Shown here piece after piece: positions 1 to 64,000 of a stretch of DNA of 64,000 nt (the first letter of the stretch is position 1; the number at the start of each line of letters is the position of its first letter). The stretch is from Breznakiella homolactica (GTDB lineage: Bacteria > Spirochaetota > Spirochaetia > Treponematales > Breznakiellaceae): NCBI RefSeq assembly GCF_016616095.2, contig NZ_CP067089.2, forward strand, positions 4,464,001 to 4,528,000, read 5' to 3'. Made by a program: the position numbers and the translations under genes. The notes beneath the pieces were generated by a model that searched no databases, was not told the DNA's origin, and worked only from the letters and a program-made list of their open reading frames with translations.

Positions 1-764
1 TCCCGGATTTCTGGATAAAAACAATCCAGGAAAAACGGGATGAGGAATGGAATCTGGGACTGCTATGGCATGAGCTGAACCAGCGCCGTCCCGGCGAAAA
101 AGTTATCGCCTACGCCGAATCCCATGACCAGGCTCTGGTAGGGGACAAGACCATCATGTTCCGTCTGGCTGGCCAGGAGATGTACTGGCATATGGATCTG
201 GCCTCGCGCAGTCCCGTCATTGACCGGGCCATGGCTCTCCACAAAATGATCCGGCTCATCAGCTGTTCCGCCGGCGGGGAAGGGTACTTAAACTTCATGG
301 GCAATGAATTCGGTCACCCCGACTGGATCGATTTTCCCCGGGAAGGCAACAGCTGGAGCTACCGGTATGCCTGCCGGAAATGGAGTCTGGCTGACAACCC
401 CGAGCTCCGGTATCAGTACCTCCGGCGTTTTGATGAGGAAATGATCCGCCTTATGCAGGATGGAGATATTCTGAATTATCCCAGTGAACTGCTTATCCAC
501 GACGAATCCGCCAAAATTCTGGTTTTCCGGAAAGGGCCCTTTCTGTTTTTCTTTAATTTTCATGTCAGCAGCGGCTATACCGCTCATATTCCCCTGGGCC
601 GCCCCGGGCAGTACAGGACGGTCCTTCATACGGATTGGAATATTTTCGGCGGCACAAATATCAATCTGCATGAAGACTTGCCATCCCATGGCGGTCGGGA
701 CGGAACCTTTCTGTTTCCCCGGCTCGGAAGCCGCTCCGCCGGCGTGTACCAGGAGTGGGGGTAG
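1..764 (+). CDS. glgB: 1,4-alpha-glucan branching enzyme, C-terminal part
   Basis: Only the 3' part is present. The reading frame is open from base 3 to the TAG at 762-764, and the gene begins before the window. The protein transfers alpha-1,4 glucan segments to alpha-1,6 branch points in glycogen synthesis. What shows this is the motif YAESHDQALVGDKTI near the start, then FMGNEFGHPDWIDFPREGN, both hallmarks of the eukaryote-like GH13 subfamily 8 branching enzymes, followed by a C-terminal beta-sandwich domain. The last residues (QEWG) and the stop codon fall inside a dispersed repeat that begins at about 751, so the natural C-terminus may have been replaced by repeat-encoded residues. The family assignment is firm; the symbol follows the family. 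Confidence 0.9.
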   Translation, partial: PDFWIKTIQEKRDEEWNLGLLWHELNQRRPGEKVIAYAESHDQALVGDKTIMFRLAGQEMYWHMDLASRSPVIDRAMALHKMIRLISCSAGGEGYLNFMGNEFGHPDWIDFPREGNSWSYRYACRKWSLADNPELRYQYLRRFDEEMIRLMQDGDILNYPSELLIHDESAKILVFRKGPFLFFFNFHVSSGYTAHIPLGRPGQYRTVLHTDWNIFGGTNINLHEDLPSHGGRDGTFLFPRLGSRSAGVYQEWG

Positions 765-1009
765 CGTAAGACTTGCCGCCTCTGCCGGCAAGTCTTTTAG
801 GAGTTTTGCCGAGCAAAACTCCACAAACAATTCGGCAAGGCTGGAGCGCAGGGGGAGCAGCCCTCCTGAGCGGGCAGCATTGAGCCGGCTGAGCCGGAAA
901 GCACCCGGGCTGTAACGGTAACGCCGTTTTTTTCCCGGCAGACCCCGCGGCACCGTCCCCGCCGGGTGTTTTCCGGTTTGAAAGACCCGGTGCTCCCCCA
1001 TATATTGTT
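751..1009 (+). repeat. Composite intergenic element C, copy 1
   Basis: This stretch of about 260 bp recurs at 22755-23016 (same strand) and 28231-28560 (opposite strand). In order it holds AGTGGGGGYAGCGTAAG, a hairpin GACTTGCCG/CGGCAAGTC followed by TTTT, a second hairpin AGGAGTTTTGC/GCAAAACTCC, the phrase CGGCAAGGCTGGAGCG, and then an imperfect palindrome with arms around GCCGGAAAGCACCCGGG and GGGTGTTTTCCGG. It ends in GACCCGGTGCTCCCCCATATATTGTT. The first hairpin could terminate glgB transcription. There is no coding potential beyond chance frames. Confidence 0.85.
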
Positions 1010-1043
1010 GACCGATAGTCTGCCTGCACCGTATAGTAAATGT
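1010..1043 (+). promoter_or_regulatory. Candidate promoter with leaderless start for the 1044 gene
   Basis: TTGACC (1008-1013), which overlaps the end of element C, and TATAGT (1032-1037) are 18 nt apart. The expected transcription start is within a base or two of the ATG at 1044. No Shine-Dalgarno sequence precedes that ATG, which fits a leaderless mRNA. Confidence 0.5.
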
Positions 1044-2750
1044 ATGGAAGACGGCGGTGTTTTTAACCGGTTGGTATCGGAACTATCCCTAAGTGAACGG
1101 GGCAGGCTGCTTTCGAAGCTCAATTCCCATTCGGAATTAACCCAGGAACCGCTGTATGTTGAGGAAAAAGGCACCGCTGCCCTGGATATAAAGCAGCAGT
1201 ATGAAAAAACTCCCTGGTATATGCGGCTTTTTTACCTCATCGTCGGTATTTTTAAAAGTAAGACCCCTGAAAGTGTGTTTGAGGACCGGCTTGTGGCCAG
1301 ACTGGGAGCTATTATCGATGACAAAAGTCCCGGCTTATACGACTACCGCCGGGAACTGCTGCTTCCCGACTTCCAGAAAGAACTCGTAGGATTAAAGGAA
1401 AATTCCCGTTTTTTCTATAATGCCCTGGATGTAAGCGTAAACAGGGATAAGGGCGCTTTTTTCGTTTTCCTGGCATCCCTGGAAATGCCGGAAATCCATA
1501 AACAGCTCAGTGAAGATACCGATCCGCTCACTATCGCCCGGAGCAATCCCGGGAGTTCCGAATCCGAAGTACACCAGAAGTCGCTCCGGACCATGGAGAA
1601 TATCCTCAATTCCATTACCGATGATCAGCGGGGCGTGATGTACTACAATGCCCGGTCCCTCTATTGTCTCAAGGAACTGTCCTCGTTTCTCTTTGACCGG
1701 ATCGTAAACGCCTTCAGTTTTGAGCCTTCCGCAGCGGGCCCTGCCTGCGCGGTCCGGCTTGTCCGGGACCAGCTGGTTTCGCTCAACAATGTTCTGTATT
1801 CGATGTCCCACGTTCCGTCCATGCCGCTCCTGGAATCCCTTTTCGTTTTTATGCTCCAGGATCACATGGGCGATGTGGTCTTTGATGTGGAGTCGGAAAT
1901 AAAAACCCTCCTGTCCCGGGCAGAGGTTTCCCTGGGCGGCATCCGGCGGTTCAATAAAACGGTTCCGCTAACGCTGATAATCCGCTGCGCTGTCCGGAAC
2001 ATGGCCCTTTCCCCGAAGGCCATTCCCGGCGGGGAGGACTGGTTCGCGGTATACCGGGATTACTGGAAAAAACAGATTGACGACCAGTACCGCGAATTTG
2101 CCAAAACCCGGAAACAGAAAAACCTGGCGGAGGCGTTTAAGCAGTTTCTTATGGGCACCGACCTGAAACCTTTGGCCAATGCCGCTTCGGATTCCGATCC
2201 CGACCGGATCACTGTCGCCGGAGCCCTGGGACTTTCATTTTTGGCCGCCTTTCATACGACAATATTCTCCAGGGATCTCAACAAGGTACTCCGGCCCATA
2301 CTGCTGGACGGGGAGTTTTATAAACGGGAAAACAGGACGGAATTCACCGAAGCCTATAACGACCTGATGAAGCTGGACGACACCGTTTCTAAATTCGACT
2401 CGAAACTTTCGGCGGAGGGGGACTATGGAAAACGGTACGCGACGGCCAAGGGCGAGATCGCTTCCCTGCCGATAAAACGCCGGAAGATTCAGAATGTGGT
2501 GCAGGAAGCGTCGGAGGAATCCCTCCGCATAATTGATACCGCCCGGCGGGCGATGAAAACCCTGATACAGGTGCTCAACGGAATCCTTAAAAAGGATCCC
2601 ACGGGGCACTTCGATACCCTTTCCAATTTGGCATCCTTCACCGGCAAGAACACGCCCCTGTTTACCGATTCCATCGAGGATACCCTTGACAAGCTCGAAA
2701 AAGCCCTGAATCTTTTGGATGAGGTAAATATCCTCGAAGTAGGGAAATAA
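1044..2750 (+). CDS. Conserved spirochaete-type hypothetical protein, 568 residues
   Basis: I do not recognise a characterised family. It may belong to a spirochaete-restricted family of unknown function, DUF5312-like, but this is only an impression. The protein is soluble-looking, with no signal peptide and no clear membrane segment. It is rich in charged helices and has a long helical C-terminal part (RRKIQNVVQEASEES, then DTLDKLEKALNLLDEVNIL). The ATG at 1044 was chosen because the longer frame starting at 966 would run through repeat element C and because a -10 box ends just upstream. The next gene starts 2 bp after the stop, so the two are probably cotranscribed. Confidence 0.75.
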   Translation: MEDGGVFNRLVSELSLSERGRLLSKLNSHSELTQEPLYVEEKGTAALDIKQQYEKTPWYMRLFYLIVGIFKSKTPESVFEDRLVARLGAIIDDKSPGLYDYRRELLLPDFQKELVGLKENSRFFYNALDVSVNRDKGAFFVFLASLEMPEIHKQLSEDTDPLTIARSNPGSSESEVHQKSLRTMENILNSITDDQRGVMYYNARSLYCLKELSSFLFDRIVNAFSFEPSAAGPACAVRLVRDQLVSLNNVLYSMSHVPSMPLLESLFVFMLQDHMGDVVFDVESEIKTLLSRAEVSLGGIRRFNKTVPLTLIIRCAVRNMALSPKAIPGGEDWFAVYRDYWKKQIDDQYREFAKTRKQKNLAEAFKQFLMGTDLKPLANAASDSDPDRITVAGALGLSFLAAFHTTIFSRDLNKVLRPILLDGEFYKRENRTEFTEAYNDLMKLDDTVSKFDSKLSAEGDYGKRYATAKGEIASLPIKRRKIQNVVQEASEESLRIIDTARRAMKTLIQVLNGILKKDPTGHFDTLSNLASFTGKNTPLFTDSIEDTLDKLEKALNLLDEVNILEVGK

Positions 2751-2751
2751 C

Positions 2752-3552
2752 ATGCATCTGCACCCATTTACACTCTCATTTTCCGGGGCGCCGCTTCAGG
2801 CGCGGTTCCCGTTTTATTTTGACGGACAGCGGCCGGAGGGAATTTCCTGCGCTCTTTCCTCCCGCCCCGCGGGGAGTATGGCGTATTCCCGGGAAGACGG
2901 CGGCCGGGAGCGCGCTGTTTTTTTCCGGTCCCTGGGATTTGATCCCGAAAAGGTTTACTCCTGCGCGCAGGTTCATTCCCGGGATACGGCTGCGGTGGAG
3001 CCCGGAACTCCCAATACCCGGCCCCGGGTTGACGGGCTGGCTGCCTCCCGGGATCTCCTGCGGGGAGGAACCGCCCTGTCGGTAACCGTAGCCGACTGTC
3101 TTCCGGTTTTCCTCTGGGACAGCGAACACGGTGCCTGCGCCGTTCTTCATTCGGGATGGAAGGGGACCGGCATTGCCCGGAACGCCCTGGCGCTTATGGC
3201 GGAACGCTGGCAGACCCGGCCCGCCGCGGTCGCCGCGGTTCTGGGGCCCTGTATCCGGTCCTGCTGCTACCGTGTCGATGGGGAGCGGGCCCGTGTTTTT
3301 GAGGATGAATTCGGAGGGCACGGGGGCGATTATCCCCTGGGGCCGGTGGTGAGAAAGGAGCCGGCCCCTGACGAAAACGGTTTTTTATGGTACCTTGACC
3401 TCCAGGCGGCGAATGCCCGGATTCTGGCGGCAGCCGGGGTCCGGAATCTGGCGTACTGTGAGGACTGTACCTTCACGGATGAGCGCCTCGGTTCCTTCCG
3501 CAGGGAAGGTCCCGAATATACCCGCATGGCCGCCGTAATAGGTTATTTCTGA
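2752..3552 (+). CDS. YfiH/PgeF family purine nucleoside phosphorylase / polyphenol oxidase-like protein
   Basis: A 266-residue protein of the multicopper-polyphenol-oxidase (Cu-oxidase_4) family, also known as YfiH, YlmD or LACC1-like. Members act on purine nucleosides (phosphorylase and deaminase activities), and E. coli PgeF cleaves off-pathway peptidoglycan precursors. The metal and catalytic His/Cys/His signature is visible: QVHSRDT near residue 78, VADCLPVFLWD near 118, LHSGWKGTGIARNAL near 135, and GPCIRSCCYRV near 165. AGGGA lies 7 nt upstream of the start. It follows the previous gene by one base and precedes argS by 15 bp. The precise substrate cannot be told from sequence. Confidence 0.88.
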   Translation: MHLHPFTLSFSGAPLQARFPFYFDGQRPEGISCALSSRPAGSMAYSREDGGRERAVFFRSLGFDPEKVYSCAQVHSRDTAAVEPGTPNTRPRVDGLAASRDLLRGGTALSVTVADCLPVFLWDSEHGACAVLHSGWKGTGIARNALALMAERWQTRPAAVAAVLGPCIRSCCYRVDGERARVFEDEFGGHGGDYPLGPVVRKEPAPDENGFLWYLDLQAANARILAAAGVRNLAYCEDCTFTDERLGSFRREGPEYTRMAAVIGYF

Positions 3553-3567
3553 CAGCAAGGAACACCA

Positions 3568-5322
3568 ATGGAAGATACCAAACAATTCTGGAAAAAACGG
3601 ATAGCCGAAACCCTGACCGAACTGGCCGGAGAAAACGGATCCGGCACGGTTATCGACGTCTCGCAGGTAGTGGCTGAAGTCCCGCCGAAACCCGAACTTG
3701 GGGACCTGGGGTTCCCGATGTTCAGTTTTGCGAAAATCCTCAGGAAAGGCCCGCCCCAGATCGCGCAGATCCTGGCGGAAAAACTGTCCGGCAGTCCCGC
3801 TCCGCGGGGAACCGCCGCCGCGGAAGGACCCTACGTGAACATACGGCTCAGCCGGCCGGATGAATCATCCGCCCTTCTTGCGGCGGTGCTGGATGAGAGC
3901 GGCGGTTTCGGCAGGCCCGGAACCCTGGACGGTTCCAGGATCATGGTCGAATTTTCCAGTCCCAATACCAACAAGCCGCTCCACCTGGGCCATCTCAGGA
4001 ACGATGTGCTCGGGGAAAGCATTTCCCGGATCCTCTCGGCCTGCGGCGCGGAACTGCGCAAAGTCTGCATCATCAACGACCGGGGAGTCCATATCTGCAA
4101 ATCCATGCTCGCCTATAAAGAATACGGGGAAGGCAAAACCCCCGAGTCCGAAGGTATGAAGAGCGACCATTTTGTGGGCCATTGGTACGTCAAATTCCAC
4201 CAGATTAGCAAAGAGGATCCCACCGCGGAAGAACGGGCCCAGGAACTGCTCCGCAAGTGGGAAGCCGGTGACCCGGAAACCGTTGAATTATGGAAGAAGA
4301 TGAACGCATGGGCTGTGGATGGTATGAAGGAAACCTACCGGCGTACGGGTGTTTCCTTTGACCAGTATTATTTTGAAAGCCAGACGTACCTCCTTGGCAA
4401 GGATGAAGTCCTCAAGGGCCTCGAAGCGGGCCTCTTCTACAAGGCTGAGGACGGTTCGATCTGGGTGGACCTCACCGAGGAAAAACTCGATAAAAAAGTG
4501 CTTCTCCGCAAGGACGGTACATCTCTTTACATTACCCAGGATATAGGCACCGCCATATCCCGGCAGAGGGACTGGCAATTTGACCGGCTCGTCTATGTGG
4601 TTGGTTCCGAACAGCAGTACCATTTCCAGGTGCTTTTCAAGCTGCTCGAAAAACTCGGATTCCTCTGGGCAAAGGACCTGTACCATCTGTCCTACGGTAT
4701 GGTCAATCTGCCCGACGGGAAGATGAAGAGCCGGGAAGGGACCGTGGTGGACGCCGACGACCTTCTGGATAAACTCAGCGCCATGGCCCTTGAGGAAATC
4801 CGCCAGAAGGACCGGGAAGCCGCCGTGGGGGACAGCGGGGACGTGGCTGAAAAAATTGCCCTGGGAGCGCTCCATTATTACCTGCTCCAGGTTTCTCCCT
4901 CTAAGGATATGCTTTTTAACCCGCAGGAATCCCTGGCGTTCAACGGCAATACCGGCCCGTATCTCCAGTACATGGGGGCCCGGATTTCCTCAATGCTGAA
5001 AAAAGAAGCCGGCAGTTCCGCCGCCGCTGGCGCTGTAAAGCCCGAACTCCTTTCCGGGGACGCCGAATGGGAGCTTGTAAAGACCCTGGGCAATTACCCC
5101 GCCGCGGTGGCGGAAGCCGCCGCGAAGATGGACCCATCCCTTATGGCGGTATATCTCTACGATCTTTCCAAAGGTTTCAGCCGGTTCTACCATGACTGTC
5201 CCATCCTGAACGCGGAAACCCCGGATCTGGCGGCCACCCGGCTTGCCCTGTCCCGGGGGGTGCTCCGGGTCCTCCGGGACGCCCTGGAACTGATCTGTAT
5301 ACCCTTCCTGGAATCAATGTAG
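3568..5322 (+). CDS. argS: Arginyl-tRNA synthetase
   Basis: A class I aminoacyl-tRNA synthetase of 584 residues that charges tRNA-Arg. It has an N-terminal Add-1-type domain, then the HIGH-like motif in PNTNKPLHLGHLRND (about residue 138). Next is the substrate and editing-insert region, then GMVNLPDGKMKSREGTVV, which stands in for the KMSKS loop as is usual for ArgRS. The C-terminal anticodon-binding helical domain includes FNGNTGPYLQYMGAR. AAGGA precedes the ATG. The length is normal and no key motif is missing. A palindromic element begins about 10 bp after the stop. Confidence 0.97.
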   Translation: MEDTKQFWKKRIAETLTELAGENGSGTVIDVSQVVAEVPPKPELGDLGFPMFSFAKILRKGPPQIAQILAEKLSGSPAPRGTAAAEGPYVNIRLSRPDESSALLAAVLDESGGFGRPGTLDGSRIMVEFSSPNTNKPLHLGHLRNDVLGESISRILSACGAELRKVCIINDRGVHICKSMLAYKEYGEGKTPESEGMKSDHFVGHWYVKFHQISKEDPTAEERAQELLRKWEAGDPETVELWKKMNAWAVDGMKETYRRTGVSFDQYYFESQTYLLGKDEVLKGLEAGLFYKAEDGSIWVDLTEEKLDKKVLLRKDGTSLYITQDIGTAISRQRDWQFDRLVYVVGSEQQYHFQVLFKLLEKLGFLWAKDLYHLSYGMVNLPDGKMKSREGTVVDADDLLDKLSAMALEEIRQKDREAAVGDSGDVAEKIALGALHYYLLQVSPSKDMLFNPQESLAFNGNTGPYLQYMGARISSMLKKEAGSSAAAGAVKPELLSGDAEWELVKTLGNYPAAVAEAAAKMDPSLMAVYLYDLSKGFSRFYHDCPILNAETPDLAATRLALSRGVLRVLRDALELICIPFLESM

Positions 5323-5332
5323 CACAACCGCC

Positions 5333-5533
5333 GCCGCAGGGCACCGGCGGTATGGAACGCACCGAAGCATGGTGGTGTAACGGAACAGGGGGTCCTGCCG
5401 CTGAGCACAGGGGTTGGCTCCTCGTCGGCCTTCGGCCTAGAAAGTCGCTCAACCCCTGTGCTCAGCGGCACCCCGCGCTGCCGTCACAGCCCCATGCTTC
5501 GATGCCTTTTCCCGGCAGTGGGTGCCCTGCGGC
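5333..5533 (-). repeat. Nested palindromic element A/B, locus 1
   Basis: Four nested layers are visible. The outer locus-specific arms are GCCGCAGGGCACC (5333-5345) and its complement at 5521-5533. The conserved A motif GAAGCATGG (5364-5372) faces CCATGCTTC (5492-5500). A perfect 20-bp locus-specific inverted repeat, GCCGCTGAGCACAGGGGTTG, lies at 5397-5416 and 5450-5469. The conserved core B occupies 5417-5449 (GCTCCTCGTCGGCC, then GGCCTAGAAAGTCGCT). Core orientation is opposite to locus 2, so the element is given on the minus strand by analogy. Confidence 0.85.
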
Positions 5534-5704
5534 GGGCGGCCTTGTTGGGGAGGGGTCGGTGCGGGAGGACGATGTGTATTGGGCGCAGCGCCTGAGCCGG
5601 GATTGGTTACCGCCCCCCGGACCCCGCTATGGCAGCGCCACCCGGTCACAGCCCCAAACCCTCCCGGAAACAGCCTTCGCCACCCAACACCCCCGAAAAA
5701 GCAG
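5534..5704. other. Gene-free, G+C-rich joint between two facing palindromic elements
   Basis: No credible gene is present. The sequence is rich in C/G runs and weak inverted repeats. Its right end (CCTCCCGG ... CCCCCGAAAAAGCAG) resembles the sequence left of locus 4 (CCTCCCAT ... CCCCGCCAAAGCAG, 28611-28635). Its left end, read on the other strand, shows partial similarity to the same flank. It therefore looks like the flanks of two oppositely oriented element copies abutting each other. Confidence 0.5.
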
Positions 5705-5900
5705 GGCGCCTGCATTACACCCGAGAACCGGCACAGAAGCATGATGTAAAAAGGTACCACGGGGTGTCAGAGGATTACGGGTATGAGCGACTTTCGAGGC
5801 CGCAGGCCGACACGGAGCCATACCCGTAATCCTCTGACAGGACCCCCGGACCTCGTTCCCCCATGCTTCTGTGCCGCCTGCCGAATATAATGCAGGCGCC
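5705..5900 (+). repeat. Nested palindromic element A/B, locus 2
   Basis: Outer locus-specific arms GGCGCCTGCATTA (5705-5717) and TAATGCAGGCGCC (5888-5900) are perfect. Conserved A motif GGCACAGAAGCATG (5730-5743) faces CATGCTTCTGTGCC (5862-5875). A perfect 21-bp inner arm pair (5765-5785 and 5819-5839) is unrelated to that of locus 1. Core B lies between them in reverse orientation (5786-5818: AGCGACTTTCGAGGCC, then GGCCGACACGGAGC). It ends 13 bp before the -35 box of the rplU promoter. Confidence 0.87.
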
Positions 5901-5913
5901 CTGATTCCCCGTA

Positions 5914-5943
5914 TTGACCTTGGAAACTTTTTCGGTGTATAAA
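5914..5943 (+). promoter_or_regulatory. Candidate sigma-70 promoter of the rplU operon
   Basis: TTGACC (5914-5919) and TATAAA (5938-5943) are separated by 18 nt. The predicted leader is about 27 nt and carries AAGGA upstream of the rplU ATG at 5977. Confidence 0.6.
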
Positions 5944-5976
5944 ATAGTACTACTCGTACCATAAGGATAATCGTTC

Positions 5977-6288
5977 ATGTACGCATTGATGGAATTTAAA
6001 GGAAAACAGTACAAAGCTGAAAAAGGCGCCCTTCTGAAGGTTGACAGAATCGACGCGGAGGCGGGAACCGCCATTGATATTGACTCGGTGCTCCTCGTTT
6101 CCGGGGACTCGATTTCCGTGGGAAGCCCCTACGTTAAGGGTGTTAAGGTTTCCGCAGTGGTTGAGGACCATAAAAAGGACCCCAAGATCATTGTTTTCAA
6201 ATACAAATCCAAAAAGGACTACCGCCGGAAACACGGTCACCGTCAGCAGTATTCCTATATCAGAATACAGGAAATCGTCGGAGCGTAA
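5977..6288 (+). CDS. rplU: 50S ribosomal protein L21
   Basis: A 103-residue large-subunit protein that binds 23S rRNA. It starts MYALMEFKGKQYKAEKG and contains VLLVSGD and the C-terminal basic signature KKDYRRKHGHRQQYSYIRI, all typical of bacterial L21. It has normal length and is the first gene of a classic operon with prp and rpmA. The predicted promoter lies just upstream and AAGGA precedes the ATG. Confidence 0.97.
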   Translation: MYALMEFKGKQYKAEKGALLKVDRIDAEAGTAIDIDSVLLVSGDSISVGSPYVKGVKVSAVVEDHKKDPKIIVFKYKSKKDYRRKHGHRQQYSYIRIQEIVGA

Positions 6289-6294
6289 CCCGAT

Positions 6295-6633
6295 ATGATT
6301 ACCGTCGACGCGGTCCTGGATGAGGCGGGGTTGTTGAAATCCTGCCGTGTTTCGGGCCACGCCGGAGCGGGGCCCCGCGGCGGGGATATTGTCTGCGCCG
6401 CGGTTTCAGTCTTAACCAGGACAGCCCTGCAGATCCTTTCCAATAGGGAAGGGATAACAGTCCGGGCCGGCGCTCCGGAACGGGGCGCTTTCTGGATTGA
6501 AACCGAGTATACCGGGGAAGGGGAGGTTTTCCTTTCCGCGGCGGGAGTTTTTCTTATCGAAGGACTCCGGTCGGTTTCCCGGGAATACCCGGACCATTGC
6601 ACTATGACTATACATACCGAACGGAGGAACTAA
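6295..6633 (+). CDS. prp: Ribosomal-processing cysteine protease Prp (YsxB family)
   Basis: A 112-residue protein between rplU and rpmA. In Firmicutes the homologue removes an N-terminal extension of L27. The active-site pair is visible in [19 protein letters not shown] (His about residue 22, Cys about residue 34). Position and length are standard. The neighbouring L27 has no extension with a cleavage motif, so the substrate here is unclear. It starts 6 bp after rplU. Confidence 0.9.
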
Positions 6634-6634
6634 T

Positions 6635-6898
6635 ATGGCACGGAAGAAAGGCGGCAGCGGCGCAAAAAACGGACGTGACTCAAATCCCCAGTATCTGGGC
6701 GTTAAAGCATACGGCGGAACCAATGTAAAAGCGGGAACCATCATTGTCCGGCAGCGGGGAACAAAGATCCATCCCGGACCCAATGTGGGCTGCGGCGGTG
6801 ATTATACCCTTTTTGCCCTGGTTGACGGAACGGTTTCCTTCAGCGAACGCCGGGGCCGGAAGCTCGCCGGGGTTATTCCTGCGGCTTCCGCGGAATAG
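6635..6898 (+). CDS. rpmA: 50S ribosomal protein L27
   Basis: An 87-residue large-subunit protein whose N-terminus reaches toward the peptidyl-transferase centre. [19 protein letters not shown] and [11 protein letters not shown] are diagnostic. GGAGG lies upstream of the ATG. The in-frame sequence above it meets a TGA at 6605 with no other start codon, so the mature-type N-terminus is encoded directly. It starts one base after the prp stop. Confidence 0.97.
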
Positions 6899-6948
6899 CA
6901 GAGGATTTCCATCGGATTTCCGGGTTTTATGTTTGGGTTGAATGAATG

Positions 6949-6980
6949 CGGCGCGCCCCGGGGCGTGCCGTTTGTGTTTA
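6949..6980 (+). terminator. GC-rich hairpin between rpmA and obgE
   Basis: CGGCGCGCCCC (6949-6959) pairs with GGGGCGTGCCG (6960-6970) with one G-U pair and is followed by TTTGTGTTTA. It may be a weak terminator or attenuator inside the operon. Confidence 0.5.
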
Positions 6981-6981
6981 A

Positions 6982-9178
<2,197 letters not shown>

Positions 9179-9179
<1 letters not shown>

Positions 9180-10381
9180 TGAAACAGGGGAAAATAGATG
9201 CCAGCGTCTATTTGCTGGTTTTGATTATTCTGCTTCTTATCGGCGGAACGATTTTTACGGTTTTTATCCTGCGCCAGGATCCGCTGGAGGAGATTTTTGC
9301 CGGCGACCGGGTGATTAATACCCTTTTCATTATTGAAGATCAGAAAAAACCCCTCAGTTCCTTTGTTCTCCTGTATTATCCGGCCACAAAACGGGCCGCC
9401 GTGTTTGACATTCCCGGCGAAGTCGGCCTTATAATTCAGCAGATAAACCGGGTGGACCGGATAGATACGGTGTACTCACCCCAGAAACCCGATCCCTATG
9501 AGGTGGAGATCGAACGGCTTCTGGGGCTCGATATTAATTTTTCGGTGGTCTTCACCCTGGAAAATTTCGGGAAACTGGTGGATCTCATCGAAGGTATCGA
9601 TATTTTTATTCCCTCCCGGATTGAACTGCTCGAGGAAGGGGATCCCATCCTGTTCCCTTCGGGAATGGTCCGGCTTGACGGGGAAAAGGTGCGGCGTTAT
9701 CTCGCCTTCCGCCATGAGGAAGAAGAATCCGAGGTGGTCCATACCCGGCGCCAGCGGGTTTTTCTGGGACTCATAAAACGGCTGGGGGAACAGAACGAAT
9801 TTCTCAAAAAACCGGCGGCGGCGAAGTTTTTCCACGGGCTTATGCGGAGCGATATGAGCCAGACCACCAGGACGAGATTGTTTGATGAATTGAGGGGAAT
9901 CGATACTGACCGGGTGAGCGCCCAGATCGTTACCGGAAACATCCGGGAGGTTTCCGGCCAGCGGCTTATTTTTCCGTATTACGACGGCAGCCTGATAAAA
10001 GAGGTGGTCCGCCAGAATCTTTCGAGCCTGACCCGTCAGGTGGAAGGGACCATGACGGAACGGGTTTTTACTGTGGAAGTGCTCAACGGGACACCGTCGA
10101 GCGGTCTGGCCCGGCGTACCGCGGATCTGCTCCAGGGATTCGGCTATGATGTAATTACCGTCGGAAATGCCGACGAAAATGATGTGGAGCGTACGGAAAT
10201 TATCGACCGGTCCGGATACGATGCTATGGTGCGAATATTCGCGGACCTTATCCGGTGTCAGAACATACGTTCGGAAGTTCCGGCGCCGGAGGATATGGAT
10301 GTGCGGAATTTTGAATATAAAGCGGATTTTACTTTAATACTTGGCAGGGATTTTAATGGGCGATACGTTACGAACCGATGA
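9179..10381 (+). CDS. LytR-CpsA-Psr (LCP) family protein with LytR C-terminal domain
   Basis: A 400-residue membrane-anchored protein with one N-terminal transmembrane helix (residues 10-32). An LCP domain follows (LVDLIEGIDIFIP; YLAFRHEEEESEV; HTRRQRVFLGLI), then a LytR_C domain near residues 295-360 (FTVEVLNGTPSSGLARRTADLLQ). LCP enzymes attach glycopolymers to peptidoglycan in Gram-positive bacteria. In this protein the usual IPRDT-like segment reads FDIPGEVG, so one conserved Arg appears to be missing while the RRQ pair is kept. Its role in a two-membrane spirochaete is unknown. It overlaps both neighbours. Confidence 0.85.
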
Positions 10382-10736
10382 CGCGGCGTTTGCGGTTGAA
10401 TTAGGCAGACTGATCCAGGACCACCGCGGCGGTGACGTGGTCGTTATGGACCTCCGGGAACTGCATATGTGGACTGATTTTTTTGTGGTCGCCACGGTTA
10501 CCAGTTCCGCTCATCTGGCGGGACTCCAGCGGCATATTAAGGATTTCTGCGTCCAGAATTCAATAGAAATTGTAAGGCGGCACAAAAAAGTGCCCGCCGG
10601 CGACGAGTGGAGCCTCATAGACCTTGGAAATATCGTTGTCCATCTGATGACGTCAAAGGCCCGGTCTTTTTACGAATTGGAGCGGCTTTGGAGCGGAGCA
10701 TCGATTGTCTTTAAGGGAAACAACCCCGAAGGTTAA
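10356..10736 (+). CDS. rsfS: Ribosomal silencing factor RsfS (Iojap family)
   Basis: A protein of 126 residues that binds L14 on the 50S subunit and blocks subunit joining in starvation. Diagnostic segments are DVVVMDLRELHMWTDFFVVAT, SSAHLAGLQRHIKD, and EWSLIDLGNIVVHLM. ATG 10356 was preferred over an upstream TTG at 10341 because CAGGGA sits 6-11 nt before it. The gene overlaps the end of the LCP gene by 26 bp. A strong terminator follows. Confidence 0.94.
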   Translation: MGDTLRTDDAAFAVELGRLIQDHRGGDVVVMDLRELHMWTDFFVVATVTSSAHLAGLQRHIKDFCVQNSIEIVRRHKKVPAGDEWSLIDLGNIVVHLMTSKARSFYELERLWSGASIVFKGNNPEG

Positions 10737-10744
10737 GACGAAAA

Positions 10745-10774
10745 GCGCGGCCCGGATTACGGGCCGTTTTTTTA
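10745..10774 (+). terminator. Intrinsic terminator of the rplU-rsfS operon
   Basis: CGGCCCG (10748-10754), a short loop ATTA and CGGGCCG are followed by seven T residues. It lies right after rsfS. Confidence 0.88.
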
Positions 10775-10843
10775 AAATACCATACACACCGGGGAATCCC
10801 TGTCAGCATCGGCGCGCCAAAAATTCCCGGTGACTAATTATCC

Positions 10844-11140
10844 TTATTCGTCAAAATCGTCGTAATCGATGTCTTCTTCATAATCAAAGTCATCGTCATC
10901 ATCATCAAAATCGTCGTCATCGTCTTCGAAGTCATCGTCTTCAAAATCATCATCAAAATCATCGTCCATGTCGTCAAAGTCATCGTCTTCTTCTTCATCT
11001 TCGATGTCATCATCGTCGTCGTCGTCAAAGGCGAAAAAAGGATAGGGCGAATTTTTTTCCTGTACATCCGTCAGGGGCATAAGACAAAGTTCGTCTTGCT
11101 CGTCGGTAATGGTTTCAAACAGAACCATGGCATACTCCAT
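10844..11140 (-). CDS. Extremely acidic small protein with Asp-rich tail
   Basis: A 98-residue protein. The first 35 residues are ordinary (MEYAMVLFETITDEQDELC, then MPLTDVQEKNSPYPFFAF). Residues 39-98 consist almost wholly of Asp and Glu with regular Phe, Met, Tyr and Ile spacers (DDDFDD, DDDFED units). I do not recognise a family. A good minus-strand promoter lies upstream. The first ATG has no well-spaced ribosome site, while an ATG four codons in (11128) has GGAG seven bases before it, so the true start may be there. The tail resembles acidic tails of nucleic-acid mimics and of the RNA polymerase delta subunit, but this is composition only. Confidence 0.65.
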   Translation of the reverse strand: MEYAMVLFETITDEQDELCLMPLTDVQEKNSPYPFFAFDDDDDDDIEDEEEDDDFDDMDDDFDDDFEDDDFEDDDDDFDDDDDDFDYEEDIDYDDFDE

Positions 11141-11160
11141 TAGATCTTGATATCCCTTGA

Positions 11161-11190
11161 AACATAAGGGAGACTTTCCATATCTGTCAA
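11161..11190 (-). promoter_or_regulatory. Candidate promoter for the acidic protein
   Basis: On the minus strand TTGACA (11190-11185) and TATGTT (11166-11161) are separated by 18 nt, facing the gene that starts at 11140. Confidence 0.6.
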
Positions 11191-11290
11191 CAGGTTTTTT
11201 GCATTTTTGTTATTATTTTATTGAAATATTGATTTTTTGCATTTCCCCGGAAATTTCAGAAAATCCCGGTAAACCGATACCGCCGCAGGC

Positions 11291-11318
11291 TTTACAAAAC
11301 TGCGCAAATTGTTATAAT
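11291..11318 (+). promoter_or_regulatory. Candidate promoter of ispE with a very short leader
   Basis: TTTACA (11291-11296), 16 nt, TATAAT (11313-11318). The expected start point is about 4 nt before the ATG at 11329, so the mRNA would be nearly leaderless. The region upstream to 11200 is very A+T-rich. Confidence 0.65.
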
Positions 11319-11328
11319 AAGGACCTCA

Positions 11329-12234
11329 ATGTGTGCGGCCCTGACGGTTGAAGCGCCCTGCAAAGTAAACATACACCTCCGGGTTCTGGGCAGGCGCAGC
11401 GACGGTTATCACAATCTGGAAAGCATCTTTCTGGCGCTTTCCTTTGGTGATATCCTGCGGTTTGAGGTTTTTGAACCCCATATCAGCCGGCCGGATGAAA
11501 TCCGGATACAGCCGGAACTCCCCGCTGGGGACAGCAGTATAGCAAAGGCTGTATCCCTTTTCCGTTCCGTGACGGGATTTTCCGGGGCAGTAAAAATTGA
11601 GGCTGAAAAAAGAATACCCCTGGGGGCCGGCCTTGGCGGAGGATCATCCGACGCCGCGGCAACCCTCATGGTTTTAAACAGGCTGTCCGGCCTTTTTCTG
11701 CCGGAGCGGGAGCTCCAGCGCATGGCACTGCAGCTGGGCAGTGACGTGCCGTTTTTCCTGCGGGGCGGGGCGGCGTACGTGACCGGAAGGGGTGAAATAA
11801 TCGAACCCCTGGATCCGCCGGAGCACTTATGGATTGTGCTGGTTAATCCCGGGATATTCAGCGGCACACCGGAAGCTTTCGCGCTGATGGACCGGAATGG
11901 GGACACCCTCTGGACGCAGCAGCTTCCGAAGGAAGAATTGGTCCGGGCCCTGTCCGGTGATCCGGCTTCGTGGCCCTACCGGAACGACTTCCTGGCGCTC
12001 TTTCTGAGCCGGGGAACCGCGGCCGTCAGAGACGGGTATACGCGGATTTTAGAGGAATTAGAGGCCTTAGGGGCTGACTTTGCCGGTCTTTCAGGATCGG
12101 GATCAACCTGTTTTGGAGTATTTAAAGATAAGAGAGTCGCAGAAAAAGCGGAAAAAGCACTGATTTCGCGGTGGTCTTTTGCACAGATGACGTTTCCTCT
12201 TGCGCGTACAGGTATTACGGTATTAAAATGTTAG
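11329..12234 (+). CDS. ispE: 4-diphosphocytidyl-2-C-methyl-D-erythritol kinase
   Basis: A 301-residue GHMP kinase that phosphorylates CDP-methylerythritol in the MEP route to isoprenoids. The N-terminus EAPCKVNIHLRVLGRRSDGYH is characteristic. The ATP-binding loop is PLGAGLGGGSSDAAATL (about residue 100), and the C-terminal GHMP motif is FAGLSGSGSTCFGVF. Length is normal. It is the first gene of a run with spoVG, tRNA-Gln and rplY, an order seen in other treponemes as far as I recall. Confidence 0.96.
   Translation: MCAALTVEAPCKVNIHLRVLGRRSDGYHNLESIFLALSFGDILRFEVFEPHISRPDEIRIQPELPAGDSSIAKAVSLFRSVTGFSGAVKIEAEKRIPLGAGLGGGSSDAAATLMVLNRLSGLFLPERELQRMALQLGSDVPFFLRGGAAYVTGRGEIIEPLDPPEHLWIVLVNPGIFSGTPEAFALMDRNGDTLWTQQLPKEELVRALSGDPASWPYRNDFLALFLSRGTAAVRDGYTRILEELEALGADFAGLSGSGSTCFGVFKDKRVAEKAEKALISRWSFAQMTFPLARTGITVLKC
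12200..12229 (+). promoter_or_regulatory. Possible spoVG promoter inside the end of ispE
   Basis: TTGCGC (12200-12205), 18 nt, TAAAAT (12224-12229), 38 bp ahead of the spoVG ATG. The match is modest. Confidence 0.35.
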
Positions 12235-12267
12235 TATACACCTGGACCGAATAAAAAGGAGAGCGCC

Positions 12268-12549
12268 ATGGAGATTACCGACATCAGGGTCCGAAAAGTG
12301 GCCGGTGAGGGAAAGCTTAAGGCATATGTAACGGTTACATTTGATGACTGCTTTGTGGTTCATAATGTAAAAATCATTGAAGGAAAGAGCGGCATTTTTA
12401 TTGCTATGCCGAGCCGGAAAACAAGAGCTGGAGAATACAAGGATGTAGCCCATCCCATTCATCCGGAATTCCGCGCTGAATTACAGAAGAGAATCCTGGA
12501 CCGGTATGATTCGGGGAATGTACAGGATGATCCTACTGTAGAGTTGTAG
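12268..12549 (+). CDS. spoVG: SpoVG family regulatory protein
   Basis: A small nucleic-acid-binding protein of 93 residues. In Borrelia and Staphylococcus the homologue binds DNA and RNA. Diagnostic sequence: EITDIRVRKV, LKAYVTVTFDDCFVVHNVKII, and FIAMPSRKTRAGEYKDVAHPI. The C-terminal helix is normal. AAGGAG lies upstream of the ATG. The tRNA-Gln gene begins 7 bp after the stop and is probably cut from the same transcript. Confidence 0.96.
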   Translation: MEITDIRVRKVAGEGKLKAYVTVTFDDCFVVHNVKIIEGKSGIFIAMPSRKTRAGEYKDVAHPIHPEFRAELQKRILDRYDSGNVQDDPTVEL

Positions 12550-12556
12550 GTATGAT

Positions 12557-12628
12557 TGGGACGTAGGCAAGTGGTAAGCCACCGGGTTTTGGCTCCGGCA
12601 TGCGCAGGTTCGAACCCTGCCGTCCCAA
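12557..12628 (+). tRNA. tRNA-Gln (anticodon TTG)
   Basis: A full cloverleaf is visible. The acceptor stem is TGGGACG/CGTCCCA, the D-arm contains GGCAAGTGGTAAGCC, and the anticodon loop TTTTGGC gives anticodon TTG. The T-arm is GCAGGTTCGAACCCTGC, and the discriminator base is A. CCA is not encoded. Confidence 0.96.
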
Positions 12629-12724
12629 ATACATGAACCCGGGAAAGGTCCGGTAGAGCTTTCCTGGAGTGTCAGCCCGTTGGTTTGACGTGTCCCAGTG
12701 TTGCAGTATGCAAGGAGTTGTACA

Positions 12725-13329
12725 ATGAGTCAGGTAGTTATCGCGGCCCGCAGCCGGGCCGATACCGGGTCGGGGGTAGCCCGGAGAATACGCCGCGCAG
12801 GCCGTATTCCCGCCGTTATGTACGGCCATTCAGGTAAATCCGTTATCCTCGATCTCGATGCGTTGGAATTCACCAACGGTATCAAGGGTATTTCGGAAAG
12901 TACCATCGTCAAGATTGAAATTGACGGAAAGGCCCATGAGGCGTTCGTAAAGGATACCCAGCGGAATATCCTGGATGGTAAAATCCTCCATGTCGATTTT
13001 TATGAAGTGGAAAGCGGAACCACTGTCCGCGCCAGGGTGCCTCTCCATATCAGCGGCAGCCCGGCGGGTGTCCGGGAAGGCGGCGTTTTTGAGTCCCCCT
13101 CCATGAAGTGGAAGTGGAATGTCTTCCCAAGGATCTTCCCGAACGGATCGAAGTGGACGTATCGGAACTCAAGGTTAACCAGTCGATCCACATCAGGGAT
13201 CTTAAACTCGGCGCCGGTGTCAAAATACTGTCCAACGGCGACCAGGTTGTGGCCTTGGTCAAGTATACCAAAGCCGAAACCGCTTCCGAAGAAGAATCCG
13301 CCTCCGAAGAAGGGGCGGCTAAGGAATAA
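12725..13329 (+). pseudogene. rplY: 50S ribosomal protein L25 (Ctc form), frameshifted
   Basis: L25/TL5 binds 5S rRNA. The first part (from ATG 12725, with AAGGAG upstream) reads MSQVVIAARSRADTGSG through HISGSPAGVREGGVFESP. The frame then breaks at a C5 run (13095-13099). The second part, in another frame, continues LHEVEVECLPKDLPERIEV through IHIRDLKLGAGVKI and ends in an acidic tail at 13329. One more C in the run would give a seamless protein of about 200 residues with both domains intact. This may be a sequencing error, a true mutation or a slippage site. The protein family itself is certain. Confidence 0.88.
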
Positions 13330-13385
13330 TATCCTGCCGTTTCCCGTAAGAGAGGCCGGATTTTGACTGCACTGATTGCTATTAG

Positions 13386-13420
13386 CCGTTCGTTCCCGGC
13401 GGAGCGGACGGTTTTTTTTT
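13386..13420 (+). terminator. Intrinsic terminator after rplY
   Basis: CCGTTCG (13386-13392) pairs with CGGACGG (13405-13411, one G-U) and is followed by nine T residues. GGAG for tilS begins right after the T run. Confidence 0.8.
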
Positions 13421-13432
13421 GGAGTTCCCGGC

Positions 13433-14848
13433 ATGGGGCCCGCTGAATTTGAAAAGGCCCTGGAAGACGGGCTGGGTTCCTGGCCCCGGGGTACGGCTTT
13501 TTTAGCCGCCGTATCCGGGGGGGCCGACTCCACCGCAATGCTCTCCGCCCTGGCTTCCCTGGTGGAGCGCCGGGGGTATAAATTCCGGTGCCTTCACGTA
13601 AACCATGGAATACGGCCCGCCGGCGACTGTTCCGGTGACGCCGAATTCGTCAGATCCCTCTGCAGAAACTTTAAGATACCCTGTACCATAGCAGCCGTAC
13701 CTCAGGGCAGAATTGCCGCCCGGGCCGAAAAAACCGGCGCCGGAATAGAAGACGCCGCCCGGTATTACCGCCGCCGGGCCTGGGAACGGGAACTGCGGCG
13801 TACCGGGGCCGCCAAGGTACTGGTGGCCCATACCCGGGATGATGCCCTGGAAACGCTGATTATGGCGGTTATCCGGGGCGCCGGCCCGGCGGGGCTGTCC
13901 TGGATGCCCCGGCAGCGGGGGAATGTGCTCCGTCCCATGATCAGTCTTACCCGGGTGGATGTGCTCGGATACCTTAAGGACCGGAATATTTCCTACCGGA
14001 CCGACGCGACCAACAGCGATACCCGGTATTTCCGCAATCGGATCCGACACACCCTGATTCCCCTCCTGGACGAACAGTTTCCCGGGTGGAAAACCGGAGC
14101 GGCTTCCCTGGGAAAGACCCAGCGCCTGGTTTCATCTTATCTGGTCAGGGAAGCCGCTGAACGGATTCAATGGAAAACCGACGGAAACAGCCTGACAGTG
14201 CCGGAGGAACTTTTTTTCGGACGGCCCGGGATCCTCCGGGAGGAGGCGGTTTTTCAGGGGATAAACCGCGCCAAAAGACTTGGCGGAAAAGCCGCGCTCC
14301 GGGCCGATCCTCCCGCGGCGGAAAAGGTACCCCGGAGAAAAGTCCTGAGGTCCTTTGTCCGGGGAAACCTCAGTGCCTTGGATCTCGGTTCCTGCCGCCT
14401 GACACGGACGCACGGAACGGTCCGTATAGAGCCCGCCGTTTCCGGTTCTGATTCCGGCTTTTCACTCGCCATAGACCGTGAGGGGACCTATACCGCGGGG
14501 GGACTCACCGTAACCGTGGTTTCACCGGAATCCATGGAAAAACCCAGCCCGGCATCGGCAGGGTACTGGTTTTACGCGGGACTTCCCCTGATTTTCCGCT
14601 GCCGTGAACCCGGGGACCGTATACAGACATCCGGGAAGAATAAGCTCCTGAAGGATCTGCTGCCGGCCAAAGAGGCCCCGGGAAACCGGCGTTTTATTGT
14701 TGCCGAAGACTATAAAGGAATAATTGTGTGTATTGGACTAGCCCAAGGGGATGCAAAAATTCTACTATGTAGAGAGAATTGCTGCGATAGTAACCGGCCG
14801 CCCCCAGAGGGCGACCGACTAGTATACATCGGGGGTTTTGATGCTTGA
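13433..14848 (+). CDS. tilS: tRNA(Ile)-lysidine synthetase
   Basis: A protein of 471 residues that converts C34 of tRNA-Ile(CAU) to lysidine. The PP-loop ATP site is FLAAVSGGADSTAMLSAL (about residue 25). Also seen are CLHVNHGIRPAG and VAHTRDDALETLIM, followed by the RHTLIPLL region of the N-terminal domain. The C-terminal TilS domain has FRCREPGDRIQTSGKNKLLKDLL. ATG 13433 has GGAG 9 nt upstream; the longer frame would start in the terminator. The 3' end overlaps ftsH by 8 bp. Confidence 0.93.
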   Translation: MGPAEFEKALEDGLGSWPRGTAFLAAVSGGADSTAMLSALASLVERRGYKFRCLHVNHGIRPAGDCSGDAEFVRSLCRNFKIPCTIAAVPQGRIAARAEKTGAGIEDAARYYRRRAWERELRRTGAAKVLVAHTRDDALETLIMAVIRGAGPAGLSWMPRQRGNVLRPMISLTRVDVLGYLKDRNISYRTDATNSDTRYFRNRIRHTLIPLLDEQFPGWKTGAASLGKTQRLVSSYLVREAAERIQWKTDGNSLTVPEELFFGRPGILREEAVFQGINRAKRLGGKAALRADPPAAEKVPRRKVLRSFVRGNLSALDLGSCRLTRTHGTVRIEPAVSGSDSGFSLAIDREGTYTAGGLTVTVVSPESMEKPSPASAGYWFYAGLPLIFRCREPGDRIQTSGKNKLLKDLLPAKEAPGNRRFIVAEDYKGIIVCIGLAQGDAKILLCRENCCDSNRPPPEGDRLVYIGGFDA

Positions 14849-16766
14849 TAATAAGAATGACAATACGCCGCCCCGGCCGTCTCTGAATACCGGCCGGCCG
14901 AACCGTTTTGCCTTGATCTTTTTCCTTGTCATGGTGGGGCTTTTTATCGCCTATTTTTTCAGGAGCGATACCTCTTCAATCCAGGAAATTCCCTATTCGA
15001 CATTTACCAATTACCTCGACCGAAACGAAGTGGTGGCGGTAAAGATTCTCGATAATACCACCATTGAAGGAACCGTGAAAGGCGCCTCCGGAGAACTTGT
15101 CCGTTTCAAGACCCTTATCCCCTATCAGGACCCGTACCTTCTGCCGGCCCTCCAGGAAAAGGGTGTCAACGTATCCGGCGCCGTTACCGGCGTCAGCCCC
15201 TTCAGGATACTCCTGGAATTCCTGCCCTGGCTGATCGGATTCGGATTTATCTGGTTCATGTTCCGGAACATGCAGGGATCGGGAAACAAGGCTTTCCAGT
15301 TCGGCAAAAGCCGGGCAAAACGGTACCAGGATGAAGGGAAGAAGGTTACCTTCGCGGATGTTGCCGGCCAGGACGACGCCAAGTACGAACTTCAGGAGGT
15401 GGTTTCTTTTCTGAAGAATCCCCAGAAGTTTACGAAAATGGGGGCTAAAATCCCCAAGGGTGTGCTCCTGGTAGGCATGCCCGGAACCGGCAAAACCCTT
15501 ATGGCCCGGGCCGTGGCCGGGGAAGCGGGGGTCGCATATTTCCATATGTCCGGCTCAGACTTTGTTGAAATGTTTGTAGGTGTCGGGGCGAGCAGAGTCC
15601 GGGACCTGTTTGAGCAGGGCCGGCGGAGCGCCCCCTGTATTATTTTTATTGATGAATTGGATGCGGTCGGCCGGACCCGGGGCGCGGGATACGGCGGCGG
15701 CCATGATGAACGGGAACAGACCCTCAACCAGATGCTCGTTGAGATGGACGGTTTCGATTCCAAAGACGGTGTCATAATTCTGGCAGCCACCAACCGGCCG
15801 GATGTACTCGACCCCGCGCTCCTCAGACCGGGGCGTTTCGACCGCCAGGTGGTGGTGGCCATGCCGGATATCAAGGAACGGGAATCCATACTCAAAATCC
15901 ACGCCGCCAAGGTGCCCCTGGCACCGGAGGTCGATATGGTACGGGTCGCCCGTGCCACACCGGGAATGAGCGGCGCTGATATCGCGAACCTTGTCAACGA
16001 AGCCGCTCTCTACGCGGCCAGAAAGGATAAAAGCGCGGTGGAAATGTCCGATTTTGAGGAAGCCCGGGATAAAATTCTTATGGGTGTCGCCCGCAAATCC
16101 CTGGCAATGTCCGAAAAGGAACGAAAAATGACCGCCACCCATGAAGCCGGCCATGCCCTGCTTCATTATTACCTCAAAAACGCCGATCCGCTGCATAAAG
16201 TTACCATTGTTCCCCACGGAAGAGCCCTGGGTATGGCCATGTCCCTGCCCGAGGAAGACAGCTACAGCCGCACCAGAGGATGGCTCGAGGACCGGATCGT
16301 CATTGCATACGGCGGCTGGGTTGCGGAAAAACTCTTTTACAGCGAAACCACCACGGGGACCAAACAGGATATTCAGCAGGCCACCGACCTGGCCCGGCGT
16401 ATGGTCTGTGAATGGGGAATGGCGGAAGACCTGGGGCCCATTGCATACGGGCAGGAAGATGAACCGATCTTCCTGGGCAAGGAGATTGCCCGCCACAAGG
16501 ACTATTCCGAAGATACCGCCAAACGCATTGACCGGGCGGTACAGTCCGTTCTCGAGGGCGGCCGGTCCAAGGCCGAGCAGATCCTCGGTGACCATAAAGA
16601 TCAGCTGGAAAAGCTCAGCGATGCCTTGATTTCTCAGGAGACCATGCTTGACGACGATGTCCGCAGCCTTCTTGGCCTGCCTCCCCGGGAAAACTCCGCG
16701 TCGCTTTCGGATACAGTTAAAAATCCTGCGGAAGATGCCGGGGAAAAATCACCAACCTCACCCTAA
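14841..16766 (+). CDS. ftsH: ATP-dependent zinc metalloprotease FtsH
   Basis: A membrane AAA+ protease of 641 residues that degrades misfolded membrane proteins and regulatory proteins. Two transmembrane helices (about residues 18-38 and 118-135) flank the periplasmic part. The AAA domain has Walker A GMPGTGKT, Walker [10 protein letters not shown] and the SRH region [20 protein letters not shown]. The zinc site is HEAGH near residue 433. ATG 14841 is preferred over TTG 14838 on spacing to GGGGG. A second possible FtsH-like N-terminus appears at the end of the window. Confidence 0.96.
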
Positions 16767-16800
16767 AGGGACGTCAGACTTTTAGTCTGAGGTTGTTGGT
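16751..16800. repeat. Inverted repeat across the ftsH stop codon
   Basis: ACCAACCTCA (16751-16760, the last ftsH codons) is answered by TGAGGTTGTTGGT (16788-16800), with two extra bases. A smaller hairpin CAGAC/GTCTG lies inside. The outer arm is therefore an inverted copy of the gene's own 3' end. No T run follows, so terminator function is uncertain. Confidence 0.6.
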
Positions 16801-16820
16801 TCTGTAAGGTAAGGATTGTA

Positions 16821-16892
16821 TGCGGGTTTAATACCCAAAAAGCCAAACCTTTCATTGAAAAAAGCCTTGAAGGGTAGGGTATTAAACCCACA
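16821..16892. repeat. 16-bp inverted repeat upstream of the 16918 gene
   Basis: TGCGGGTTTAATACCC (16821-16836) is matched by GGGTATTAAACCCACA (16877-16892) with one mismatch. The 40 bases between contain AAAGCC twice. It could be an operator or an mRNA leader hairpin. Confidence 0.6.
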
Positions 16893-16917
16893 GGCGAATA
16901 GAAACCGGAGGCCTGCT

Positions 16918-18696
16918 ATGTACCGCCGTTTTTTAGTGTGGTTCATTTTTTGTCTTGCTGCGGCCGCGCCGCTTTTCGGCCAGTTCAACGGGGATGAGTC
17001 ATCCCCGGGCGATACGGCGGTTGCGGAGCAGTACGCCCGCTGGGGCCGGGACATGATCGGCGGCGGCCGCTGGCTGGAAGCCGAAATCGGCCTGGAACGG
17101 GCAGGTGACTTCTCGGATGTTTCTTCGGATATTTCATATCTTCTCGCTTTAACCCGGTCGCATCTTGGCCGTCCCAGGGGCGCCGTACTGGAATCGGTCC
17201 GCCGGTCCATTGAAACCGGCCGGTGGTTTCTGTATTCCGAAGAACACGCCCGTCTGCTGGAGGCAAAGACCCTCATCACTCTCAGGGCCTTTCCTGAAGC
17301 GCTTTCCGCGTTGGCCATGATCCGGGACTCCGCCGACGCCGCGGAGCTGCGGCTCCTGGCGCTTAAGGGGCTTGCCGATTTTCCCCGGTTCCGCAGTGCC
17401 GCCGCCGCGGCCATGGAGGCTTATCCCAGGGATCCCCGCCCGGTTCGTATCCTTTTTGAGTACGCCGGAGAAATACTTCCCCAGGGACCGGACAGGGATC
17501 TCGTAAACACAGCCCTCCGGCGGATGCCGGTGCTGCTTGTTTCCGATCCCGGACTGGCGTATCTTGCGGTTCCCTTTATCCGGGATACCGAAGAATCCTC
17601 CCGGCTCGTGGCATCCTACAGGGCCCGGGGAAATCCCGTTCCGGCCTCAATTCCCGCGGCCCTTAATCTTGGCCTGATAAACGAAGAAACCGCCATTGAT
17701 GAGCTGTTTTCTTTCAGGGACAATACTTATTCGGCCCAAAAACTGCAGGAGCCGGTCCTTCTGCGTTCTCTGGTCTCCGAAATTTGGGATCTGCTCCGTT
17801 CGGAACAGTCCAGAAATGCTTTTATGCGAAACCTTTTGGCCTTTACCGGTGTTATTATAGATGACGGGGATAAAGACGGTTTCCCCGAAAGCCATACCCG
17901 GTACATTCAGGGAACTCTGGTATATTATTGGTACGACGCCGATCAGGACGGCCTGCCGGAGCTGGAAATCTTTTTTTCCGGCGGTGTCCCGGTCAGGGCC
18001 GTGACGGTGATTCTCCCTGAGCAGGCAGCGCCGCAGGAGCTTCCGGATAACCGTGTCGCGGGGTTTGCCTATCCCGTGCGGGATGAGGAACGGACACGGG
18101 TGACCCTGTTCTGGGAACAGTACCCCGCGGTACTCAGGGCGGAACTGGATAGAACGGGGTATATTCCGCCGCCCTTCGAGTTCCAGTACGCGCCGGTTCA
18201 GTTTACGCCACTCCTGAGAAACGGCGGGGCCGGAGACTTTCTGTACCCGCAGCGGGACCGGCTGATTCCGAGAATTTCCCGGCGTTCCCTTATTTCCTTT
18301 GCCTCGGCCATTGAACAGCCCAGCGCAGAAATACCCGGGGCGGTGGAACGGATTGAAATGGTGCGGGGTGTTCCCCAGCACGCGGCGGAGACCCTCGGCG
18401 GAAAGCTGGTATCAGAGACCGAATTCCTCCTCGGACAGCCGGTCCTGCAGCGCATTGATCTCGATCTTGACGGACGGCTTGAGACGGTCAGGCGTTTCCG
18501 CCATATCCCCGGCGTCGCTCCGGGGGATAATCCCCTGGAGTATTCCAGGATTATTGACAGCTCTGAAAGCGACTGGAACGGGGACGGATCCTACGAATAC
18601 GGTGAACAGTATCTTCCCGGCGGCAGGATTGAGCGTTCCTGGGATACCAATGGAGACGGTGTCCGGGATCAGCGTGAAATAAGAACGGAGGAGTAG
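16918..18696 (+). CDS. Secreted protein with helical repeats and EF-hand-like DxDxDG loops
   Basis: A 592-residue exported protein. The signal peptide is MYRRFLVWFIFCLAAAAPLFG, probably cut after FGQ. Residues 40-200 are alpha-helical and TPR-like. Five Asp-rich loops of the calcium-binding DxDxDG kind follow: DDGDKDG (about 314), DADQDG (339), DLDG (513), DWNGDG (551), and DTNGDG (575). I do not know a named family. The ATG was chosen for its GGAGG and the signal peptide. The next gene, an HtrA-like protease, begins 6 bp downstream, so the two probably act together in the periplasm or at the surface. Confidence 0.8.
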   Translation: MYRRFLVWFIFCLAAAAPLFGQFNGDESSPGDTAVAEQYARWGRDMIGGGRWLEAEIGLERAGDFSDVSSDISYLLALTRSHLGRPRGAVLESVRRSIETGRWFLYSEEHARLLEAKTLITLRAFPEALSALAMIRDSADAAELRLLALKGLADFPRFRSAAAAAMEAYPRDPRPVRILFEYAGEILPQGPDRDLVNTALRRMPVLLVSDPGLAYLAVPFIRDTEESSRLVASYRARGNPVPASIPAALNLGLINEETAIDELFSFRDNTYSAQKLQEPVLLRSLVSEIWDLLRSEQSRNAFMRNLLAFTGVIIDDGDKDGFPESHTRYIQGTLVYYWYDADQDGLPELEIFFSGGVPVRAVTVILPEQAAPQELPDNRVAGFAYPVRDEERTRVTLFWEQYPAVLRAELDRTGYIPPPFEFQYAPVQFTPLLRNGGAGDFLYPQRDRLIPRISRRSLISFASAIEQPSAEIPGAVERIEMVRGVPQHAAETLGGKLVSETEFLLGQPVLQRIDLDLDGRLETVRRFRHIPGVAPGDNPLEYSRIIDSSESDWNGDGSYEYGEQYLPGGRIERSWDTNGDGVRDQREIRTEE

Positions 18697-18702
18697 GCAT
18701 TT

Positions 18703-20535
18703 ATGCCAAAGCCAAGTAAAAAACACGTATTCCTTCTTTTCTCGTTCCTTGCCGGCCCGGCGCTGCTGTTTTTTTCCTGCGCGTCGGCGGAGCAGCGGCT
18801 GGAAGCGCCCTGGTCAATCCGTGAATTCAGACTCGATGATATTTCAATGTACGCCGAAGAGGACCCGGCCCGGGCAATACATTTGATCGGGATGTATGAA
18901 AACATCTACGGTCCGGATAGTCCCCATAATGAAATTGACGATGATGATGCGCAGCATCTGGAAAATCTGCGGGAACAGGCAATCAGCAATCTGAAAACCG
19001 CCCAGGCCGCGGCTATCGAAGAAAAACGCTGGGACGACGCGGCCTCCCTGGCCCGGTCTCTGGCTGTTGTCGGTATCGCGGTGGAAAGCACCGGTATGGA
19101 ACCCGACTTCGTGCTGGCGGAGGCCCTGGAATACCTGGACCAGGGAAACAACCTGGCGGCGTTTATCCACGCTGTCCGGGCCCATGAGCTTAGGCCCCTG
19201 GATGCGGAAAACGCCCTTCTTTTCCTGGAACGGGCGGTGGACGTAAAGCAGCGGCGGACCGCCGCATTTTTTCTCGCTATCATTGACAGTTTGCAGGTGC
19301 CCGTGGAGGAAACCCTCCGGTCATACGCCGAGGGCCGCGACTCTCCGGCGGATATGATCAAGGGCGTTGCCACGGTTCTCGTTGACCGAGGTGTCCGTAT
19401 CCAGCGCGGCATGGGAAGTCCGGACCGTGTCATCGGCTCCGCTTTTTTTGTGGATGCCTCCGGGCTCCTGATAACAAATTACCATGTAATCGCCAGTGAA
19501 GTTGATCCCAGCTATGAGGGATTCTCACGGATGTATATCCGCATGGGGGATTCTTCCAGCCCCCGTATTCCGGCCAAGGTTATCGGATGGGACAAAGCCA
19601 TGGACCTTGCCCTGATCAAGGCGGAAATTACCCCGGAGTACGTGTTTTCCGTGGTGGACCGGGTCATTCCCCGGGTGGGGGATACGGTGATTGCCATCGG
19701 TTCTCCCGGCGGGTTGGAAAAAACCGTTACTTCCGGAATTGTATCGGCTCTGGGCCGGCGTTTCCTGCAGATAGGGGATGTCATACAGATTGACGCCGCG
19801 GTTAATCACGGCAATTCCGGAGGCCCGGTGGTGGATAACAGCGGACGTCTGGTGGGTATCGTTTTTGCCGGCATAGATCAGTATCAGGGACTGAATTTCG
19901 CCGTTCCCGCGGAACGGCTCGCCGCGGCGCTGCCTGCAATGATCAAGGGAGGCAAGTCCGAACGCCCCTGGATCGGGCTTACGGTAAGCGAAACCGTTTC
20001 CGGCGCGGAAATTATCTATGTCGCGCCGTATACTCCCGCTTCGGAACAGCAGATCCCCGAGGGGGTGTATATTACCAGGCTCAATGATACCGTTATTACC
20101 GCCCCCCAGGGCGCCCTTATCCCGGCGCTCCAGGATGTCCTGTTTCCCTTCCGCCCGGGAGAACTGGTTTCCCTGGAAACCTCCGACGGAAAGCGGTATA
20201 TCGTAATGACCGCTGTCCGGCCCGATGTCCCTCTGGCTCAGGCAGCAAAGGTTGATACCAAGGAACGGATGGCCGCCCCGCTTTTCGGTCTGATTCTGTC
20301 TCCTTCCCTGGGAAAATCCTTCTCCCCAACGTATCTGGTCAAAAAAATTGTCCGGGGCTCCATTGCCGATGAAGCGGGATTGTCCGAAAACGACTCCGTA
20401 TCCATCAAAAATTTCCGGCTGGAAGAGGATCTCGGTTATGCTTTGATGGTTATAAACGTTAAAAAGCGCCGCATGGGATACATGGAAACCACCATGCAGC
20501 TGCCGGCGCTGCTCGATTCCCCGGATACGCTGTAA
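18703..20535 (+). CDS. HtrA/DegP-like S1C serine protease lipoprotein
   Basis: A 610-residue predicted lipoprotein with lipobox LFFSC (Cys26). An N-terminal helical region of about 200 residues precedes a trypsin-like protease domain. His of NYHVI (about 260), Asp of KAMDLALIK (about 301) and Ser of NHGNSGGPVV (about 372) form the triad. One or two PDZ-like regions follow (PWIGLTVSETVSG; SIADEAGLSENDSVSI). The likely role is envelope protein quality control. GGAGGAG overlaps the stop of the previous gene. The helical N-terminal extension is unusual compared with standard DegP. Confidence 0.88.
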   Translation: MPKPSKKHVFLLFSFLAGPALLFFSCASAEQRLEAPWSIREFRLDDISMYAEEDPARAIHLIGMYENIYGPDSPHNEIDDDDAQHLENLREQAISNLKTAQAAAIEEKRWDDAASLARSLAVVGIAVESTGMEPDFVLAEALEYLDQGNNLAAFIHAVRAHELRPLDAENALLFLERAVDVKQRRTAAFFLAIIDSLQVPVEETLRSYAEGRDSPADMIKGVATVLVDRGVRIQRGMGSPDRVIGSAFFVDASGLLITNYHVIASEVDPSYEGFSRMYIRMGDSSSPRIPAKVIGWDKAMDLALIKAEITPEYVFSVVDRVIPRVGDTVIAIGSPGGLEKTVTSGIVSALGRRFLQIGDVIQIDAAVNHGNSGGPVVDNSGRLVGIVFAGIDQYQGLNFAVPAERLAAALPAMIKGGKSERPWIGLTVSETVSGAEIIYVAPYTPASEQQIPEGVYITRLNDTVITAPQGALIPALQDVLFPFRPGELVSLETSDGKRYIVMTAVRPDVPLAQAAKVDTKERMAAPLFGLILSPSLGKSFSPTYLVKKIVRGSIADEAGLSENDSVSIKNFRLEEDLGYALMVINVKKRRMGYMETTMQLPALLDSPDTL

Positions 20536-20565
20536 TTTCCTTCCTGAAACGTGATTTTCCCTTTT

Positions 20566-20594
20566 TTTACATTACCTTATGTTTGTAGTATACT
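20566..20594 (+). promoter_or_regulatory. Candidate promoter of the hybrid histidine kinase
   Basis: TTTACA (20566-20571), 17 nt, TATACT (20589-20594). The leader to the ATG at 20691 would be about 90 nt; no further structure was recognised in it. Confidence 0.65.
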
Positions 20595-20690
20595 TTATTG
20601 TATGGCAGTACTATGCCGGACAATGTCAAAACAAACCAGAAACCCGCGGGATTCCGGCAGTTTCCGGTAATTTAAAAATGGTGAATTACT

Positions 20691-22574
20691 ATGTACAGGA
20701 TCGTAATTTGTGAACCGGAGCAGGATATTGCCCGGCAGGCTGCGTCAATACTGCGGGATGCCGGTTATGACATTGCCGGAATATACCGCAGTTTCCAGGA
20801 TGCCGGTGATCTGTGGGGCAGGGAAAAAATCGATCTGGCGCTGATTGATGTTTCACGGGAGGAACCGCAGCAGAGTGCCAAAACCGCCCTGGATTTATTC
20901 GAAACCTACAATATTCCGTCGGTGCTTCTCAGCGATTTTGATCCCGGAACCGCGGCCGGCGGCCTGAAATACGGCCTTCCCTTTGTCTATGCCGGAAAAG
21001 ACCTCGATCCGAAGGAACTGAAATACGGAATTGAGGCCATGCTGTACGGCCGGCACATGGAACAGAAGCTGGCTGAATGTGAAAACCGGTACCGCGGCTT
21101 TTTTGAAAATACCCTGACAGCCAATTTTATCGCAACCCTGGAGAATATAATCACCGACTGCAACAGTTCCTTTGCGGAACTGCTGGGGTTTTCGGGACCG
21201 GAGGATGCCGCCGGCATATCCCTGCTGGATCTGTTCGCGTTCCCCTCGGAAGGTATCCGTCTTCTGAGAAAACTTTTCCTGGACCCCAAAACATCAGATT
21301 GCTGCCGGAAGACCGGAGAGTGGGTTCTCAGGCATAAAAACGGAAGCCACGTATTCGTTCTGGCAACGGTTCAGCTTGTTTACTCTCCGGAAGGAAGTCC
21401 CCTGGAACTCAGGGGCATACTCCTGGATTTAACGGAAATCCGTGATCTGGAGGAGAAGCTCATCCAGAGCCGGAAAATGGAAACCATCGGACGTATCTCC
21501 GGAAGTATTGCCCATGATTTCAACAATATCATCACCGCCATAATAGGGTACTGTGATCTTCTTAAAACCAGTATCGGAGGAGATCCGGATTTATCCCAGG
21601 ATATTGACGGGATCCTCCTGGCGGCCCGGAAAGCCGGGGATTTAACCCGGTATATGATGAGTTTTTCCCGCAATCAGCCAATGCATGTGGCGGTGATTAA
21701 CGCAGAAGAATCCATCAGAGGATTGGAAGGGATTATCCGCCGGCTCGTACCGGGGACCGTAAAAATTCTGTTCAATTTTTCCGCCGAGGAACCCTATGTT
21801 TTTGTAAACCAGGGCCGGTTTGAGCAGATGATTATTAACCTTGTGATGAACGCCAAGGACGCGCTCCGGACCTCAGGTTTTATTGAAGTAAGCACCCGGA
21901 CTATTTCCGGCAGGGATATCTCCCGGCCGGAACTGGCGGGAAATACCTGGCTCGAAATAACCGTCCGGGACAACGGAACCGGAATAGCTCCCGGCGATTT
22001 AACGAAAATATTCGATCCCTATTTTTCCACAAAAGCGCCGGACCGGGGTACCGGCCTCGGACTCCAGTCGGTGCTCACCACCGTTAACCATACCGGAGGC
22101 CATATTTTTGTGGACAGCGAATATGGCGCGGGAACAAAGGTTTTGGTATTTATTCCCATCAGCCGGGACAAACCGTCTCCCGCCGAAGAGCCGCTTCCGG
22201 AATTCAGGAAGGTCAGCCGGAACAGTACCATTGTGCTTGCTGAGGATGATGAAACCCTCAGGAACCTGCTCTCGAAGCTGCTGTCAAAAACCGGTTACCG
22301 GGTAATAAAACTGACCAATCCCGGGGAAGCCTCCGCGGCGATACAGGGCGAAACCGATTTTATTCTTCTTACAGATATTGTAATGCCGGAAATGACTGGA
22401 TACACTCTGGCGGAAACTGTTTTGGCGGAGGCTCCCGGGGGAAAGGTTCTTTTTATGACCGGCTATAATGATGAATACAGTGTACCGCCCGCCCTGAGAA
22501 ACAGGAAATTCCGGTTTATCAAGAAACCCTTTTTCTATAAGGACTTAATCAGTACCCTGGACGAACTGGTGTGA
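20691..22574 (+). CDS. Hybrid histidine kinase with N- and C-terminal receiver domains and PAS
   Basis: A cytoplasmic two-component protein of 627 residues without membrane segments. It runs: receiver-like domain (residues 1-120, DLALIDVS with the phospho-Asp candidate), PAS domain (about 130-250), HisKA with H-box SGSIAHDFNNIITAIIG, and an HATPase domain with N-box IINLVMNAKDALR and G-boxes DNGTGIAP and GTGLGLQSV. A C-terminal receiver follows (VLAEDDETLRN, LLTDIVMPEMTGYTL, KKPF). The HDFNN form of the H-box is typical of hybrid kinases. There is no DNA-binding output, so a partner must receive the phosphate. The gene stands alone with its own promoter. Confidence 0.92.
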   Translation: MYRIVICEPEQDIARQAASILRDAGYDIAGIYRSFQDAGDLWGREKIDLALIDVSREEPQQSAKTALDLFETYNIPSVLLSDFDPGTAAGGLKYGLPFVYAGKDLDPKELKYGIEAMLYGRHMEQKLAECENRYRGFFENTLTANFIATLENIITDCNSSFAELLGFSGPEDAAGISLLDLFAFPSEGIRLLRKLFLDPKTSDCCRKTGEWVLRHKNGSHVFVLATVQLVYSPEGSPLELRGILLDLTEIRDLEEKLIQSRKMETIGRISGSIAHDFNNIITAIIGYCDLLKTSIGGDPDLSQDIDGILLAARKAGDLTRYMMSFSRNQPMHVAVINAEESIRGLEGIIRRLVPGTVKILFNFSAEEPYVFVNQGRFEQMIINLVMNAKDALRTSGFIEVSTRTISGRDISRPELAGNTWLEITVRDNGTGIAPGDLTKIFDPYFSTKAPDRGTGLGLQSVLTTVNHTGGHIFVDSEYGAGTKVLVFIPISRDKPSPAEEPLPEFRKVSRNSTIVLAEDDETLRNLLSKLLSKTGYRVIKLTNPGEASAAIQGETDFILLTDIVMPEMTGYTLAETVLAEAPGGKVLFMTGYNDEYSVPPALRNRKFRFIKKPFFYKDLISTLDELV

Positions 22575-22754
22575 CAGGCCGCGTTGCCGGTAATGCACAT
22601 GCTTCTCTGCTGCCGCTGGGATTGCTTTGAAGGTCTCCGCGCCCAGTCATCATGGATCTGGTTAGATCGGAATATATTATACCTAACGGTAGGTACTATC
22701 AAATGTCCTGCCTTGGCGGGGGCGCTGGGTTCCAGAGAGCGTTTCCGGTATAGC
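22575..22754. other. Intergenic stretch before element C copy 2
   Basis: No gene is visible. It contains CATGCTTCTCTGCTGCCG, which resembles the right-hand A motif of the nested palindromes without a visible left partner. It also holds CCTAACGGTAGG, and the left arm GGGTTCC of an inverted pair that closes at GGAACCC inside the start of element C. Confidence 0.4.
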
Positions 22755-23016
22755 GGCCGGAACCCGGAGTGGGGGCAGCGTAAGACTTGCCGCCAATGGC
22801 GCCAAGTCTTTCAGGTTTTTTGCTCCGCAAAACTCCACAGATGGTGCGGCAAGGCTGGAGCGAGGGGTTGTGTCCTTCGGACACGCGCAGCCCGCGCGAA
22901 CGGGCAGCACAGAGCCGGAGCACCCGGGCCGCAGCGGTAACGCCGGGTGGCACAGAACCCGTTTTCCCCGGGTGCTTGCCGGGTTGCCGGACTCGGTGCT
23001 CCCCCGCATATTGTTG
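22755..23016 (+). repeat. Composite intergenic element C, copy 2
   Basis: Same order as copy 1: GGAACCCGGAGTGGGGGCAGCGTAAG, hairpin GACTTGCCG/GGCGCCAAGTC, GCAAAACTCC, CGGCAAGGCTGGAGCGAGGGG, an imperfect palindrome with GCACCCGGG and CCCGGGTGC arms, then CTCGGTGCTCCCCCGCATATTGTTG. It fills the gap between the hybrid kinase and lepA, both on the plus strand. Confidence 0.85.
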
Positions 23017-23039
23017 TTTGTGCGAATTTTGTGTATAGT
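23011..23039 (+). promoter_or_regulatory. Candidate leaderless promoter of lepA, -35 supplied by element C
   Basis: TTGTTG (23011-23016, the last bases of element C), 17 nt, TATAGT (23034-23039). The start point would fall 1-3 nt before the lepA ATG at 23048, and no Shine-Dalgarno sequence is present. Confidence 0.55.
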
Positions 23040-23047
23040 CCGCCTGT

Positions 23048-24853
23048 ATGGCAGAAACTGTAAACATCCGAAATTTTTGTATAATCGCCCACATCGACCA
23101 CGGCAAATCGACCCTGGCGGACCGGCTGATCCAGAAGGCAGACATTGTAGAGGACCGCTATTTTAAGGACCAGATCCTTGACAATATGGATATTGAGCGG
23201 GAACGGGGTATAACCATAAAAAGTCAGGCCGTTGCTATTCCGTATACGGCCTCCGACGGGAAGGAATACCTTCTCAACCTGGTGGATACCCCCGGCCATG
23301 TGGATTTTACCTACGAAGTGTCCAGGGCAATCAATTCCTGCGAAGGGGCGCTGCTTCTGGTGGACGCGACCCAGGGAGTCCAGGCCCAGACCCTTTCAAA
23401 CATGTACCTCGCCCTGGAACATGATCTTGAAATCATTCCGGTCATCAATAAGATTGATATGGCCGCAGCGGATATTCCCGGGGCGAAACAGCAGATCGAA
23501 CGCGATCTCGGACTCAATCCCGAAGACGCGCTTCTGGTTTCCGCGAAACAGGGCACCGGGATTGATGAACTCTTTGAAGCCATTGTAACCCGTATTCCCG
23601 CGCCTTCCGGAGATTCCTCGGCGCCCCTGCAGGCGCTTATATTCGACTGCCATTACGATCCCTACCGGGGGGTTGTGGTCCATCTCAGGATTTTCCAGGG
23701 CCGCGTTCGGAAGGGTATGAAAATCCGCTTTATGTCCAACAATTCCGAATACGAAGTTGAAACCGCGGGTGTTTTCAAGCTTGCCCTGGTGGAGCAGGAT
23801 GAACTGTCCGCGGGCAGCGTCGGGTATATCATCGCGGGAATCAAAACCGTGGGCGATGTACGGGTAGGGGATACCGTCACCGACGCCGACCGGCCCTGTG
23901 ACACCCCGCTTCCCGGATTCCGGGAAGTAAAGCCGGTGGTTTTCTCATCGATTTATCCGGTGGATTCCAATGATTACGAGGAGCTCCGGAGCAGCCTGGA
24001 AAAACTCAAACTGAACGACGCGTCCCTGGTGTACGAAAAGGATTCGTCCGCGGCTTTGGGTTTTGGCTTCCGCTGCGGATTCCTGGGGCTTCTCCACCTT
24101 GAGGTAATCCAGGAACGGCTCGAGCGGGAATTCGATCAGTCCATAATATTTACCGCCCCGTCGGTCAAATACAGGATTCAGCTGAAAACCGGGGAAAGCA
24201 TCATGGTGGACAATCCCACGGAATATCCCGATGAGGGAAAAATAGAATCCGCCGAGGAACCGTATATCAGGGCTTCAATAATAACCCCCACAACCTACCT
24301 GGGGAACATCATGACCCTCTGTATGGAAAAACGGGGCGTTCAGACCAATATGACCTACCTGGACGAGAAACGGGTGGAGCTGGTGTACGATATGCCGTTG
24401 GCGGAGGTGCTTTTCGACTTTTACGACCGGCTCAAAAGCATCAGCCGGGGATACGCGTCATTCGATTACGACATTACGGACTATAAATCCACGGAGCTGG
24501 TAAAGCTGGACATACTGCTCAACGGCAAGGCCGTGGACGCCCTTTCCCAGCTTGTGTACAAAGGCAACGCCTATGAGCGGGCCCGGGTCGTCTGTGAACG
24601 GCTCAAGGATGAAATTCCCCGCCAGCAGTTCAAGATTCCTATCCAGGGATCCATCGGCAGCCACGTTATTGCCCGGGAAACCGTCAACGCCCTGCGCAAG
24701 GACGTTCTGGCTAAATGCTACGGCGGTGATATATCCCGCAAGCGGAAGCTGCTGGAAAAGCAGAAGGAAGGCAAGAAGCGCATGAAGATGGTCGGCGACG
24801 TGGAACTCCCCCAGAGCGCCTTCCTGGCGGTGCTGAAGACCAAGGACGATTAG
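23048..24853 (+). CDS. lepA: Elongation factor 4 (LepA)
   Basis: A 601-residue translational GTPase that back-translocates or remodels ribosomes under stress. G1 is [17 protein letters not shown]2 is [11 protein letters not shown]3 is [14 protein letters not shown], and G4 is VINKIDM. The LepA-specific C-terminal region has [24 protein letters not shown]. Length is normal. It is probably a single-gene transcript: element C lies upstream, and the converging Maf-like gene and a palindrome lie downstream. Confidence 0.97.
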
Positions 24854-24864
24854 GACCAGGAGTC

Positions 24865-24925
24865 CCGCATTATAGCCACCTCAGCCCATGCTGCGGAGCC
24901 TATTCTCCAGCTCTTTATAATGCGG
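24865..24925. repeat. Palindrome between convergent lepA and Maf-like gene
   Basis: CCGCATTATA (24865-24874) and TATAATGCGG (24916-24925) are perfect complements around a 41-nt loop. The loop holds GGAG/CTCC and CAGCCCATGCTG, which is close to the A-motif surroundings CAGCCCCATGCTTC of locus 1. It could act as a bidirectional terminator or be a decayed A element. Confidence 0.6.
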
Positions 24926-24936
24926 CGGCCTTTTGA

Positions 24937-26598
24937 TTAGGATACTGTTTTCAGGCTGCGCTCAAAGAGGGTGATAAAGGGATCGATTTCGGCCCGGACT
25001 CTTTTGAGAAATGATATGTCGGTGCTTTCAGGCCGTTTCCCTTCCGCGCCCGCGCTTTCGGGGAAATGGGCCCACAGGTAATCGCAGGCATCCAGGAGAC
25101 CGCCGAGTTTCTCCGGCACGCTTCCCGCCTTTCCCGACAGAATATCCCGCAGTTCCCGGAGCATATCCAGTTCCTGCCGGATAAAATCCGCCACGGCGCC
25201 GCGGCTGGCGCCCGCTGTTGGGGTTTCAGTCCGGGGGAGGGCTGCCGAGATTTGGGTGCCCCGGGTCAGAATTTTCCAGGCTTCGTCCCAGCCCACCGCG
25301 GGAATCCCCAGGGGGAGGCCGCCAGATACGGTATCGGTCATCCGGTTCTCCCGGGAAAATTCCTCTTCAAACAAATCACGGTAACTCCGCAGAGCCGGAT
25401 CACTCAGCACGGCGGTGCCGTCTTTTGCGGCCGCCGTAAAAACACCCTTCCGGAAGACCGGTCCGGGATTGATAAGCCCCGCCAGCCGGGTCTGACTCCG
25501 CAGCCGGTCAAGGCTTCCGGGGGTCGATTTCGCGTGGTATGCGTCAAGGGTGAATGAAAAATCGAGCCCCGCGGTTACCACAGGTCCCCGGGTTATTTTT
25601 GCCGCCAGAGCCGCCGCGCTGAGGCCCACCGAACCGAGGGGCGGGAGTTCCGGGGGCAGTATCCCCGCCGCCCTGAGCCGGTCAAAGAAGCGCAGAACCG
25701 TCCAGGGGGTGAAAAACAGATAGGTTCCGCCTTTGAGGATTCCCGCGGTGGCCGGAAGAGCCGACAGGTCCATGGCCAGGGGGATTTTCTCCCCCGCGGC
25801 TCCGATGAAGTCCCTGAGATTCCACTGCTGGGCTTCCAGGGCAATGACCGCGTCGGCGATTATTCCCCGTTCCAGCAAGGCCCCCAGGGCTGTGTCGACG
25901 CAGAGTATTCTGAAAGAGCGGACGGCGGGGGATGCCGCGCCGCTGAACTCTGCCTCCAGGGCGCGGAACATGGTGTCCAGGGAAGGCCCCGCGCCGAGGA
26001 CAAGCGTGGGGGCATCCCCGAAATCGAGTTCCGCTGCGGTACCGGAGCCGGGGATAACCGAAAGATTCCTGACCATATTCCTGGCGTACCGGCGGCCCAG
26101 TTTGACCATGGTTATGGCGTTGCCCCAATCCACGGCAATGCTCCGTTTCAGGCTGTCTGTGAGGTTTCCGTAAATTTGAGGGAAGAGCTGCCAGCCGCCG
26201 CCCGTCCGGAGGACTTCAACCCGCCGGAAGGCCCGGGCGCCCCACCGGGATCTGACAAATCCGCAGAGCGCCATGGGATCGCCGGTTCCGATCAGGCAGA
26301 ATCTCGGATCACCGAGGATCTCCGGGGATATTTCTTTTCGCGATAATTCAAGAAGAACCTGGTCGTATTCAACACACAGCAGGGCTGAGTCACTGCTCAT
26401 GGTATCAAGTATCCGGGATAATCCGTAACCAAGCAGCGGGGACGGGCAGAAATAGAGGGTTCTTCCTACTTTATGGGCGGCGTCAGCGGCGCGTTCCGCC
26501 TGGCCAATGGGGTCTCGGGTGGAAAGGAGTGTCCTTCCTCGGTAAATAACTGAAAAACCCCGGCGTGCTTCCGCCAGCCGGGGTATTTCATCACACAT
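24937..26598 (-). CDS. Maf/MptE-like protein (DUF115), putative motility-associated glycosyltransferase
   Basis: A protein of 553 residues. The central DUF115 Rossmann-like domain shows LVLGAGPSLDTMFRALE, then RILCVDTALGALLERGIIAD and VIALEAQQWNLRDFIGA. In Campylobacter, Helicobacter and Aeromonas, Maf proteins of this family glycosylate flagellin with nonulosonic acids. Spirochaete periplasmic flagellins are also glycosylated, which makes that role plausible but unproven here. It starts 2 bp after the SurA-like gene ends, so it is in the same operon. No signal peptide is visible. Confidence 0.82.
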   Translation of the reverse strand: MCDEIPRLAEARRGFSVIYRGRTLLSTRDPIGQAERAADAAHKVGRTLYFCPSPLLGYGLSRILDTMSSDSALLCVEYDQVLLELSRKEISPEILGDPRFCLIGTGDPMALCGFVRSRWGARAFRRVEVLRTGGGWQLFPQIYGNLTDSLKRSIAVDWGNAITMVKLGRRYARNMVRNLSVIPGSGTAAELDFGDAPTLVLGAGPSLDTMFRALEAEFSGAASPAVRSFRILCVDTALGALLERGIIADAVIALEAQQWNLRDFIGAAGEKIPLAMDLSALPATAGILKGGTYLFFTPWTVLRFFDRLRAAGILPPELPPLGSVGLSAAALAAKITRGPVVTAGLDFSFTLDAYHAKSTPGSLDRLRSQTRLAGLINPGPVFRKGVFTAAAKDGTAVLSDPALRSYRDLFEEEFSRENRMTDTVSGGLPLGIPAVGWDEAWKILTRGTQISAALPRTETPTAGASRGAVADFIRQELDMLRELRDILSGKAGSVPEKLGGLLDACDYLWAHFPESAGAEGKRPESTDISFLKRVRAEIDPFITLFERSLKTVS

Positions 26599-26600
26599 CG

Positions 26601-28127
26601 CTAATTTGAAGCCCAGAATATGCTGATGAATGTCTCCATGAAATTATCCTGCAGTTTGTCACTGTTCATAACGAGGGTTCTCATATCCTGTTCCGTATAA
26701 TACGGAACCATGTACGGGTAGGATGATTCGATAATACCCGTGGTCGATTCGTCCGCGGAACTTTCTTCGGTGGGGTATAAAACCAGTACGGTATTTCCCA
26801 TGACCACCGGTTCCGATACCGTATGGAGCGGCGTGCCGAACGCCACAGCCCAGAAACGTTCATTGGAAACCGCGCCGGACAATTCCGCAATCGAGGCGGA
26901 CGACAAGGTTTTGAACAGATCGTTGCTGCCGTAGTTTATCGGGACAGGGCCGAAATTACGGGCTTCCAGGCCTTTTGCCGCGGCGGCGGTCTGGAATGTA
27001 CCCGACTGGGTCAGGGACGCGAGGCTCTGTGCCTGGCCGATAAGCCAGTCCTCAACCCGGCCGCGTTCAAATTCAAGTATATAGGACCTGATTTTGCCAA
27101 GCAGTGTCGCGTCCGCCGTATCCGCCCTCCGGACCGGTTCCTCGCTCCGGAAAAACGCCCAGCCCGAAGGAACCTTAATCACGGCGCTCAGTTCGCCCTT
27201 GGGCAGGTTGATTACCTGTTCCCGGGCCGCCTCATCGGGTATTTCCGAGGAAAGCTCGTAAGCCATTTTGAGTCCCATGTTGCCCCGCTGGTCAGCCAGG
27301 GAATCCTGGGAATGGGTGGACGCGGCATCCTCGAAGGTCATGGTTCCGTTTGTCACCGAATTAAGGACCTGCTTGGCTTCCCGCTCACTGGAGGTGATGG
27401 TTATTTTTGAAAGCTGGGTCACCCTGAAAAGGTCGGGATTCTGTTCCGCGAAGGCGGCGACTTCCGTCTCGGGATACATGGTGAAGGGAAACGCCGCCAT
27501 TTCAAAACGCCGCTCAGGGGATGCCATGGATTTAATAAACCGTGTTTCCCCGGCAGGAACCCGCAGTCCGCTGATATCATTCCAGTACCGTTCCTCGGTT
27601 ATGCTGTCCTGGACACTCTTCCAGAGGCTCATCCGGGATGAATTGTCCATCTGGCGGTACAGGGCAACGGAGAACCGTCCGTTCTCCTGAAATTCGGGGA
27701 GTTCCGCCACCCGCCGGTCAACCAGGGTTTCCGGCGCGGTGTACCCCGCATCCTTCATCGTTTTAAGCACCGCGGTATGAACCACGGTTGCCTCAAATGC
27801 GGTCCGCCATATCTGGTAGGAGGCAAACTGGTAATTCTGCTCGGTAACGGAATTCTGATAGTACCGGGCGATATATTCCTGCTGATTGGCAAAATAGTTC
27901 TTAGGAACATAGTTAATGGGAACACCGTCATAGGATCCAAAGGTCAGCGAACCGGATTTGCCCATTTCCGGTGCTATAGCCGGAAGAAATACAAAAGCAA
28001 TGACAACGATGACAAGGATCAGGATAGTCCCGATAAAGACCAGCGGGTTCGCCTTGAAGCGGCGGATAAATTCGGACTGTCCTGGATTTTCTTGGTCGCT
28101 TTTCGTTTTTTTTCCCTTGGAAACCAT
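26601..28127 (-). CDS. SurA/PpiD-like membrane-anchored peptidyl-prolyl isomerase
   Basis: A protein of 508 residues with a cytoplasmic basic N-terminus, one transmembrane helix (residues 31-51, VFIGTILILVIVVIAFVFLP) and a large periplasmic part. The SurA_N-like chaperone region is followed near residues 230-330 by a parvulin domain (LSKITITSSEREAKQVLN, MTFEDAASTHSQDSLADQRGNMG). A second helical domain ends in SIFWASN. Its likely role is folding of exported proteins, as for PpiD. Element C copy 3 lies about 100 bp upstream. Confidence 0.85.
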   Translation of the reverse strand: MVSKGKKTKSDQENPGQSEFIRRFKANPLVFIGTILILVIVVIAFVFLPAIAPEMGKSGSLTFGSYDGVPINYVPKNYFANQQEYIARYYQNSVTEQNYQFASYQIWRTAFEATVVHTAVLKTMKDAGYTAPETLVDRRVAELPEFQENGRFSVALYRQMDNSSRMSLWKSVQDSITEERYWNDISGLRVPAGETRFIKSMASPERRFEMAAFPFTMYPETEVAAFAEQNPDLFRVTQLSKITITSSEREAKQVLNSVTNGTMTFEDAASTHSQDSLADQRGNMGLKMAYELSSEIPDEAAREQVINLPKGELSAVIKVPSGWAFFRSEEPVRRADTADATLLGKIRSYILEFERGRVEDWLIGQAQSLASLTQSGTFQTAAAAKGLEARNFGPVPINYGSNDLFKTLSSASIAELSGAVSNERFWAVAFGTPLHTVSEPVVMGNTVLVLYPTEESSADESTTGIIESSYPYMVPYYTEQDMRTLVMNSDKLQDNFMETFISIFWASN

Positions 28128-28230
28128 AGAGTTTTATACCTCTCAACTATGTATTGACTGTAAATTCGGTATCCGTACGGCATGGTACGGCGGTATTACA
28201 GGATACCATTTCGTAAAAAAGGCGTCAATG

Positions 28231-28560
28231 ATGCGGGGGAGCACCGGGTCTGACAAGCCGGAAAGCACCCGAGGAGAACGGTGCCGCGGGTCCTGGCACG
28301 GAAAATGGCGTATGGCTCCTCGTCGGCCTAAAGGCCTCGAAAGTCGCTCATACGCCATTTTCCATGCCACCCGGTTTACCATTATGACCGGGTGCTTTCC
28401 GGCTTAACCGGCCCGGTGCTGCCCTGCCGCGCGGGCTGCTCCCCCTCGCTCCAGCCTTGCCGCATTATATGTGGATTTTTGCGCTGCAAAACTCCTAAAA
28501 GACTTGGCGCCAAAGGCGGCAAGTCTTACGCTGCCCCCACTTCGGGTTCCGGCGGCGGCA
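28231..28560 (-). repeat. Composite intergenic element C, copy 3, carrying a nested B palindrome
   Basis: Read on the minus strand, it starts GGAACCCGAAGTGGGGGCAG, continues with the GACTTGCCGCC/GGCGCCAAGTC hairpin, AGGAGTTTTGC and CGGCAAGGCTGGAGCGAGGG. It ends in GACCCGGTGCTCCCCCGCAT. The palindrome arms GGGTGCTTTCCGGCTT (28390-28405) and its complement (28255-28270) are near perfect. Unlike copies 1 and 2, its centre holds a whole B unit (28294-28369). Confidence 0.87.
28294..28369 (+). repeat. B palindrome nested in element C copy 3 (locus 3)
   Basis: Locus-specific 21-bp arms (28294-28314 and 28349-28369, one mismatch) enclose core B (28315-28348: GCTCCTCGTCGGCCT, then AGGCCTCGAAAGTCGCT). 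The arms share nothing with those at loci 1 and 2, while the core is almost identical. Confidence 0.88.
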
Positions 28561-28636
28561 CTGCCGGAGTCGCCTGATCCCGGCCTCCGCATCACCCCGA
28601 ACCGTCCTCCCATACCCGGCACCCCGCCAAAGCAGT

Positions 28637-28747
28637 GCATCCGTAGTAACAGAGAATTGGCACAGAAGCATGGTGTGCTGCCGGTAACGACGGGCCCCCG
28701 TATCCGGTATCTCCATGCTTCTGTGCCGTGCCCGATACTACGGATGC
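28637..28747 (+). repeat. Palindromic element A, locus 4, overlapping the end of the 5'-nucleotidase gene
   Basis: Outer arms GCATCCGTAGTA (28637-28648) and TACTACGGATGC (28736-28747). The right arm encodes the last residues and stop codon of the minus-strand nucleotidase gene. Conserved A motif GGCACAGAAGCATGG (28659-28673) faces CCATGCTTCTGTGCC (28713-28727). The inside is a short imperfect stem instead of core B. The left flank CCCCGCCAAAGCAG matches that of locus 2. Confidence 0.85.
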
Positions 28748-30831
28748 CCTGCGGCCTCAATAAAGACCAGATTGTTGATACCGGCAAAGTTATCAATACA
28801 GGTTTCAAATACGCGGCCGTGTCCGGTCAGGCGCAGTTCCGCCGGTCCGTTGGGCAGGCTGTTCAGGGTAAACGATCCGCTGCTGTCCGTGGTAACGCTT
28901 CCGGTTTCCTTTCCGTTAAGCGTAACCCGGTACTGTACTCCCGCCACAGGCCGGGCTCCTTCTTTCTGCATATCGTAGCCGGAAAGTTTCATGATGCTGT
29001 CGGAGGACGCTCCGGGGCTTGCCGCCACGGTCCCTTTGAAATCCCAGCTGGAATTTTTGTAGGCGCTTCCCAGGATGGTGCACCGGCCCTGGTTCAGGGG
29101 ATATGCAATGCCGTCTCTGTTTTCGGGCAAAGTCATAAGGTACTGAATATACCGGATCGTGGCCTGGGTGTTGGAAATATCCTCGCCGATTATTTTGTTC
29201 TGGTAATCGGTCAGCAGGAAGTATCCGTCGCCCCCGGACATTTCAAAACTGAGGACCCCAAGCACGATTTTCCTGGGATCATCTTCGGAAAGCCGCGCTC
29301 CGTTGTCGCAGTCGAGATAGATATTTTTTACCCGCCTTCCCGGCACCGTAACCTGCCCGAAGGTGGGACTGGTGTTGATTTCATCCAGCACCTGTGCGGT
29401 TTCGGATATGTCATATTCAAACCGCATTCCCGAAGCGTTGAAAAACCGCCCGTCGGCTCCCTGGACATAGCCTGTCTGGCCGTCCTGTCCGGCTATCTTG
29501 CTCACGCCGTTTTCGATCATTTTGTACAGATCCGATGCCGGCAGGGCAATGTATACAGTACCCTGGTCAAAGGGCAGTACCTTGAAAACACTGCCGATGG
29601 TTATTTCTCCCGCGGGATGGCTGGCCCGGATTCCGCCGCCGCCGTTGTACCCGATAATTACGTATTTTGACGGATCCAGGTATTCGGTTCCCTCAAAGTA
29701 ATTTCTTGTCTGCCAAAGTTTTGCGTCGGTCACAAAACTCGCCATATTGGATTCGCCCTTCCTGGATACGCGTTCCCCGTAGACTTCGCCGCCGTACATA
29801 CCGTTCCGGAATTTCCCGATTACCGTGCCGCTGGCTTCCGCAAGGTAGCTGCTCATCTCATCCACCAGCTCCTTTGTGGAAGGTCTGGGCCTGTAATTCG
29901 CCCGGGCATCCGCGGCGTCAATATAGGATGATGTCAGGGTTTTCGCCCCATTTCTGCTGAAGGATATGGTTACCTTTCCCAGGTATTTAAGGGCCGTTCC
30001 GGTGGATACAATCATCGCGCCTTTTTCGTACATCGCCCCCGATCCCATGAGTTCCTGGTGGGCGTGTCCGTCAATGATAAGGTCGATATCCCCTTCATTC
30101 AGCAGGGACATCACGGCGGATGCCTTGTTTTCGTCATCCGAGGAATTATCCATCCCGCAGTGGGCGACACAGATTACCGCATCCATTTTCCCGTGTTCCG
30201 CCCGGATGGTATCCACCGAACGCTTCGCGGCGGCGGCAACATCCGTAAAGGTCAGGCCCTTGAGGCGCGCGGGGTTTGACTTGGTCAGGGTCTCCGGGGT
30301 GGATATTCCGAAAACAGCTATTTTTTTCCCCGCCACTTCGAAAATTTTATAGGGTGTCAGGAAATTAACGAGATTTTCCGAATCCCGGGACTCACCGGTG
30401 GCGGCTATATTCGCTCCCATGACGGGAAAATCCGCCTGCTGAAGAATTTCGAGGAGCTGGACCTGGCCTTTGCCGAATTCATGATTCCCCAGGGTCATCA
30501 TATCGTACCCCGCGGAATTCATCATGCGGACAATACTCCGTCCCTCGTCCCGGTTTGCGGCCATGGTGCCGTCCAGTATATCCCCCGCGTCCAGCAGCAG
30601 GCTGTTGGGGGTCGCCATTTTTATTCCGCCGATATATTCCATACCGACGCAGGTTTTTTCCGTACCGATAACCGATCCGTGCACATCGTTGGTGTGGTAT
30701 ACGGTTATTTCTTCCGCCGACCCCGACGCAAGAGCCAGGGGTGAACCCGCCAGGAACAGTATGCCCAGCATCAGGATCAGGCTCATTTTGAACAGTGATT
30801 CCCGAGCGGGAATCATCCACTTTCGTTTCAT
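28738..30831 (-). CDS. 5'-nucleotidase / 2',3'-cyclic phosphodiesterase family protein (UshA-like)
   Basis: An exported metallophosphoesterase of 697 residues. The signal peptide has a long basic start and ends near PLALASGSA. The metal-binding motifs are YHTNDVHG, DAGDILDG, LGNHEFGKG, and IDGHAHQE. The C-terminal 5'-nucleotidase domain (about residues 350-560) recognises the nucleotide. A last domain of about 100 residues (VQYRVTLNGKETGSVTTDSS) looks like a beta-sandwich, carboxypeptidase-regulatory or Ig-like. The role is release of phosphate and nucleosides from nucleotides in the periplasm or outside. GGAGG precedes the ATG. The stop codon lies in a palindromic element arm. Confidence 0.9.
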   Translation of the reverse strand: MKRKWMIPARESLFKMSLILMLGILFLAGSPLALASGSAEEITVYHTNDVHGSVIGTEKTCVGMEYIGGIKMATPNSLLLDAGDILDGTMAANRDEGRSIVRMMNSAGYDMMTLGNHEFGKGQVQLLEILQQADFPVMGANIAATGESRDSENLVNFLTPYKIFEVAGKKIAVFGISTPETLTKSNPARLKGLTFTDVAAAAKRSVDTIRAEHGKMDAVICVAHCGMDNSSDDENKASAVMSLLNEGDIDLIIDGHAHQELMGSGAMYEKGAMIVSTGTALKYLGKVTISFSRNGAKTLTSSYIDAADARANYRPRPSTKELVDEMSSYLAEASGTVIGKFRNGMYGGEVYGERVSRKGESNMASFVTDAKLWQTRNYFEGTEYLDPSKYVIIGYNGGGGIRASHPAGEITIGSVFKVLPFDQGTVYIALPASDLYKMIENGVSKIAGQDGQTGYVQGADGRFFNASGMRFEYDISETAQVLDEINTSPTFGQVTVPGRRVKNIYLDCDNGARLSEDDPRKIVLGVLSFEMSGGDGYFLLTDYQNKIIGEDISNTQATIRYIQYLMTLPENRDGIAYPLNQGRCTILGSAYKNSSWDFKGTVAASPGASSDSIMKLSGYDMQKEGARPVAGVQYRVTLNGKETGSVTTDSSGSFTLNSLPNGPAELRLTGHGRVFETCIDNFAGINNLVFIEAAGHP

Positions 30832-30902
30832 AGTGATATCCTCCTGACCGGCTGCTGCTGCCCTGGGACTTGTAACTGCGGCGGCACCCGAATTAAATCA
30901 AG

Positions 30903-30931
30903 ACTGTAGACCCTGAATTTGGGGTTGTCAA
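30903..30931 (-). promoter_or_regulatory. Candidate promoter of the 5'-nucleotidase gene
   Basis: On the minus strand TTGACA (30931-30926), 17 nt, TACAGT (30908-30903). The leader would be about 65 nt and ends with GGAGG before the ATG at 30831. Confidence 0.65.
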
Positions 30932-31064
30932 TCTTTATTTTTGACCTGCTGCTCTGCCGGGGAAGTACTTTCTATAGATTTTAGTGTTTCTGGAGAATGC
31001 CTGATTCTCCGCTGTTCCCGGAAACCTTTTGCCGCGGATTACATCCTGGCAATACACCGTACGC

Positions 31065-31093
31065 TTGACACTTTTCTTTTTTTTTTATAGGAT
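31065..31093 (+). promoter_or_regulatory. Candidate tRNA promoter
   Basis: TTGACA (31065-31070), 17 nt including a long T run, TAGGAT (31088-31093), 13 bp ahead of tRNA-Asp. Confidence 0.6.
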
Positions 31094-31106
31094 TACTCCA
31101 CATTTA

Positions 31107-31180
31107 GGGGGCGTAGCGAAGCTGGTTATCGCGCTGGCCTGTCAAGCCGGAGATCGCGGGTTCAAGTCCCGTCGCTCCCG
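31107..31180 (+). tRNA. tRNA-Asp (anticodon GTC)
   Basis: Acceptor GGGGGCG/CGCTCCC (one G-U), anticodon stem-loop CTGGC-CTGTCAA-GCCGG giving GTC, T-arm CGCGGGTTCAAGTCCCG, discriminator G. CCA is not encoded. Confidence 0.95.
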
Positions 31181-31200
31181 TGGGACCTAGGGTCCGCACA

Positions 31201-31227
31201 GCCCGTCCATACGGACGGGTTTTTTTA
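31201..31227 (+). terminator. Intrinsic terminator between the two tRNA genes
   Basis: CCCGTCC, loop ATAC, GGACGGG and a run of seven T residues directly after tRNA-Asp. The tRNA-Pro downstream would then need read-through or its own start. Confidence 0.85.
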
Positions 31228-31234
31228 TAAAAAT

Positions 31235-31306
31235 CGGGCAGTAGCGCAGGGGTAGCGCGCTTGGTTCGGGACCAAGAGGTCGTGGGTTCAAATCCCACTT
31301 GCCCGA
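31235..31306 (+). tRNA. tRNA-Pro (anticodon CGG)
   Basis: Acceptor CGGGCAG/TTGCCCG (one G-U), D-arm GCGCAGGGGTAGCGC, anticodon stem-loop CTTGG-TTCGGGA-CCAAG giving CGG, T-arm GTGGGTTCAAATCCCAC, discriminator A. Confidence 0.95.
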
Positions 31307-31476
31307 GAAACTTACATATTGAATGAACGCCGGGATTTGAACCGGAGCGCTGTGCCTGAAAAACGCGGCAGCGGTTTTCAGGTTTCGGTGCAGGACGCGC
31401 CGAAAAGCGCGGAGGCGGGCTGGAGGGAGCGGACAGGAAGCCCGTGACCGGAAGCCAAATCCCGCTTGCCGAAATG
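31289..31476 (+). repeat. Imperfect direct repeat of the tRNA-Pro 3' end
   Basis: CAAATCCCACTTGCCCGAGA (31289-31308, the tRNA 3' end) recurs as CAAATCCCGCTTGCCGAAA at 31456-31474, with an inverted fragment GGGATTTGAACC at 31333-31344 between them. A duplicated tRNA 3' end is what integration of a mobile element leaves, but no integrase gene is nearby. The 180 bp between tRNA-Pro and the regulator gene hold nothing else recognised. Confidence 0.4.
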
Positions 31477-31490
31477 TTTTAGCAGGTTTT

Positions 31491-32252
31491 TCAGTCCTTT
31501 GCGATGATTGTCTGTACGCCGTATTCCGCAATCTGAACTATATCTTCTTCCGTCAGGGCATCGGTAATAAAATAGTCGATCGAATCCCAGCCGCAGACAT
31601 TCGCCATGAACATTTTGTCTTTTTTTGATGAATCCGCCAGCAGGCAGACCATGGACGCGCTTTTAATCATCTGCTTTTTCGTTTCAGCCTCAATAATCGT
31701 CGTGGTGGTAATATTTTTGTTCACCGAAAATCCCGGACAGCCCAGAAACAGGATATCCGCGTGGATCTGATCAAACATAAATGAGGTTGCCGTATCCATA
31801 AGGGACATATACGGCCTCCGGAGCATGCCGCCGGCCACAAAAACTTCCACCGACTGGGCGTCCCGCAGTTCATCCAGGACCAGCACGGAATTTGTCGTCA
31901 CGGTAATATTCATTTCGGAAACTAGCCGGGCCAGGTGCACCATGGTGCTACCGGTGTCGATTATGATATTCATACCGGATTTTATAAACCGCATCGCCGC
32001 CCGGCAGATAGCTTCTTTTTCGTCCTGCTTCTCCTTCAGGTTTTCCATGAGCATCCGCACCAGCGGAAGATTCTCCGGGTGCAGCGCTCCGCCCCGGGTC
32101 CGGATCAAGAGGCCCTTCCGTTCCAGTTCGTCCAGATCCGCCCTGACGGTCACCCTGGATACCTGGAACAGCTCGGTAAGCTGGGAAATTTTAACCGACC
32201 GTTCGGTTTTGAGCAGTTCCAGGATTTTAAGTCTGCGTTTTATTGTGTTCAC
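31491..32252 (-). CDS. DeoR-family transcriptional regulator
   Basis: A repressor-type protein of 253 residues. The N-terminal HTH is RRLKILELLKTERSVKISQLT, then VSRVTVRADLDELERKGLL and RTRGGAL. The C-terminal sugar-phosphate-sensing DeoRC domain (ISOCOT-like) shows IIIDTGSTMVHLARL and TTNSVLVLDEL. It is transcribed away from the sugar operon that starts at 32589, so it probably controls that operon and itself, with a phosphosugar as inducer. It is normal in length and motifs. Confidence 0.92.
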   Translation of the reverse strand: MNTIKRRLKILELLKTERSVKISQLTELFQVSRVTVRADLDELERKGLLIRTRGGALHPENLPLVRMLMENLKEKQDEKEAICRAAMRFIKSGMNIIIDTGSTMVHLARLVSEMNITVTTNSVLVLDELRDAQSVEVFVAGGMLRRPYMSLMDTATSFMFDQIHADILFLGCPGFSVNKNITTTTIIEAETKKQMIKSASMVCLLADSSKKDKMFMANVCGWDSIDYFITDALTEEDIVQIAEYGVQTIIAKD

Positions 32253-32407
32253 CGGTAAAGTATGATTGAGTTTGGCAAAAAAAGCAAGATTCGGTATGTT
32301 ACAGTTTATTTCACGGAAAAATATCGGTATAAATTCATTTTATATTCATAACTCTTTATTATGTAAATAATAATAAATTATCTATTTCCACGCGGAATTA
32401 CCGGTTT

Positions 32408-32419
32408 GATAAATTTATC
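32408..32419. promoter_or_regulatory. Candidate operator between the DeoR gene and the sugar operon
   Basis: GATAAATTTATC is a perfect 12-bp palindrome in the 336-bp divergent gap; a related AAATTTATC recurs at 32432-32440. Assignment to the DeoR protein is inference. Confidence 0.4.
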
Positions 32420-32497
32420 AGTAAAAAACCAAATTTATCTCCAATCTCTGGTAGTTTTTTTCTAAAAACGGAAAGATTTGGAAATGTTTGAAAAACA

Positions 32498-32526
32498 TTG
32501 ACAAGTGGAAATTCTGGGCTTATTGT
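32498..32526 (+). promoter_or_regulatory. Promoter of the sugar/phosphosugar operon
   Basis: TTGACA (32498-32503), 17 nt, TATTGT (32521-32526), about 55 nt before the strong GGAGGAG of the first gene. Confidence 0.7.
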
Positions 32527-32588
32527 AATGTATGCTGCTGCGGCCTGGGACTCGGCGGTATGCAGAAAGAGCTTTTAAGGAGGAGAGA

Positions 32589-33917
32589 ATGAAAAGATTG
32601 CTGTTATGTATGGTAGTTTTACTTCTTGCAGCCGGACTCTTTGCGGGAGGGCAGCCGGACGGCGGTTCGTCCGGTTCCGGCCAGAAGCCGGTTACCATAC
32701 GGGTGATAAAAATCGATGACCCTCTGGAAGCAATGGCATTCAGGGACATAGTCAACGAATTCCACCAGATTGAGAACGGAAAATACGCTCATGTCAATGT
32801 CGAATTCGATATCAAACCTTTTGCGGAGCTTTTTCCCTCAATTACCAAGGCTGTGGCAACCAAGGCAGATATTGATATAGCCATGGTTGACGGCCCCAAT
32901 GTCCGCCATTTTGCCTTCAACAACGTGATCCGGGACCTGACGGAGTATTTTTCCCCTGAAGAACTCAAGACCTGGGCGCCCCAGTCTGTGGAAGAAGGTT
33001 CTTACGCGGGACGGTTCTACGGACCGCCCCTGGCGCAGTCGGCCCAGCTCCTTTGGTACAACGTGGATATGATGAATGAAGCGGGTATCGATGTTTCCAA
33101 CACCGCCGGCTGGAAGCTCGGCCCCAACGGGGAAGCCCTCAGGAATTTCCAGAAACTGACCGTTGACCGGAACGGTGACGGAACCCCTGAAGTGTTCGCG
33201 CTCAATACCGACGGTCCCTGGGATTATTTTTACGGTCTTACCAACCGGTCCGCGGGCAGAAAAGGATCAAACACCTATAAAGCCGTGGCCGACGACGGGA
33301 TAACCTTTGTCGGGTACTTTGATACCCCCGAAGCGATCGCGGCCTTCCAGTTTCAGCAGGACCTCGTTTACAAATACAAGGTCAAATCCGCCCAGACCAT
33401 CACGAACCAGATGTTTACCGGACTTTCGGCAACCCATTTTTACCAGGATATGATCATCGGGACCCAGAAGGATATGTTCCCGGACTTCAAGATGGGCGCC
33501 ATCGAGCCGACCTACTGGGAAACCCCGATCTGCCATACCGGTTCCTGGCACTACGGAATTCTGACAACGTCGCCGCATTTTGAGGAAGCCCTGGCGTTCG
33601 TAAAATTCGCCGCCAGCGATGCCGGCGCCAAATATATCTGGAAATACAAGAACCAGTTCCCCGCCAACGTCAACCTGTACAACAGCATTGACGAATTCGT
33701 GGATCCCGCGAGTCCCCGGCACCTGATGGTCGAGTATTTCCAGAAGGCCGGCGTTATGCGGATCGCCACCCCGGCGTACACCGAGTACAACACCCTGTTT
33801 ACCGAATTCTGGCAGAGCCTTATGGCGGGAGAACGGGATGTGCCGGCTCTTACCCGGAAATACGCTGCGGAAATGCAGAAAGCCGCGCAGCCGTACAAGG
33901 GCTGGAACAGCAGATAG
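32589..33917 (+). CDS. ABC sugar transporter, periplasmic substrate-binding protein
   Basis: A family 1 extracellular solute-binding protein of 442 residues. The signal peptide MKRLLLCMVVLLLAAGLFAGG has no lipobox Cys, so the mature protein is probably free or held by an uncleaved anchor. A low-complexity linker (QPDGGSSGSGQ) follows, then the binding fold (DIDIAMVDGPNVRHFAFNNV; LLWYNVDMMNEAGIDV). It delivers an unknown sugar to the two permeases that follow. ATG 32589 sits 7 nt after GGAGGAG. No importer ATPase is encoded with it. Confidence 0.92.
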   Translation: MKRLLLCMVVLLLAAGLFAGGQPDGGSSGSGQKPVTIRVIKIDDPLEAMAFRDIVNEFHQIENGKYAHVNVEFDIKPFAELFPSITKAVATKADIDIAMVDGPNVRHFAFNNVIRDLTEYFSPEELKTWAPQSVEEGSYAGRFYGPPLAQSAQLLWYNVDMMNEAGIDVSNTAGWKLGPNGEALRNFQKLTVDRNGDGTPEVFALNTDGPWDYFYGLTNRSAGRKGSNTYKAVADDGITFVGYFDTPEAIAAFQFQQDLVYKYKVKSAQTITNQMFTGLSATHFYQDMIIGTQKDMFPDFKMGAIEPTYWETPICHTGSWHYGILTTSPHFEEALAFVKFAASDAGAKYIWKYKNQFPANVNLYNSIDEFVDPASPRHLMVEYFQKAGVMRIATPAYTEYNTLFTEFWQSLMAGERDVPALTRKYAAEMQKAAQPYKGWNSR

Positions 33918-33989
33918 TAGTTTCGTTTTAGCTTTAATCGTACCTAAGGGGACGGGGCGGAAACCCGTCCCCGATTTGAAGGAGATTCT

Positions 33990-34874
33990 ATGGGCGTCCT
34001 TCGGCTTAAAAAACACAGGAAAGTACAGTATCTTTTCCTGCTCTTTGTAATCCCCGCAATGGCTAACTTTATTATATTCCGGTATCTCCCGATAGCATGG
34101 GCTATCCGCACGAGTTTTTGGGACTACAGCCTTCTCGCCGGATTCCGGCGTTTCCTTGGATTTGAAAACTATATCAATTTATTCAAAGATTCGGCGTTTT
34201 ATCACAGTCTTTGGATAACCTTAAAATATTTTATTTATTACGTGCCGGCCATCGTAATCCTGGCCCTCGGTCTGGCTTCCTTCGTAAGCCAGCCAAAACC
34301 GGGAGTCAATTTCCTCAGGGCCGTGATTTTTATTCCCGTGGTGACATCCTTTGTGGTTGTCTCCATCGTCTGGGGGATGCTGCTCAACAAGGATGTGGGG
34401 ATGGTCAATTCCATTCTCCAGATTTTCGGTATCGAACGGGTGGCGTTTCTCCTGAATTCCAAAACCGCCCTCCCGACAATCGCCATGATCTCCGTCTGGA
34501 AGAATGTCGGATACAGCATGATCATTATCGTCGCGGGGCTTAAGGGTATCGACGGCTCATTTTATGAATCGGCCCACCTCGACGGAGCATCGAAAATTCA
34601 GATTTACTGGAAAATAACCATACCCATGATTTCCCGGCAGCTTATGTTTGTTACTATCTGGGCGACCCTCCAGGCGTTTCAGTCGTTTATTCCCGTCCAG
34701 ACCCTTACCATGGGCGGCCCGAACCGATCGACCAACGTTATCGTATACCATCTGTACAGCATCGGGTTTAACTTCGGCCGCATGGGATACGCCACGGCCA
34801 TGTCGATTGTCCTGCTCCTTATTCTGCTGGTCATCAGTGTCGGTCAGATGCGTCTGTTCAAACGGGATTATTAG
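33990..34874 (+). CDS. ABC sugar transporter permease (MalF/UgpA type)
   Basis: A protein of 294 residues with six predicted transmembrane helices. The EAA loop that contacts the ATPase reads ESAHLDGASKIQIYWKITIPMI. GGAG precedes the ATG. It forms the pore with the next gene product. It is 72 bp downstream of the binding-protein gene. Confidence 0.93.
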   Translation: MGVLRLKKHRKVQYLFLLFVIPAMANFIIFRYLPIAWAIRTSFWDYSLLAGFRRFLGFENYINLFKDSAFYHSLWITLKYFIYYVPAIVILALGLASFVSQPKPGVNFLRAVIFIPVVTSFVVVSIVWGMLLNKDVGMVNSILQIFGIERVAFLLNSKTALPTIAMISVWKNVGYSMIIIVAGLKGIDGSFYESAHLDGASKIQIYWKITIPMISRQLMFVTIWATLQAFQSFIPVQTLTMGGPNRSTNVIVYHLYSIGFNFGRMGYATAMSIVLLLILLVISVGQMRLFKRDY

Positions 34875-34884
34875 GAGGACCGCA

Positions 34885-35772
34885 ATGATAATCGTTCATA
34901 AATCAAAACCGAGAATGGTTTTCGATAATTTAATGTATATTCTGCTGTTCTTTCTTATCGCCGCTATTTTTATTTTCCCCATGGCCTATGTGGTGGGAAA
35001 CAGCTTCCGGGATACCCAGGCGATATGGAGCAACGCCTATCCTTTTTCTTTGAAGAGCTTTTTTACCCTTAAGGATTTTACCATGGAGGGGTATCTGTAC
35101 TCCCTGGGCCTCACCGACAAAGCCCAGTTCCAGGGGGTAAATATAGGCCGGAATCTGTTTATATCCCTCATGTCGTCCATCTGTGTCGTGGCGTCGTCTT
35201 TGGTTTTCAGTACCAGCGCCGCGTATTTCTTTGCCCGGCTTCCCTTCCCGGGGAAGAAATTTCTGCTGGTGCTTGTGGTGGCCACCATGATGATTCCCCA
35301 GCAGGTCGTTACGGTGCCTTTGTATTTTGTGGCCAACGCCCTGGGTTTGATAAATACGTTCTGGGCGCTGGTGGTTCCCTGGTATTCCAGCCCCTTTGTG
35401 GTATTCCTGCTGATGCAGTTTCTGTCGGATATTCCCTATGAACTGGACGAGGCCGCCATTGTGGACGGCGCCAACCGGTGGCAGATTCTCTGGAAGCTGA
35501 TCCTGCCAAACTGCATTCCCGGCCTGCTTACGGTCTGTCTCATGGAATTCCAGTTTATATGGAATGAATACTTCTGGCCGCTCATCGCGATCAGCAAGAC
35601 AAAACTCCAGCCGATCCAGGTGGCTATCGCTTCCCAGTTTACCGACCGGGCACAGAATTGGGGCGCCGTGTTCGCCTCCATGGTTCTGGCGTCCCTGCCA
35701 ATAATACTGCTGTTCCTGTTCGCGCAGAAATATTTCTATGTCAGTGTCGCCAGTTCGGGCATTAAAGGTTAA
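34885..35772 (+). CDS. ABC sugar transporter permease (MalG/UgpE type)
   Basis: A protein of 295 residues with six predicted transmembrane helices and the EAA loop DEAAIVDGANRWQILWKLILP. ATG 34885 follows AGGAGG closely; a much longer in-frame extension upstream lies inside the previous gene and was rejected. A shared MsmK-like ATPase from elsewhere in the genome probably energises the pair, since none of the importer type is encoded here. Confidence 0.93.
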   Translation: MIIVHKSKPRMVFDNLMYILLFFLIAAIFIFPMAYVVGNSFRDTQAIWSNAYPFSLKSFFTLKDFTMEGYLYSLGLTDKAQFQGVNIGRNLFISLMSSICVVASSLVFSTSAAYFFARLPFPGKKFLLVLVVATMMIPQQVVTVPLYFVANALGLINTFWALVVPWYSSPFVVFLLMQFLSDIPYELDEAAIVDGANRWQILWKLILPNCIPGLLTVCLMEFQFIWNEYFWPLIAISKTKLQPIQVAIASQFTDRAQNWGAVFASMVLASLPIILLFLFAQKYFYVSVASSGIKG

Positions 35773-35785
35773 AAGGAGGGCTGTT

Positions 35786-36589
35786 ATGTTTACAAACTTG
35801 CAAGGAAAGAAATATGTGGTTGGTCTGGTTCATCTGAAACCGCTGCCCGGTACACCTTTATTTAATGAGGGGGATTTTGAGCTCTCCATGGAAAAAGCGC
35901 TCAAGGATACCCAGGCCCTGCTTGACGGCGGAGCCGATGGCTGTCTGCTCCAGTCGGTGGATAAAATTTACCCTTCCACGGACGATACCGATTACGCCCG
36001 GGTATCGGCCCTGGCGGTCATTGCCCATGAAGTGCGGAAGCTGGTCGGCTCCCGGGACTTTAAGATCGGTGTTCAGCTTATGTGGAACTGCATTACCCCG
36101 TCGCTGGCCATCGCGAAGGTCTGCAAAGCCGACTTTACCCGGTGCACCGCGCTGATCGGGACGACTCCGTCTCCCTTCGGGACCATTAATGCGGACCCGC
36201 TGAAGGTTATGTCCTACCGCAGATCCATCGGGGCGGAACAGGTTGCCATGATTGCCGAAATCCAGGGATATCATTTTAAAGGGGACTACGATTCCGGCGC
36301 CATCCGCATGTACGCGAATTCCGCAAAGACCGTGGGCGCCGATGCCGTTGAGGTCATGCACAAGGATGAGGAACTCAACAACCGGATCGTCCATGATCTT
36401 AAAACCGTCAGCGGCTCGCTCCCGGTGGTCCTCGGCGGGGGAACGGATCTTTCCAATGTCACCAGCAGGATGAAGGAAGCCGATATGGCGCTGGTGGGAA
36501 GCTGTTTTGAAAACGGCAAATGGGGCGGAAACATCGATCCCAATACCGTTAAGGAATACGTCGGCCTCGTCCGGTCCATAAAGGTGTAA
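35786..36589 (+). CDS. BtpA/SgcQ family TIM-barrel protein
   Basis: A protein of 267 residues of the BtpA family (PF03437). The family is named for a cyanobacterial photosystem I factor, but in heterotrophs such as E. coli (SgcQ) it is encoded in sugar operons and has no firmly known reaction. Visible family sequence: VGLVHLKPLPGTP, DGGADGCLLQSVDK, and LPVVLGGGTDLSNV near the phosphate-binding end. ATG 35786 follows GGAGGG. Position directly after the permeases suggests an enzyme acting on the imported sugar or its phosphate. Confidence 0.88.
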   Translation: MFTNLQGKKYVVGLVHLKPLPGTPLFNEGDFELSMEKALKDTQALLDGGADGCLLQSVDKIYPSTDDTDYARVSALAVIAHEVRKLVGSRDFKIGVQLMWNCITPSLAIAKVCKADFTRCTALIGTTPSPFGTINADPLKVMSYRRSIGAEQVAMIAEIQGYHFKGDYDSGAIRMYANSAKTVGADAVEVMHKDEELNNRIVHDLKTVSGSLPVVLGGGTDLSNVTSRMKEADMALVGSCFENGKWGGNIDPNTVKEYVGLVRSIKV

Positions 36590-36591
36590 GT

Positions 36592-37725
36592 ATGCGTTTG
36601 GATTATCAGCTCGCAACGGATCAGCTTTCTACATTGCAGGATCTGTATACAGAAACTTTCCCCGAGATAGACCGCAGACTCCGGAATCTCTTTACCGCCG
36701 GCGATCTGCTCAGCGTAAAAAAAGTCTATGTCGTCGGTGACGGTGATTCCTGCCACGCGGCACTGGCCTCAAAAAACGCGTTCATGCGTTTAACCAATGT
36801 CGAATACTTTGCCGTTCCCGCCATGAAATTTCTGGCCTATGAGGTGGACTGCATCCGGGACTACAGCCCGAACCAGTCCATGGTAATCGGCGTTTCAGCT
36901 TCCGGTGAATCGAAGCGGGTCGTCCAGGCCCTGCAGAGAACCCGGGAAAAGGCGCCCGATACCAGAATTGTCGCCATGGTGGGCAATCCCGAATCATCCG
37001 CCGCCAAGGCCGCCGATTCAGTATACGACATCAGTATCCCCGAACTGGGACGGGCTCCGGGCATCCGTACCTACGGCGCATCCCTGTTCGGGCTTGCGGC
37101 CTTGGCCATACGCATCGGGGAAATACAGAACAAATACCACATGAATGAGGCTAACGCCATGCGGAAGCTCATCGCCGCGCAGGGCAGTTTCATTCCTAAG
37201 ATAATAGAAGACAGTAACACTGTTTCGGAAAAAATAACAAAATGGGCGAAGTCCCCGTTTTTTATGACCGCGGGCTGCGGCAGCCATTTCGGAACCGCGG
37301 CGTTTTCCGCGGCAAAGCTCATGGAAATCGCCGGGGTGTACTGCATTCCCCAGGACCTTGAGGAATGGATGCATGTGGAGCGGTTTACCTATCCCGTGGA
37401 TACGCCGCTCATCGTGATAGCCCCCGGAGGCGCTTCGTTTAACCATGCCCTCAAGCTTATGGAAACCGCGAAGCAGATCGGCCATCCCGTAATCGCGGTG
37501 ACGGACCAGCCGGAACACGGATCTATTGCCGCCCGCGCTGACGCGGTAATTCCGGTTTCCGGCAGCCTGGACGAACACTTCAAGCAGTTTCTGTTTTATA
37601 TCCCTTCAGTCCTGATCGGAGCGGTCCTGGCTAAGGAACTGGACCGGGGAATGTTTATGTCCGGAGATGAATCGATCCGGGAACCGAGGGCCGTGATGAC
37701 CCGGTATCTCAAGGAGGAAGTGTAA
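36592..37725 (+). CDS. SIS-domain protein 1 (double SIS, GlmS/FrlB-like isomerase or deglycase)
   Basis: A 377-residue protein with two sugar-isomerase (SIS) domains. Key segments are VYVVGDGDSCHAALASKNA (first phosphosugar-binding loop), IGVSASGESKRVVQALQ, GRAPGIRTYGASLFG, and QDLEEWMHVERFTYP (near the usual catalytic Glu). Enzymes of this family isomerise ketose and aldose aminosugar phosphates or split fructoselysine- or glucoselysine-6-phosphate. It lacks a glutaminase domain. It is a clear paralogue of the 38162 gene. The TAA overlaps the ATG of yjbQ. Confidence 0.9.
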   Translation: MRLDYQLATDQLSTLQDLYTETFPEIDRRLRNLFTAGDLLSVKKVYVVGDGDSCHAALASKNAFMRLTNVEYFAVPAMKFLAYEVDCIRDYSPNQSMVIGVSASGESKRVVQALQRTREKAPDTRIVAMVGNPESSAAKAADSVYDISIPELGRAPGIRTYGASLFGLAALAIRIGEIQNKYHMNEANAMRKLIAAQGSFIPKIIEDSNTVSEKITKWAKSPFFMTAGCGSHFGTAAFSAAKLMEIAGVYCIPQDLEEWMHVERFTYPVDTPLIVIAPGGASFNHALKLMETAKQIGHPVIAVTDQPEHGSIAARADAVIPVSGSLDEHFKQFLFYIPSVLIGAVLAKELDRGMFMSGDESIREPRAVMTRYLKEEV

Positions 37726-38132
37726 TGTTCTATACGATAAAATTCCGGACCGATGCCCAGCACTCCTGGAAGAATTTAAATGAAGACATTAATGCGGTTC
37801 TTGCGGAAAACAGTATCGGCGACGGGATTTGCTGTGTCTTCAATCCCCATTCAACAGCGGGGCTTTTTATCAATTCCTATATGGACCCGAAAACCCCGGA
37901 TGATATTTTCGATACGATAAAATCTTTGGTGCCCATGCGGGTCGATTTCCGCCACCAGTTCGATACGCCTTCGGATGCGGCGGCGCACATCAAATCGTGC
38001 CTGGTGGGAAATTCCGAGACCGTTTTTGTCGAAGAAGGCCGGCTTAAATTAGGCGGTTCCCAGGGAATCATTTTCGCGGAATTTGACGGCCCCCGGGACC
38101 GGGAAGTCTGGCTGAAAGTAATCAAAGCCTGA
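37725..38132 (+). CDS. YjbQ family protein (UPF0047)
   Basis: A 135-residue member of the YjbQ family, for which a secondary thiamine-phosphate synthase activity has been reported. The conserved core is seen in CCVFNPHSTAGLFINS and VDFRHQ, then DAAAHIKSCLVGNSETV and GGSQGIIFAEFDGPR. The His residues that bind metal in structures are kept. It is translationally coupled to SIS protein 1 (TAATG), which suggests a role in the same pathway; that role is unknown. Confidence 0.92.
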   Translation: MFYTIKFRTDAQHSWKNLNEDINAVLAENSIGDGICCVFNPHSTAGLFINSYMDPKTPDDIFDTIKSLVPMRVDFRHQFDTPSDAAAHIKSCLVGNSETVFVEEGRLKLGGSQGIIFAEFDGPRDREVWLKVIKA

Positions 38133-38161
38133 GCTTTAGACCATTCCTACGGAGATTTATT

Positions 38162-39241
38162 ATGGATAGAAGGGAACCCGAATTAATCCTTGATCAGATG
38201 AAAACCTACGGAAATCTTCACCGGAAGGAACTGCCCGGGCTGCTGCTCAATCCCGGCCTTTCAAAGGATGCCGTTGATTTGAAACCTGTCCATGTCGTAT
38301 ACGCTATCGGAGACGGTGATTCATACTACGCGGCCCAGTCCGCGGAGTACGGATTCAAGCATATCAGCGGAACCATATACTTTCCCGTTCCGGCACTGGA
38401 ATTTCTGCATTACATTCTCCCGGTATTGGGCGAGAGAAATCCAGAGACCCTTCTGGTTATCGGTATTTCCGCTTCCGGGGGATCCCCGATTGTGGTTGAG
38501 GCCATACAGGAATGCCGCAGCCGGTACCCGAAAATTAAAACCCTCGCCATCTGCGGGAAAAAGGAATCCCTCCTGGAATCATCCGCGGAATACTCCGAGG
38601 CGGTGCAGCTTGAGGAACTGGGGCGGACTCCGGGCATCCGGACGTACGCGGCTTCCCTCACGGGGCTTTTTTCGGCTGCCTGCAGTATCGGTGAGGCAAA
38701 AGGTCGCTCCGGGTCTCTGTCGAGAAAATCAATTGCGGCGTTTATAGCAGAAAACGCGGAGGGCGCCGAAAAGACCATTGAGAATACGATCAGGATGGGT
38801 CCGGCCCTGGCGGATATTGCCGGCGGCAGCTTCATAGGATGCGTCGGAAGCGGGCCCGACCAGGGAACGGCCCTGTTCAGCAGCGCCAAGATTGTTGAGG
38901 GCAGCGGGGTAACCGCCGCCGGGCAGGATCTTGAGGAATGGAACCATGTGGAGAGTTTCGCCTATCCCCTGGATTCGGCGCTGATTATTTTCGCCAACCC
39001 CGGGCCGGCTTTTAAACGGGCCGCGACCCTGATTTCCGCGGCCAAGGCTCTGGGGCACAGGATCATCGCGGTAGTTCCCGGAGAAATCCATGACTTCGAT
39101 GCTTCGGCGGATGCGGTGGTACCTGTCTTTGGCATTTTTAACGAACTGCTCGCGCCCTTAACCCAGTATATTCCCGGGACCGTCCTGGCGTATTACCTTG
39201 CGAAAAAACACGGCCGGGCCATGTTTATGTCGGACCGTTAG
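38162..39241 (+). CDS. SIS-domain protein 2 (paralogue of SIS protein 1)
   Basis: A 359-residue double-SIS protein. The same landmarks as in SIS protein 1 are present: VVYAIGDGDSYYAAQSAEYGF, IGISASGGSPIVVEAIQ, GRTPGIRTYAASLTGL, and QDLEEWNHVESFAYPLD. GGAG precedes the ATG. Two diverged copies in one operon suggest either a heteromeric enzyme or two successive steps. Confidence 0.9.
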   Translation: MDRREPELILDQMKTYGNLHRKELPGLLLNPGLSKDAVDLKPVHVVYAIGDGDSYYAAQSAEYGFKHISGTIYFPVPALEFLHYILPVLGERNPETLLVIGISASGGSPIVVEAIQECRSRYPKIKTLAICGKKESLLESSAEYSEAVQLEELGRTPGIRTYAASLTGLFSAACSIGEAKGRSGSLSRKSIAAFIAENAEGAEKTIENTIRMGPALADIAGGSFIGCVGSGPDQGTALFSSAKIVEGSGVTAAGQDLEEWNHVESFAYPLDSALIIFANPGPAFKRAATLISAAKALGHRIIAVVPGEIHDFDASADAVVPVFGIFNELLAPLTQYIPGTVLAYYLAKKHGRAMFMSDR

Positions 39242-39258
39242 TCCCGAAGGATGCTGCC

Positions 39259-40200
39259 ATGATCGACTATGTTATTTACGGGAAGATTATAATCGATAAT
39301 ATCGGCCTTCTGGACGGTACCATAATCCGTGACCAGCTCGGCGGCGGGGGACCCCAGGGGGCGTTCGGCGCCCGGGTCTGGAGCGATTCCGTGGGCCTTG
39401 TGACCAGGGTCGGCAATACATTCCCCGAAACCGCGCGGAACAGCCTGAACCGCCTCAGGATCAACACCGACGGTCTCGCGGTCTATCCCGACCTCGAGAC
39501 GCTTTACGGTATCATGATGTACGATGAAAATGATTACCTCAATGTAAAGGACCGGGATACCTACGCGGAACTGAATAAACTCCACTTTAACCTGGAACAG
39601 CTTCTGGAAAGAAATATTGTCCTTCCGGAGTCATACCGGAATCCCAAAGCCATCCATCTGATTACCGAATTTACCAGCGAGGATATGGTCCGCCAGGCCC
39701 TGGAAATAAAGAAGAAAGGATCGGTATTTTCTCTGGAGCCGCTGATTGACTACCGGGAATGGAAAAACAAAGATGAAATAACCGAATTCCTGCATCAGGT
39801 TGACGTGGTCTCCCCGGATTGGCCTTCCGCGAGCGGACTGGCCGGAAGCAGTGATCCCAAGGAAGTTCTTACCTGGTGGTCCAAAAAAGGCGCTGCCTGC
39901 GTATCCGTCAGAAACGGCCGGCAGGGGTCCTATGTCTGGGACCGGGATCACGATACCATGTGGCACGTTCCCATCATTGACGCCCCCAGGGTCGATCCCA
40001 CCGGCTGCGGCAACAGTTACGCCGGGGGATTCTGTGTGGGATGGGAGAAGCACCGGGACGCGAAGATCGCCGGAGCCATGGGTACGGTCTCCGCGACCTT
40101 TATGATCGAGACACCCGGTATCGCGGCGGTCGAGGACAGTACCCAGGCCGAAGCAACCCGGTATCTTGATGCATTAATGGATACTATCCGTGAACTCTGA
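39259..40200 (+). CDS. PfkB-family carbohydrate kinase, atypical active site
   Basis: A 313-residue ribokinase-like protein. The N-terminal glycine motif is QLGGGGPQGAFGARVWSDS. The C-terminal signature reads DPTGCGNSYAGGFCVGWEK where most members have GAGD; the catalytic-base Asp is therefore Asn here, as in some Mak32-like relatives. The rest of the fold looks intact. The expected role is phosphorylation of a sugar or nucleoside, but the Asn puts activity in doubt. The stop overlaps the next gene's GTG by 11 bp. Confidence 0.87.
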   Translation: MIDYVIYGKIIIDNIGLLDGTIIRDQLGGGGPQGAFGARVWSDSVGLVTRVGNTFPETARNSLNRLRINTDGLAVYPDLETLYGIMMYDENDYLNVKDRDTYAELNKLHFNLEQLLERNIVLPESYRNPKAIHLITEFTSEDMVRQALEIKKKGSVFSLEPLIDYREWKNKDEITEFLHQVDVVSPDWPSASGLAGSSDPKEVLTWWSKKGAACVSVRNGRQGSYVWDRDHDTMWHVPIIDAPRVDPTGCGNSYAGGFCVGWEKHRDAKIAGAMGTVSATFMIETPGIAAVEDSTQAEATRYLDALMDTIREL

Positions 40201-41161
40201 TACCCGGGAGCTTATTGCCTTTTCGGAGGTAACAAAACAATTCCACAAGCGGCAGGTGCTTAATCCGGTGACCTTTACCCTGAGCAGGGGAAAGAGTCTC
40301 GCTATCCTCGGGCCCAACGGCGCGGGCAAGACAACCCTTATCCGGCTTATGCTTGGCGTGATTCCCCAAAGCAGCGGCCAGGTCGCCGTCTTCGGCGCTC
40401 CCATTGAACCGTCATCCTTTGAATCGAAAAAAAAAATAGGCGTGGTTATTGAGGAACAGACTTTTTTTCTGGATATGACCGCCTGGGAGTACCTCCGGTT
40501 TTTTGGGGAACTTTACCAGGTCGGCGATATCCAAAACCGGGCCGGCGCGCTGCTCCGGTACATGGAACTGTACGATTCCCGGTCAAAAAAAATCCGGGAA
40601 TATTCCACGGGGATGAAAAAAAAGCTGAATATTATCCAGGCGGTTCTCCATAAACCTGAGATCCTGATATTCGACGAGCCTTTTTCCGGCCTCGATCCCC
40701 AGGGGATTTACCTGACCGTAAACCTGCTCAAGGAAATGAAAAAATCCGGTTCTACCCTTATTATCTGTTCCCATATTCTTTCGGAAATTGACGATCTGGT
40801 GGATGATCTCCTGATTATCAACTCCGGTGATGTTAAGGCATACGGCAGCAAAACAGATCTGTGGCGGAAATCTGACGGAGGATATTCCCTGGACATTCTA
40901 TTAATAGAAGAAAATACCCCGGGAATTGAACGCCTGGGGAATCTCAGCGGAGTTGTTTCCTGGGAGAAACAGGGACAATGCCGGTACCGTCTGTCCGTCG
41001 CCGGAGATGAGCGGAACCGCAGGGCCATAGCCGAAGCAATTGTTGCTTCCGGCCTTCTGGTTGCGGGGATAACCTATTCAGAACCATCCGTCGCGATGGT
41101 CTATTCGAAAATCATGGAATCCGCCGGGCTGCCCCAGGAACCGGGAGGTCCTGTATTTTGA
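40190..41161 (+). CDS. ABC-2 type transporter, ATPase subunit
   Basis: A 323-residue ATPase. Walker A is LGPNGAGKTTL, the signature is YSTGMKKKLNI, and Walker B is EILIFDEPFSGLDPQG. The domain arrangement is that of exporter (DrrA/CcmA-like) ATPases rather than sugar importers. The C-terminal 100 residues form a DUF4162-like tail. It starts with GTG inside the end of the kinase gene and overlaps the permease start, so the three are coupled. Confidence 0.9.
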   Translation: MNSDTRELIAFSEVTKQFHKRQVLNPVTFTLSRGKSLAILGPNGAGKTTLIRLMLGVIPQSSGQVAVFGAPIEPSSFESKKKIGVVIEEQTFFLDMTAWEYLRFFGELYQVGDIQNRAGALLRYMELYDSRSKKIREYSTGMKKKLNIIQAVLHKPEILIFDEPFSGLDPQGIYLTVNLLKEMKKSGSTLIICSHILSEIDDLVDDLLIINSGDVKAYGSKTDLWRKSDGGYSLDILLIEENTPGIERLGNLSGVVSWEKQGQCRYRLSVAGDERNRRAIAEAIVASGLLVAGITYSEPSVAMVYSKIMESAGLPQEPGGPVF

Positions 41162-41994
41162 ACAGTGATAAACAATTCAGAAGCAATACTATTAAGGTTC
41201 TGACAAAATATTTTATCCGGAACATTGCTTTCCGTTTCGAAAGCTGGTTTCTCTTTGTCTCGGTGCTGCTCATATTCTCCGGTTTTACAATCAATGCGCT
41301 GCGTTCCGTCGCGAAGGATATGTTCATAGTGACTTCCAATATTTATGAGCAGCCGATTTTCGCGGGGGTTCTGTTTGTCTGCGTTTTTTCATCCTTTCTC
41401 CAGATGCTCCACATATCCAGGGATATCGACAGCAGGATCTACGAGTCTTATCTGTACGGACCCGTGGACGAATCCTCATACATTATAAGTATTTTCGTAT
41501 CCTACAGCCTGATGAACTGTGTCGCGGTTTTTGTGCTGCCTCTGCTGTGGATTACCGCGGTTTATCTGTTGGCCGGTATTCCCGTTACCGCCGCCGCGGT
41601 GCTGCAGATCCTTATCGGATACGTTCTGTCGAATTTGATACTGACCATTGCCATGTGCATCGGCGCTTTGGCGAAAAAATCGAAACTCGCTCTTTGGTAC
41701 CTGCTCCTGTTCCATGTGGTCTGCATAGGAATAATCCTCGGGAATACGGTTATTTCCACATACCTGGTTCCCGTAAAACGGACCGATGTGGATGTTTTCT
41801 CCTTCTTCAGGGTGGTGTCCCAGTCATTGTACGATGCCTCGGTGTATTTCTCTCCGTATACGCAGTTTTATATTCTGCAGAAGAATTTCAGCTATGGAAT
41901 TCTTCCGGTGGTTCTTATCTGCGCTGCCTTTGCCGCGGGGCAGGTGCTTTTCGGGTTTCTCAGCAGATGGCTGTTTAAAAGGAGCGTACTATGA
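41158..41994 (+). CDS. ABC-2 type transporter, membrane subunit
   Basis: A 278-residue integral membrane protein with about six transmembrane helices (for example FLFVSVLLIFSGFTINAL; ILIGYVLSNLILTIAMCIG). The TTG start at 41158 overlaps the stop of the ATPase gene; GGGAGG lies 7-12 nt upstream. It is the partner of the preceding ATPase. Its substrate is unknown. Confidence 0.82.
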   Translation: MNSDKQFRSNTIKVLTKYFIRNIAFRFESWFLFVSVLLIFSGFTINALRSVAKDMFIVTSNIYEQPIFAGVLFVCVFSSFLQMLHISRDIDSRIYESYLYGPVDESSYIISIFVSYSLMNCVAVFVLPLLWITAVYLLAGIPVTAAAVLQILIGYVLSNLILTIAMCIGALAKKSKLALWYLLLFHVVCIGIILGNTVISTYLVPVKRTDVDVFSFFRVVSQSLYDASVYFSPYTQFYILQKNFSYGILPVVLICAAFAAGQVLFGFLSRWLFKRSVL

Positions 41995-43238
41995 AAAACC
42001 GGACTGCCGCCGTTCTGCTGCTGTTGGCCGGTTTCCTTGCCTACGCCCAGGATGAGAAATTCGACACCATCTACGCAATCAACTTTTTTGACGGTATCGC
42101 ATACAACAGCACTATTGTACCGGAAAACGCCGGGGAGATTTTTATCCAGGCGGACCGGATGAACGCCTTTGTCGTCCGGGAGACTTCCCTGTATTACTGG
42201 CCCCTTACCAGTGAGTACAAAGCCGACTGGGCCGCCAGGAACATTCCGCTCCGGGGAACCCTCTGCGTAAAGGACAGCGGCGGACGGATACACCGCATCG
42301 AGGCCCAGCGGTATGTGATCCAGTACGATATGAATGACATTGCCGGCACCATCGGTATTTACTGGGGTTCCGATGCCGACCGGAAACACCGGGAGTTTAC
42401 GGCGGCCCAGCGGCGGTATTCGGAGGCGGTATACGCCTACAACGCGGCGGCCCGGGATTATGACCGGAAGATTTCCGAGTATCTCCGGAATCCGCCCGCT
42501 GATCCCGGGGAATTTCCCGAAGTCCCCCTTCCGCCGAAGGATTTTACCGTTATGTCCACGGATGTAAACATAGGGTTTCCCGTGGAGTTCCCCGCGGGGA
42601 AATACCGTATGTATTTTGAGGACCCCGACGGCCGGGAAGTCCCGGGAACCCGGAAGCGTCTCAGGGTATTTAGCCCCAGGGAACGGATCGGGGGCTTCCG
42701 GGTTTTTGAGGAAGGCCGGTGGTCCGTACCTTCGGATTTTCCCGACAGTACCATGACGCTGTTTACGCTCCCGGGGAGCAGTCTGTACCTGCAGCCCTAC
42801 GATTACCTCCATTTCGACGGCCATTCCTACAACCTGATGATGAATCCCCAGAACCGGTACAGCCGGAACGCCTTTTCAATCTGGGTTCCCGTGGCGCTCA
42901 ACCCGTCGGTTACAACAATGACCCTGGGAACCGAGACCATGGAGCTCCGGGGATATAAGGTTAACCAGATAGCGGGAAGCAAGCTGGGGTATGTAATCAA
43001 TCCCCTGGAACTGGGCCACGCGGAAAGTACCTTTTCCGGATTTTCCCTCACCATTCCCCAATCATTTGAAGGAAAAACCTATTCCTTAGGCGGGACCAGT
43101 ACCCTGTCGGTTCTGCGGATTTTCGGGGGAATGGAATTCATGCTTATAGTTATTTCGATTATTCCCCTTGCGGGTTTTGCCGCTGTTACGGTATACCGCC
43201 GCCGGAAAGAACGCAGTTTCAAACAAAAGGAGATATAA
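41991..43238 (+). CDS. Secreted, C-terminally anchored protein of unknown function
   Basis: A 415-residue protein with a signal peptide (cut after LAYAQ) and one transmembrane helix near residues 380-402 followed by a basic tail. Most of it therefore lies in the periplasm. It has Tyr-rich beta-type sequence and a short helical hairpin near residues 130-155. I do not recognise a family. It overlaps the ABC-2 permease gene by 4 bp and probably works with that transporter. Confidence 0.75.
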   Translation: MKNRTAAVLLLLAGFLAYAQDEKFDTIYAINFFDGIAYNSTIVPENAGEIFIQADRMNAFVVRETSLYYWPLTSEYKADWAARNIPLRGTLCVKDSGGRIHRIEAQRYVIQYDMNDIAGTIGIYWGSDADRKHREFTAAQRRYSEAVYAYNAAARDYDRKISEYLRNPPADPGEFPEVPLPPKDFTVMSTDVNIGFPVEFPAGKYRMYFEDPDGREVPGTRKRLRVFSPRERIGGFRVFEEGRWSVPSDFPDSTMTLFTLPGSSLYLQPYDYLHFDGHSYNLMMNPQNRYSRNAFSIWVPVALNPSVTTMTLGTETMELRGYKVNQIAGSKLGYVINPLELGHAESTFSGFSLTIPQSFEGKTYSLGGTSTLSVLRIFGGMEFMLIVISIIPLAGFAAVTVYRRRKERSFKQKEI

Positions 43239-43239
43239 T

Positions 43240-44247
43240 ATGAACTTTGCGCCTCTTGTACCTCAGCCCGCGGCCATTTTCATGGCATTGCTTGCCGCTT
43301 CGATGTGGGGTTCCTGGTTTATCTCCCTGAAGCACCTAGGGGAATATCCGCTGGATGCCTTTTATATGACCTTATTTACCACATCCCTTATTTTTGTGTG
43401 GTCCGTGGGCCTCATAATTGACCGGTCCGGAATATTTGCCAATATCCGGGAACTGTGGCTGATTAACCCGTCAAAGATCCTTATCGTTCTGCTCGGCGGT
43501 GTGATGTACGTTATCGGGATGAGCATCCAGCTGAAGGTCATGACCCTCATCGGGCTGACCCTTTCACAGCCCATGCAGGCGTCGATCAACTTTGTTGTCG
43601 GCACGGCGATCACCACCGGTATCGGAGGCCGCCCGGAGGGGCTGTCCATGGGCAGGGTAGGGCTTTCGGTCTTTTTTCTCCTGGCCGCGGTTTTTTTTGT
43701 TTTCTTCGCGGAACGGTGCAAGTCCGCATCCCAGCGGGAAAAGAATATCGATACGGGGCTGAGCAAGGACAAAAGCGTCATGAAAAAAGCGGTGATGCTC
43801 ATAGCCCTGGGTTCCCTGTTCAGTCCCGGATATACCCTGGCCCTTTCCTATGGCTTAAAAACCATAACCCAGCCGGTGGGCATGGCGGTGCTGCCCTTTA
43901 TGTGCATGCTCTGTACCGGGGCATTTATCGGCGCGCTCCTGACCAGCGGTATACGCCTGACCCGCCGCAGACAGTGGCATCTCATTTGGAAGGCTCCGTT
44001 CAAAATCCATAAATTCGGGATTATCTCAGGGCTGTTCCATTACGGCGGCAATATCATCCATACATTCGCCACGGGAGCCCTCAGTTCCGCCGTAAGCTGG
44101 CCCCTGGGACTGACTTCCGGTGTCTGGACCCAGCTTTGGGGTATAAAATACGGTGAATTCAAAGGGGCACCGAAGCGGGCGTATGTTTTCCAGTTCTGCA
44201 GTTTTGCCTGCTATATTCTGGGAGCGTTCTTTATAGTATTCAGGTAA
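43240..44247 (+). CDS. DMT-superfamily-like permease (RhaT / glucose-ribose-porter type)
   Basis: A 335-residue integral membrane protein with about ten transmembrane helices. MWGSWFISLKHLGEYPLDAF and its glycine-rich helices recall the DMT sugar porters such as RhaT; this is a fold-level guess. ATG 43240 follows AGGAGAT. It is the last gene of the operon, so it may import or export a pathway compound. Confidence 0.7.
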   Translation: MNFAPLVPQPAAIFMALLAASMWGSWFISLKHLGEYPLDAFYMTLFTTSLIFVWSVGLIIDRSGIFANIRELWLINPSKILIVLLGGVMYVIGMSIQLKVMTLIGLTLSQPMQASINFVVGTAITTGIGGRPEGLSMGRVGLSVFFLLAAVFFVFFAERCKSASQREKNIDTGLSKDKSVMKKAVMLIALGSLFSPGYTLALSYGLKTITQPVGMAVLPFMCMLCTGAFIGALLTSGIRLTRRRQWHLIWKAPFKIHKFGIISGLFHYGGNIIHTFATGALSSAVSWPLGLTSGVWTQLWGIKYGEFKGAPKRAYVFQFCSFACYILGAFFIVFR

Positions 44248-44304
44248 TCCCTACAGTAAAAACATAGCCGTCTCTGTAACCGTGCGGTACACACCACGGA
44301 ATGG

Positions 44305-44331
44305 ATTATTTTAAGAAATCCTTAAAATAAT
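44305..44331. promoter_or_regulatory. Perfect A+T-rich inverted repeat after the sugar operon
   Basis: ATTATTTTAAG, loop AAATC, CTTAAAATAAT: 11-bp perfect arms. No T run follows on the plus strand. It could be a weak terminator or an operator for the GGDEF gene 200 bp downstream. Confidence 0.45.
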
Positions 44332-44440
44332 ACAAAAGGGGCTTCTATATAAGCTAATTTATTGGTACTCTGATACTATCATCCGGCGGGGGACCGGCTG
44401 TTAAGTAATAATGCCGAATTTGTTTAAAAATGGGGGAATT

Positions 44441-44500
44441 ATGAATAGAAACGGCTTTTTTTCGTGTATAAATAAGAAATCCGCAGTGCCGATATTATAA
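44441..44500 (+). CDS. Possible 19-residue leader peptide
   Basis: ATG at 44441 has GGGGGAATT just upstream and opens a short frame, MNRNGFFSCINKKSAVPIL, ending in TAA at 44498. It lies 30 bp before the GGDEF gene. Only the ribosome site supports it. Confidence 0.25.
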   Translation: MNRNGFFSCINKKSAVPIL

Positions 44501-44530
44501 TGAAGGAATTTGATTCATTTTAAGGCATCC

Positions 44531-45634
44531 ATGAGATTTGATAATTTAATTAAACAGCTTAAACGGATATTAAACCTCCCGCATTCTTCAGACGCCAGTG
44601 TGAATGAAAATGATCTTACCTTATATATAATCCTTGGTTCTGCCCTCCTTTTTGCCTTTCTTGTCCATGTAGGGCTGCTGGTTTTTTCAATTTTCATGGG
44701 AATTCCGGCGCTCATTATCCATAATAGTATCAGCATCGTCTCTTACGGCGTTGCTTTTTATCTGCTCCGGGAGAAACATCCCACCGTGGCCGGAATTATC
44801 CTTTCCGCGGAAGTTCTGACCTATGGTCTCGCATCGGTTTTCTGGTTCGGAATAGAAAATTATATCCTGTTTTACTTTCTGATGGTTCTGGTTATGCAGA
44901 TAATCATTCCCTATGCCAAACCGTATATCCGGGCTTCCATTGGAGCGGGGATAGGGCTTATCCTGGCGGCGCTGCTTATTGTCTGCCCCCATGTTGACCC
45001 TGTTTTTTCTCTTGGGCGGTTCGCGGTCCCGCTGATGTATTTCAATATTGTTGTGGGATTTGCCGGCATTTCGGTGGAACTGCTGATCGGGAATTTCATA
45101 AAGAAAATAATGGAGAACCTGCAGCAGAAGCAGATAGAAACCCTGGAATCCCATGCCTACACCGACTCGCTCACCGGGTTGTTCAACCGGCATTATTCGG
45201 AACAGTTTTTTAAGCAGCTCCGCGAAAAAGCCCATGAATCGGGGCCCTATTGTGTAGCCATGCTCGATATTGACGACTTCAAAAAGATCAATGATACCCA
45301 CGGACACGGGGTAGGGGACAAGGTTCTGATTGATCTGTCCGCCATAATTCAGCGGGAACTCCGGAAAACCGATACCATAATCCGCTGGGGCGGTGAGGAA
45401 TTCCTCATTATTCTCAATGATGTGGATCTTAAGACCGCCCGGTCTATTCTGGATAAGCTGCGCCTCAGCATCGCCGACCATGTGCTGAAAGTGTACCCCC
45501 TGCAGATAAAGTTTACCGTCACCATGGGTGTCACGAAGCTTGATCTGCATAATATTGATGCCAGTATTGTCCGCTGTGACAAATACCTGTACAAGGGCAA
45601 AAAAAGCGGCAAAAACAAGGTCGTTTTCAGCTGA
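44531..45634 (+). CDS. Membrane-bound diguanylate cyclase (GGDEF)
   Basis: A protein of 367 residues that makes cyclic di-GMP. About six transmembrane helices occupy residues 40-195. A short coiled segment (MENLQQKQIETLESHA) leads to the GGDEF domain: DSLTGLFNRHY, DIDDFKKINDTHGHGVGD, and IIRWGGEEFLIIL, with an RKTD inhibitory site five residues before GGEEF. The active site is intact and no EAL domain follows. ATG 44531 has AAGG upstream; TTG 44510 is a possible alternative. Confidence 0.9.
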   Translation: MRFDNLIKQLKRILNLPHSSDASVNENDLTLYIILGSALLFAFLVHVGLLVFSIFMGIPALIIHNSISIVSYGVAFYLLREKHPTVAGIILSAEVLTYGLASVFWFGIENYILFYFLMVLVMQIIIPYAKPYIRASIGAGIGLILAALLIVCPHVDPVFSLGRFAVPLMYFNIVVGFAGISVELLIGNFIKKIMENLQQKQIETLESHAYTDSLTGLFNRHYSEQFFKQLREKAHESGPYCVAMLDIDDFKKINDTHGHGVGDKVLIDLSAIIQRELRKTDTIIRWGGEEFLIILNDVDLKTARSILDKLRLSIADHVLKVYPLQIKFTVTMGVTKLDLHNIDASIVRCDKYLYKGKKSGKNKVVFS

Positions 45635-45729
45635 CCGCCGTTTTTTCCTGGGTTGGTTTTTATTTATACCGGCAAACTATCCTATTCCGCTGAAATACTG
45701 TATAATTCCTGCAATCCAGGCAGGTTTGT

Positions 45730-46314
45730 ATGATGAAGGCAAAACCATTATTTATTTGTCTCCTCTCGTTTTTTTGGGTATACCCCATCTCTTCCGAGCC
45801 GCTGCAGCCGTTTACGTGGAGAATGGCCCTTCTCAGGGAACCCGGCGGCGAGTCCATCCCCGTAACCCGTGCCGTACAGCTCAGTACGGAGGATGAGTTT
45901 TCCCTGGTTCTCCAGTCTGAATCGGATTGTTATTGCTACATTATCTATCAGGGATCGGACGGGGCGGTAATCGTTATCCATGCAGGCCGGCTCAGCGCCG
46001 GCAGGATGCTCCGGACCGGACCGGTCGCCCTGATCCCGCCGCCCGGGACCGAAACCTTCTATTTAATACTGCTAAACGAAGATGATCCGGGATTGTCCGG
46101 GGCGGTGGCCGCTTTTGAAAAAGACGGATCCCGCAGAAATGCCCGCAATGTACTGAATGAGGTGATGCGCCTGAGAAGCGCCGCGTCGCCGCTGGCGGAA
46201 AATCCCGACAAGCCGGTACTCATGGGCGGTTCATCCAGGAGCCTCACGCCGCCTGAGGGGGTTGAATATTCCGGGGCCACTTCCTATGTCAAAACAATCC
46301 TCATCCGCCATTAA
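45730..46314 (+). CDS. Secreted DUF4384-like protein
   Basis: A 194-residue protein with a signal peptide (cut near ISSEP). The body resembles DUF4384, a small beta-rich domain found beside caspase-like and kinase proteins: FSLVLQSESDCYCYIIYQG and ETFYLILLNEDDPG. It overlaps the cyclase gene by 29 bp, and the caspase-FGE gene follows, so the three probably form one envelope signalling unit. Function unknown. Confidence 0.72.
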   Translation: MMKAKPLFICLLSFFWVYPISSEPLQPFTWRMALLREPGGESIPVTRAVQLSTEDEFSLVLQSESDCYCYIIYQGSDGAVIVIHAGRLSAGRMLRTGPVALIPPPGTETFYLILLNEDDPGLSGAVAAFEKDGSRRNARNVLNEVMRLRSAASPLAENPDKPVLMGGSSRSLTPPEGVEYSGATSYVKTILIRH

Positions 46315-48211
46315 GCGGCTTGCCGCTCCGGTTCCGGCCGTTCTCCTTGGCCTGGCTGTGTTCACGCTGTTATGGGTTTCGGGGTTCTGCGCTTTTCTGG
46401 ACCGGAGTCTGTTTGACTATGTTTTATCCCGGAAAATAGCGAAATCGCCGGAACCGCTCAATCCCGCCATTGTATCGGTTGACCTCAGTGACCGGACCGA
46501 GGAACTCCTGGGCGCTTCTCTGGACAGCCGGTCCGCGTTTTCCGATCTTCTGGATGTGCTGTCCGAGACGCATACCGCGACCGCCCTGGATTTTCTCTTC
46601 CGCGGAAGCAGGGAAGCCGATGAAGCCTTCACGGAATCGGCCCGGGGCGTGAGAAATCTCGTAATCGCCGTGACCCCGGTCCCCGCGGCCTGGGAAAACT
46701 ATCCCTACCGGGAATTGGATCATGAGGAAGAGCGTATCCTCGGACGGCACCTCTGGAATATAAAAGCCGAAAACGCCGAGAGGGTCCCCGAAGCCCGGAC
46801 CTTTCTGATGCCTCTCCCCGCGCTGGCGGATGCCGCCGTCCAGCTTGCCCATATCGGGATAACCCCGGACAGCGACGGTATATACCGGAGAACGCCGCTT
46901 TTGTATAAATGGCGCGGCGGCTATATTCCCTCCCTGTCTCTGGCCATGGCGGTTCTTGAACTGGGAATCGATCCAGACGCGATAGAATTGTACGGCGGAT
47001 CCCGGCTCATCCTGCCTCTGGGAGACGGTGAGGCCATAACCATTCCCGTGGATCATACCGGAGCCGCGGTAATTCCCTTTTCGATTAATTGGACCGATGA
47101 TCCCCGGAGGATTTCCTTCCAGTCCGTGGTCAGGGCAAAAACCGACAGCGCCTATATGGATGAAGTGTTTAACCTCCTCGGGTCCGGGATAGTCTTAGCG
47201 GCGGATACGAGCAGCTCGAAAAAAGATTTCGGGCCGGTTCCCTTTGAGGCGGTCTATCCTCTGTCGGGTATCCACAGCGCGGTTTTGAGCGCAATACTGA
47301 ACGGGCGGTTTCCGGGGGAGGCTTCCCGGGCGCTGAAGGCCTGCGCCGTAATTTTGGTGCTGATCCTCAGTGTATGGTTCATATATCTGAAGCGGAATCT
47401 GTTTTTTCACGGTGCTTTCCTGGGACTTTTTACGGTTCACAGTCTGGCTGTTTTCATCTGCTGGAACCGGATGGGTACGGTCCCATGGTTTGCCGTTCCG
47501 TTTTTCCTGTTTTTCCTGATCTGGCTCTTTGAGTTTATCCGGCGTCTCGGGGTCCAGTACACCGAACAGCTGCTCCTGAAAAACGCCCTGTCCCGTTACT
47601 TTCCCCGGTCCCTGGCCCAGCGAATCCTGGCGGAGGGAAAAACCGATCTGGCGCCCGCCCACAAAGAGGTAACCATCCTGTTTTCCGACATTTCCGGGTT
47701 CACCAAATGGAGCTCCGACAAAAACCCGGAACATGTCCATTCTTTCCTGAGCGAATACCTGGAATCCATGGCCCGGATACTGTTTGACTATGGCGGCACG
47801 GTGGACAAATTCATGGGAGACGGTATCCTGGCGTTTTTCGGGGATCCCTTTGAACAGCCCGACCACGCGGAGCGGTGTGTCGGCGCCGCCCTGGCCATGC
47901 AGAAAAAGGTCCGGGAACTGGCGGCGGAATGGAACCTCAGGGGAAGGATGGATCTGAAAGTCCGGATCGGTATCAATACCGGGAAGGTCATCGCGGGAAA
48001 CCTGGGTACCGCGGCCCGGATAGAATATACGGTAATCGGAGCGGCGGTTAATCTTGCCCAGCGCATGGAAAGCAACGCCCCCGCAGGGGGAATCCTTGTC
48101 GCCCGGGATACCTGGCTTAAGGTCCGTTCCCGGTACAGCTTTGGCGGCAGGCGGGCGGTAACCGCAAAGGGCTACGATGAGCCTGTGGAAGCCTACGAAT
48201 TGGTGTTATAA
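46286..48211 (+). CDS. CHASE2-domain adenylate/guanylate cyclase
   Basis: A protein of 641 residues: an N-terminal helix, an extracytoplasmic CHASE2 sensor (residues 45-345; FDYVLSRKIAKSPEPLNPAI, ATALDFLFRG), three transmembrane helices (about 350-425), and a class III cyclase domain. The metal-binding Asp residues are in VTILFSDISGFT and VDKFMGDGILAFFGD, and the C-terminal cyclase signature is GINTGKVIAGNLG with VIGAAVNLAQRME. It converts ATP or GTP to the cyclic nucleotide on an external signal. It starts inside the DUF4384 gene. Confidence 0.92.
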   Translation: MSKQSSSAIKRLAAPVPAVLLGLAVFTLLWVSGFCAFLDRSLFDYVLSRKIAKSPEPLNPAIVSVDLSDRTEELLGASLDSRSAFSDLLDVLSETHTATALDFLFRGSREADEAFTESARGVRNLVIAVTPVPAAWENYPYRELDHEEERILGRHLWNIKAENAERVPEARTFLMPLPALADAAVQLAHIGITPDSDGIYRRTPLLYKWRGGYIPSLSLAMAVLELGIDPDAIELYGGSRLILPLGDGEAITIPVDHTGAAVIPFSINWTDDPRRISFQSVVRAKTDSAYMDEVFNLLGSGIVLAADTSSSKKDFGPVPFEAVYPLSGIHSAVLSAILNGRFPGEASRALKACAVILVLILSVWFIYLKRNLFFHGAFLGLFTVHSLAVFICWNRMGTVPWFAVPFFLFFLIWLFEFIRRLGVQYTEQLLLKNALSRYFPRSLAQRILAEGKTDLAPAHKEVTILFSDISGFTKWSSDKNPEHVHSFLSEYLESMARILFDYGGTVDKFMGDGILAFFGDPFEQPDHAERCVGAALAMQKKVRELAAEWNLRGRMDLKVRIGINTGKVIAGNLGTAARIEYTVIGAAVNLAQRMESNAPAGGILVARDTWLKVRSRYSFGGRRAVTAKGYDEPVEAYELVL

Positions 48212-48220
48212 TTGAATTAT

Positions 48221-49975
48221 ATGGTAAAGCAGTTTTCAGTCCGTATACTATCGATATTTTTTTTATATCTTGCCGGAACCGCCGGGATTTTCGCCCAGGA
48301 CCGGGGTATTTCTTTTTCCGGCCAGCGGCCCGGGGAGCCTCAGCCTGTCCTGGGAAAACAGTACGCCCTTTTTATCGCTATTGACGGATACCAGCATTGG
48401 CCCGCTTTGCGGAACCCTGTTTCCGATGCCAGGGACATCCGGGATATCCTGGTCGGTGATTATTATATAGACGAAGTTATTGAACTGTATGACCGGGACG
48501 CGACAAAGGAAAACATCATCAGGACATTCACCTCCCTGCAGGAACGGCTGTCCGTCCATGATTCGCTGTTTGTGTATTTTGCCGGCCACGGCCACCTCGA
48601 CAGCGCGTCGGGGGCCGGTTTCTGGATTCCTTCTGACGCCGGAACCGACCGCTTCGCCCAAAGCAACTGGCTCCCGAACAGCCAGATCCGGGGGTATATT
48701 TCACGCTTGAAAAGCATCCATGTTTTTCTCGTATCGGACGCGTGTTTTGCCGGGGATATCCTGGATACCAGCCGGTCCCTGCCGGAACGGATCGGCAGCG
48801 ATTATTACCGGAGGTCCTATTCTCTGGTCAGCCGCCAGGTCCTGACCTCCGGTTCCATTGAAACCGTTCCCGATGAGTCGGAATTCGCCGGTGCCCTGAA
48901 GATGTGCCTCAGGAAAAATACGAAACCGCTGATCGATCCTATTGAAATATACAACGAGGTGCGGCTTTCCGTGGCTGCCTCTACGCCCCTCTACGGAACC
49001 CTTAAACAGGCAAACCACCAGGATGGGGCGACGTTCCTGTTTTTCCGGCGGGACGGTACGTCCCCCGCGGTGGTCCTTTCCGGCGCGCCGGCGCCTGAAC
49101 GGGGCGCCCCGGCACCGGTGCCGGAAACCGTAAAACCCGAAGCCATGGTCCGGATTCCCGGCGGCCGGTTCGTTATGGGAAGCCCCGGTGAAGAATCGGG
49201 CCGCTATGACGATGAGCGGCTTGTCGATATGGAGCTGGACCCCTTTTACATGGCCCCGAAGCCGGTGACCGTAGGGGAATTCAGGAAATTCACGGAAGCC
49301 ACGGGGTATAAAACCGCGGCGGAGATTGCCGGCGGCGGGGTAATTCTTGACGGAACCCGGTGGCGGATGGCCGAAGATGTTTCCTGGGACCGTCCCTTCT
49401 TTGATCAGTCTGAAGAAAACCCCGTGGTACTGGTGAACTGGTTCGACGCGGCGGCGTACTGCAACTGGAAGAGCGAACGGGACGGACTCACCCCGGCGTA
49501 TTATATCAACGGCGGTACCGTTGTCTGGAACCGCGGTGCCGACGGCTACCGGCTCCCTACCGAGGCCGAATGGGAATACGCCTGCAGGGCCGGGACGGAT
49601 ACTCCCTTTTATACGGGAAAATCAATCAGCACGGATCAGGCTAATTACGACGGTAATTTCCCTCCGGAGGGCGATTCCAAGGGGCTGTTCAGGAAAAAAA
49701 CAACCCCCGCTGAGAGTTTCCTCCCAAACCAGTGGGGGTTATACGGCATGCACGGCAATATTTGGGAGTGGTGCTGGGACTGGTACGGGCCGTATCCGTC
49801 TATATCGCTTGTTAAGCGGGGATATTCCGGGCCGCCGTCCGGGGACCGCCGGGTCAGCCGCGGCGGAGGCTGGCTCAGTACGGGAGCTAACCTCCGGTCA
49901 GCCAGCAGGAATTACATGGAACCTTCCTACCGCGCCGCGGATACAGGGTTCCGGCTCGTCAGATCGGGGCAGTAA
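48221..49975 (+). CDS. Secreted caspase-like peptidase fused to an FGE/SUMF1-type domain
   Basis: An exported protein of 584 residues. After the signal peptide (cut near IFAQ) comes a peptidase C14 (metacaspase-like) domain: YALFIAIDGYQHWPALRNPV, FVYFAGHGHLD (His123), and FLVSDACFAGDI (Cys175). A Pro/Ala linker leads to a formylglycine-generating-enzyme-like domain (residues 310-584): IPGGRFVMGSPGEESG, GYRLPTEAEWEYACRAGT, GLYGMHGNIWEWCWDWYG, and TGFRLVRS. Such FGE modules are often binding or scaffold units rather than enzymes. An ATG at 48221 is preferred over TTG 48212. It is the last gene of the DUF4384-cyclase unit. Confidence 0.9.
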   Translation: MVKQFSVRILSIFFLYLAGTAGIFAQDRGISFSGQRPGEPQPVLGKQYALFIAIDGYQHWPALRNPVSDARDIRDILVGDYYIDEVIELYDRDATKENIIRTFTSLQERLSVHDSLFVYFAGHGHLDSASGAGFWIPSDAGTDRFAQSNWLPNSQIRGYISRLKSIHVFLVSDACFAGDILDTSRSLPERIGSDYYRRSYSLVSRQVLTSGSIETVPDESEFAGALKMCLRKNTKPLIDPIEIYNEVRLSVAASTPLYGTLKQANHQDGATFLFFRRDGTSPAVVLSGAPAPERGAPAPVPETVKPEAMVRIPGGRFVMGSPGEESGRYDDERLVDMELDPFYMAPKPVTVGEFRKFTEATGYKTAAEIAGGGVILDGTRWRMAEDVSWDRPFFDQSEENPVVLVNWFDAAAYCNWKSERDGLTPAYYINGGTVVWNRGADGYRLPTEAEWEYACRAGTDTPFYTGKSISTDQANYDGNFPPEGDSKGLFRKKTTPAESFLPNQWGLYGMHGNIWEWCWDWYGPYPSISLVKRGYSGPPSGDRRVSRGGGWLSTGANLRSASRNYMEPSYRAADTGFRLVRSGQ

Positions 49976-49976
49976 T

Positions 49977-50243
49977 TCAGCAGAGAACCTCCGCGGAAAC
50001 CGTCTTCGCGACTTTTTCAACCGCCCTGGCAAGCTGATCCGAACAGGATGTTCCCCGTTCCTTGCATTGTATGCCTTTAAGCTTGCCGATAAGTTCCCGG
50101 ACCGGCATACCTTCCACCAGCGCAGAGATAGCTTTGAGATTGCCGTTGCATCCGTTTTCAAAGGAAACCGAATAAACCCGGCCGTCCCTGACGGTAAAAT
50201 TGATTTTTGTCGAACAGGTTCCTTCAGTCGAAAAGCTGTACAT
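49977..50243 (-). CDS. TSCPD-domain protein (TIGR03905-like)
   Basis: An 88-residue protein of the small TSCPD family, related to the C-terminal domain of B12-dependent ribonucleotide reductase. Features: FSTEGTCSTKINFTV, VSFENGCNGNLKAISALVEG, and TSCSDQLA with paired Cys residues that suggest metal binding. GGAG precedes the ATG. Role unknown. It converges on the caspase-FGE gene with one base between. Confidence 0.85.
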   Translation of the reverse strand: MYSFSTEGTCSTKINFTVRDGRVYSVSFENGCNGNLKAISALVEGMPVRELIGKLKGIQCKERGTSCSDQLARAVEKVAKTVSAEVLC

Positions 50244-50544
50244 ACTATCTCCGTAAAAATGGTTCCATAGGCCAGTCTGTTTGGCCGGCCGTATTTCCCG
50301 CAGTATATACCCAATCGGCGGATTATGAAATAGCCGGAACGCTGCGTCCGGGGGTGTTTACGCCGTTCCGTGCTTCTTCCTGCGGCTATGTTGTTTTTTT
50401 TCAAAAAAACTGATATATCTACTATTAGAAATTCATTTAAAGGGTGCTGGGATCTCCGGAGGGCGGTTTTGCAGTAAAACGCGCGCCCGGATGGGGTTTC
50501 CCGATTTAATAATCCAATAGTAAAAACAGGGGCCTTCCGGCAGA
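50244..50544. other. Intergenic region between divergent TSCPD and GGDEF genes
   Basis: No gene is seen. It contains GGAACG...CGTTCC (50337-50371) and a hairpin GCGGTTTT/AAAACGC (50464-50483). The A+T-rich stretch around 50400-50440 could hold promoters, but no box pair is convincing. Confidence 0.4.
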
Positions 50545-51645
50545 ATGAATACCAATTCCGTCAGAATAAACAGAATATGTGAATTTGAAAATAAAAAGCT
50601 GGAACACCATTACCTGGAGGAATACGGGAACAGGACAAAAAAAATCCTCCGTATTATGGTCCTGGTATCCGGAAGCGCCTACTTCGCCATAGTCCTCTTC
50701 GATTTTTTTTACCTCGGTGATTTTTACAAAGTCCTCCCGAGCCTGGTCAGCAGATCCGCGATTCTTCTCTGTTCGGCTGCGCTTTTTTCCGTAGCAAACC
50801 GGGTAAAGAGTTTTAACCGTTATGCCTTCCTCCTTACCGTATACGAGGCGCTTCTCTATGTTTCTTACATGGGAATTTTATATGAACAGCGCGCCCAGGG
50901 GTTTATGCAGCAGGCCATGGCCCTGATTGTGGTTATCCTTCTGATTTTCGCGGTTCCGAACCGGTGGATCTACTGTGTGGTGTGTTCCCTTTTTACGGTG
51001 GGGCTCTTCTTTTTCCTGACCCCCCGGTATATTGAAAACCTCAAGCTTTACCAGCAGATAGAGGCCCTGATTTACCTCATCATCGTTCTGTGTCTTGCGG
51101 CAATTTTTATTTTCCGGTCCAATTATTTTCAGCGCATACAGTTTGTCAAGGAAAGCCAGCTGGAGATATTGTCCGTAACGGATAAGCTCACCAGAATATA
51201 CAACCGCAGCAAATTTGACGAGTCCCTGGAAGAATGGTTCGCCCTGGCCCAGAACAGCAGTATCCCTTTTTCCGTAATAATGTTTGACCTGGATAATTTT
51301 AAAAAATTGAATGATACCTACGGCCATCTCAAGGGCGACGAAGTCCTTGTGGCGTGTTCGGAACTGGTTAAAGCCAGCATGCGGGCCAAAGATATTTTTG
51401 CCCGCTGGGGAGGGGAGGAGTTTATGATACTGCTGCCCCTCACGAAACTGAAAAACGCCGCCGACCTCGCGGAACGGCTTCGTTCAAAGATTGAAGAAAT
51501 GGTCCTTGACGGGGAAATCTCCGTGACCGCCAGCTTCGGCGTCGCGGAATTCACCCCCGCTGAATCGATGGAAGATTTTCTGTGCCGTCTTGACTCCCTG
51601 ATGTACAAAGCAAAAAAAAGCGGAAAAAACCGGGTTCTTTGGTAG
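50545..51645 (+). CDS. Membrane-bound diguanylate cyclase (GGDEF), second copy
   Basis: A 366-residue enzyme with five or six transmembrane helices (residues 35-195) and a GGDEF domain: DKLTRIYNRSKFDE, DLDNFKKLNDTYGHLKGD, and IFARWGGEEFMILLP. An RAKD inhibitory site lies five residues before GGEEF. The active site is intact. It makes cyclic di-GMP. It is distinct in its N-terminal half from the 44531 protein. The ribosome site is weak. Confidence 0.9.
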   Translation: MNTNSVRINRICEFENKKLEHHYLEEYGNRTKKILRIMVLVSGSAYFAIVLFDFFYLGDFYKVLPSLVSRSAILLCSAALFSVANRVKSFNRYAFLLTVYEALLYVSYMGILYEQRAQGFMQQAMALIVVILLIFAVPNRWIYCVVCSLFTVGLFFFLTPRYIENLKLYQQIEALIYLIIVLCLAAIFIFRSNYFQRIQFVKESQLEILSVTDKLTRIYNRSKFDESLEEWFALAQNSSIPFSVIMFDLDNFKKLNDTYGHLKGDEVLVACSELVKASMRAKDIFARWGGEEFMILLPLTKLKNAADLAERLRSKIEEMVLDGEISVTASFGVAEFTPAESMEDFLCRLDSLMYKAKKSGKNRVLW

Positions 51646-51691
51646 TCTGTGTGCAAAATTCATTAAAAGTATAAAATAATTCACTTTTTTC

Positions 51692-51720
51692 TTGCGTTCT
51701 CCATAAAGCCATGGTATTGT
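51692..51720 (+). promoter_or_regulatory. Promoter of the ROK-regulator operon
   Basis: TTGCGT (51692-51697), 17 nt, TATTGT (51715-51720), just upstream of a palindromic operator. Confidence 0.6.
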
Positions 51721-51728
51721 AAAACCTA

Positions 51729-51751
51729 CTTATTTCGGAGTCCGAAATAAG
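51729..51751. promoter_or_regulatory. Operator-like palindrome at the start of the ROK-regulator transcript
   Basis: CTTATTTCGG, AGT, CCGAAATAAG: perfect 10-bp arms from about +2 to +24 of the predicted transcript and 36 bp before the regulator's start codon. The position is that of an autoregulatory site. Confidence 0.65.
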
Positions 51752-51786
51752 TTTAGCCGTATACCCGGAGCGAAGACCCTAGGATT

Positions 51787-52860
51787 ATGAAGAAAAATAC
51801 CCTCAAGGACATGAAATCAGAAAACCGGCGCCTGCTGATCAAGACGCTTGTTGAAAAAAAATCCCTCGCCAGGATAGAACTGGCCCAGATCACCAATCTG
51901 AGCCCCAGCACGGTTTCCTCCCTTGTTTCCGAGCTCCTGGATCAGGGGCTGTTTGCCGAAACCGGCGTAAGCTCATCCACCGGCGGCCGGAAACGGACGG
52001 AACTGAGTCTCAATAAGGATTTTGCGGCCCTGGCGATCCTGGAAGTCCGGCGGAACCGGACGGTTATCCGGATATTCGATATGCTTCTCAATGAAAAAGA
52101 CAGTATGGTCCTTTCAAACCGGTATTTGACCGGCGACGAATTGCTTGCCGGCGCGGTGGAAACCCTTTCGGCATACACCGCCGGCGGGGGAATGCCCGTC
52201 ACCGGCCTGGGTCTGCTGTTCCAGGAAGACATGACCGAAACCGAATTCTCCGTTATGTATTCCACATCCCTGTCCTCGGATACGATCTCCCTCAGGGACG
52301 CTTTGACCATGAGCCTCCACATCCCCGTTGTGGAGGATTATTCCCAGTGTTTTTCAATCACCCATGTATTATCGGGCAATGCCGCGGCTTCAAAGGGAAG
52401 CACCGCCTTTATCACCATCGGCAGCCAGATTCTGGCAAGTATAGCTCTCGACGGCGTTCCTGTTTCGCTCAAGGAAGGCAGAAAGGTAATGAATATTACT
52501 CCGCTCCTTGGCAATTCCGGGACGTCCGAGGGGCTGCTCGCTGACGGCGGGGAGGGGTTCCCCGGGAAATCCCGGGCTAAGCCGGGAAACGCTACGCCCA
52601 TCGGTGAGACTGTCCGGTCCGCAGCGCAGGCACTGGCGGCGGTTCTTAAGCCCCTGTGCGTTTTTTTCCAGCTGGATACGGTTTTTCTCAGCGGCAGGAT
52701 CTGTGAGATTCCGGAATTCAAAAAAGCCGCCGAGAAAATGCTCTGCCGGCAGCTCAGGCCGCTGCCTTCCCCGAAGATACAGCTGGCGGAAATCAACACG
52801 GGAATGCTGGTAAACAACCTTGCGGTAAGTCTGCAGAATAAAATTCTGCTTTCGGAATAA
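51787..52860 (+). CDS. ROK/NagC-type transcriptional regulator
   Basis: A 357-residue protein. The N-terminal winged HTH reads LARIELAQITNLSPSTVSSLV with SSSTGGRKRTELSL as in NagC/XylR repressors. The C-terminal part has a degenerate ROK (sugar-kinase-like) fold; the usual DxGxT phosphate loop is replaced by AILEVRRNRTVI and the zinc-binding Cys cluster is not apparent, so it is a sensor and not a kinase. It is first in the operon with a palindrome in its leader. Confidence 0.85.
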   Translation: MKKNTLKDMKSENRRLLIKTLVEKKSLARIELAQITNLSPSTVSSLVSELLDQGLFAETGVSSSTGGRKRTELSLNKDFAALAILEVRRNRTVIRIFDMLLNEKDSMVLSNRYLTGDELLAGAVETLSAYTAGGGMPVTGLGLLFQEDMTETEFSVMYSTSLSSDTISLRDALTMSLHIPVVEDYSQCFSITHVLSGNAAASKGSTAFITIGSQILASIALDGVPVSLKEGRKVMNITPLLGNSGTSEGLLADGGEGFPGKSRAKPGNATPIGETVRSAAQALAAVLKPLCVFFQLDTVFLSGRICEIPEFKKAAEKMLCRQLRPLPSPKIQLAEINTGMLVNNLAVSLQNKILLSE

Positions 52861-52875
52861 TTTTTTGGAGGGGTT

Positions 52876-53568
52876 ATGAATTTCAAGGAACTGATCGGCG
52901 CCAATAAATTTTCCCTGGTGGTAAGTCTCCCGGCGAATAATCTCGACCTGGCCAAGGCTGCCCTGGCGGGCGGCGCTCAGGCGGTGAAGGTCCACATGAA
53001 TGTCTGGCACCGGGCCAGCGGCAACACCTTCGGCAGCTTCCGGGAAAACCGGAAGTTTATGGAAGAGCTCATCGCGATTGCGGGCCAGGTTCCCGTGGGA
53101 CTCGTCCCCGGAGGGGAGGATGCCTTCATAAACCGTGAGGAAATGCTGGAACTGGAATCCATGGGGCTGCAGTTTTTTTCATCCTATGCCCACCACCTTC
53201 CGCCTTTTATGATGGAAAGCACCAAACTGGGAAAGATGGTGGCCATCGACTATACCTACACCCAGAATACCCTGGACGCGGTTAAGGCTTCGGCCATTGA
53301 TGTTCTGGAAGCCAGCATCATGCCCGGGGACCAGTACGGCAAACCGCTTAATTATTCGGATGTCCTCAGGTACTCCGACGTTGCTGCCAAAACCGGGAAA
53401 CCGGTACTCGTTCCCACCCAGAAGAAAGTCCTCCCGTCGGAAATCCGCACCCTCCGGGACGCGGGCTGCAAGGCGGTCATGATCGGAGCTATCGTAATGG
53501 GCAACGAATCCCCGGGGGACTGTGAAAAGGCCGCCGCGGAATTCCGGAAGGCAGTGGATTCACTGTAG
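52876..53568 (+). CDS. TIM-barrel protein of unknown substrate
   Basis: A 230-residue protein with the alternating pattern of a (beta/alpha)8 barrel: FSLVVSLPANNLDLAKAAL, GGAQAVKVHMNV, VPVGLVPGG, and AVMIGAIVMGNESPGD at the phosphate-binding end. It resembles aldolase or epimerase-like barrels (NanE, KDPG aldolase), but no catalytic set can be assigned. GGAGGGG precedes the ATG. It lies between the regulator and the permease. Confidence 0.7.
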   Translation: MNFKELIGANKFSLVVSLPANNLDLAKAALAGGAQAVKVHMNVWHRASGNTFGSFRENRKFMEELIAIAGQVPVGLVPGGEDAFINREEMLELESMGLQFFSSYAHHLPPFMMESTKLGKMVAIDYTYTQNTLDAVKASAIDVLEASIMPGDQYGKPLNYSDVLRYSDVAAKTGKPVLVPTQKKVLPSEIRTLRDAGCKAVMIGAIVMGNESPGDCEKAAAEFRKAVDSL

Positions 53569-53580
53569 TTCTCTTTTAAA

Positions 53581-53600
53581 TTAATCACCGGTGTGATTAA
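53581..53600. promoter_or_regulatory. Perfect palindrome upstream of the permease gene
   Basis: TTAATCAC, CGGT, GTGATTAA: 8-bp arms 34 bp before the permease ATG, followed by AAAATATTTA. Operator or processing hairpin. Confidence 0.45.
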
Positions 53601-53633
53601 AAATATTTAGCTTAGGCTGGAAATGGAGGTTTT

Positions 53634-54941
53634 ATGTTACAGGGAATTCTCATTATCGTCGTGTTTCTTGTTATCGCGGCATTGATGATTACGCGGAAAA
53701 TTCCGACCCTGCTTGCGCTTCCCCTGCTGGCAGTGGCGATTTGTCTGATCGCCGGCGTGCCTTTTGTGGGAAAGGATGCCAACGGTGCGAATATCGGATT
53801 TCTCCAGACCGTAATCGAAGGCGGGGCTACACGGATGGCGGCGGCGTACGCCGCGGTTATTTTCGGCGCCTGGCTCGGACAGCTCATGAACCAGACCGGT
53901 GTTACGTCCACGATTATCAGGAAATCCGCGGAGCTTGGCGGCGACCGGCCCCTGATTGTAACCATTGTGCTGGTTATCGCCGTGGCGCTGCTGTTCACCA
54001 CCCTGGCCGGACTCGGCTCGGTCATTATGGTCGGTTCCATTGTTCTGCCGATCCTCGTATCGATCGGGGTTCCCGCTATCAGCGCCGCCTGTATCTTCCT
54101 CATGGCTTTCGCCACGGGACTGTGCTTCAATATGTCCAACTGGCAGACCTTCTCTTCGATTTTCAGTCTTGAAATCGAATACATCAGGAATTTCGAATAC
54201 TTCCTGGTGGCGGCGACCTTCCTTGCCACTTTGGTTCTCGTGTTTATCGAATTCAAAAAGAACGGCGTGAAGTTCGCTTTCTCCGCGCCGGCGGCTCCCC
54301 AGGAAGAACCGGAGGAGAAAAAGCTGAAGGGTGTCACCGGCGCTCTGGCGATGGTCACTCCCCTGATTCCTATTCTGCTGGTTATTATTTTTAAGGTTCC
54401 CATAATCCCGGCGTTCTTCGCGGGTATTATCTGGATCCTTATCTTTACGTTTAAAGGCTGGTCAAAGGCTATGAATATGCTGACCAAGACCTGCTACGAC
54501 GGGATTTCCAATGCAGCGCCGGCGGTTATTCTCATGATCGGAATCGGTATGCTCTACATGGCCGTGACGAATCCCATGGTCAAGGAAGTCCTCAATCCCT
54601 TTATGCTCGCCATTACGCCGAAGACCAGGATCACCTACATGATCTTCTTCATCATTCTGGCGCCTTTGGCCCTGTACCGCGGCCCCCTGAACCTCTTCGG
54701 GCTCGGCTCCGGTATCGCCGCGCTTATTATCGGTCTCAATACGATTCCGGCGCTGGCGGTTATGGGCGCATTCCTTTCGGCGGAACGCATCCAGGGTGTC
54801 GGTGACCCGACGAATACCCAGAACGTCTGGACCGCTAACTTTGTCGAAGTTGATGTTAACGCCATAACGAAAAAACTGCTTCCCTATTTGTGGGTTATAG
54901 CAGCCATCGGGGTGGTTATTTCCGGTATTCTCTACTTCTAA
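53634..54941 (+). CDS. Ion-transporter-superfamily permease (GntP/CitMHS-like)
   Basis: A 435-residue membrane protein with 11-12 hydrophobic segments, such as LTRKIP-linked helix 2 and IVTIVLVIAVALLFTTLAGLG-like helices (shown here only in outline), a charged central loop (APQEEPEEKKLKG) and a second half ending GVVISGILYF. The duplicated layout, with FGAWLGQLMNQTGV and LYRGPLNLFGLGSGIAAL re-entrant-like loops, is that of carboxylate permeases. It probably imports an organic acid or cyclic amide used by the enzymes downstream. GGAGG precedes the ATG. Confidence 0.78.
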   Translation: MLQGILIIVVFLVIAALMITRKIPTLLALPLLAVAICLIAGVPFVGKDANGANIGFLQTVIEGGATRMAAAYAAVIFGAWLGQLMNQTGVTSTIIRKSAELGGDRPLIVTIVLVIAVALLFTTLAGLGSVIMVGSIVLPILVSIGVPAISAACIFLMAFATGLCFNMSNWQTFSSIFSLEIEYIRNFEYFLVAATFLATLVLVFIEFKKNGVKFAFSAPAAPQEEPEEKKLKGVTGALAMVTPLIPILLVIIFKVPIIPAFFAGIIWILIFTFKGWSKAMNMLTKTCYDGISNAAPAVILMIGIGMLYMAVTNPMVKEVLNPFMLAITPKTRITYMIFFIILAPLALYRGPLNLFGLGSGIAALIIGLNTIPALAVMGAFLSAERIQGVGDPTNTQNVWTANFVEVDVNAITKKLLPYLWVIAAIGVVISGILYF

Positions 54942-54952
54942 GGGTGCTGGAA

Positions 54953-55031
54953 TTTCCTGCGGCCTTTACGGCCGCAGGAAAAACTGCGGTGATTGGTATA
55001 AACAGCCGGGTCCGGCTGCTTATACCAATTC
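54953..55031. terminator. Two strong hairpins between permease and HyuA-like genes
   Basis: The first is TTTCCTGCGGCC, TTTAC, GGCCGCAGGAAA (54953-54981). The second is ATTGGTATAA...CAGCCG, GGTC, CGGCTG...TTATACCAAT (54994-55031), with nearly complete pairing. Neither has a T run, so RNA stabilisation or attenuation is as likely as termination. Confidence 0.6.
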
Positions 55032-55068
55032 CTGTTGGAATTTAGGTAAGCATAATTTGGAGCGGTAA

Positions 55069-57222
55069 ATGAAAGTACGGATTGGTATAGATGTGGGCGG
55101 CACGTTTACGGATGCCGTGGCAATAGATAATGACACCTTTGAGCTTATCGGTTCGGTAAAGGTTCCCACCACCCATACGGCCGGGGAAGGTGTGGCCGCG
55201 GGCATTGTTGAGGTTCTCAAAAAAGTTATGGACCAGTACGGCATTAAACCGGAGGATGTTCACTTTATAGCCCATGGTACGACCCAGGCGACAAACGCGC
55301 TCCTGGAAGGCGACGTGGTAAAAGTCGGGATCATTACCCTCGGCGAAGGTCTGGAAGGGGCCAAGGCAAAGGGGGATACCACCATCGGCGATATCAAGCT
55401 TGCCCCGGGAAAATTCCTCCATTCGGTAAATGCCTATGTCAACACCGCGGACCGGGATTCCTTTGCCGCAAATACCGGCGCGGCCATAGAGCAGCTGATA
55501 CAGAACGGCGCCCGGAGCATTGTTGCCGCGGAAGCCTTCAGCGTGGATGATCCGGAAAATGAAAATAAAGCGGTAAAGCTCTGCGGGGAACATTCCATCC
55601 CCGGAACGGCTACCAACGATATTTCAAAACTGTACGGACTGAAGATCCGGACCAGGACCGCCGTGGTCAACGCAAGTATTCTTCCGAAAATGCTCGACGC
55701 GGCGAATATGACCGAAAGCAGTATTAAGAACGCCGGGATAAAAAGCCCCCTTATGGTAATGCGCTGTGACGGCGGTGTGATGACCGTGGACGAAGTCCGC
55801 AACAGGCCGATTCTTACAATCCTGTCTGGTCCGGCGGCGGGAGTTGCCGGCGCCCTGATGTATGAAAAACTGACCGACGGGATTTTCTTTGAAGTCGGCG
55901 GAACATCTACGGATATTTCCTGCGTCAAGGATGGAAAAGTCATGGTCCGGTACGCGGAAGTCGGCGGCCATAAGACATATCTGAATTCCCTGGATGTGCG
56001 GACCGTGGGAATCGGCGGCGGCAGTATGGTCCAGATCAAGGATGGAAAAGCCGTTGACACGGGACCCCGTTCGGCCCATATCGCCGGCCTGGGTTATGAG
56101 GTATACGCGGACTCTGAAGAAATTGTTAATCCCAGACTTAAAACCGTAAAACCCCATGAGACCGATCCCGACTATGCGTATGTTGAATGTGACAATAACC
56201 TTTCCTTTGCCCTGACCCTGGCAGGGGCGGCCAATATCGCCGGTTACGTCCGGGAAGAGGATTACGCCTTCGGCAATACCGATGCTGCCCGGAAAGCCTG
56301 GCAGCCCCTGGCTGATTCCATGGGCTGCTCAGTGGAGGAGGCCGCAAAAAAAGTACTTGCCTTCGCCGCGGAAAAAAACGGCCGGGTGGTCAAGGATCTT
56401 ATCAAGGATTACAGCATGGATCCGCGGGTCACCATGTTTATCGGCGGCGGCGGCGGCGCTGCAGCGGTGGTTCCCCATCTCGGTGAATCTCTTAAGCACA
56501 AACACCGTATCGCTAAAAACGCCCCGGTTATTTCCACCATCGGCGTTGCGCTGGCTATGGTCCGGGATATGGTGGAACGGACGGTGCTCAATCCCACGGA
56601 ACAGGATGTACTTTCCGTGCGCCGGGAAGCGGAACTCATGGCTATCCAGAACGGAGCCGCTCCGGGAACCATAGAAGTATCCGTGGAAGTCGATTCCCAG
56701 CGCAACCTCATCAGGGCTGTTGCCGTGGGCGCGACGGAACTGCGCAGCAAAAATATGATGGAACGGAAACTTGGCAAGGATGAACTGCTGGCCATTGTGG
56801 CTGAGAATCTCGACGCTTCGGTCTCGGATCTTTTTATCGCGGCGGAAACCGACTCTATGTTTGCGGTGCAGCTTCGGAAAACCGAAAAGAAACTTTTTGG
56901 TCTTTTTAAAAAGAAGACCAACCCCCTCCGCATTATTGATGAGGAAGGAGTCATTCGGCTCCAGAAAAACAATGCCTGGGTAAGAAGCGCCACAGTGGGA
57001 ACATGGGAAAAGGCGGCAAAGCATCTGCTTGATGAATTAATCGAGTATAATGACGGCGGCGCGCAGATGCCGAATATGTATCTTGTTATCGCCAAACGTA
57101 TTGTTGATCTGAGCGGGCTTCAGACCGAAGCCCAGGTATTCAGTCTCGGAAATGTGGAAATCTCCGGCGCCCAGGCAGACGAGGGGGTAATCCTCGCGGC
57201 GACCAAACGGATAGATTCATGA
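55069..57222 (+). CDS. Hydantoinase/oxoprolinase subunit A-like ATPase
   Basis: A 717-residue protein of the HyuA family, which uses ATP to open cyclic amides such as hydantoins or 5-oxoproline, or to carboxylate ketones. The N-terminal Hydant_A_N domain shows IGIDVGGTFTDAVAIDN, the second domain shows VMRCDGGVMTVDEVR and ILSGPAAGVAGALMYEKLT, FFEVGGTSTDISCVKDG and GIGGGSMVQI. The nucleotide-binding fold is intact. No HyuB subunit gene follows, which is unusual. Confidence 0.88.
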   Translation: MKVRIGIDVGGTFTDAVAIDNDTFELIGSVKVPTTHTAGEGVAAGIVEVLKKVMDQYGIKPEDVHFIAHGTTQATNALLEGDVVKVGIITLGEGLEGAKAKGDTTIGDIKLAPGKFLHSVNAYVNTADRDSFAANTGAAIEQLIQNGARSIVAAEAFSVDDPENENKAVKLCGEHSIPGTATNDISKLYGLKIRTRTAVVNASILPKMLDAANMTESSIKNAGIKSPLMVMRCDGGVMTVDEVRNRPILTILSGPAAGVAGALMYEKLTDGIFFEVGGTSTDISCVKDGKVMVRYAEVGGHKTYLNSLDVRTVGIGGGSMVQIKDGKAVDTGPRSAHIAGLGYEVYADSEEIVNPRLKTVKPHETDPDYAYVECDNNLSFALTLAGAANIAGYVREEDYAFGNTDAARKAWQPLADSMGCSVEEAAKKVLAFAAEKNGRVVKDLIKDYSMDPRVTMFIGGGGGAAAVVPHLGESLKHKHRIAKNAPVISTIGVALAMVRDMVERTVLNPTEQDVLSVRREAELMAIQNGAAPGTIEVSVEVDSQRNLIRAVAVGATELRSKNMMERKLGKDELLAIVAENLDASVSDLFIAAETDSMFAVQLRKTEKKLFGLFKKKTNPLRIIDEEGVIRLQKNNAWVRSATVGTWEKAAKHLLDELIEYNDGGAQMPNMYLVIAKRIVDLSGLQTEAQVFSLGNVEISGAQADEGVILAATKRIDS

Positions 57223-57242
57223 TTGTGCGGGGACTGTGAACC

Positions 57243-57809
57243 ATGCCGGATTTTGTTTTTCCCTTTCCCGGAAAGGAACTGGCCCATACGGAACTGTCCT
57301 ATGACTCGTGCTATGAGCGGATCCCGGAAGCGGACCGGACGGAGATTGTTGACCTGGCCTGGAACCGGGGAAGCGAAACGGCAAATACAGTGTGGGCGGA
57401 ATCATCCGGAGAAACGGATTTTTTTGCCATCGCCGATAAAAACGGCCTCCGGTACCGCCGGGAAGACCGGGACTATGTGCTGGGCGGCCGCCGGTACTTC
57501 AGCGAATACCTTTCCGGGACAAACACCGTCACCCTGTATACCCAGTCCGTTTCCCTCTGGGCGGAGCAGAACGGGATTTCCCGGGAGGCAGCGGAAAACC
57601 TTATCATGAGCCATGAGTTTTTTCATTTTCTTGAATGTACGAAACTCGGTCTGACATCAAAATTATATTTGGTTCCCATGGTAACCATCGGCCCTCTTAA
57701 AATAGGCCGGACCGGTATCCGGGCGCTCAGCGAAATCGGGGCCCATGCTTTTTCCCGGACCTATTACGATCTGGCCGGAGGAAAACCGGGAAGTGACAAT
57801 AAGAAATAA
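57243..57809 (+). CDS. Small HEXXH protein, putative zinc peptidase
   Basis: A 188-residue protein. IMSHEFFHFLECTKLG (about residues 123-138) contains HEXXH, and ALSEIGAHAFSRTYYDL about 40 residues later supplies a Glu and His that could complete a metal site. I do not recognise a family. It has no signal peptide. It lies 20 bp after the HyuA-like gene and 21 bp before the FAD enzyme, with a weak ribosome site. It may be an inactive or scaffold protein. Confidence 0.7.
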   Translation: MPDFVFPFPGKELAHTELSYDSCYERIPEADRTEIVDLAWNRGSETANTVWAESSGETDFFAIADKNGLRYRREDRDYVLGGRRYFSEYLSGTNTVTLYTQSVSLWAEQNGISREAAENLIMSHEFFHFLECTKLGLTSKLYLVPMVTIGPLKIGRTGIRALSEIGAHAFSRTYYDLAGGKPGSDNKK

Positions 57810-57830
57810 ATCCTTTGAAAGGAGCGTATT

Positions 57831-59192
57831 ATGCAGAATAAACTTAAGTTTGAAGTAGCCGTAATCGGGGGCGGTCCAGCGGGGACTGTCGCAGCCATTG
57901 CCGCTGCCCGCGGCGGCGCGAAAACCATACTCATCGAACGGTTCGGCTGCCTCGGCGGTATGCTGACCATGGCCGGTACCGGACCGCAGATGACCTTCCA
58001 TGCCGGAAACAAACAGGTTATATTCGGGATCCCCAATGAGATAGTGGAGCGGCTGAAGGCCCAGGGTTTTTCCATCGGCCATATGAAAGACGCCGTGGGG
58101 TACTGCGGGTCGACGACAGCCTTTGATCCGGAAGGTATGAAGATAACTCTGGAAACTATGGCCCGGGAGGCTAATGTTACAATCCTGTACCATACCACCT
58201 ATACAGGATGTACCGTTAAAGACGGAAAAATTGTTTCCGCGCAGCTCTATTCCAAGGGCGGCTTTATGGAACTCGAGGCCGATGTATTTATCGATGCATC
58301 CGCCGATGCCGATCTGGCGACCCACGCCGGAGTGGGCAGTGTCTTCGGCCGGGAGAGCGACAACCTCGCCCAGCCTATGACCATGAATGCCCGGGTCTAC
58401 AATGTAGACCGCGAAAAAATGCTGGAGTTTATTGAAGCAAACCCCGATGAGGTATATAAAAATACCCCCAAGGATCTGCGGAGCTATCCCCGGTACGGTA
58501 TTCAGGGAGCCTACAGTATTGTTAAGCAGGCAAAGGAAAACGGCGACTTCAATGTTGACCGGGATCTTGTTCTCTGCTTTGAGACCAACAACAAAGGTGA
58601 ATACATTATCAATATGACCAGGGTTATAAAACGGTCGGCGGTGGACCCCTTTGATCTCACCGAAGCTGAAATCGACGGCCGGAAACAGGTTCATGAGACA
58701 GTCCGTTTCCTCAGAAAATACATCCCTGGATTTGAAAACTGTATCCTTATGACTTCAGGACCGCAGATCGGTATCCGGGAATCGCGGAAAATAAACGGTG
58801 TCTATAAGCTCACTGGAGACGACCTGGTGAAAAATACCATGTTTGAAGATGCCGTCGCTATGGGCGGATATCCCATTGACATCCATTCCCCCGACGGCCA
58901 AAGCATGAACCACCGGTTCCTTAAGGACAATACCTGGTATTCCATACCGTACCGCTGTCTCATCACCAATGAAATAGACAATCTCATTGTAACCGGCCGC
59001 TGTCTGAGCGCCACCCACGAAGCCTGTGCCGCAGTCCGGGTTACACCTATTATTATGGCCATCAGCGAAGGCGCCGGTGCCGCGGCGGCTCAGGCTGTAA
59101 AGGATAAGGCATCGGTTAAGGAAATCGATGTGCAGAAGCTCCGTAAAACACTGAAAGACAACGGCGTCTTTCTCGAAGAGTACCGGGAATAA
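57831..59192 (+). CDS. FAD-dependent oxidoreductase (FAD_oxidored family)
   Basis: A 453-residue flavoprotein. The dinucleotide-binding motif is VAVIGGGPAGTVAAIAAARGG, followed by ERFGCLGGMLTMAG and FIDASADADLATHAG. Near the C-terminus, NLIVTGRCLSATHEACAAVR is the second FAD-contact region. AAAGGAG precedes the ATG. Members of this family oxidise a range of small molecules; here, beside an HyuA-like enzyme and a permease, oxidation of the imported compound is likely. Confidence 0.9.
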   Translation: MQNKLKFEVAVIGGGPAGTVAAIAAARGGAKTILIERFGCLGGMLTMAGTGPQMTFHAGNKQVIFGIPNEIVERLKAQGFSIGHMKDAVGYCGSTTAFDPEGMKITLETMAREANVTILYHTTYTGCTVKDGKIVSAQLYSKGGFMELEADVFIDASADADLATHAGVGSVFGRESDNLAQPMTMNARVYNVDREKMLEFIEANPDEVYKNTPKDLRSYPRYGIQGAYSIVKQAKENGDFNVDRDLVLCFETNNKGEYIINMTRVIKRSAVDPFDLTEAEIDGRKQVHETVRFLRKYIPGFENCILMTSGPQIGIRESRKINGVYKLTGDDLVKNTMFEDAVAMGGYPIDIHSPDGQSMNHRFLKDNTWYSIPYRCLITNEIDNLIVTGRCLSATHEACAAVRVTPIIMAISEGAGAAAAQAVKDKASVKEIDVQKLRKTLKDNGVFLEEYRE

Positions 59193-59196
59193 AAAA

Positions 59197-61470
59197 TCAG
59201 AAACCGATCGCCCCGATATCCAAGGCGAAGAACGGAGATATCCGGTTGTCGGTTCCCTGATGTATTCCGCCGCGGAGCAGAATCCCAAAGGCGTCGTTGA
59301 GTCTGACTCCCGCGCCGACGGCCGCATTCCAGTGGAACACTTCGTTCCACTGGAAGTCATGCATATCCTGTATGACAGCTCCGGCGGCGCCCTGGAGAAT
59401 AATGAACGACGGAATCGTTATGCTTTGGCTCCTCCAGTCAATTCTGTATTGGGCTTCAAGGCCGAGCCCCGCCACATTGCTTCCTACGATTTCTTCGGTT
59501 GTGAGCGGTCCGGGAAACATCCACCGCGATGTAAGGCCGGGAAGGTAATAGAAGGGAGCTTTATTGACATCCGACAGAAAACTGAAGTCCGTTCCCGCTT
59601 TCCACCGCAGAGCCATGGAGAAGGGGGACCCGAAGGGAATGGTTGCGACGCCGCCGCTCTCAAGGGTATGGAACAGCAGATCGGAACCCGGTTTGTGGAT
59701 GGAACTGGCAAAATCAAGGGTCCCGGAAAAACCTTCCGCAGCAAAAATCGGGGAGTCAACCCGCTGCAGGCCAAGGGATACCTTCACCATATTGTTGTTG
59801 GTAGTTGAATCCGGGAATATCGACGTATCGAAAGTATTTTTTGTATTGGCGTAATCGTAACTCCAGCCGGCCCCGAATTCCAGCCCGCCGGATGAAGAAA
59901 TACCGATATTAACGCCGCCGGAAACGAAGAACGTATTGTACTGGTATCCGAGGTAGTTTTCATTGAACCGTATGGAAGACTGCTGTTTAACCGTAAAATA
60001 CGGAGTGACCGAAAAGTAATCCCCAAAGCCCTGTCTGAATTGCAGATCGACACCCGGAGCATCCAGAATTTCAACATCCAGAGTAATCTGGGATTTTTTT
60101 GTAGGCAGACCTCTGACAATGACCGCCGGAACGAGATCCATGTTTCTTGTATTAAATGATGAAAAGGTGGTCCGGGAAACAATATGGAGCCGGACAGCGT
60201 TTTTTTCCTGGGGTTTCGGGGTAAGCCTGATAAGCAGGGGATTGCCCGGCTCGAGGGAATCCCGGTATATCCTTGCCGACTCGTACCGTCCGGTATTGTC
60301 GATTTCATAGAACAGTCTCTCCACAGTGATGGCGCCGTCTTGTTCCTGTTCACTCAATGAGGCAAGAATACTGCTGATCTTCTGGCGGTCCTTTTCTACG
60401 GCGCCCTCAACTCTCACGGACCGGCTGTCCCGCAGATTAAGGGACGGCATGTCCGGCTTTCCCGTAAAATTGGTGCTGTCTTCTGGGAATTGGCTCCGTA
60501 TTTCCTGTAGCTGCGAGATATTCGAACGTGCCGTTTTTTCTCCGATGGCGGATAATTCCACGCCCTTGTCGAAGGCGGTCTGCATAAAACCGGAAACATC
60601 CACGGTGAGCAGCACATCGGCATTGTTCAGCTGGGGTTTGACATTTTCTCTGGAAGAAATGTGCATGGTTTTCATAAAATTTTCCAGGAAGTTGTTCCTT
60701 GAAGCTTCCTGAGATGATGCAACTCGGTCGACCAAATCAACGGCAATTATTATATCGGCGCCCATCTCCCTGGCAAGGTTTATCGGAAGATTATCCACCA
60801 CCCCTCCGTCAACCAGGTCCCTGCCATCCACATGCCAGGGGGTAAAAATCGCCGGAAGACTCATGCTGGCCCGCATGGCGTCCGCTAGATAGCCCTTTGA
60901 GAATACAACCTTGTCGCCGCTGTTTATGTCCGCCGCCACAGTTCTGAATCTGCGGGGAAGATCATCAAAATCAATGGGCGAAGGTATACAGAGAAGGTAT
61001 GAATCCACCAGCCGTACTATTTTGTTGCCCGACAATAGACCACTGCCCAGAAAAAAGCCCGTCCGGTCAAAGGGAATTGAAAGGGCGTACCGGGATTTTT
61101 CCTTAAGACGGTAGTACGGTTCGTTTTTATTGACCGTGGTATCGAAAAACAAATCCCCCCAATCGGCTTCAACAAATGCCTGTTCTATTTCCGCGGCGGT
61201 ATACCCCGCGGCATAAAGTCCGCCGACGATGGAACCGATACTCGTTCCGACAACAATATCCACGGGGATGCCAAGTTCTTCAATGACTTTTATCACCCCG
61301 ATATGGGCGATCCCCCAGGCGCTGCCGCCGGCGAGAACCAGCGCTACTGTCGGGTGCTTACCGGCGGAAACATCGGGATTATCCTGGGCCCGGATATTAG
61401 GAATAATCCCGAACAGCAGGACATACATACAGACCGTCGTTATTACTTTTTTATGATGCTTTTTGTTCAT
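59197..61470 (-). CDS. Patatin-like phospholipase with C-terminal outer-membrane barrel
   Basis: A 757-residue exported protein. The patatin domain (residues 40-330) has the oxyanion segment VLAGGSAWGIAHIGVI, the nucleophile in VVGTSIGS (Ser77) and the Asp in DLVDGGVVDNLPI (about 215). The second half has a POTRA-like part (ERLFYEIDNTGRYESARIY) and a beta-strand-rich barrel of the Bac_surface_Ag type ending in a C-terminal aromatic. This layout matches type Vd-like secreted or surface-exposed phospholipases such as PlpD. It converges on the FAD enzyme gene with 4 bp between. Confidence 0.88.
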   Translation of the reverse strand: MNKKHHKKVITTVCMYVLLFGIIPNIRAQDNPDVSAGKHPTVALVLAGGSAWGIAHIGVIKVIEELGIPVDIVVGTSIGSIVGGLYAAGYTAAEIEQAFVEADWGDLFFDTTVNKNEPYYRLKEKSRYALSIPFDRTGFFLGSGLLSGNKIVRLVDSYLLCIPSPIDFDDLPRRFRTVAADINSGDKVVFSKGYLADAMRASMSLPAIFTPWHVDGRDLVDGGVVDNLPINLAREMGADIIIAVDLVDRVASSQEASRNNFLENFMKTMHISSRENVKPQLNNADVLLTVDVSGFMQTAFDKGVELSAIGEKTARSNISQLQEIRSQFPEDSTNFTGKPDMPSLNLRDSRSVRVEGAVEKDRQKISSILASLSEQEQDGAITVERLFYEIDNTGRYESARIYRDSLEPGNPLLIRLTPKPQEKNAVRLHIVSRTTFSSFNTRNMDLVPAVIVRGLPTKKSQITLDVEILDAPGVDLQFRQGFGDYFSVTPYFTVKQQSSIRFNENYLGYQYNTFFVSGGVNIGISSSGGLEFGAGWSYDYANTKNTFDTSIFPDSTTNNNMVKVSLGLQRVDSPIFAAEGFSGTLDFASSIHKPGSDLLFHTLESGGVATIPFGSPFSMALRWKAGTDFSFLSDVNKAPFYYLPGLTSRWMFPGPLTTEEIVGSNVAGLGLEAQYRIDWRSQSITIPSFIILQGAAGAVIQDMHDFQWNEVFHWNAAVGAGVRLNDAFGILLRGGIHQGTDNRISPFFALDIGAIGF

Positions 61471-61521
61471 ATATACAGTTTAGAATAGTGCAGATTACTC
61501 GGTTCCATCAATGCCCAGGAG

Positions 61522-61551
61522 AAAAAAACGCCGGAGGCGGAACCTCCGGCG
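61522..61551 (-). terminator. Intrinsic terminator of the DUF4139 gene
   Basis: On the minus strand CGCCGGAGG, loop TTCCG, CCTCCGGCG followed by seven T residues, 24 nt after the gene's stop codon. Confidence 0.9.
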
Positions 61552-61574
61552 TGTATATTGTCAGTGACAGGCTT

Positions 61575-63614
61575 TTACAATTTTAAATCAGCCAGATATG
61601 AATCGTATTCCCGGCGGGCATTCTGGGCGTTTTTCCTGGCGGTTTCCGACTGAGCGGAAAGGGCGTCGATTTCGTTGTCCATGGCGGTCAGCCGCCGGAG
61701 GTATTCCTGGCCCTGCTGGGTCTGGCTTCCCGCGGCTTCGAGGTTCCGCCGTATCCGGTCCTGTTCGGAAATCTGGCGGGTCCTCTGGGTTTCAATATCC
61801 TTCTGGATCGCGTCGGCGTCATCGGCGGCGCGTTTGAGGTCCATGGCTTTCTGGAGTGCCTGCCGGACATTGGCGGGAATTTCCTGGTTAGCGGTATAGC
61901 TCAGGAAGGATTCAAGGGTCAGCCGGGACAGGGTAATACGTTCCACTGCGGGTGCTTCCTCAACAACGGTGAACTCCAGTTCTCCCCCCGCGGGAAGGTT
62001 CTGCGCGAAACGGTAGAGTGTGTCGGTCCGTTCCAGGTATGACTGGCCCTGGGACAGGGTGGTACCGCCGGTGATGGGATGTTCAATGATAAGCCGTTTC
62101 GCTTCCCCGGCGGCATTGCGGATGCTGTATTTCCGTTCATAGCTTACCTTCCGGATGATGCTCATGACACCGCCGCTCACGGTCACACTGGTAACTACCC
62201 GGGATTGGGACTGGCTCGCGCTGCCGGTTACCGAGAGGTCATCGCCGAATGAAATGAGGCGTTTTTCGTTCTCCGGGAAAAACTCTATCAGCGCGTCCCC
62301 GCCATAGGTTCCTCCGTCGAATACCGTAATCGGACCGGCGGGAAGCTTCATACCCGTGCTGTTGGTCAGTTCCGCGCTGATGGCGGGGTTGATCATCCCG
62401 CCCCGCGCCGCCTGGGCTCCGGAAAATACCAGAACCTTTTCGGCTTTGACCGCGGACTCGACTAAAGGCACCATGGCGCTCTGCTGGCGGGGAAGGGTCA
62501 CCGGGGTTTTTAGGGTGAATTCAAACTGATCTCCCGCGGCTCTGCCTGCCGCGGTGGTCACGGTTCCGCCGGAAACACTACCCGGTGCCGGGGCTGCCGG
62601 AGCGTATACTGAGGATTCGGACATTACCGCCGACTTCTGCGAGAGCCTCGCGTAATCGTCGTACGCCATATCCTTAGATTCTTCGGGGTAATCATTCCGG
62701 CCGTATCCGGAATCGTAGGTCCTTGCCTCGGCGATTCCCGCGATGGCCAGCGGAAGGGTTGGCCTGGACAGATAATAGGGCTGATACAGATTCTGGATAA
62801 ACGAAACCGGCTTTCCGGTAACCAGGGAAAGCTGCACGTTTTCCCAGTCCATGTCACTGTCGTTGTCGATGATTGCCCACCCCTGGAGCAGGGGTTTATC
62901 CTGGTTCAGGTCGAGCCGGTAGGAAACCTTCCAGATCGGCGCTGGAATAACGTAGCTCAGGCTCACATTCCGTGCCCCGGTCCCGGGGAGCATGACGGAA
63001 AGATTCCTGCTTTCCGAAGCGTTGGACGCGGCGATAAGGTCCAGGGCCCGGTTAAAGTCGCTTTGTACTGCCGGATCCATAAAGGAAAATGAGGAAATAT
63101 CCCTGAGAGCGATTACCTCCATTCCCTTGGAGCTCAGGATGGAAACATAGGGTTCCGCAGCTCCGGAATCCTTCATGGCCCGGTATTCCACACCGATTAT
63201 TCTTCCGCTGACGGGACTCGGTGTGTACACCTGGATTTCACTTCCCTTAAGATTTTCCAGAATCTCGACTGTACCGGGATTGCCGGACAGGTCTATTTTC
63301 AGGCTCTTCAGTGTGCGGTACAGGGTCGTTTCCGAAGCGTACCGCACCGAGGGGGAGGACGAACCGGGATCGTTGATTACCAGTGACTTTAAGGCGTCAT
63401 TGAGGGCCGCTTTGTTAAACGGCAGCAGCACCTCTCCGTTCCCGGAAATATTTCCGGTGTGCTCGAAAAATGCCACCCCGGAAGAAAAAACCGACAGCCT
63501 CCGGAGGGGAAGATCCTGGCTCTGACCGGTCTGAGCCGCCGCCCGCATGCCGGGAAACAGCGATAATACGATTATTGCTGAAAAAAAACCGAAATACCGT
63601 GCTCTGCAATTCAT
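61575..63614 (-). CDS. Secreted DUF4139-domain protein (MuiA-like)
   Basis: A 679-residue exported protein with a signal peptide (cut near RAAAQ). The DUF4139 region shows LRRLSVFSSGVAFFEHTGNI, YVIPAPIWKVSYRLDLN, GWAIIDNDSDMDWENVQLSLVTG, and LIIEHPITGGTTL. A helical C-terminal segment of about 90 residues (coiled-coil; QEIPANVRQALQKAMDLKRA then RTRQISEQDRIRRNL) follows. MuiA-type proteins affect cell-surface polysaccharide in other bacteria, but no reaction is known. It is transcribed alone with a strong terminator. Confidence 0.85.
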   Translation of the reverse strand: MNCRARYFGFFSAIIVLSLFPGMRAAAQTGQSQDLPLRRLSVFSSGVAFFEHTGNISGNGEVLLPFNKAALNDALKSLVINDPGSSSPSVRYASETTLYRTLKSLKIDLSGNPGTVEILENLKGSEIQVYTPSPVSGRIIGVEYRAMKDSGAAEPYVSILSSKGMEVIALRDISSFSFMDPAVQSDFNRALDLIAASNASESRNLSVMLPGTGARNVSLSYVIPAPIWKVSYRLDLNQDKPLLQGWAIIDNDSDMDWENVQLSLVTGKPVSFIQNLYQPYYLSRPTLPLAIAGIAEARTYDSGYGRNDYPEESKDMAYDDYARLSQKSAVMSESSVYAPAAPAPGSVSGGTVTTAAGRAAGDQFEFTLKTPVTLPRQQSAMVPLVESAVKAEKVLVFSGAQAARGGMINPAISAELTNSTGMKLPAGPITVFDGGTYGGDALIEFFPENEKRLISFGDDLSVTGSASQSQSRVVTSVTVSGGVMSIIRKVSYERKYSIRNAAGEAKRLIIEHPITGGTTLSQGQSYLERTDTLYRFAQNLPAGGELEFTVVEEAPAVERITLSRLTLESFLSYTANQEIPANVRQALQKAMDLKRAADDADAIQKDIETQRTRQISEQDRIRRNLEAAGSQTQQGQEYLRRLTAMDNEIDALSAQSETARKNAQNARREYDSYLADLKL

Positions 63615-63874
63615 ACATTGTTTCCTTTTTTTCGTTCTGAATTTACCATAATTCTACTCCCTTTCGTAATAATTGAGAAGGGAACCTATGGTACAGCCTC
63701 TCCCTCAATATAACAAAAATTTATCCCCCGAAGTTTCAGAAAACAGCCACATTAGGCTTTTTTTTTGTATATTAATAGTAGAAAGGAGATACAATCCGGG
63801 TTTCCGGAAAAGGGACGCATAGGTCCCATGGAAAAGCCTGAGCGGTTTTCCATAAAATAAGGAGCGGAATAGGT
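63615..63874 (+). promoter_or_regulatory. Divergent leader region with two hairpins before the last gene
   Basis: A 260-bp gap between diverging genes. TATATTAATAG (63768-63778) may hold a -10 box. Downstream are GGGAC/GTCCC (63813-63828) and ATGGAAAA/TTTTCCAT (63828-63852), two hairpins in the predicted leader. GGAG lies 14 nt before the ATG at 63875. Confidence 0.45.
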
Positions 63875-64000
63875 ATGGATAACAATCAGATTGACAATAA
63901 CGACAGGAAACAAACGCCTGAAAGACATAGCCCCAACATATTTAATTTTCTGATCATCGGATTAATTCTTACGTTTGCATTGAATATTATGGTTTCCAAC
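63875..64000 (+). CDS. N-terminus of a membrane protein, possibly a second FtsH
   Basis: The first 42 residues only; the gene runs off the window. A polar start MDNNQIDNNDRKQTPERHSP is followed by a transmembrane helix (NIFNFLIIGLILTFALNIMV). The pattern of a short polar N-terminus, then a helix ending in Asn/Ser, fits FtsH-type proteases, but the visible part is too short to prove it. Confidence 0.5.
   Translation, partial: MDNNQIDNNDRKQTPERHSPNIFNFLIIGLILTFALNIMVSN

Follow-up and report, generated by a model that had tools for sequence, protein, structure and literature searches.

A probable family of mobile hairpins with matched-pair stems and fixed loops, lodged beside host promoters in Breznakiella homolactica

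The stretch of DNA analysed here (the window, 64,000 nt, positions 4464001-4528000 of the single-contig, 4,646,109-bp genome of Breznakiella homolactica) carries the same short core, core B, at three places, each time set in long inverted arms that differ from place to place, which raises the question of whether such units are structured RNAs, mobile hairpins or cis-acting signals of the genes around them. Pattern scans confirmed core B at 5417-5449 (+), 5786-5818 (-) and 28315-28348 (+), as reported in a preliminary description of the sequence, together with its inverted arms of 20-21 bp: the arms at 5396-5416 and 5450-5470 (+) form a perfect inverted repeat of 21 bp, as do those at 5765-5785 and 5819-5839 (-), and 28294-28314 is complementary to 28349-28369 (+) at 20 of 21 positions. 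Core B is the tip of the hairpin in each case, consisting in the first unit of a conserved internal loop and a short stem. The extent of 5390-5470 first given for this unit was too short. Arms and core belong to hairpin rods at approximately 5333-5537 (B1), 5708-5902 (B2) and 28231-28427 (rod A), which contain further nested paired segments, are grouped in double elements, and fold as whole units 10-13 SD below dinucleotide shuffles (z = -9.9, -13.2 and -11.8, respectively).

The first double element lies between argS (arginyl-tRNA synthetase, 3568-5322, +; Pfam PF00750/PF05746), whose stop codon borders it, and rplU (ribosomal protein L21, 5977-6288, +; PF00829). Rod B1 (+; covariance model match 126.9 bits), with an outer part of type B, begins about 11 nt past the argS stop codon at 5322. 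It is followed by a spacer (5538-5707), delimited from sequence and pair architecture, and by the convergent type B rod B2 (-; 127.1 bits), whose outer end is about 11 nt off the -35 box of the rplU promoter (TTGACC-N18-TATAAA, 5914-5943, +). The third copy, rod A (+; 111.8 bits), has an outer part of type A, begins with ATGCGGGGGAGCAC, and is flush with the -35 box of a host promoter on the opposite strand (TTGACG-N17-TATCCT, 28200-28228, -) that serves a SurA/PPIase-like gene (26601-28127, -). Downstream of it lie the type A 3' module, GCTGCTCCCCCTCGCTCCA-[variable hairpin]-TTACGCTGCCCCCACTTCGGGTTCC (28434-28550, +), common to other genera, and a short convergent type B rod lacking core B (28632-28752, -), recognised by its inverted repeats and sequence, at the stop codon of a phosphoesterase-like gene (28738-30831, -).

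These units belong to a large family. A strict core pattern matched 38 exact places genome-wide, against none for the reversed control, and a relaxed one recovered the core, within matched arms, at 66 such places. R1, a covariance model that covers the central 125 nt and was built from 63 copies, gave at least 150 matches in this genome and about 80 distinct rods in 864 kb (the window and an uninterrupted 800 kb). Single rods measure about 190-210 nt and usually join, two facing each other, in a double element some 450-570 bp long. Rods have one of two outer types: type A starts with (A)TGCGGGGGAGCAC and carries the 3' module, GCTGCTCCCCCTCGCTCCA-[hairpin]-TTACGCTACCCCCACTTCGGGTTCC, and type B starts near CAGGGCGCCTGCATTA and includes GCACAGAAGCATGG. 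Common to both is an inner motif, GGGTCCTG-[arm]-tip-[arm]-CACCC, with fixed internal loops such as GGGUCCUG opposite CACCC. The tips are exchangeable: some rods have core B, others a form of about 98 nt containing ATGAAAAAAATNCCGC..GCGGTATTTCTTTTCAT, and others core B to which a GCGYGTCC..GGACACGAC hairpin is added. Rods with a neighbour at less than 700 bp usually converge on it (21/26), most of these having starts about 290-400 bp apart. At G000:2785790-2786173 three partial or whole rods, two of them ending GAAAACCG, stand in tandem, apparently through local duplication. Rods also occur about 2-5 kb apart within or beside tandem RHS-like gene cassettes of this genome (L032:2162-6541) and, in a relative (G028, L075), other tandem polymorphic gene cassettes; they may aid cassette exchange there.

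The rods differ from one another in a highly constrained manner. Over the 63 copies, 97.7% of base-pair cells are paired and 20 of 34 pairs show double changes; the covariation score is 0.464, compared to 0.121 for shuffled and at most 0.088 for slid alignments, and double-changed cells number 351 against 97 (shuffled) and 23-59 (slid). The covariance search itself did not come back empty but recovered additional copies in which the arms match and yet differ from copy to copy, and the structure-constrained unit originally proposed, with conserved unpaired nucleotides and covarying helices, is borne out. The arms are not unrelated, as had been thought from three loci: those of the 63 copies follow a common positional consensus, in which some pairs are nearly fixed (C-G in 58/63 copies, A-T in 58/63, G-C in 61/63, T-A in 59/63) and others vary in matched pairs. 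The arms of different copies are thus homologous, not random.

Conserved internal loops, tip modules and covarying helices are also what a multicopy family of trans-acting structured RNAs would display. Such a family is improbable, since there was no Rfam match, promoters directed into the rods were not noticed with any consistency, and the strong ones that adjoin the rods point outward. An Rfam 15 scan of the window returned tRNAs only, and the copies of one relative gave no Rfam match above the gathering score.

The mode of arm variation bears on two further explanations. Mismatches affect 40 of 1152 arm pairs, and on the + strand consist of 10 G.T, 24 A.C and 6 others. Among the 40 closest copy pairs, which are non-independent and give suggestive counts only, one-sided differences comprise 24 transitions and 1 transversion, versus 20 transitions and 26 transversions for matched two-sided differences. 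These spectra suggest that simultaneous renewal of both arms fits better than stepwise compensation of a + strand RNA through G.U pairs. They bear on the proposal that the rods are cis-acting transcription elements, i.e. bidirectional terminators or insulators that separate a stop codon from the promoter after it and act as RNA within read-through transcripts, with ordinary compensatory selection on the stems. Strong covariation, fixed loops and very stable folds agree with a cis role, but the 10 G.T against 24 A.C mismatches lack the excess of G.U expected of an RNA helix read from the + strand, and the contrast between matched changes (26 transversions, 20 transitions) and unmatched ones (24 transitions, 1 transversion) is unlike stepwise compensation through G.U. 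Alternatively, the arms could be kept complementary without selection on function, by repair templated on the hairpin (quasipalindrome correction) or by fold-back copying, in which one arm is rewritten from the other and the two drift together, the loops being uncorrectable in this way. The near-perfection of the arms, the scarcity of G.U intermediates and the transversion-rich matched changes all point in this direction, and templated correction is compatible with a mobile element. The fixed loops and nearly fixed arm pairs nevertheless require selection or homogenisation, and several variants of 115-117 nt, as well as the rod at L052, retain mismatched arms. We regard this explanation as possible but somewhat doubtful.

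Several rods depart from the usual arrangement. The one at L052:2823-2853 is chimeric, with a left arm identical to that at L056 and a different right arm, and its arms are therefore mismatched. At L019:1831-1861 and G000:2863303-2863428, core and arms have the opposite orientation to the outer rod, as would follow from an in-place flip of the inner hairpin. In the 115-117-nt variants (G000:2131061, 2263250, 2722455, 2726990, 2746892 and 2843620) the right half has GACCC opposite GGGTC, such that the usual bulge pairs, and its arm mismatches the left arm.

Of 200 genomes searched in the family, probably Breznakiellaceae, 31 have R1 matches, this one included; the copies of the other 30 are weaker and show the outer motif but lack core B. 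In a class sample of 297, R1 gave a single weak match outside the family. Elsewhere, core B matched nothing in the GTDB contigs, the viral contigs and the 58 relatives searched, and the type A element had no match in phage or plasmid records. The 3' module was found in 18 of the 200 family genomes, against none for the reversed control; G094 has 16 copies and G013 has 20, and the copies of these two genomes are more alike. In three genomes (G013, G118 and G011; L133-L139, L141 and L142) it occurs by itself, as a minimal unit some 80 nt long, GGGGGAAGCCTCCCCCTCGCTCCAGCC-[hairpin]-GGTCTTCCGCTACCCCCTCT. Elements of G094 have the ends ACGGTCAACANGTTACGG...CCGTAACCGGTTGACCG, and 5 of 11 lie between direct repeats of 7-16 bp, evidence that they are mobile there.

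Comparison of orthologous sites shows that a rod comes or goes as a whole. Measured from where the argS alignment ends, rplU starts 80-118 nt away in six relatives but 658 nt away here, where the double hairpin of about 570 bp occupies the gap. In the clearest relatives (L185-L187) only 7-14 nt separate the argS stop codon from TTGAC, and the double element is thus an insertion. The interval between rluA and the next gene (geneX) carries a rod in G145 and none in its genus-mates G144, G149 and G018, and the TTGACA promoter is kept in G145, G144 and G149. Empty sites, the usual mark of MITE insertion, were thus found at argS-rplU and at rluA-geneX, and in these comparisons the rods came or went flush with a pre-existing promoter. 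A rod is found at the same place in G020, and the rluA locus is occupied in two genera. This counts in favour of a cis role, although the rod-free orthologous sites of close relatives count against it. Vertical inheritance with compensation was an attractive reading of this locus but was rejected in view of the three genus-mates without a rod; two independent insertions, or losses, fit equally well. Downstream of the rluA-like gene, two further genomes (L150, L155) have long hairpins of another kind, whose sequences are apparently unrelated.

The empty sites lend partial support to one half of a suggestion in the preliminary description, that of a mobile hairpin, in that the units are inserted DNA, but not to its other half, that insertion makes an inverted copy of the target. 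Arms that are perfect and yet vary from copy to copy were in keeping with inverted copying. Yet the arms share a consensus over 63 copies and resemble those in other genera, an empty argS-rplU gap of 7-14 nt cannot supply an arm of 20 nt, which excludes the process at this site, and the duplications in G094 are direct, as in ordinary transposons. Inverted target copying is accordingly very hard to credit. Among the convergent pairs of this genome, target duplication did not exceed the permuted expectation, and the copies are strongly diverged from one another, giving no sign of recent transposition here; both points weigh against the mobile reading.

A further regularity concerns promoters. 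An outward promoter scoring at least 9/12 was found at 32 of 53 type A 5' ends, compared to about 10% of shuffles, and in half of the well-scoring ends the -35 box starts 5-6 nt from GGGGGAGC. TTGAC occurs within 30 nt outward of 26 of 82 elements and on the inward strand of none (0/82), in a count that left out 30 of 112 elements with unclassifiable end motifs. Type A rods thus abut outward -35 boxes genome-wide, and these boxes belong to the host. The rplU promoter is conserved family-wide, including in relatives without the element, and its -35 box is therefore the host's own; relatives without the rod also conserve the promoter of the SurA/PPIase-like gene, CATTGACG-N17-TATNNT. That TTGAC might be the element's own end, as G094 suggested, was rejected here, the same -35 box being conserved at empty orthologous sites. 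Type B rods, for their part, often begin near the stop codon of the preceding gene. Surviving copies, being flush with the -35 box and often with the stop codon before it, leave gene and promoter unharmed.

Flush placement could reflect an insertion preference, or mean that harmless or insulating insertions are the ones that survived; the sharp peak in distance would favour a more specific cause than survival alone. It could also reflect a regulatory role instead, and the position of rods between stop codon and -35 box agrees with cis-acting elements of the kind considered above, which on balance we regard as unlikely. A stronger form of insertion preference would be a promoter-targeting hairpin that integrates flush upstream of sigma-70 -35 boxes and rewrites its stems at every move through error-prone fold-back copying, giving new perfect arms around an unchanged recognition core. 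Ty3 is a promoter-directed retroelement, and a hairpin of this type would be its bacterial counterpart, a rather speculative proposal that we consider unlikely to hold.

Alongside the observed copy number, structure, matched-pair variation, gain or loss between related genomes and host ownership of the -35 boxes, the interpretation that we favour, with a probability of roughly 0.6, is that the rods are a non-autonomous, REPIN- or MITE-like family of mobile hairpins that have kept their folded form and become lodged in intergenic gaps flush with host -35 boxes. The element would spread by insertion, mobilised in trans by a putative enzyme that most likely recognises the folded form as a single-stranded DNA hairpin, DNA being a better candidate than RNA. 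Such recognition would hold the loops fixed and let the stems drift in matched pairs only, the shape being maintained by selection or by templated correction of the arms. Survivors would then occupy the gaps between stop codon and promoter, flush with the -35 box and often also with the preceding stop codon, possibly for the reasons given above.

Two types of enzyme were considered for this role. The only REP-type Y1 transposase gene (PF01797), at 2483369, has no R1 match in 2470001-2490000 and no similar inverted repeats were found beside it; a RAYT as mobiliser was rejected, the sole RAYT-type gene being unlinked to rods. In the relative G028, genes for Rpn-type putative transposases (PF04754, TIGR01784) lie directly beside rods (L075:14392-15522, L077:2230-3165). 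TIGR01784 gave only weak or partial matches in B. homolactica, and the rods of other relatives adjoin ordinary genes, for which reasons this mobiliser was also set aside. Searches of this genome with TIGR01784 and PF01797 thus gave no linked gene for an autonomous partner.

The rods share features with several known systems. REP units are about 20 nt long and REPINs about 70-100 nt. REPINs are REP doublets that form hairpins and are thought to be mobilised by RAYT transposases, and their variable spacer is likewise base-paired and shows compensatory changes (PMC3116915). Similarities lie in the many extragenic copies per genome and, to some extent, in the inverted doublets and the combination of conserved recognised parts with a variable pairing spacer. 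In the rods, conserved GGGTCCTG/CACCC flanks enclose variable pairing arms but also a conserved tip, so that the conserved parts include the tip and not the ends only. The rods are also longer, at about 190-210 nt (double elements about 450-570 bp), have several fixed internal loops and exchangeable tips, lie flush against -35 boxes, and do not flank the sole RAYT-type gene of this genome. They resemble bacterial MITEs as short non-coding inserted elements in many copies, and the G094 elements do so in their terminal repeats and direct flanking duplications, but here no autonomous partner (TIGR01784, PF01797) was found and no target duplication above expectation detected, and rod stems vary around fixed loops. 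Modularity, intergenic location, hairpin formation and proximity to genes recall the BOX elements of pneumococci, which are modular intergenic hairpin repeats near genes, at the level of general description. Integron attC sites, for comparison, have the core sites RYYYAAC/GTTRRRY and a linked integrase; no cores of this kind were noticed where rods begin or end. The repetitive hairpin elements (RHE) of sponge mitochondria are likewise mobile-looking intergenic hairpins with double forms, but their stems are conserved and their loops vary (PMC2800124), the reverse of the variable stems and fixed loops of the rods. No named repeat or RNA family tested accounts for the rods, and a literature search found no paper describing these hairpin elements. 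Their size, modular tips, stem-variable and loop-fixed evolution and promoter-flush placement are unusual among bacterial mobile hairpin repeats.

If this interpretation is correct, well over 100 natural variants of one fold in a single genome would make it possible to separate recognised bases from those that merely pair. Promoter-directed insertion in bacteria becomes open to test through the flush placement at host -35 boxes, as does templated renewal of the arms through the two mutation spectra, of matched and unmatched changes. The elements would then represent a large, apparently undescribed share of the intergenic DNA in this lineage of termite-gut-type spirochaetes.
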